The notes below the pieces were generated by a model. The model was not told the DNA's origin, ran no database searches, and was given only the letters and a program-made list of their open reading frames with translations. Positions 1 through 20,335 of a stretch of 20,335 nt of DNA are shown one piece after another. Location: the IMG/VR virus record IMGVR_UViG_3300027851_000765, positions 1-20,335 of that record. One strand, given 5' to 3'. The DNA is from a virus. Every line of letters begins with the position of its first letter. The stretch's first letter is position 1. Both the position numbers and the translations under genes were made by a program.

Positions 1-699
1 GGCAGCGATGGCCGCTTCGCGAGCGTCCAACTCGGCGGCGCGGGCGGCGTCGGCTTCGGCGAAGACCGGCGAGCGACCCTCGCCATTTTCGTGGCGAATG
101 TCGGCGCGGACTTCCGCGGCGATGGCGCTGGCCGACTTGTCCTGCCAGGAAGCCAGGGCCTTGTCGGCCTCTTCCTTGCCGAACTTGCCGAGGATCCAGT
201 CGCGCATGCTCCGGAAACCTTCGGAGACATTGTCTGCCAGCCAGGCCAGCGACAGGTCGGTTTCGGCGAAGGACAGCGGCTCGGAGGTGTCGGCTTCACT
301 GAAGGCCGCGCCCAGGCCCTTGATCGAGGGCGGTTCAGCGCCAAGCCAGCCCACGCTGCGCAGGTGATACTTGCCGGGGGTCGGATTAGCGGGATCGTTG
401 ATGTCGTAGAGGTCGGCGCTGCGGAAGCGATAGCGGCCAGCGGTCACGCCCTCGGCGAAGGCCGGGTCGATGTCGGAGGCCTCGGCGAACAGCACGCCAT
501 TCTCGACGACCAGCTTATCGACCCAGCCCCACGACGGCGCGGCGTCGGTCTTCGGGTGGCCGAGGACGTACGGCGCCTGGTGGATGGCGGGGTCGTAGGA
601 CGAAGCGATGTCGGCCACGTCCGTCTCGGAGAAGACGTAGGTCTTGCCATTTTGGGCGCGGTGACGACCTGCGCGGAAGATGGCGTGGCGATTTTGCAT
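1..699 (-). CDS. Mu gpI-like capsid protease/scaffold, 3' end cut by window edge
   Basis: Late head gene for the maturation protease, which cleaves the scaffold and head proteins during procapsid assembly. The visible 233 residues open with an N-terminal domain typical of the Mu gene I family: a short strand region, the segment FSETDVADIASSYDP at about 22-36, then the family hallmark LGHPKTDAAPSWGWV at about 45-59. The last visible part is rich in Ala, Glu and Arg and looks like the start of the scaffold region. The ATG at 697-699 is the first plausible start in this frame; the Shine-Dalgarno is weak. The gene begins about 90 bp after a palindrome shared with the lysis operon, so it probably heads its own late operon, as gene I does in Mu. 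It is incomplete here: the C-terminus lies beyond base 1. Confidence 0.85.
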   Translation of the reverse strand, partial: MQNRHAIFRAGRHRAQNGKTYVFSETDVADIASSYDPAIHQAPYVLGHPKTDAAPSWGWVDKLVVENGVLFAEASDIDPAFAEGVTAGRYRFRSADLYDINDPANPTPGKYHLRSVGWLGAEPPSIKGLGAAFSEADTSEPLSFAETDLSLAWLADNVSEGFRSMRDWILGKFGKEEADKALASWQDKSASAIAAEVRADIRHENGEGRSPVFAEADAARAAELDAREAAIAA

Positions 700-752
700 G
701 GGGCTCGATCGGGGCTCAGGAACGGGGTGGACATGTCGTCCGTTGAGCCCCC

Positions 753-801
753 ACTATCGGCAGTGTCGAAGCGGCGTTCGCCCCCGACAATTGTCGGGGC
801 C
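753..801 (-). promoter_or_regulatory. Candidate late promoter (PI-like) with 18-bp palindromic activator site
   Basis: The perfect palindrome CCCCGACAATTGTCGGGG is at 782-799, inside a 29-bp block (773-801) that recurs identically at 8865-8893. On the leftward strand GATAGT (753-758) could be a -10 box; it starts 33 bases after the palindrome centre, placing the activator site near -44, comparable to the C-protein sites of Mu. The block precedes the protease gene as PI does in Mu. That the Mor/C-family protein at 8893-9270 binds here is inference. Confidence 0.65.
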
Positions 802-1012
802 AAGCGCCCTGGCCCTAGCTCCAAGCCCTCCCAGCAGATCGCATCGCTCGCCCGCGACATGCCTGTCGCCTGGAAGCCCGTGGAAGGCGCTGGAAGGCCA
901 TGACCGCCCCGCGTCGGCCATCCGGAGCGCCCAGCTGGACACACCCGCCCTGGCCGCCTATTTTAGGGGCACGGTCTAATCCCGGCGGATGCGGGGTCCC
1001 ACGGATCGTCAT
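802..1012. other. Gap between head gene F and the protease operon, no gene seen
   Basis: I find no convincing coding region between the palindrome and the hairpin downstream of F. The Mu gene G found between F and I in Mu has no counterpart here. The only visible pattern is a triple TGGAAG run (about 870-897), with related GGAAGG words at 19930-20010 in the phage left end; I can assign no role to it. Open frames across this stretch lack codon-position bias and recognisable sequence. Confidence 0.5.
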
Positions 1013-1041
1013 GACCCCCGGCGGCAGCTCGCGCGGGGGTC
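1013..1041 (-). terminator. Candidate hairpin terminator after gene F
   Basis: Arms GACCCCCG (1013-1020) and CGGGGGTC (1034-1041) pair perfectly with a 13-base loop, two bases beyond the stop codon of F. A T-rich tail (TTTCATTT) is on the rightward side only; leftward transcripts have no U run, so termination of the lysis/head operon here would be weak or factor-assisted. Confidence 0.4.
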
Positions 1042-1043
1042 TT

Positions 1044-2354
1044 TCATTTCCGGGCATAGACGAGTGAGCCGACCCGGAAGCCGGCGTCGGTCTGGGTCCG
1101 CTGGTCCTTGGCCTTACCCCGGTTGCCGGGCGGATAAGCCGTCGCGCCCCACCACACGCCGTCCCGCTGTTGGAAGCTTGCGACAAACGCCTCGCGCCCG
1201 TCGCCCGACTTGATCCAGGCCACATAGTTGCGGACCAGCACCGACGTGCCGTCCGCCCGCAGCTGCAGGGAGTGCCAGATCTCGTCGGGGTCCTTCAGCG
1301 CATGGGCCAGGATCTCGGCATAGGCGGCGCGGCCGGCTAGGTGCTGTTTGGCCGCGGTGCTCAGGCCATCGGCCGTGTGGCGCTCGAAAATGCGCTGGCC
1401 GATCACGAGCGGGATCTGGGCGCGGTCGAAGAACACTTCGCCCTCGCCCTTTCCAAGCACCTTGGAAAACGCTTCGAAGACCGTTTTGGGATCGCCGCCG
1501 CCGAGATCCTCGCGCAGCCTGACGCCCGATGGCAGGGCGCGAGCCTGGCGCATGGCCGGCAGCGCGCGCGGCATCCGTTCGCCCTGGACGAGATCGCGTT
1601 GGCGTTCGGGAGCCGGCGGCGGAACCAGGTTGGAGCGCCTGGCCATCCCGACATTGTAGTCGAAGCCCGCGTCGATCCCGACTGGGACCTCGCGGATCTC
1701 GCCCGTCCGCCGGTTCTTCACCGGCCGGGTGTCATAGACGCCCATGCGCTCCAGCTCGGTCTCGGACGTGACGGCCGCGCCGGCCCGCTCCGACGTGACA
1801 AAGCATTTGCAGCCCCAGCCGTTGGGGCAGAAGTGCGTGATCCAGAACGTATGATTGATCGGCAGCGAGATGAGGTCCCAAGCCACGTGCTCAAGGCGTG
1901 GCCGCTCCTGGCGGGTGTGGTGATAGGTCAGGATCGGCCGGGTCGCCGCGTTCTGGCTGAAGCGGTCCCAGCGGCCGACCGCGTGGGCCATCCGCATATT
2001 GACGTCGAAGATGGTTCGCAGGCGGGCGGGCGAGCCCAGCTCGACCAGCTCCTGGACGCCGGTCACTGGATCGACCTGCAGAGCCTTGCCCCACCAGCCC
2101 TTGGCCTGCAGCAGCGGCGTGATCTCGCGGGCGAACTGGACGCCGCTCTTGCCGTCCTTCAGGGCCGCCCGGAGCCCGCCGTGAACATCGGCCAGGAGGT
2201 CCGCCGTGGCCATCTTCGCCACCACGAATGCGGTCAGGTGCTCCTCGCGGCGCATGTCGCGCCAGTCGAACGACAGTCGGCCGCCGACGACCTGGTCTTC
2301 GAAATAGGCCACGGCCTGGGCCGGCGGCCTGGCCTGGAAGCGGACCACGCTCAT
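1044..2354 (-). CDS. Mu F-like head morphogenesis protein fused to a PBECR-type nuclease domain
   Basis: Minor head protein of the Phage_Mu_F (SPP1 gp7) family, thought to act at the portal vertex during capsid assembly and DNA ejection. Of 436 residues, about 1-240 form the F domain; the family's C-terminal Cys-rich element is visible as HFCPNGWGCKCFV (174-186). After a Pro/Arg-rich linker (243-285), residues about 286-436 resemble the phage Barnase-EndoU-ColicinE5/D-RelE-like (PBECR) nuclease domains often found at the end of such head proteins, including DPDEIWHSLQLR at 355-366 and a Gly/Trp-containing C-terminal strand set ending in GSLVYARK. The start ATG overlaps the portal stop by 4 bp (ATGA). 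The toxin-like domain may be injected with phage DNA or delivered to competitors; that function is inference from family knowledge, not shown by the sequence. Confidence 0.88.
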   Translation of the reverse strand: MSVVRFQARPPAQAVAYFEDQVVGGRLSFDWRDMRREEHLTAFVVAKMATADLLADVHGGLRAALKDGKSGVQFAREITPLLQAKGWWGKALQVDPVTGVQELVELGSPARLRTIFDVNMRMAHAVGRWDRFSQNAATRPILTYHHTRQERPRLEHVAWDLISLPINHTFWITHFCPNGWGCKCFVTSERAGAAVTSETELERMGVYDTRPVKNRRTGEIREVPVGIDAGFDYNVGMARRSNLVPPPAPERQRDLVQGERMPRALPAMRQARALPSGVRLREDLGGGDPKTVFEAFSKVLGKGEGEVFFDRAQIPLVIGQRIFERHTADGLSTAAKQHLAGRAAYAEILAHALKDPDEIWHSLQLRADGTSVLVRNYVAWIKSGDGREAFVASFQQRDGVWWGATAYPPGNRGKAKDQRTQTDAGFRVGSLVYARK

Positions 2355-3877
2355 GCGCTGGCGTCGTCAGCCGCCGCCATCGCCGCCGAGGTCGCACCAC
2401 CGACCTGGCCCGCCAGCCGAGCTTCGAACAGCGACCGACCCAGCAGCTCGACAAGCTTGCCGCCGGCCGGGTCGGCCAGCAGCTCGCCCAGGTCGTTGAT
2501 CGCGTCGTTGAGATCGGGCCTGGCCTCGACGAACGCCACCAGGCGGTCGCGGATCGGCCGCATCACCTCTTCCCACTCCAGCTCGTCCACGAACTCGTCG
2601 ATGGCGTCGCGGTCGCCGCCTTCGGCGAAGGTGGCTGTGGAGGGCGAAGGCAGCGCCAGGCGCGCGGGCGGCGCCGTCAAGGCTGGCGCGGCGGGCATGG
2701 CGGTGAGTTTCCAGCCAGGGCCGACGAAGGCCTGGACGATCTCGTCGCTCTCGGGTTCCAGGCCAGCGTCGCGCAGGGCCTTCACGGCCTTGCCCTTCTT
2801 CTCCAGCAGCTCCGCCGAGGCGGCTTCGTCTTCCGGCGAAGGGCGCGAGATCTGCGGCACGGCCGCGCCGGGGAAGTTCCAGGCGGTCAGCCAGGTCGCT
2901 GGGCCGTTCTGGAAGCTTTCGCACTGCAGCTCGGCGTCGGCGTCGGTCAGCTCCTCGCGAACGCCCATGTGGACCTGGGACTGCGACAGGCTCGCGCCGT
3001 CGTCCGTGGTCATGGTCTGGCCCAGAATGATCTTGGCGATGGACGCGTTCATCTGACGCAGGAAGGTCGCCTGATCGACGGTGCCGCGCGCCGCTTCCAG
3101 GAGGGCGACTGTCATGCCCTCGGGGATTGCCGCCGCGCCGTCCAGACGAAGCCGGCGGGCCACGTCCAGGGCGTCGCGCTGGGTTTGCTGGTCCGAGCCG
3201 GCCGGATAGGTCGTATAGGTCGAGGGCGCGCCGTACTTCTCCAGCGCGCGCAGCCAGAACCCCAGCCCCTGTTTCTTGAAGAACACCGGCCAATAGAGCT
3301 GGTGCGCCAGGCCCAGACCGTAGGGATCGTCGTCGTTGTCCGCGCCCCAGCTGGTGACCCAGAACTTCTTGGGCGCCAGCACCTGGCCCTCGATCATGCT
3401 CTCGCGGGTGATCAGTCGCAGCTCGCCGCTGGGCGTGAACCGGAAGCGCCAAGGCGTGCGGACCTTCGGCTTGTTTAGCCACACCCGGCTGTTGACGATC
3501 CCCCACATGCACTCGGCGACGTCGTAGCCATAGAAGGCGCCCCAAATCTTGGTGCCGCACGTCTGGTCGAAGCGGATCTGGGAGAGGTTGAACCGCAGAT
3601 GGTCAGCGGCCTCGACCGACAACGGATCGTCGGCGCCCGGCTTGACCAGCAGTGGCCGACCCATCAGCGCCAGGCGGCGCTGCTGGAAGCATGCGGCGAC
3701 CTGGTCGTCGCGGCGAAGTTCGCGATAGGCCTCGTAGTTGTTGCCCAGGCGGCGAAGCACCGTGTCCTGGACCTCGCGCAGCGCGCCCATGAACGGGATA
3801 GTGATGTCCACGCCCGCGACGCTGATCGCGATCTCGTCGGTGACGGGCTTGTCGTTCACCGGTTCGGTGGTCTGCAT
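2351..3877 (-). CDS. Portal protein, Mu gp29-like (DUF935)
   Basis: Dodecameric portal ring at the head vertex through which DNA is packaged and ejected. The 508-residue length suits the DUF935 family (Mu gp29 is about 512). Family-like segments include DDQVAACFQQRRLALMGRP near residues 57-75, the GYDVAECMW strand near 117-125, and FRFTPSGELRL near 145-155. The C-terminal third is Glu/Ala/Asp rich and acidic. The gene lies one base after the large terminase stop, so translation is probably coupled, and it overlaps the F gene by 4 bp. Terminase, portal and F in this order match Mu genes 28, 29 and 30. Confidence 0.93.
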   Translation of the reverse strand: MQTTEPVNDKPVTDEIAISVAGVDITIPFMGALREVQDTVLRRLGNNYEAYRELRRDDQVAACFQQRRLALMGRPLLVKPGADDPLSVEAADHLRFNLSQIRFDQTCGTKIWGAFYGYDVAECMWGIVNSRVWLNKPKVRTPWRFRFTPSGELRLITRESMIEGQVLAPKKFWVTSWGADNDDDPYGLGLAHQLYWPVFFKKQGLGFWLRALEKYGAPSTYTTYPAGSDQQTQRDALDVARRLRLDGAAAIPEGMTVALLEAARGTVDQATFLRQMNASIAKIILGQTMTTDDGASLSQSQVHMGVREELTDADAELQCESFQNGPATWLTAWNFPGAAVPQISRPSPEDEAASAELLEKKGKAVKALRDAGLEPESDEIVQAFVGPGWKLTAMPAAPALTAPPARLALPSPSTATFAEGGDRDAIDEFVDELEWEEVMRPIRDRLVAFVEARPDLNDAINDLGELLADPAGGKLVELLGRSLFEARLAGQVGGATSAAMAAADDASA

Positions 3878-3878
3878 G

Positions 3879-5528
3879 TCAGTAGCCCGCCAGGCTTAGG
3901 GGTTCGTAGGGAGAGGCCGCTTCGTCGCCGAGGTAGCCGGAGGGCGCGCCGGTCGCGCCGCTGGTCACGGCGGTCGCGACATCAATCGGGCCTTCGCGGA
4001 GGGCGGCCGAAGCGTGGAACAGCGCGACGGCGGCGTCGCCGTGCCGCTTGTCCTTGGTCTCTTCGCCCTCGTCGGACATTTCCTTGGTGCGGCCTTCGGG
4101 CACGCGGGGCGCGCCGTTGATGATCTCGACCATGCGCAGATCGGTGGCGATGTTGCTGTCGCGCGGGATTTGGATGCGGTCGTCTTCGAACCGCGAATGC
4201 AGCGGCGTTCCCTCGGCCATCCACCAGGGCGCCAGCGCCTTGATCGCCTCGACGATGGCGCGGCCGAAGATCTGCTGGAGCCGCTCCACTAGCGTGCCGC
4301 CGCTGCCGTGGGCGTCGGCCTTGGCGCGCTTGCGGCGGATGCCCTTCAGGATGAAGGTCCAAACGAACAGCTGCTCGGTGAAGGGGACGTTGCGCAGCTC
4401 GACGACGAACGGCGTGCGCCAGCTGCGGCCGATCAGCTCCTGCAAGATCCAGATCACCGAAAGGTCGCTGTAGCGGCCATAGTCGCCGCCGATCCCGTGC
4501 GGGCAGCTCTGGTCGAGGCTCGACAGCCACGGCGCCAGCTCGCGCCTGCACCAATCGGTGATGAAAGCCAGGCGCTCGACATCGGTCAGGAACGTGAACT
4601 CGGTAGGCAGCGACAGCCGGATGACGGGCACGCCGACCTCTTCGGCGCGCAGGATCAGGTCGTGGGCCAGCCACTTCCCCGCTGACATGGACGGGATGCA
4701 GTCCAGTTCCTGCGCGGCCCGCTTGCCCATGACCTTGCGGATCTTGGCGACCCACTTGTCCTCGGCCTCTTGGGTCAGGTCCCAGCCTTTGATGGTCGCG
4801 ATCCGCCGGTAGAGGCCTTGTTCTATCGCCAACCCGAATGGGATCGTCACGACGTGACCGGCCTGCTCGCCCGAGCGGATCTCCGCGATCAGCTTGTTGA
4901 AGGCGTTGTCGGCGCCGTCGTGGGTGGAGATGATCACCACCCGCGATCCCAGGATGATCAGCGGCAGGGCGGCGGCCAGCAGCCGCTCCAAGTCGTTGTG
5001 GAATGCCCCTTCGTCGATGCGAATGAGGCCCTGGCGTCCCCGGATCGACCTGGGCGCGCTGCTGAGCGCCAGGATCTTGTGGCCACTGGCGAAGTCGATC
5101 CGGAACGACTTGATCTGCCGCGTTTCGCCCGGCTTGTTCAGATCCTCGTCGTCGAACATCACCTCGCCGACGATGGCGTCGATGCCCATGAAGGCCTTGG
5201 CGAACCCCGCGCAGGCCTCGATGTATTCGAGGGCCATGTCGAAGGACGGACCGATGTAGAAGACGTCGTCGCCGCCGTCGCTCGCCCTGGTCGCGGCTGT
5301 GACCACGTCGTCGCCCGCGAAAGCCCAGGTCAGGCCGGTGCGTCGGCCCTTCTCGACGACCAGCAGCTCGTGCTCGTGCGACAGGCGCACGGCTTCCTTC
5401 TGGTAATCGTGAAAGATGCCGTCGGCGCCAAGGACGTCGACGGCTTCCAGCACGCGCTCTTTGGTGCCGTTGCGAGATCCGATGTCCGCCGATAGCGGAT
5501 CGGTCTGCGTCTCGACCACGGCGGTCAT
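3879..5528 (-). CDS. Terminase large subunit, Mu gp28-like
   Basis: ATP-driven DNA packaging motor and headful nuclease. In the 549-residue protein the deviant P-loop VEKGRRTGLTW lies at about 58-68, replacing the classical GxxGxGK as in Mu gp28 relatives; the Walker B-like LIRIDEGAF is at 168-176. STHDGADNAFN (200-210) fits the coupling motif region. An RNase H-fold nuclease begins near GIGGDYGRYSDLS (344-356), with Asp348 a likely metal ligand. The C-terminus is low complexity (Gly/Ala/Pro). I use the ATG at 5526-5528, which overlaps the upstream stop by one base (TGATG); a GTG immediately before it at 5529-5531 is an alternative. Partner: the small subunit encoded just upstream. Confidence 0.93.
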   Translation of the reverse strand: MTAVVETQTDPLSADIGSRNGTKERVLEAVDVLGADGIFHDYQKEAVRLSHEHELLVVEKGRRTGLTWAFAGDDVVTAATRASDGGDDVFYIGPSFDMALEYIEACAGFAKAFMGIDAIVGEVMFDDEDLNKPGETRQIKSFRIDFASGHKILALSSAPRSIRGRQGLIRIDEGAFHNDLERLLAAALPLIILGSRVVIISTHDGADNAFNKLIAEIRSGEQAGHVVTIPFGLAIEQGLYRRIATIKGWDLTQEAEDKWVAKIRKVMGKRAAQELDCIPSMSAGKWLAHDLILRAEEVGVPVIRLSLPTEFTFLTDVERLAFITDWCRRELAPWLSSLDQSCPHGIGGDYGRYSDLSVIWILQELIGRSWRTPFVVELRNVPFTEQLFVWTFILKGIRRKRAKADAHGSGGTLVERLQQIFGRAIVEAIKALAPWWMAEGTPLHSRFEDDRIQIPRDSNIATDLRMVEIINGAPRVPEGRTKEMSDEGEETKDKRHGDAAVALFHASAALREGPIDVATAVTSGATGAPSGYLGDEAASPYEPLSLAGY

Positions 5529-6121
5529 CACTTGTCCGCCTTGCCGGCGACCTTGACGATCTTCACGCCCATGATCTTGGCGCGGACCTCGGCGGCGGTT
5601 TCGGCCGACCAGCCGCGCTCCTTGGCCACCTCGTCCACTCGGCTGACGGCCTTGCGCAGCGCCGCTTCCTCGATCTTCATCAGACGCGCCGCGTCGATAG
5701 ACTGAGCCGAGGCCAAGTCCTTCAGCGCGCCCGACAGATACTTCACCTGTTGAGGATCGAGGGTCAGCGGCTGACCCTCGGTTTCCTCGCTCTCGTCTTC
5801 TTCGTCGGACCCCGGCGCGGCCGTGAGCGTTTCGAACACTATGCCGTGCATCAGTTCGAAGTTCAGTCGCGCGACCTGGTTGTCGGGCTGGTCGCCAAAT
5901 TTGGCCGTGAGCGCCTCGGCCATGGCGCGCGAACGCCGCATGCGCTCGCCGACCTGGGCGAGGTTCTTCACATGACGGCCCAGCGCCGAACGGGAGACTT
6001 CCGCGTCCAGCTCCAGGAGCTTCTTGCGGATGTCGTCGATAGAACTGCCGTCTTCGCGCAGGCGGCCAATCAGCTCGCGGATCTCTTTGGGGAGCTTGCT
6101 GATCGAGGAAGGGCGAGTCAT
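5528..6121 (-). CDS. Terminase small subunit, Mu gp27-like (DUF3486)
   Basis: DNA-recognition component of the packaging complex. The 197-residue protein opens with a helix-turn-helix-like region (about 8-55): LPKEIRELIGRL, then SIDDIRKKL and SRSALGRHVKNL, the usual start of DUF3486 proteins. A basic patch (GERMRRSRAMAEAL) follows, then an acidic, disordered stretch SDEEDESEETEG (about 104-115) and a helical C-terminal oligomerisation-like region ending in basic residues. It directly precedes the large terminase with a one-base stop/start overlap and is 4 bases after the gp26-like stop, so one leftward late operon is implied. Position and sequence agree, so the assignment is secure at family level. 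Confidence 0.9.
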   Translation of the reverse strand: MTRPSSISKLPKEIRELIGRLREDGSSIDDIRKKLLELDAEVSRSALGRHVKNLAQVGERMRRSRAMAEALTAKFGDQPDNQVARLNFELMHGIVFETLTAAPGSDEEDESEETEGQPLTLDPQQVKYLSGALKDLASAQSIDAARLMKIEEAALRKAVSRVDEVAKERGWSAETAAEVRAKIMGVKIVKVAGKADK

Positions 6122-6125
6122 TCGG

Positions 6126-6428
6126 CTAGGCCCCTAGGCCGGGCGCCGCGATGCCCTCGCAACCGATCGATCCCCGCGCCACGGCTACGCCGCGTTCGGT
6201 GATCCGCACCACCATCACCTTGTCCTTGAAGAACTCGACGACGATACAGCCGGCGTCTTCCAGGAAGCGCAGCTGCTCGCGGACATAGGAGCGATCAAGC
6301 CCAGCATGATGGCCCAGGGCGCGTAGGGCCATCTCCAGCACGCTCTCGTTGGAGTGACCGTGGTCTTCGATCAGCAGCTTGAGAATGCACAGGCGGCGGT
6401 TGGCCTTCAGGTTCTCGGCGTAGCTCAC
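6126..6428 (-). CDS. Mu gp26-like winged-helix phage protein
   Basis: A 100-residue protein of the conserved family occupying the gp26 position of Mu-like phages (VpaChn25_0724-type). It reads as a small winged helix: ANRRLCILKLLIEDHGHSN at about 9-27, a recognition-helix-like segment DRSYVREQLRFLEDAGCI (45-62), then a wing of beta strands (VVEFFKDKVMVVRITERG). Its role is unknown; DNA binding in packaging or late regulation is plausible. The start overlaps the gp25-like stop by 4 bp (ATGA), and the small terminase follows after 4 bases. Confidence 0.82.
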   Translation of the reverse strand: MSYAENLKANRRLCILKLLIEDHGHSNESVLEMALRALGHHAGLDRSYVREQLRFLEDAGCIVVEFFKDKVMVVRITERGVAVARGSIGCEGIAAPGLGA

Positions 6429-6796
6429 GACGCACGCTCCACACCAAGCTTCAGGAAGTAGCCTTCCAGGCGATCCACGCCGGCTTTGGTGGCGTCGGCC
6501 GTCTTGGCCACGCCCTTCACCTCGCCCTCAACGCGGGCCAGGTCGGCCTTGGTCGGAAGCCGCGCGATGTCTTCTTTGAGACCTTCGACGTCCTTCTCGA
6601 CTTCGATGATCCGCTTTTCATGGTCGGTGACGGCGACGTCGATCTTCTCGTCGGCCGAGTTGAGCCCGGCGACGGCGGCGTTGACGATCTTCGTCACCTC
6701 CTGGATCGCGAGCTGCCGGAGCGACCAGCAGATCCAGAGCATCAGCAGGCTCAGCACCATCTGCATGATCGGCCAGAACTTCATAAACGCGGCCAC
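6425..6796 (-). CDS. Mu gp25-like membrane-anchored coiled-coil protein (DUF2730)
   Basis: The 123-residue protein has one N-terminal membrane segment (about residues 8-27, PIMQMVLSLLMLWICWSLRQ) followed by a long charged helical or coiled-coil stretch with spaced LPTKADLARVEGEV and DRLEGYFL motifs, the pattern of DUF2730 proteins at the gp25 position in Mu relatives. Function is not established. I chose the GTG at 6794-6796 because a good Shine-Dalgarno (AGGAAGGG) lies 7 bases upstream; an ATG at 6784 is an alternative that removes four residues. It sits between the zinc-finger gene and the gp26-like gene, overlapping the latter by 4 bp. Confidence 0.82.
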   Translation of the reverse strand: MAAFMKFWPIMQMVLSLLMLWICWSLRQLAIQEVTKIVNAAVAGLNSADEKIDVAVTDHEKRIIEVEKDVEGLKEDIARLPTKADLARVEGEVKGVAKTADATKAGVDRLEGYFLKLGVERAS

Positions 6797-6798
6797 GG

Positions 6799-7029
6799 TC
6801 AGCCCTTCCTAAACAGACGCGGCCGGCGCTCCAGCGCCTCCGCACAATCCACGCACCGCAGCGCGCCCGGCTGGGCTTCGCGGCGGGCTAGTTCGATGGC
6901 GTCGCCGCAATCCACGCAGCCGACCAGGTCGTCGGGACCTCGGGTGTGGGCCTTGTCCAGGACGCGCTCGATGGCGCGCTCGCGGGCGAAGGCTTCGATC
7001 TCCTGGGCGCGATCCACGACGTCGGTCAT
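6799..7029 (-). CDS. TraR/DksA-type C4 zinc-finger protein
   Basis: A 76-residue protein with a helical N-terminal half (DRAQEIEAFARERAIERVL) and a C-terminal four-cysteine zinc finger: CVDC at about 43-46 and CVDC again at about 63-66, separated by a 16-residue loop. This is the short TraR/DksA family, whose members bind in the secondary channel of RNA polymerase and alter promoter choice without ppGpp (established for TraR). Such genes are common in Mu-like phages near the lysis region. Whether this one acts on host or late phage promoters is not visible. The start ATG overlaps the upstream membrane miniprotein stop (ATGA), and two bases separate its stop from the gp25-like start. Confidence 0.85.
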   Translation of the reverse strand: MTDVVDRAQEIEAFARERAIERVLDKAHTRGPDDLVGCVDCGDAIELARREAQPGALRCVDCAEALERRPRLFRKG

Positions 7030-7175
7030 CGACGCTCGCTCGCGGCGACGATGCGGTCCCACTCGCCCGAAATCAGGCGGAACAGGTGGTCCCGAAACGC
7101 GAAGCCGCCGACCGCGCCGACCACCAGGCCGGCGGTCGCCGAGATCGCGATCAGCACCAGGTCGCCGCCGCTCAC
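7026..7175 (-). CDS. 49-residue single-span membrane miniprotein in the lysis cassette
   Basis: This short gene starts at GTG 7173-7175, overlapping the Rz1 stop by 4 bp (GTGA), and ends overlapping the zinc-finger ATG by 4 bp. The product has one clear membrane segment (about residues 6-27: LVLIAISATAGLVVGAVGGF), then a charged tail FRDHLFRLISGEWDRIV. It matches nothing I can name. Small membrane proteins at this place in Mu-like phages are sometimes a second holin or antiholin; that is a guess from context. Coupling on both sides and the codon pattern support it as a real gene. Confidence 0.7.
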   Translation of the reverse strand: MSGGDLVLIAISATAGLVVGAVGGFAFRDHLFRLISGEWDRIVAASERR

Positions 7176-7489
7176 TTCGCGCCCGCCTTGGCGCATGCCT
7201 TCCTCGCGTCCTGAACGATGTCCTCGGCCGCGTCGCCACGGGCGATCTTGCTGTCCAGGAACCGGCCGCCGGCATCGTTGTGGCGGATCACGGCGCCGGC
7301 GCTGTCCGCCACGGGCGGCAGCGTCCGGTTCAGCTCGTCCGGACACACCAGACGCGTGGTCTCGACCCGGTCGATGATCGGGTCAGGGGCGCTCGGCGGC
7401 GGCGGACCAACGTGCCCGCACGCACTCAGCGTCGCACACGATAAGGCCATCGCCATCGCGAGGCGCGGCGTTGAGAGCGGCGGCTGCAC
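7172..7489 (-). CDS. Rz1-like outer-membrane spanin lipoprotein
   Basis: Outer-membrane half of the spanin pair that fuses the two membranes in the last step of lysis. The 105-residue product starts with a lipoprotein signal: MAMALSCATLSAC at about 12-24, with lipobox LSAC and the lipidated Cys at 24, followed at once by a Pro-rich stretch (GPPPPSAPDP), a hallmark of Rz1 proteins. The C-terminal part is longer than in lambda Rz1. The GTG start (7487-7489) has AGGAAA 6 bases upstream. The first 107 bases overlap the end of the Rz gene in another frame, the usual nested spanin arrangement, which strongly supports both genes. Confidence 0.82.
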   Translation of the reverse strand: MQPPLSTPRLAMAMALSCATLSACGHVGPPPPSAPDPIIDRVETTRLVCPDELNRTLPPVADSAGAVIRHNDAGGRFLDSKIARGDAAEDIVQDARKACAKAGAK

Positions 7490-7916
7490 GGGCTTTCCTT
7501 TCGGCTTGGGTGGTGGCGGCGGCCTGGGCGCGCGAGATCGCGTCGGCCCGGCCGAGCCTTTCGGTCTGAAGGTCGTCGGTCAGGCGCTTGGCCTCGCGGC
7601 GCGCGACATCGCGCTCGGCCTGGACCGTCTTGATCGGCTCGGCGCAATTGGCCCCGACGCCATAGGTGTTCTCGGGGACCTCGCTCAACGCGGCCTCGCA
7701 GGCCTGAGCGCGAACGGCCGTGGCATGGGCCTGGGCGATGGTCGGCGGACAGACCTTGGCGCTGCCCAGCACGCCGAGGCTGCCGGCGCCCACCTGGTCG
7801 GCGCACGACTTGAAGGTCGCGATCTTGCCGCCCTGGGCGGTCACGGCCGCGCCGAGCCCGGCGATGACTGCGACCTGAAGAACGATAGTGGCGATGGCCA
7901 CGGCGCGAAGGGTCAT
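7383..7916 (-). CDS. Rz-like inner-membrane spanin
   Basis: Inner-membrane partner of Rz1. The 177-residue protein has an N-terminal membrane anchor (about 5-27, AVAIATIVLQVAVIAGLGAA), a periplasmic domain with six or more Cys, and an Ala/Arg/Glu-rich helical segment (about 95-155; VQAERDVARREAKRLTDDLQ) predicted to form the coiled coil that spans the periplasm. It is longer than typical Rz (about 150). Its ATG overlaps the holin stop by 4 bp (ATGA), and its 3' end overlaps the Rz1 gene. The assignment rests on topology and genetic position rather than on close sequence resemblance. Confidence 0.75.
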   Translation of the reverse strand: MTLRAVAIATIVLQVAVIAGLGAAVTAQGGKIATFKSCADQVGAGSLGVLGSAKVCPPTIAQAHATAVRAQACEAALSEVPENTYGVGANCAEPIKTVQAERDVARREAKRLTDDLQTERLGRADAISRAQAAATTQAERKARAAAALNAAPRDGDGLIVCDAECVRARWSAAAERP

Positions 7917-8170
7917 GTGGCTTTCCCCAGGGCTTTGTCGATGGATCGCAGACCGCCGAGCACAACCAGGCCTTCGAAGGCCAGCTTGGCGATCTCGGGA
8001 CTGATCAGCGGCGCGGCGGCGGCAGCGAAGATCGCGACCAAAGGCAGCACGACCACCTGCAGCGCGAACGCTGTGACGCAGACCCACAGGCCGAACGGCC
8101 GGGCCGCGCGGACGAAGACGGCCCAGCGGCTGTTGGGCGCCGGGCGATTGGCGAGGGGATCAGCCGACAC
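7913..8170 (-). CDS. Holin of the 3-TM family
   Basis: Pore-forming protein that releases the muramidase to the periplasm. The 85-residue product has a polar N-terminus, a hydrophobic block with two close spans (about 26-60: FGLWVCVTAFALQVVVLPLV, then AIFAAAAAPL), a third weaker segment (LAFEGLVVLGGLRSI), and a short basic tail. RPFGLW and the C-terminal GGLRSIDK resemble the Holin_3TMs family found in alphaproteobacterial phages and gene transfer agents. I place the start at GTG 8168-8170, overlapping the endolysin stop by 11 bases, with a GGGGGAA Shine-Dalgarno inside the endolysin gene; a start at 8203 would put a long polar extension inside the endolysin frame. Confidence 0.75.
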   Translation of the reverse strand: MSADPLANRPAPNSRWAVFVRAARPFGLWVCVTAFALQVVVLPLVAIFAAAAAPLISPEIAKLAFEGLVVLGGLRSIDKALGKAT

Positions 8171-8792
8171 GGCCCAGTTCCCCCGCGCGATGCAGCCAGC
8201 CATTCAAGAAGGTGGCCTGGTCGTTGTCGTTGGCGACGATGCGGCGGTAGTGCGCCTCGGCCTCGCCTCGCAGGGCCGACAGGATCGGCCGGCCGGCGTC
8301 GGATAGCGTGGTCAGCCCCTTGATCGTCTTGGGGCCAAGGAAGCCGTCGATCTGGGTTGGCGGCGGGAAGCGGCCCATGGCGCGCTGCAGGAGCTTGACG
8401 GCGGTCACCGTGCCGACGTTGACGCCCAGGTCGAACATCGCCGCATCGAAGGGCCGTGGAAGGCTCCAGAAACCCGTCTTGATCATGAACAGGCGCAGGT
8501 AAAGCGCCTCGGCATTGGCCGGCGTCAGCAGCCGGATATCCATACCGTCAATCGAGCCGTCGCGGTTCAGATCGAAGTCGGCCAGGCCGTCCTGGTCCAG
8601 GTCGATCTTGCCCTCGATGGCGAGGAAGCGAAGGCTCATCCCGTACTTGGTCGCGCCACCCCGATCCTTCGGATTGTTGACGTAGCCGCCTTCCGTCCGC
8701 CGGAGCCGTGCATAGACCGACGCCCAGCGCTCATCGGTTAGAAGCGTCCAGCCCTTGGGGCGGGAAACCGATGAAGGATCAGACGCGTTCAT
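8160..8792 (-). CDS. Endolysin: GH108-family muramidase with peptidoglycan-binding C-terminus and Ca-loop insert
   Basis: Lytic N-acetylmuramidase. Residues about 24-60 carry the GH108 active-site signature RRTEGGYVNNPKDRGGATKYG, with Glu34 the expected catalytic acid. Where typical members continue straight into the helical core, this protein has an insert at 63-88 with two EF-hand/dockerin-like loops: DLDQDG (64-69) and DFDLNRDGSIDGMD (72-85), probably binding calcium. The C-terminal half, from IDGFLGPKTIKGL on, matches the PG_binding_3 domain. There is no signal peptide, so export depends on the holin. It is the first gene of the late lysis operon, 88-90 bp after the repeated palindrome. 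The 210-residue length is slightly above family norm because of the insert. Confidence 0.92.
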   Translation of the reverse strand: MNASDPSSVSRPKGWTLLTDERWASVYARLRRTEGGYVNNPKDRGGATKYGMSLRFLAIEGKIDLDQDGLADFDLNRDGSIDGMDIRLLTPANAEALYLRLFMIKTGFWSLPRPFDAAMFDLGVNVGTVTAVKLLQRAMGRFPPPTQIDGFLGPKTIKGLTTLSDAGRPILSALRGEAEAHYRRIVANDNDQATFLNGWLHRAGELGRVG

Positions 8793-8844
8793 GGTCGCAA
8801 GACACCCCGGAAGCGCGGCCTTGCGCCGCGAGCTTTACCGGGTG

Positions 8845-8893
8845 AATGTCGCTGTATCGCCAGGGGCGTTCGCCCCCGACAATTGTCGGGGCC
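8845..8893 (-). promoter_or_regulatory. Candidate late promoter (Plys-like) with 18-bp palindromic activator site
   Basis: This is the second copy of the 29-bp block (8865-8893); its palindrome CCCCGACAATTGTCGGGG is at 8874-8891, ending against the stop codon of the Mor/C-type gene. GACATT (8845-8850) lies at the same offset as the -10 candidate of the other copy; GATACA at 8853-8858 is an alternative. The endolysin ATG is about 90 bp beyond the palindrome centre, as at the protease gene. The site corresponds to Plys of Mu. Binding by the Mor/C protein is inferred. Confidence 0.68.
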
Positions 8894-9270
8894 TAGTCTT
8901 CGAAGCCCGGCAATCTCGGCTCTTTCGGTTCGCTTTTAGGACGGCCCAGCAAGCGCTCGACGGTGCGCTGGCTTACGTCGGCCGCCAGGGCCGCGTTCCG
9001 GGTCGAAGCGCCGCCGGCCACCATCTTGGCCGCCGCCTCGCGACGGCCGCGCGCGCCCCGCGCCGTGGCCATGGGCACATAGTATTTCTCGGTTCCCAGC
9101 AGCTCGGTGATCTTCGCCGCCGCCACGTCGCCGACGATCTCGGCCAAGGCGCCGCCGGGCTTGCCCGAGAACTTCATTTCCGTACCGCCGCGCTCACGGG
9201 CGAGTTGAAGCGCGGCCTCGGTGCCGGCCACGTCCTCGATGTCGCCCAGGATGCCCGGCAGGCGGCTCAA
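8893..9270 (-). CDS. Mor/C-family late transcription activator
   Basis: Activator of middle/late phage promoters. The 125-residue product is close to Mu Mor (129). The dimerisation half has the family strand motif ERGGTEMKF (26-34) and GTEKYYVP (59-66); the C-terminal helix-turn-helix (about 76-108) reads GRREAAAKMVAGG, then NAALAADVSQRTVERLLG. The start is TTG 9268-9270: it overlaps the upstream stop as TTGA, has GGAGGG 7 bases before it, and gives the family's usual length; longer forms in this frame run into the neighbouring gene. It is the last gene of the early operon and lies against the palindrome that precedes the lysis operon. I see one Mor/C gene only, so a single protein may do the work that Mor and C share in Mu. 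Confidence 0.9.
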   Translation of the reverse strand: MSRLPGILGDIEDVAGTEAALQLARERGGTEMKFSGKPGGALAEIVGDVAAAKITELLGTEKYYVPMATARGARGRREAAAKMVAGGASTRNAALAADVSQRTVERLLGRPKSEPKEPRLPGFED

Positions 9271-9485
9271 TACCAGACCCTCCGGCTCGTCTGGATTTGA
9301 AACAGGGCCTGTTCGGCGGCGATCACACGCGCGGTCGCGGCGACCAGCTCGCGGCGGCATTCCCCGATCCTGCAGCGCGGCGCGCCGACCACCTGGCGCG
9401 TGGCGTCCGCGCGCGCCAGCCTGGCCGCAGCCAGCGCCTGGACGGCTTCGGCTTCGTCGTCGCGCGTGAACAGGTCGTCAGCCAC
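9267..9485 (-). CDS. Small helical phage protein of unknown function (72 aa)
   Basis: The gene lies between GemA and the Mor/C gene and overlaps both: GTG 9483-9485 overlaps the GemA stop by 8 bases, and its stop overlaps the TTG of the activator by 4. The product is Ala/Arg-rich and almost all helical, with one CRIGEC motif (about 38-43) in the middle. I do not recognise the family. An upstream ATG at 9530 in the same frame would give 87 residues but would lie inside the GemA gene and add a Trp/Cys-rich stretch with no codon bias, so I prefer the GTG. Confidence 0.65.
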   Translation of the reverse strand: MADDLFTRDDEAEAVQALAAARLARADATRQVVGAPRCRIGECRRELVAATARVIAAEQALFQIQTSRRVWY

Positions 9486-10020
9486 GGCGCTTGGCCTCCA
9501 GCAGCAGCTGCAGGCGGGCCACGACCTCATCGGTCGAACCCTTCTGGCTCCAGCCGGCCTTCTCAGCCATCGCCTTCAGCGCTTTGATCAGCGGCTCGGC
9601 GTGCGACTGATCGGCCCACTGCAGGGCTTCCACGCCCAGCTGGCGCTTCGCCATGGCTTCCAGAGCCTGTTCCGAGCCGTTCTCGATCACGCCCAGCTGG
9701 TGCAGCGAGATCCACAGGGCGCGGGCCTTGCGGGCGACGGGATGGTCGGCCGGGGCGCGGCCCGACTTCGGCGCCGACCTGGTCGTCGCCTTGGCGCCGG
9801 CGATGACCTTGGGCTTGAAGCCCTTGGCCTCGAAATCCTTCAGCACCTTGATCAGCTGCGCATCGCCCAGGCCGGCGGCCGAGCGCTGACCGGTCACGCG
9901 TTCCAGGACGGCGCGATAGGTGTCGTCGTCCAGGCCCAGATCCTTCTTGGCGATATGGACCTTGGCCAACAGCGGGCTGGCCGACCGGCGCGGTGAGGTG
10001 GAGCGGCGGGTAGCGGTCAT
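9478..10020 (-). CDS. gemA: GemA-family regulatory protein (Mu gp16-like)
   Basis: Conserved early protein of Mu-like phages; Mu GemA is reported to modulate host gene expression and supercoiling. The 180-residue protein has the family N-terminal signature: LAKVHIAKKDLGLDDDTYRAV at about 18-38, then LERVTGQRSAAGL (39-51) and LKDFEAKGFKPK. The C-terminal helical domain (about 93-180) contains ARALWISLHQLGVI and GVEALQWAD, also usual in DUF1018 proteins. A basic, Ser/Arg-rich N-terminal tail (1-16) and a Lys/Arg/Pro linker (about 72-92) suggest nucleic-acid contact. ATG 10018-10020 overlaps the preceding stop by 4 bp. It sits near the end of the early operon, just before the activator gene, its normal place. 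Confidence 0.88.
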   Translation of the reverse strand: MTATRRSTSPRRSASPLLAKVHIAKKDLGLDDDTYRAVLERVTGQRSAAGLGDAQLIKVLKDFEAKGFKPKVIAGAKATTRSAPKSGRAPADHPVARKARALWISLHQLGVIENGSEQALEAMAKRQLGVEALQWADQSHAEPLIKALKAMAEKAGWSQKGSTDEVVARLQLLLEAKRRG

Positions 10021-10289
10021 AGCGCGCCGGCTCCCTTTTTGCCCTCGAACGAGATGACCTTCACCGCGCGGGTCTTGTTGTCGCCACGCCCCTTCAGCGG
10101 CACGCGGATCTCGACGAAGTCGTCAGTGAAGACCGTGTGCGTCATCCGGCCGGCCCACTGCCAGCGCGGGTCGATGCCCAGGTTCCAGCCGAAGCGCTTG
10201 GCCTCCGCTTCCGTCATCCAGGTTGTTGACCGCTTGATGCGCTTGGGCTGGACCGTCTCGGTGGTCGAGGGACTGACGCGGCGGGTCAT
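10017..10289 (-). CDS. Small basic early protein of unknown function (90 aa)
   Basis: The product has a Ser/Thr/Arg-rich N-terminus, a central aromatic patch (WMTEAEAKRFGWNLGIDPRW, about 24-43), a strand-rich middle (THTVFTDDFVEIRVPLKGRG) and a basic Gly/Lys tail. I do not recognise a family. Four-base overlaps with the ASCH-like gene upstream and GemA downstream show that it is part of the same coupled run. A nucleic-acid-binding or inhibitor role would suit size and charge, but nothing in the sequence proves it. Confidence 0.7.
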   Translation of the reverse strand: MTRRVSPSTTETVQPKRIKRSTTWMTEAEAKRFGWNLGIDPRWQWAGRMTHTVFTDDFVEIRVPLKGRGDNKTRAVKVISFEGKKGAGAL

Positions 10290-10747
10290 TCGAAGACGTC
10301 CCGACGCGAATAGACGGGCTCAGGGCAAAAGCCCGGCGTCGGTTCGAACGAGCCGTCCCAGTCGATCAAGACGCCGACGAACACTGGCTGGCCGGGATGC
10401 GTCAGGCGCCACCAACGACCCATCAGCGCCCATGCGCCATCGATGCCAGCTTGCCCGTTGCCATACCGAAACCCGTCGCGGACGGCGAACGCGTTCAGCT
10501 CGGCCGGCTCGGACACGACGATGGCGTCGTCCAGGGCGATCTCGTGTTTGTCAAAGTCGAGACGTACATCACAAACTGACTTGCAAACGGCCGCGCCGAT
10601 CCGGACGGGCTTCATGCGCGGGCCGGTGAAGAACTGCAGGGCCTCGCCGGGTCGCGCGTGGCGCTTCCGGGGAAGGCGGATGGTCTGGCGCTTCTCGGCC
10701 TCGTAGATCGGGGCCAGAAAGCTGGATTTGAAGCTGTAGGCGACCAT
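10286..10747 (-). CDS. ASCH/PUA-like domain protein
   Basis: A 153-residue protein that resembles ASCH-domain proteins, a beta-barrel fold related to PUA and thought to bind RNA or modified nucleotides. The opening YSFKSSFLAPIYEAEKRQTI (about 4-23) followed by RLPRKRHARPGEALQFFTG (24-42) fits the typical start, where residues after the first helix include the basic GxKxxTxR-like element. RIGAAVCKSVCDVRL (49-63) would be the following strands. The second half has a Trp-rich patch (ALMGRWWRL). Some ASCH-like proteins have ribonuclease activity or act on translation; this one has no assigned role. TGATG coupling to the upstream gene and ATGA to the downstream one place it in the early operon. 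Confidence 0.65.
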   Translation of the reverse strand: MVAYSFKSSFLAPIYEAEKRQTIRLPRKRHARPGEALQFFTGPRMKPVRIGAAVCKSVCDVRLDFDKHEIALDDAIVVSEPAELNAFAVRDGFRYGNGQAGIDGAWALMGRWWRLTHPGQPVFVGVLIDWDGSFEPTPGFCPEPVYSRRDVFE

Positions 10748-11046
10748 CAGCCTTCTACCTTCTCGCGGCGCTCGTGCGAGACGGCGGCAGGCTTGTTCGA
10801 AGGCAGGGTCGTGACGACCACGAAGTTTTCGAGGATCAGCTTGTAGCCTGGACCGACGACGGCCGAGGCATTGGCGGCCATGCCCATCAGCACGGTCTCG
10901 CTCAGGATCTCACGGCGGATCTGATCCAGATCCAGCAGCATCACCCGCTCCATCCACCGGACCAGGGCGTGGTCGCTGACCGTGCCGAGGCGGCGCGCCT
11001 CGCGCAGATCCACGATTTTGCCCCTGCGAACAGCTTTTCGGGTCAT
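10747..11046 (-). CDS. Small early protein, weakly DUF4258-like (99 aa)
   Basis: A basic N-terminus (MTRKAVRRGKIVDLREARR) leads into SDHALVRWMERVMLLDLDQI (about 24-43), a helix, then strands ending in LILENFVVVTTLPSN (about 69-83). The order of a SDHAL..R..ER helix before paired strands recalls DUF4258/RelE-like small proteins, but the resemblance is weak and I do not call a toxin. It overlaps the DnaA-like gene upstream by 4 bp and the ASCH-like gene by one base. Confidence 0.7.
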   Translation of the reverse strand: MTRKAVRRGKIVDLREARRLGTVSDHALVRWMERVMLLDLDQIRREILSETVLMGMAANASAVVGPGYKLILENFVVVTTLPSNKPAAVSHERREKVEG

Positions 11047-11468
11047 CGGGCGTCTCCCTCGATCTCTCGCAGGCGAAGGCTGAGAGTGCGAATGCGCGCC
11101 CGGTGCACCGCGATCTGCGATTTGATCGTCGAGGCGCTACGGCGCGGGGTGGCTTTGGCGGGGCGCGCGGGCGGCAGCTTGTGCTGGCCAAGCAGCTTTA
11201 GGATCGCCGCGACCTGGGAGAGCGTCTCGGGATCGCTCGTGGCGATCCTGGTCTCGGCGATGGTCGCCGCCTTCTCGCAGGTCCCACGCTCGCGGTTGTC
11301 CCAGGCGCGGCCGATGACCGTCCACGGTTGCGCCACTAGCCTGGACGACAGCAGCAGGCCCACCTGGCGTAGACGCAGCACGTCGCGCCGCAGGGTGCGC
11401 GACAGCAGCTCATCGACCGAAATGCCGCCGGCTTTGGCGGTGGCCTTGATCACGTCGCGCACCAACAT
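11043..11468 (-). CDS. DnaA domain IV-like DNA-binding protein
   Basis: A 141-residue protein whose first 75 residues follow the replication-initiator DnaA domain IV: ISVDELLSRTLRRDVLRLRQ (16-35) parallels the DLLSKRRSRSVARPRQ helix, and LLLSSRLVAQPWTVIGRAW corresponds to the following helices. The position of the GRDHTTV signature, which contacts the DnaA box, reads NRERGTCEKA, so key residues differ. There is no ATPase domain. The C-terminal part (about 95-141) is Pro/Arg/Lys-rich and then helical. It could bind DnaA boxes or a different site and so tie phage growth to host replication; that is inference. One-base stop/start overlap with the upstream gene. Confidence 0.72.
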   Translation of the reverse strand: MLVRDVIKATAKAGGISVDELLSRTLRRDVLRLRQVGLLLSSRLVAQPWTVIGRAWDNRERGTCEKAATIAETRIATSDPETLSQVAAILKLLGQHKLPPARPAKATPRRSASTIKSQIAVHRARIRTLSLRLREIEGDAR

Positions 11469-11689
11469 CAGGCCGCTCCGACCGGAGCGACGCCGACCAG
11501 GTCGGGCGCGGTGGCGATGTCGGCCAGGCCGGCGGCGACCTTGGCTTCGGCATTCTCCAGCTCGGCCCGAACCTGGGCCGAGGTTTCAGGGCTGATCGCC
11601 ACCACCTGGCCGTTCACGGCCAGGACGATGAAAGGCTTGATCTCGCTTCCGCGCTTCATCAGCACGCTATCGACGGTGATGTTGATCAT
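11468..11689 (-). CDS. Small early protein of unknown function (73 aa)
   Basis: ATG 11687-11689 overlaps the previous stop by 4 bp. The product has a strand-rich front half (INITVDSVLMKRGSEIKPFI, then VLAVNGQVVAISPETS) and an Ala/Glu helical tail, with a hydrophobic end APDLVGVAPVGAA. The front could be a small beta barrel. No family recognised. An upstream ATG at 11770 exists in frame but would lie inside the neighbouring gene. Confidence 0.65.
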   Translation of the reverse strand: MINITVDSVLMKRGSEIKPFIVLAVNGQVVAISPETSAQVRAELENAEAKVAAGLADIATAPDLVGVAPVGAA

Positions 11690-11934
11690 GCTGTCACCCG
11701 CAGGTTCAGCGTGGCCGTGACGCCAGCCGCGACCGCCATCGCTTGGGCGGCGGCTTCTAGAACCGGCCACTCAGCTGGGGTCACCGCCGCAGCCGGCCCG
11801 TGCATGAGGTAGCGGCGGGCGACGCTCTTGACCAACTCGCCTTCGAATTCCGAGATCACGTCGCCATGGCGAGCGCCGAGGCGCGCCGCCATGACCACCG
11901 TGAACTCCTGCTGGGGCGTGAGGGGCGCACTCAT
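11686..11934 (-). CDS. Small early protein of unknown function (82 aa)
   Basis: ATG 11932-11934 overlaps the DUF3164 stop by 4 bp and the stop overlaps the next ATG by 4 bp. The product is mostly helical: SAPLTPQQEFTVVMAARLGA, then EFEGELVKSVARRYLM and an Ala/Val-rich C-terminus AAAQAMAVAAGVTATL that is hydrophobic but short for a membrane span. No family recognised; role unknown. Confidence 0.65.
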   Translation of the reverse strand: MSAPLTPQQEFTVVMAARLGARHGDVISEFEGELVKSVARRYLMHGPAAAVTPAEWPVLEAAAQAMAVAAGVTATLNLRVTA

Positions 11935-12647
11935 TTCGCCCTCGCAGCGTCGATCGAGACCGGGGTCCACTGATCGTCGATCGACGCCCGGTGGTAGATG
12001 CGGACGTAGCGCTTGGTGCCCTCGACTTGGATGGCGTCCTTGATCGCGTCCATCGCCCGGCGCCAGCGTTCGTCAGGGATGTCGTGGCGCAGCAATCCCA
12101 GAAGCGCTGAGCGGTTGGAAAGCCCGCCGTCCTCGACATTGAAAGCTCGGGTCACCAGGGCCTTCAGATTGTCGTCCGCGCCGCCCGACCATTCAGCCAC
12201 GCACTGGTCCAGCAGTTCCTTGGCCTGGGCCAGGGAGTTACCGAAGGTGATGATCTTGGCGCGCTGAACGTCCACCTTCATCAGCCGGTCGTAGGTCTGA
12301 AAGGTCAGGTTCCCGGCTTTGCCGCCGCGCTTGACGCCGTATTCCTGGTCCAGGAGCGAGACCAAGTCGTCGGCGTCGTTGAAGGTGTGTTGGACGAACC
12401 GCGCGATGATCGACTGCAGCGGCAAGGCGAAGCCCAGCACCTTGCGGACCATTTCGTCTTCCAGTAGCTCTTGCGGCTTGATCCGGGATAGGACCGACAG
12501 CCCGCCCTCGGGGTTGCGCATATGATCCACGCCGTTGAACGGAACGACGCCGTTTGGAACAGGCTGGAAGAGCGGGTGATTGATGATGTCGGTGTCCTCG
12601 GCGAGAGCGGTAGCGGCTTGGGCGTGGGCGGCGGACATGGCGTTCAT
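11931..12647 (-). CDS. DUF3164-family early phage protein
   Basis: A 238-residue member of DUF3164, a family found in the early region of Mu-like phages and without an established function. Family hallmarks seen: YGVKRGGKAGNLTF (103-116), ITFGNSLAQAKELLDQC, the AFNVEDGGLSNRSALLGLL segment, and DERWRRAMDAIKDAIQVEG followed by YVRIYHR near the end. The N-terminal 60 residues differ from the usual family start. I choose ATG 12645-12647 because it overlaps the preceding stop as ATGA; the frame remains open further upstream but there it shadows another gene. It is placed after the transposition genes, where Mu-like phages commonly have it. Confidence 0.85.
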   Translation of the reverse strand: MNAMSAAHAQAATALAEDTDIINHPLFQPVPNGVVPFNGVDHMRNPEGGLSVLSRIKPQELLEDEMVRKVLGFALPLQSIIARFVQHTFNDADDLVSLLDQEYGVKRGGKAGNLTFQTYDRLMKVDVQRAKIITFGNSLAQAKELLDQCVAEWSGGADDNLKALVTRAFNVEDGGLSNRSALLGLLRHDIPDERWRRAMDAIKDAIQVEGTKRYVRIYHRASIDDQWTPVSIDAARAK

Positions 12648-12847
12648 TGGAAACCTCGATCGACTTGGCGCGTCGGGCGCCGGTGGGGAGTGAAGGGGTT
12701 GCGGCTGGCCTGTTGGGCGACCCGCTTCTGAAGGCGGCGGGAGCGCGTGACGCTCTTGCGCAAAACCAGGGGCTCGGGCTCGACGCCAATGGCCTCCAGC
12801 ACGATCTGCAGGAGCCGCAGGGGCCACGGCTTAAGCCGGGAGTTCAT
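12644..12847 (-). CDS. Small very basic early protein (67 aa)
   Basis: ATG 12845-12847 overlaps the previous stop, and the stop overlaps the DUF3164 start, both as ATGA. The product begins with an amphipathic helix (RLKPWPLRLLQIVLEAIGVE) and ends with a strongly basic tail (RSRRLQKRVAQQASRNP, then HRRPTRQVDRGFQ). Such charge suggests nucleic-acid binding or a disordered tail. I recognise no family. The double overlap is the main evidence that it is real. Confidence 0.6.
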   Translation of the reverse strand: MNSRLKPWPLRLLQIVLEAIGVEPEPLVLRKSVTRSRRLQKRVAQQASRNPFTPHRRPTRQVDRGFQ

Positions 12848-13221
12848 GCCCGCCCCCGCGTCTCGAAACCGAAGCCGGCGGCGTCCAGACACATCTGTGC
12901 GGACTTGAGAGCGGCCATGCTCAGCTGCCCGACCCAGTCGCGGATCGGGCCGAGGTTCTGGCGCTTCGCGGCCCAGCCCAAGGTGGCGGCCATCGCCTTG
13001 AAGATGTCCTCGTCGTCCATGCCGGCTTTGACCGACTGGCTGACAAGGGTCTGCATGCTGCTGACCAGCGCGCTGATCGCGAACGACTGCTCGTTGTCGC
13101 TGGGCTGGCGGATCAGGACGGCGATGCCCTTGCCCGCCGCGAGCAATTCGGCGGCGAGACGAGCCTGCTCCTCGCACATAGGCGAGTTGCCATCGACGAC
13201 CGTGACGGGGCGCTCGATCAT
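12844..13221 (-). CDS. Early phage protein of unknown function (125 aa)
   Basis: Mostly helical product: CEEQARLAAELLAAGKGIAV at about 16-35, FAISALVSSMQTLVSQSVKA near 47-66, and a C-terminal region IRDWVGQLSMAALKSAQMCL. SDNEQSFAIS and DDEDIFKAMAATLGWAAKR stand out, but I recognise no family. ATGA overlaps on both sides make it part of the coupled early run following the MuB-like gene. Confidence 0.72.
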   Translation of the reverse strand: MIERPVTVVDGNSPMCEEQARLAAELLAAGKGIAVLIRQPSDNEQSFAISALVSSMQTLVSQSVKAGMDDEDIFKAMAATLGWAAKRQNLGPIRDWVGQLSMAALKSAQMCLDAAGFGFETRGRA

Positions 13222-13454
13222 GACAGTCCTCCGTCGATGACGCGGAAGGGCTGAGACGGCGGCGGCGCGCTGGCCATGACCCGCATGGCCTCGACGAACC
13301 CGGCCTCGACCTTGGCGACCAGGCGGTCGGTGTCGAAGGGCGTCAGGCAGTTGTTCTCGGCCTGGATGCGCAGCTGGCGGAAGGCGTTCATGCCCTCGCG
13401 GATGACGGTCGCCGGGTCCCGAGCGGGGCGACGAATGTTGGTGACGTCGATCAT
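13218..13454 (-). CDS. Small early protein of unknown function (78 aa)
   Basis: First of the small genes after the MuB-like ATPase, 12 bases beyond its stop. The helical N-terminal half (PATVIREGMNAFRQLRIQAE) is followed by NNCLTPFDTDRLVAKVEAGF and a Pro-rich end PPPSQPFRVIDGG. No family recognised. Its stop overlaps the next ATG by 4 bp. Confidence 0.68.
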   Translation of the reverse strand: MIDVTNIRRPARDPATVIREGMNAFRQLRIQAENNCLTPFDTDRLVAKVEAGFVEAMRVMASAPPPSQPFRVIDGGLS

Positions 13455-13466
13455 GGTCAGGGTTCC

Positions 13467-14471
13467 CTAGGCTGCGAGGTTGAGGCCGGAGAGCTGGGCG
13501 AACGCGCCCTGCAGATGCTCGACGGTCAGCGGCTTGTCGGAATTCAGGGACACCAGCAGCGCGCCCTCGAACGTCATTTCGACGTTACGAAGGCCGCCCG
13601 GCCGGGCAGCGATCGACTGCAGGAAGTCCAGCTCGCGCTTGGTCAGCACCTCGCCGTTGGCGTCCGCCCAGGCCTGGGCATAGGCCGACACGTCGCGCGG
13701 ATCTGGCTTGAGGATCACGCGGCGCTGGGCGATCCGGCTCGATACCTGGCTGAAGGCGCGTCGCGTGCCGTTGCCGCTGATCTTGGAGCTGAGCTCCTCA
13801 TTGCCGATCAGCACGATGCCGATCGGCATTCCCCGGCGGCGGGTCGTGTCGTTCACCGCGCGCAGCTGCTCGATCGCCTTGTCAGACAGCAGCTGGGCTT
13901 CATCGACGATGATCAGGCCCTTGGCCTCGGCGGCCTTGTCCACCACGCGCTTGGCCAGCACCTGGGGCGTGCCCCGGTTCTCGCCTTCGCCCATGGCCGA
14001 CAGGATCTCCAGCAGCATGGTGGGCACGCCGCTGGTCGAGGGGTCCATGGTGGACAGCCAGGCGCGGCTTTGTGCGGTCGCGCAGTACTGACGGGCGGTG
14101 GCCGTCTTCGATACGCCAGGCGCCCCGGTGATCATCACCAGGCGGCCCATCTCACGGGCCATGTCGAACAGCGCCAGGATCTTGTCCGACGTGTAGAGCG
14201 GCTGAAACGTCGGCGCGACGGGCAGGCGCAGGCCTTGCGCCGCGATCCGCTTGCGACCCGACAGCCATTTGAACAGCGCTGCGGCCGGGACGTTGTTGTC
14301 ACCGCCATAGCTGCCCTTGAGGTACGAACTCAAGGTCGATTGCGGCACTTCCGCCTGACGACCGATCTCGGCCTGGCTTAGGCCGTCCAGGAGCTTGATC
14401 TCCTCGACCTGGCGCCGGATCTCGGCGTGTTCGAAGCTGTCGAACTCGGTCTTGGCAGGGTTGAGGTTCAT
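13467..14471 (-). CDS. MuB-like AAA+ ATPase, transposition target protein
   Basis: ATP-dependent DNA-binding partner of the transposase, which in Mu selects target DNA and gives target immunity. The 334-residue protein has an N-terminal helix-turn-helix (about 30-58: GLSQAEIGRQAEVPQSTLSS), Walker A GAPGVSKT (116-123), Walker B LIIVDEAQ (186-193) and a sensor-1-like VLIGNEEL. FSQVSSRIAQRRVIL provides the Arg finger region. Length exceeds Mu B (312) slightly. ATG 14469-14471 has AAGGAAA 6 bases upstream. It is separated from the transposase by 63 bases that contain a strong hairpin, the only such gap between the two genes. Confidence 0.93.
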   Translation of the reverse strand: MNLNPAKTEFDSFEHAEIRRQVEEIKLLDGLSQAEIGRQAEVPQSTLSSYLKGSYGGDNNVPAAALFKWLSGRKRIAAQGLRLPVAPTFQPLYTSDKILALFDMAREMGRLVMITGAPGVSKTATARQYCATAQSRAWLSTMDPSTSGVPTMLLEILSAMGEGENRGTPQVLAKRVVDKAAEAKGLIIVDEAQLLSDKAIEQLRAVNDTTRRRGMPIGIVLIGNEELSSKISGNGTRRAFSQVSSRIAQRRVILKPDPRDVSAYAQAWADANGEVLTKRELDFLQSIAARPGGLRNVEMTFEGALLVSLNSDKPLTVEHLQGAFAQLSGLNLAA

Positions 14472-14500
14472 GGTAGTTTCCTTGTGTTGCTGAAGTCCAA

Positions 14501-14530
14501 GGCCTGTCGGGGTTGCACCCCCGGCAGGCC
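14501..14530. other. Strong hairpin between the transposase and MuB-like genes
   Basis: Arms GGCCTGTCGGGG (14501-14512) and CCCCGGCAGGCC (14519-14530) surround a 6-base loop. In rightward RNA the single mismatch is a G-U pair and GTTTT follows, as in a factor-independent terminator; in leftward RNA it is an A-C mismatch without a U run. It could stop antisense transcription entering the transposase gene, or adjust the A-to-B ratio in the operon. Confidence 0.5.
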
Positions 14531-14534
14531 GTTT

Positions 14535-16505
14535 TCATGAGCGGCGGAACAGGGCGATGGTCCGGTCCTGCTGCTCGGTGAAATCTGTGTTGACGGGCGC
14601 GGCCGCCGGCTGGAGGACCTTGGGGAAGTGGCCGGGGACGACGTTGCCGGGCAGATCCGAGCGGAGTTCCTCGGCGCTCTCATGCGGCCGCATCAGATCG
14701 ACCAGCTCATCCGACAGCATCTGGCGCTCCAGCGACGCGACATGGGCGACGGCCTTCACGATCCTGCGCTGCTGCTTTTTGCGCTCGCGGCCCTCTTCGG
14801 CGTTGGCGAACCCGACCTTGTCCCAGCACTCGGCGAAGCCCAGATAGACGCCGCCCAGGCTGTAGACGTGCAGGCCGGCGTGCAGGTCTTCGGCGTCGAA
14901 GCGCGCGGCGATCTTTTCGCCGACGTGCTCGATGAGGAAGTCGCCCCAGTAGCGGTTGCCCGCCAGGATCAGGCCTTCGCCCTTTTGGCGGACCTTGAGC
15001 CCTTCGACGCACAGCATCGCCTGGCGCAGCTGCTCGGGCGTGGCCCTGGGGACCAAGGCGTTGGCGTAGCTTTCGGCATAGGCCTGGTCGAACGACAGCT
15101 TCTTGCGGCAGGCCTTGGTCGCGCGGCCCAGGCGCGCGTTGTGGCGTTGAATGCCGTCAGCGACGATCCGGGTGAACTCTTCGATGTCCACTGTCCGCTC
15201 GCCTGCGTCGGCGGGCTTGTGGAGGGGGTTGTTGCCCACATAGGCGCCCTGGAAGGCCGGGTGCGTACCGATGTGCTCTTCCAGGTCGCGGAACGAACGC
15301 TCGATGGGCTTGGACTGGCCGCTGTAAGGTGTGGTGAAGTGGACCTCGACGCCCAGCTGCACCAGCAGGCCGACCTGGTCGTCCTCGCGGATCGCAAACC
15401 GGAACCGGTGGGCGGACCCGCCGGTCAGCCATTTGGAGGCGAAGGCCCGGCCGTTATCGAAGAAGCACAGGCGCGGAATGCCATGGTTCTTGAAGACCTC
15501 GGCGAACACCTTGCGCACCGCGTTGGCGTTCTCCGACCGGCACAGGTGCCAGCCCAGGACCCTGCGGCTGTAGAGATCCTGGATCATGATCATCATCGGC
15601 CGGTCGGGCTTGGTCCCGTCGCGCCAATCGACGATCACATCCCATTTGTGACCATCGACATTGACCGCTTCCATGGCGTGGAAGGTGGTCTCGTCGCGCT
15701 CGATCCACGGCAGCTCGCGGCGCAGGGCGTCGTCGCCTTCGCGCAGCAGGATCCGCACCGAGCGGTTGATCCGGGTCTTCACCCATCGCGCGATCGTCTT
15801 CTCGGAGGGCAGAACCCAGCCCAGCGGCTCGCCAATCTCGACCGTTTTGGTAAAGGCCGCGGCCACGGTCGGTCCCGCGAAACGCAGGTAGTAATCCTTG
15901 AAGAACTGCCAGGCGGCGGGGGTGCATTCGGCGCCGGCCGAGCGGCCCTGATAGGCCGGGGCTAGATAGGCCACCCGATCGCAGACATCGACCAGGCGGA
16001 TCAGACGGAACCACCCGTACAGGGTGCTTTCGGAGACCTCGGGCTCGCGCTTGGCGGCGCGCGCCTCGCGACGAAGGCCGGCCACGACCTCCTGGACCGC
16101 CTGCACCTTGCCCAGGCCCCGCGCTAGCATCTCGACGCGCTGGATCAGCTCCAGGCGGCGCTTGGCGACGGCCTGCATGGACGGCGACAGCGACCCATAC
16201 CGCTTCCAGACGCTCTCGCGAGACTGGGCCGGCGCGGCCTTGCCGGTCTGGGCCGGCATCGCCATCGAGAGCTTCAGCCGGGCCGCGTCGGGCAGCAGAG
16301 ACAGATGATACTCGACGCCGCCGCCTCGGCCCTTGCGAGGCCGGCTGCAGGCCATCCCCTCGCCGTCGATGGTCATCGACCAGTCCTCGCGCTCGGCGAT
16401 CATCTGAACGCCGCGCTTGGTGGTCGGGAGACCTGGAAGGCTCATCTCGGCCAGTTCGGCGACCGTGAACCACTCCTGCGCTGTGATCGGCACGTGCGGG
16501 CTCAT
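14535..16505 (-). CDS. MuA-like DDE transposase
   Basis: Catalyses strand transfer in replicative transposition and lysogenic integration. The 656-residue protein (MuA is 663) starts with the Mu-type end-binding winged helix (EWFTVAELAEMSLPGLPTTK, 11-30, then RGVQMIAEREDW). The catalytic RNase H-like domain carries the DDE triad: Asp284 in VNVDGHKWDV, Asp350 in FFDNGRAFASKW, and Glu402 in GQSKPIERSFRD. A beta-barrel and a basic C-terminal domain follow (ERKKQQRRIVKAV near 575). The ATG at 16503-16505 overlaps the upstream stop as ATGA and has GGGGAG upstream; a longer in-frame start at 16679 would run inside the preceding gene. All catalytic residues are intact, so the enzyme is probably active. 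Confidence 0.97.
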   Translation of the reverse strand: MSPHVPITAQEWFTVAELAEMSLPGLPTTKRGVQMIAEREDWSMTIDGEGMACSRPRKGRGGGVEYHLSLLPDAARLKLSMAMPAQTGKAAPAQSRESVWKRYGSLSPSMQAVAKRRLELIQRVEMLARGLGKVQAVQEVVAGLRREARAAKREPEVSESTLYGWFRLIRLVDVCDRVAYLAPAYQGRSAGAECTPAAWQFFKDYYLRFAGPTVAAAFTKTVEIGEPLGWVLPSEKTIARWVKTRINRSVRILLREGDDALRRELPWIERDETTFHAMEAVNVDGHKWDVIVDWRDGTKPDRPMMIMIQDLYSRRVLGWHLCRSENANAVRKVFAEVFKNHGIPRLCFFDNGRAFASKWLTGGSAHRFRFAIREDDQVGLLVQLGVEVHFTTPYSGQSKPIERSFRDLEEHIGTHPAFQGAYVGNNPLHKPADAGERTVDIEEFTRIVADGIQRHNARLGRATKACRKKLSFDQAYAESYANALVPRATPEQLRQAMLCVEGLKVRQKGEGLILAGNRYWGDFLIEHVGEKIAARFDAEDLHAGLHVYSLGGVYLGFAECWDKVGFANAEEGRERKKQQRRIVKAVAHVASLERQMLSDELVDLMRPHESAEELRSDLPGNVVPGHFPKVLQPAAAPVNTDFTEQQDRTIALFRRS

Positions 16506-16984
16506 CGGCGGGCTCCCCGGCCCACCTGCAGGGGCGCAAGCCCCGACAGACGCTTGGCCTCTGCGGCATAGTGTTCGGCTTGCTTGCGGGCAAAGGCGGC
16601 CTGGGCCAGCAGGGCTTCCTCGCCCTGCAGGATGGTCAGGCCTTCGTCGGCCAGGACGACGTTCCACAGCCACAGGCATCCTGTGGCGCGGGCGAAGGCC
16701 ACGAAGCGCACCAGGCTGATCGTGTGGGTCTCGCGCGCCTGCGAGGTGTAGGCGTCGATCATCGACTTGGTGACTTCCGTCCCCAAGATCTCCGACATCT
16801 TCCGGGCGATGTCGTAGCGATCCATCCCGCGCTCGCGGGCCTCTTCGATAGCCCGCGCCATGGCGCCGGAGATGCGGCCGTTGAAGTCCAGGGCGCCGCC
16901 CAGTTCGCGCGGTGTCTCCACCGGGAACAGTCGCGCGCCGCTGAACATGTCCAGCGTGTGTTCGTCCCGAGCGCGCTTAACCAT
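16502..16984 (-). CDS. Conserved Mu-like phage early protein upstream of the transposase
   Basis: A 160-residue protein of a type I know from many alphaproteobacterial Mu-like prophages just before the transposase, with no proven function. Typical elements: ISGAMARAIEEARERGMDRY (about 38-57), then DIARKMSEILGTEVTKSMID (58-77), a helix-turn-helix-like region, AYTSQARETHTISLVRFVAF, and a C-terminal helical arm (AFARKQAEHYAAEAKRL). Probably DNA binding. The ATG at 16982-16984 has GGGGAG 8 bases upstream. The stop overlaps the transposase ATG by 4 bp, so the two are coupled. Confidence 0.82.
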   Translation of the reverse strand: MVKRARDEHTLDMFSGARLFPVETPRELGGALDFNGRISGAMARAIEEARERGMDRYDIARKMSEILGTEVTKSMIDAYTSQARETHTISLVRFVAFARATGCLWLWNVVLADEGLTILQGEEALLAQAAFARKQAEHYAAEAKRLSGLAPLQVGRGARR

Positions 16985-17035
16985 GGGGACGACTCCCCTT
17001 ACGGGTCACCATCGCAACGAGCCGGGAGACGAGAT

Positions 17036-17464
17036 TTGCGAGACGGCAGCCGCGCCCTTCCGGCCCTACGACGACGCCTGCGGATCGCGCGCGATCTGCT
17101 CCACGACCAAGACCGGATACGACTTCACAACCTGCTGCTGTCGATGGGGCGGGTTGAGACTGAGCAGTCGGTTCGGAAGCTTCAAACGCACGCCGTAACG
17201 TTGCTCGTTCGGCTTCCCCCCAGCGACCGCCGCTCGATGCTAGCAGCCATGCCGCTCGATCAGCGTCTGTTAACTGCTTACGCCATGGCGGCATGGGCGC
17301 AGAAGACCCTGGAACTATTCGAAAAGATTGATCGATATGCTCAGGGGCCGCTCGACCTTGAGCGTTGGGCTGGACCAGCCGCGCTTGACCTTCTTGATCG
17401 ACACGAAGCAGACGACGGTTGGCTTTGGCCTTACCCGACGCGGGGACCTTTCGGGCCGCTTTAG
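17036..17464 (+). CDS. Opposite-strand orphan gene inside the early operon (142 aa, unknown)
   Basis: The only rightward gene inside the leftward early operon. TTG 17036-17038 has GGGAG 8-9 bases upstream. A hand count of its first 67 codons gives about 73% G+C at position 3 and 46% at position 2; the overlapping leftward frame would have its wobble base on the poor one, so the rightward reading is the better gene. The C-terminal half has clearly lower third-position G+C than neighbouring phage genes, a sign of separate origin. The product is soluble and helical: RIARDLLHDQDRIRLHNLLL, then PLDQRLLTAYAMAAWAQKTL and a Trp-rich tail (DDGWLWPYP). No family recognised. It may be a lysogenic cargo gene (moron). 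The upstream gap of 51 bases shows no clear promoter, so expression could start inside the neighbour. Confidence 0.6.
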   Translation: MRDGSRALPALRRRLRIARDLLHDQDRIRLHNLLLSMGRVETEQSVRKLQTHAVTLLVRLPPSDRRSMLAAMPLDQRLLTAYAMAAWAQKTLELFEKIDRYAQGPLDLERWAGPAALDLLDRHEADDGWLWPYPTRGPFGPL

Positions 17465-17484
17465 GGGGTGCGACAGTCTGGCGC

Positions 17485-18465
17485 TCAGTCATTCCAGCCG
17501 CCGTTCACCAGGTCCCAGCCGCCCGGCAGCGCTTCACCACTGAGCCAGTGCAGCATGGCGTCGCGATGGGTCTTGGGCGCCGCTTTCCAGACCTTTTGGA
17601 AGGCCTTCACGGTCTCATCGACCGGTCTTTCAGGCGCCTTCGTCGGCGTCTTTCCGGCCGCGTAGACCTGGGCGTCGGCGAACTTCGTCGCGCGGCCGTC
17701 CGTCAGGGCCTCTACGATGCGCAGCTGCTGGGCGGGGTCGGCGACACCCGCGATCTGGCGCAGCAGGCCCTCGTTTTTGCCGAGCTTGGAGCCGGAAACC
17801 TTGGCGTGGACGGCGGGGGAGAGGCCGCGAGCGACGACCAGGGCATTCTTCACCGTCATCTCAGATAAGCCGAGGTCTGCGGCGGTCTCCGTGGAAAATC
17901 CCATAGCCGGCGGGGTGTTTCCCAGTAATTCGACAAACTTTGTCGAATTACTGGGGCGGCCGCGCTTGGGCGTAACAGTGCCATCGGCCGACTGGACAAC
18001 CCTGTCAGGGTGCAGCTTGGCCCACACCCGCAGACGGGCGCTGACAAACAGGGCGCGCTCATAGGGCGTAAGCCCGGCGCTGATGAGGTTCTCGTCGATC
18101 TCGACAAGTTCGGCTTGGTCGTCCGTGAGGTTACGAACGTCCGCCAGGATCTCGGCCCACCCCTCAAGGATGGCCGCTTCCAGCCGGTGGGCACCGGCGA
18201 CCAGGATGAACAGGCCCTCCTCACCCTCGACGGTCGAAGGCCGCACGATGATCGGCGAGATCTGGCCGCTTTCGCGCATCGAGACCCGCTTGGCCTCGAC
18301 CTTTCCGGGCGTCGTTGGACGCAGCCGGTTGCGGACAATGATTCGATCCACTCGGACCGAGCGGCCCTGATGGGCCGGCGCGACACTCGCGACGCGCGCA
18401 TACGCCGGGAGGGGTGCCTCTTGAGTGGCACCCGACTTGATCTTTTTCGCTTCCCCCGAGGCCAT
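17485..18465 (-). CDS. ParB-like (ParB/Srx fold) DNA-binding protein
   Basis: A 326-residue protein of the ParB/Sulfiredoxin type found in the early region of some Mu-like phages. The N-terminal domain (about 33-140) has the strand SVRVDRIIVRNRLRP and the signature LFILVAGAHRLEAAILEGW (85-103; GAHR is the CTP/phosphate-binding element of ParB-like proteins), then LVEIDENLISAGLTPYERAL (120-139). A helix-turn-helix region follows (about 189-215: GFSTETAADLGLSEMTVKNA). It lacks a partner ParA gene nearby. It could silence or organise phage DNA, or have nuclease activity as proposed for some relatives. The linker between the two domains is encoded by a 35-bp perfect palindrome. The gene follows Ner after 2 bases. 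Confidence 0.87.
   Translation of the reverse strand: MASGEAKKIKSGATQEAPLPAYARVASVAPAHQGRSVRVDRIIVRNRLRPTTPGKVEAKRVSMRESGQISPIIVRPSTVEGEEGLFILVAGAHRLEAAILEGWAEILADVRNLTDDQAELVEIDENLISAGLTPYERALFVSARLRVWAKLHPDRVVQSADGTVTPKRGRPSNSTKFVELLGNTPPAMGFSTETAADLGLSEMTVKNALVVARGLSPAVHAKVSGSKLGKNEGLLRQIAGVADPAQQLRIVEALTDGRATKFADAQVYAAGKTPTKAPERPVDETVKAFQKVWKAAPKTHRDAMLHWLSGEALPGGWDLVNGGWND
17921..17955. repeat. 35-bp perfect palindrome inside the ParB-like gene
   Basis: Arms CCCAGTAATTCGACAAA (17921-17937) and TTTGTCGAATTACTGGG (17939-17955) are exact complements around one base. It encodes residues about 171-182 of the ParB-like protein with codons such as TTA, AGT and TTT that are rare in this GC-rich setting, so DNA-level selection is likely. 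It could be a ParB or repressor binding site, or an RNA hairpin. No U run follows on either strand. Confidence 0.85.
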
Positions 18466-18467
18466 GT

Positions 18468-18755
18468 CTATCTGGCCTCACCGATTTGACGGTGCAAATC
18501 CCGTTTCTGGGACGTATTGTCCTCAGAGGCAGATGGCGAGGTCTCGAACCGGCCTGGGAACAACTTCTCAAGCGTCTGATCGAGAGCAACGGAGATCGCT
18601 ATGGCGGTGGCTTTTACCGAGCGTCCTCGCAGCACATCGCGAACCGAATACGCGGGCAGGTCCATGGACCGCTCGAACGCCCTCACGGAACGAAATTTGA
18701 TCCGGATAGACGCTTTGATCGTCTCCGGATGGGGAGGGTGTGTCTCGTCAATCAT
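18468..18755 (-). CDS. Ner-like early regulator
   Basis: Small DNA-binding repressor made first in lytic growth; in Mu, Ner turns down both the repressor and early promoters. The 95-residue product shows the Ner/Nlp pattern: PPHPETIKASIRIKF (7-21), then the helix-turn-helix SVRAFERSMDLPAYSVRDVL (23-42) and a terminal helix with ALDQTLEKLFPGRF (57-70), whose LFPGRF-type end resembles the W-P-S-R-Y of Ner. Length exceeds Mu Ner (75) by a polar tail. ATG 18753-18755 abuts the repressor ATG on the other strand; an upstream in-frame ATG at 18815 would lie inside the repressor gene. It is the first gene of the early operon. Confidence 0.85.
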   Translation of the reverse strand: MIDETHPPHPETIKASIRIKFRSVRAFERSMDLPAYSVRDVLRGRSVKATAIAISVALDQTLEKLFPGRFETSPSASEDNTSQKRDLHRQIGEAR

Positions 18756-18840
18756 ATGAGCGCGGTCCGTAAATCCCATAAACAGGATACTCGCCCCACA
18801 GGAGATAGTGGTCAAGCAGATAATCCCGATAATGGGACAT
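18751..18840. promoter_or_regulatory. Immunity switch: back-to-back starts and two candidate operators
   Basis: The repressor ATG (18756-18758) and the Ner ATG (18753-18755) touch, so the promoters for each gene must lie inside the other. Two dyads occur within the start of the repressor gene: ATCCCATAAACAGGAT at 18773-18788 (4-bp arms) and TCCCGATAATGGGA at 18824-18837. This stretch is poorer in G+C than its surroundings. They are candidate operators for repressor and Ner; binding is inferred from position alone. Confidence 0.45.
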
Positions 18841-19469
18841 CCGCGTCCGCTTTTTCGGATAGACTTAGAAGGGCGCTGTCCGGCCGCGTTTCCGCCGAGG
18901 TGGCGCGTAACATCGGCATCCCTGCCCAGACGCTGGACGGGTACAAAAAAGGCGCGATCCCGTCAGCGGATCGGGCTCTGGCGCTCGCAGATCAGCTGGG
19001 CGTCGAGTATCGCTGGCTGATCGCTGGAGTAGGCCAGCAGGCTACGTCACTCCCGGTCGCAGCGCCCGCAGACACTGTCGTTTTGGACCGGTTTGACCCC
19101 TTCTCGTTCGGCGAATTCGGCAAGGGCGAGCCAGTCGAACAGGTCACGGTTCCCCGTTGGCTGATGGCGTCCATCAAGCAGACGACCGGCCTTTGGCTCT
19201 GCGAAATGCCGAGCAATGCGTTGCCAGAAGTGGCTGCAGAAGGAGAGATGATTGTCTGCCGAGACGCGGACGTGCCGCTTCAAGATCGGCGGGTCTATAT
19301 TTTCATGATCGAGGGACGACCAGTCGTCCGCCGAGTGTTTGTCAAACCAGAAGGCCTGCAACTTTCAGGTGAAAGCGCTGACGACACGATCCTTTTTCGT
19401 CCAGAAGATGCGGAACACGTCGTCGCGATGGGCCGCGTGCTAGCCGCCATCTCTCTCAACCAGGTGTGA
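18756..19469 (+). CDS. CI-like phage repressor with S24/LexA-type C-terminal domain
   Basis: Master lysogeny repressor. The 237-residue protein has a flexible, polar N-terminus (1-30), a helix-turn-helix domain (about 33-90: VSAEVARNIGIPAQTLDGYK), a linker and an S24-like C-terminal domain (about 130-233). In this domain the usual self-cleavage dyad is changed: Ser153 in LCEMPSNALPE has no GDSMEP context and VVRRV (191-194) replaces the expected Lys by Arg, so RecA-triggered cleavage may not occur. MuA-type phages often use such a repressor instead of Mu c. I use the ATG at 18756, abutting Ner; GGGAGGG lies about 16 bases upstream, so spacing is poor. The 86-residue gene behind it follows after 3 bases and is probably cotranscribed. 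Confidence 0.88.
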   Translation: MSAVRKSHKQDTRPTGDSGQADNPDNGTSASAFSDRLRRALSGRVSAEVARNIGIPAQTLDGYKKGAIPSADRALALADQLGVEYRWLIAGVGQQATSLPVAAPADTVVLDRFDPFSFGEFGKGEPVEQVTVPRWLMASIKQTTGLWLCEMPSNALPEVAAEGEMIVCRDADVPLQDRRVYIFMIEGRPVVRRVFVKPEGLQLSGESADDTILFRPEDAEHVVAMGRVLAAISLNQV

Positions 19470-19472
19470 CTA

Positions 19473-19733
19473 ATGGAAAGCCGAAGCAGCAACACGCTCT
19501 TTTCCTTGGGAGCACTGGTCTTCATCGTGTCGGGTTTTGGCTTGATCGTCGCCGGTTTCGTCATGCCCGGCACGGCGCCAATTGACCCGATAGCCCTTGC
19601 CGCAGCTGGCTTCGAAAGCGCCAACGTACCCGAGGTCGCCAATCTGGGGCGCCTAGCCCAGAAACTGATGCTGGTTGTGACCGGCGCCGCCTTCTTGATA
19701 ACCGGCGCTGTGTTCGCCCCACGCGGCCGCTGA
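19473..19733 (+). CDS. Small two-span membrane protein, cotranscribed with the repressor
   Basis: The 86-residue product has two hydrophobic segments: about 9-32 (LFSLGALVFIVSGFGLIVAG) and about 64-80 (KLMLVVTGAAFLITGAVF), joined by a short polar loop with DPIALAAAG, and ends in basic ARG-R-type residues. Three bases after the repressor stop and with AGGTG 8 bases before ATG, it would be made in the lysogen together with the repressor. It could give superinfection exclusion or other lysogenic conversion; that is inference from context. No family recognised. A terminator follows 25 bases later. Confidence 0.7.
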   Translation: MESRSSNTLFSLGALVFIVSGFGLIVAGFVMPGTAPIDPIALAAAGFESANVPEVANLGRLAQKLMLVVTGAAFLITGAVFAPRGR

Positions 19734-19746
19734 GAGCCCCCACCTC

Positions 19747-19870
19747 GTTCCCAGTTAGAAAACGGGCGGCGCCATCGGCGACCGCCCGTTTTTCGTTGTG
19801 GGGCTGGGGTTTGCGCGAACTGGGAAGCGGAAACCTAACTGGGAAGCTCACTTCCCACTTCCGTTCCCAC
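19747..19870. repeat. Cluster of five TTCCCA/TGGGAA sites at the phage left end
   Basis: TTCCCA occurs at 19748-19753, 19852-19857 and 19864-19869, TGGGAA at 19821-19826 and 19840-19845. Longer shared forms are CTAACTGGGAAG (19835-19846) and its complement around 19748. One pair forms a hairpin-like dyad TGGGAAG/CTTCCCA (19840-19857). The cluster may be transposase end or repressor binding sites; it overlaps the terminator region. Confidence 0.5.
19759..19793 (+). terminator. Factor-independent terminator of the repressor operon
   Basis: Perfect arms AAAACGGGCGG (19759-19769) and CCGCCCGTTTT (19782-19792), followed by further T residues, 25 bases after the membrane-protein stop. This ends rightward transcription from the repressor operon before the phage end. 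Confidence 0.9.
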
Positions 19871-20142
19871 ATCGAAGACCGCTTTACGGTCGTTCCGGGC
19901 AATCGAGAGGCCGATCCATGCCAAGATTTTAGAGCCTTCCAGAGCCTTTAAACCCTTGTGGCGCGGGCATTCCATCGAGCGCGCCTGAAAGCCGCTTGGA
20001 AGGCCTTTGGAACGTATATCGACGACTGCGAAACTGACTGTCTAATATGCCCCGAAAGCGCCGTTTTGGCCGTTTCGACGAGACAACGCCCCGAGGCCGT
20101 TTTTTTTGCCGACCATCCGCAAAGCCCTTACGGATAAGGCCC
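19871..20142. other. Phage left-end non-coding DNA
   Basis: No gene seen. It holds a small dyad GACCG/CGGTC (about 19877-19891), paired TTCCAGAGCC/GGAAGG words (19936-20015), a run of eight T residues at 20100-20107 and a dyad CCTTA-CGGA-TAAGG near 20126-20139. Together with the flanking repeats this resembles a transposition end with protein-binding sites, but individual sites cannot be assigned. Confidence 0.45.
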
Positions 20143-20179
20143 CGTCCCGCGACATCCCGCCTCGTCCCGGCCCATCCCG
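20143..20179. repeat. Four 10-bp-spaced C(G/A)TCCCG repeats
   Basis: CGTCCCG, CATCCCG, CGTCCCG and CATCCCG start at 20143, 20153, 20163 and 20173, exactly one helical turn apart and alternating in the second base. They lie just inside the inferred phage terminus and would present one face of the helix to a protein, so a transposase-binding array is the likely meaning. Confidence 0.7.
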
Positions 20180-20184
20180 GTTAC

Positions 20185-20188
20185 TGCA
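20185..20188. other. Candidate phage terminus (attL)
   Basis: Read from outside on the lower strand the phage would begin 5'-TGCAGTAACCGGGATG, fitting the 5'-TG/CA-3' ends of Mu-type elements. It follows directly on the phased repeats, and host-like sequence begins after it. If right, the next five bases (20189-20193, GGATC) are the target duplication. Not confirmed: the other end is outside the window. Confidence 0.35.
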
Positions 20189-20237
20189 GGATCAAGTGTC
20201 CCCTAACAGCGGTCTTCCCCCACCGGCCTGTCGGCCG

Positions 20238-20257
20238 CCTCCCCTGTCAGGGGGAGG
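20238..20257. repeat. Host intergenic C-rich hairpin
   Basis: CCTCCCC (20238-20244) pairs with GGGGAGG (20251-20257) around TGTCAG, next to a second small dyad GGCC-TGTC-GGCC upstream. Such C-rich hairpins are common between genes in Caulobacter-type genomes and mark this stretch as host DNA. Confidence 0.5.
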
Positions 20258-20265
20258 ATCGATGC

Positions 20266-20292
20266 TTGCACCCGCCGCCCCACCCTCTAAAC
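20266..20292 (+). promoter_or_regulatory. Candidate host housekeeping promoter
   Basis: TTGCAC (20266-20271) and CTAAAC (20287-20292) with a 15-base spacer resemble the -35 and GCTAAA-like -10 elements of Caulobacter sigma-73 promoters and lie just before the host start codon. The prophage therefore seems inserted upstream of an intact promoter. Confidence 0.45.
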
Positions 20293-20324
20293 TCCCGTTC
20301 AAACAAGCGTTGGGGAGAAATCGC

Positions 20325-20335
20325 ATGGCTGAAGC
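20325..20335 (+). CDS. Start of a host gene, cut by window edge
   Basis: ATG at 20325-20327 with GGGGAGA 6-7 bases upstream and the candidate promoter before it. Only the first three codons (Met-Ala-Glu) are visible, so no product can be named. Confidence 0.55.

Follow-up and report, generated by a model that had tools for sequence, protein, structure and literature searches.

The closest described systems to the locus analyzed here are ParB-parS (Spo0J/ParB of chromosomes and plasmids), Noc-NBS, and KorB-OB of plasmid RK2. ParB-parS shares with the phage-type protein family described below the ParB-N domain, the helix-turn-helix (HTH) and a dyad site. However, parS is a single conserved palindrome of even length (TGTTTCAC-GTGAAACA), whereas the phage loop sites are odd and differ from phage to phage, and the conserved parS sequence TGTTTCACGTGAAACA is not matched by these linker palindromes, which are odd and of other sequence. 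The canonical ParBs lack the loop and have GERR as Box II, whereas the phage-type proteins have GxHR and no ParA. In Bacillus subtilis, a parS site is located inside spo0J. The DNA sites of the phage lambda O protein also lie inside its own gene, in part coding for an inter-domain region, but the lambda O/origin system is different in that it has repeated iterons, serves replication initiation, and involves another protein family.

A few HTH residues set the bases read in the ParB/Noc specificity switch (Jalal et al. 2020, PMC7383237), and the phage family shares this property. The specificity residues of ParB/Noc are 173, 179, 184, and 201 (PMC7383237). In contrast, the phage code uses two columns, F+16 and F+17 (aligned to 177 and 178), with many natural switches and a site inside the gene. 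Caulobacter ParB N178 was reported to contact parS (PMC7383237), and its equivalence to F+17 is our inference from an alignment through the GxS motif. KorB likewise is a ParB-family regulator that recognizes an odd palindrome (oligo operator TTTTAGC-G-GCTAAAA) and acts in transcription (PMC11790492); it has several plasmid operators, whereas the phage family has one site within the coding sequence of the protein itself. A survey of the ParB-CTPase fold (Kaljevic et al. 2025, PMC12704722) noted that many phage members are orphans with no ParA, and its main text does not mention palindromes or coding-sequence sites. We found no description of in-gene sites of this kind in the open-access literature, subscription papers and preprints being outside the scope of this search.

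The window studied here is a stretch of 20,335 nucleotides that, as predicted from its sequence, is part of a Mu-like phage. A divergent c-repressor-like gene is followed by genes for a Ner-like repressor, a ParB-like protein, an unknown ORF, a regulator, transposase A, and MuB (Table 1). The six genes from Ner-like to MuB are on one strand and are tightly spaced or overlapping. The ParB-like gene precedes transposase A in the same order in RcapMu, Aussie, StopSmel, POA1180, and RR1-B. The c-repressor-like ORF exceeds the likely gene in length, and a terminator-like inverted repeat (AAAACGGGCGG / CCGCCCGTTTT, window positions 19759-19792) is located past a small ORF behind the repressor gene.

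Table 1. Coordinates of the features discussed in the text (window positions unless a contig is named)
Feature	Position	Strand	Remarks
ParB-like gene, 326 aa	17485..18465	-	ParB_N domain, ~35-aa loop, HTH, C-terminal helices
Variable-loop codons, aa 155-188	17902..18003	-	between ParB-N and HTH; contains the palindrome
35-bp perfect palindrome	17921..17955	-	CCCAGTAATTCGACAAA-G-TTTGTCGAATTACTGGG; codes for aa 171-182 of the ParB-like protein
HTH, aa 189-213 (recognition helix, aa 201-213)	17827..17901	-	AF2 secondary structure, conserved motif
Codons of K206 and N207	17845..17850	-	residues covarying with half-site k6 and k3 family-wide
Ner-like repressor gene	18468..18755 (start approximate)	-	upstream of ParB-like gene, same operon; phrog_769 transcriptional repressor, E=2e-8
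Divergent c-repressor-like gene	18486..19469	+	phrog_4 transcriptional repressor, E=5e-11, match aa 116-324
ORF, 171 aa, no family match	16977..17492	-	downstream; overlaps ParB-like stop
Early-operon regulator gene	16502..16984	-	downstream; phrog_2345 transcriptional regulator, E=1e-36
Transposase A (MuA-like)	14535..16553	-	downstream, same orientation; phrog_310, E=6e-144
MuB-like DNA transposition protein	13467..14471	-	phrog_296, E=6e-59
DUF3102-type gene with AACGGACAnnnTGTCCGTT	L225:2-586		
DUF3102-type gene with AACGGACAnnnTGTCCGTT	L228:8816-9727		
DUF3102-type gene with AACGGACAnnnTGTCCGTT	L240:5039-6025		
DUF3102-type gene with AACGGACAnnnTGTCCGTT	L245:3263-4180		
DUF3102-type gene with AACGGACAnnnTGTCCGTT	L247:1-504		
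DUF3102-type gene with AACGGACAnnnTGTCCGTT	L253:6389-7300		
DUF3102-type gene with AACGGACAnnnTGTCCGTT	L262 ORF (308 aa)	-	

The first-pass annotation had described the palindrome in the ParB-like gene as perfect, improbable, and written in rare AT-rich codons, and these points were borne out. The two 17-bp arms (17921-17937 and 17939-17955) show 100% complementarity on either side of a 1-nt centre, none of the other inverted repeats in the window comes near it in quality, and the chance expectation for such a palindrome is about 1e-5 per window at the window base composition. It starts in phase 0 of the coding sequence and encodes P171-S-N-S-T-K-F-V-E-L-L-G182. The GC content is 43%, compared with 65% for the whole gene, and several of the codons used are rare in eleven coding sequences of the window: TTA accounts for 4 of 346 Leu, AGT for 8 of 209 Ser, AAT for 13 of 84 Asn, and TTT for 17 of 122 Phe codons. 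The claim that both strands encode nearly the same peptide is true (PSNSTKFVELL and PSNSTNFVELL), but it is a trivial result of the palindrome being in phase.

The ParB-like protein meets PF02195 (ParB_N; E=2e-7, 31.4 bits against a curated cut-off of 26.3) and matches the ParB-like partition protein phrog_3264 (E=1e-36), while the cut-off of TIGR00180 (canonical ParB, NCBIfam) is missed by the window protein (48.5 vs 58.45 bits). The top Foldseek matches of its AF2 model (pLDDT 84.8) are Noc, ParB, Spo0J, and KorB, with E values of 2e-9 and weaker. According to the model, the protein has an overall ParB fold with N domain and HTH. The pLDDT falls below 50 at residues 171-173 and 179-186; the residues encoded by the palindrome form the least ordered loop of the model, and K206 and N207 are placed in the recognition helix. 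The HTH motif conserved in the family is F..xTAxxxGxSxRxV.

For comparison, we used 153 homologue representatives with less than 75% identity, including 138 with the phage-type loop and 15 canonical chromosomal ParBs, the latter all lacking this variable loop. Alignment of homologues revealed palindromes that differ in sequence and share one place, the variable loop between ParB-N and the HTH. A mismatch-tolerant palindrome score of >=8 within the 105 nt preceding the HTH was reached by 108 of the 138 phage-type genes (78%) versus 30 of 900 control windows from the same genes (3.3%; Fisher 1e-89), and by 1.0% of codon-shuffled loops. Exact arms of >=9 within the 120 nt preceding the HTH were present in 54/138 genes versus 12/718 control windows. 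None of the 15 canonical chromosomal ParBs had arms >=9 there, and we rejected the loop palindrome as a general property of chromosomal ParBs on this basis. A clear palindrome is missing in about a fifth of the homologues. As judged from these comparisons, the palindrome of the window is one case of a family-wide feature.

Two sequence classes are prominent among the loop palindromes: AACGGACAnnnTGTCCGTT and its relatives, and odd palindromes centred on CAA(C/G)TTG or AAA(C/G)TTT with very variable arms. The window palindrome is of the second class, and its peptide NSTKFVEL is comparable to NSVKFTEL (L163) and NSANFAEF (L173), both of which are also encoded by palindromic DNA. The sequence of the palindrome changes from phage to phage and its symmetry is kept. 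The closest relative of the window gene (L003, 59% identical) has no palindrome at the aligned place. Absence of the feature from this relative, as suggested by the first comparison, was rejected after a loop-wide scan found a moved site (TAATGCGGCAAACATTGCCACATTA, L003:1632-1656) 54 nt upstream of the window's position, and the two genes may represent an apparent turnover of sites within one loop. Absence in close relatives had been named beforehand as an outcome that would refute selection on the DNA. This outcome applies in part and to the letter only, at the aligned place in L003, but the other loop palindrome of L003 fits the residue-base code described below (RN with G6 and A3).

We analyzed the symmetry of 106 aligned odd palindromes, with k denoting the distance from the centre. 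Positions k2 (A-T) and k5 (G-C) are nearly invariant. At k4, k6, k7, and k9-k12, most or all pair types were seen and both arms change together; for example, k6 is occupied by G-C in 57, C-G in 31, and T-A in 16 palindromes. The window half-site has A at k5 in place of the nearly invariant G, so the contacts of the window protein may differ in detail. Within each of two natural sister pairs, L279/L131 (73% nucleotide identity in the aligned part) and L285/L254 (81%), synonymous changes in the two arms (Thr ACG to ACT, Ser TCC to TCA) go together with a change from R to F in the helix.

These data bear on an RNA hairpin in the mRNA, an option raised in the first-pass annotation, which could act as a pause between the two domains, an attenuator, or a translation control element. 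The place between the domains is conserved, the arms would pair in RNA as a 17-bp stem closed by a short loop, and a three-nucleotide loop is geometrically possible. However, the excess of G-U over A-C expected of an RNA hairpin was not found at imperfect pairs in the arms (k >=2), although RNA stems tolerate G-U: there were 21 G-U and 18 A-C pairs, at an expected G-U share of 0.48. In addition, the centre-adjacent pair, which cannot form in RNA, is still complementary in 57% of palindromes (always in the CAACTTG/CAAGTTG class), and covariation with two residues of a DNA-recognition helix (see below) would be unexpected. We consider an RNA hairpin very improbable. Since the two arms switch by synonymous codons and A-C is as frequent as G-U, we conclude that the constraint acts on DNA.

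The identity of the bases was compared with the protein by calculating mutual information between half-site positions and 250 protein columns. The palindromes had been chosen blind to the HTH, and the codons of F+16 and F+17 are outside the palindromes. For k6 the best column was F+16 (corrected mutual information 0.74, next 0.21), and for k3 it was F+17 (0.51, next 0.24). These are adjacent recognition-helix residues, corresponding to K206 and N207 in the window protein. At F+16, R occurs with G at k6 in 42/42 cases and K in 10/11, E occurs with C in 20/21 and Q in 10/11, and the aromatic class (F/Y/W) is represented by F with T (6/6) and Y with T (4/4). At F+17, R occurs with C at k3 (G on the other strand) in 67 of 69 cases, while K, L, N, I, Y, T, or A occurs with A in 35 of 36. 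The resulting code is chemically sensible, and the window fits it with K206 and G6, and N207 and A3.

The association also holds on a tree from which the loop and HTH columns were left out. For F+16 and k6, 21 of 33 changes of residue class coincide with the predicted base change (5.8 expected, P=3e-11), and for F+17 and k3 the respective number is 20 of 22 (2.3 expected, P=1e-23); all coinciding branch changes go in the predicted direction. Among disjoint related pairs, k6 differs in 29/30 when the F+16 class differs and in 2/43 when the class is the same. Changes at k6 are only partly explained by F+16, as 16 base changes occurred without a change of residue class. All seven genes from outside the training set match at both positions (L054, L058, L279, L285, L396, L397, and L399); L054 and L058 are weaker tests because they are close relatives of training members, and the L397 palindrome has a 2-nt centre.

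The covariation bears on two other explanations. One is an operator for a different phage regulator within the early operon, either the Ner-like or the c repressor, as the first-pass annotation had also suggested, and both of these repressor genes adjoin the ParB-like gene. This option is disfavoured because the site covaries with helix residues of the ParB-like protein itself, although the repressors were not put through the same test; the palindrome class was also found in genes without a Mu-type context (L227, L256, and the DUF3102 genes). We regard it as highly improbable. The other is a mutational product without function, arising by hairpin-templated (quasi-palindrome) correction or as a small mobile palindrome that entered a tolerant loop. 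As this explanation would allow, the loop can have any sequence, the peptide encoded by the palindrome shows poor conservation, and the window and L003 have their sites at different places. Against it are the relative place common to 78% of a diverse family, the conservation of k2 and k5, the residue-base code, the synonymous two-arm switches, and the lack of extra copies in the genomes checked, which leave it extremely improbable.

The earlier proposal of selection at the DNA level is strongly supported by the conserved place, the symmetric variation, and the covariation with the recognition helix, and the same three lines of evidence strongly support the option it had named first, an autogenous ParB-type site, in the absence of a binding assay. 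We are highly confident, without binding data, that the ParB-like protein has this palindrome, located in its own gene, as its specific DNA site. The conserved position, symmetric variation, covariation code, synonymous switches, and single site are supported by computation, while actual binding (by a dimer, including in vivo) and its effect are inferred. We propose that a dimer would read the dyad with two HTH domains; in each half-site, F+16 (K206) would read the base 6 nt from the centre, here G, and F+17 (N207) the base 3 nt from the centre, here A. The codons that hold the site would be those of the loop immediately preceding the HTH, which is flexible and tolerant of sequence change. Because the site lies in loop codons of its own gene, lock and key are co-inherited; they would survive phage recombination together, and by our interpretation few mutations would change the specificity.

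The number of sites was assessed in several genomes. Each of 12 phage records of 35-60 kb contains exactly one AACGGACAnnnTGTCCGTT site; an extra 3-mismatch match in one of them is a poor palindrome. RcapMu has one GGGAAAACTTTTCCC, and the window record, which is incomplete, has one site. Specificity could drift fast, since a phage genome usually has a single site. The further copies sought following the first-pass annotation were not found in the 20,335-base record, a part of the phage genome, where the 25-bp core occurs only once at <=3 mismatches. A mobile repeat was rejected, as searches beyond the record gave only one weak chance-like phage match, one plasmid match, and isolated 16-mers. 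The plasmid match (24/25 to the palindrome core) is located between cas6 and a WYL regulator in Cylindrospermopsis (L051:2001-2025; NZ_CP060823.1 119827-119851), and is probably an unrelated operator or chance.

With regard to function, the bound protein would exert autogenous negative control on the early operon (ParB-like, then MuA and MuB), acting either as a roadblock or, once loaded within the operon, as a nucleotide-dependent clamp. The site is single, transcribed, and upstream of the transposase genes, so a protein bound to it would be in the best position to impede transcription of its own operon, or else to load at this point and act over the early region. There are no expression data, and we hold autogenous control of the early operon only tentatively, at slightly less than even chances. 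Alternatively, the same site could be a parS-like loading or partition site for organization or segregation of phage DNA, without autogenous regulation. The ParB fold is compatible with this role, and canonical ParB and KorB load clamps at such sites (PMC12704722, PMC11790492). However, no ParA is annotated in RcapMu, and no ParA-binding motif was found in the window protein, this motif being present in 1 of 138 phage-type versus 12 of 15 canonical proteins. A partition role is less likely because both ParA and the ParA motif are missing. Mu-like prophages, being integrated, do not require partition. Box II is GAHR in the window protein and GxHR in 131/138 phage-type proteins, replacing the GERR of all 15 canonical ones, and clamp behaviour is not to be assumed since the family motif is GxHR rather than GERR. 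The similar motif GCHR occurs in sulfiredoxin, an ATP-binding relative, and the phage-type family with GxHR may have a nucleotide preference that differs from CTP. The label 'centromere-like' in the first-pass annotation is not sustained, given no ParA gene, almost no ParA-binding motif, and one site per genome. We consider a parS-like role unlikely without dismissing it, and prefer autogenous regulation of the early transposition operon to a role in partitioning.

It is possible, although we would lean against asserting it, that a general design keeps lock and key in one gene, with several families of DNA-binding phage proteins (Mu-like ParB-like, MT-A70-fused, and DUF3102) keeping their own site in loop codons near the HTH, the site and the specificity residues being inherited and recombined as one cassette. 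If true, related phages would rapidly evolve orthogonal specificities as tags of self-identity or immunity. The target of a poorly characterized and often misannotated gene ('ParB-like nuclease') could be read from its own sequence by a two-position residue-base code that is backed by dozens of natural switches, a natural data set ready for the study of the evolution of protein-DNA specificity. It also suggests how a mosaic phage genome keeps a regulator matched to its site, as one gene holds both.

Proteins of DUF3102-type phage genes (Table 1) carry AACGGACAnnnTGTCCGTT, encoding the peptide KTDxxSVL, near the HTH, and their helix, where readable, ends in ...RxARR, matching the prediction of the ParB-like code. 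Among 337 alphaproteobacterial genomes, only one weak match to DUF3102 homologues was found. From sequence comparison alone, these genes suggest that the in-gene site extends beyond the ParB-like family. The AACGGACAnnnTGTCCGTT palindrome also occurs just before 'ELGVEERTARRH' / 'ELGVNERTARRR' in an MT-A70 methyltransferase protein (L256:316-1563) and its short relative (L227:367-936). Finally, the AACGGACA palindrome is present in multiple copies in three contigs (L242:10081-10356, L246:1232-2058, and the L270:6975 region): there are three copies within 280 bp, two copies that border a small ORF of the ParB-like type, and a gene in which TDTMSV units are repeated in tandem.
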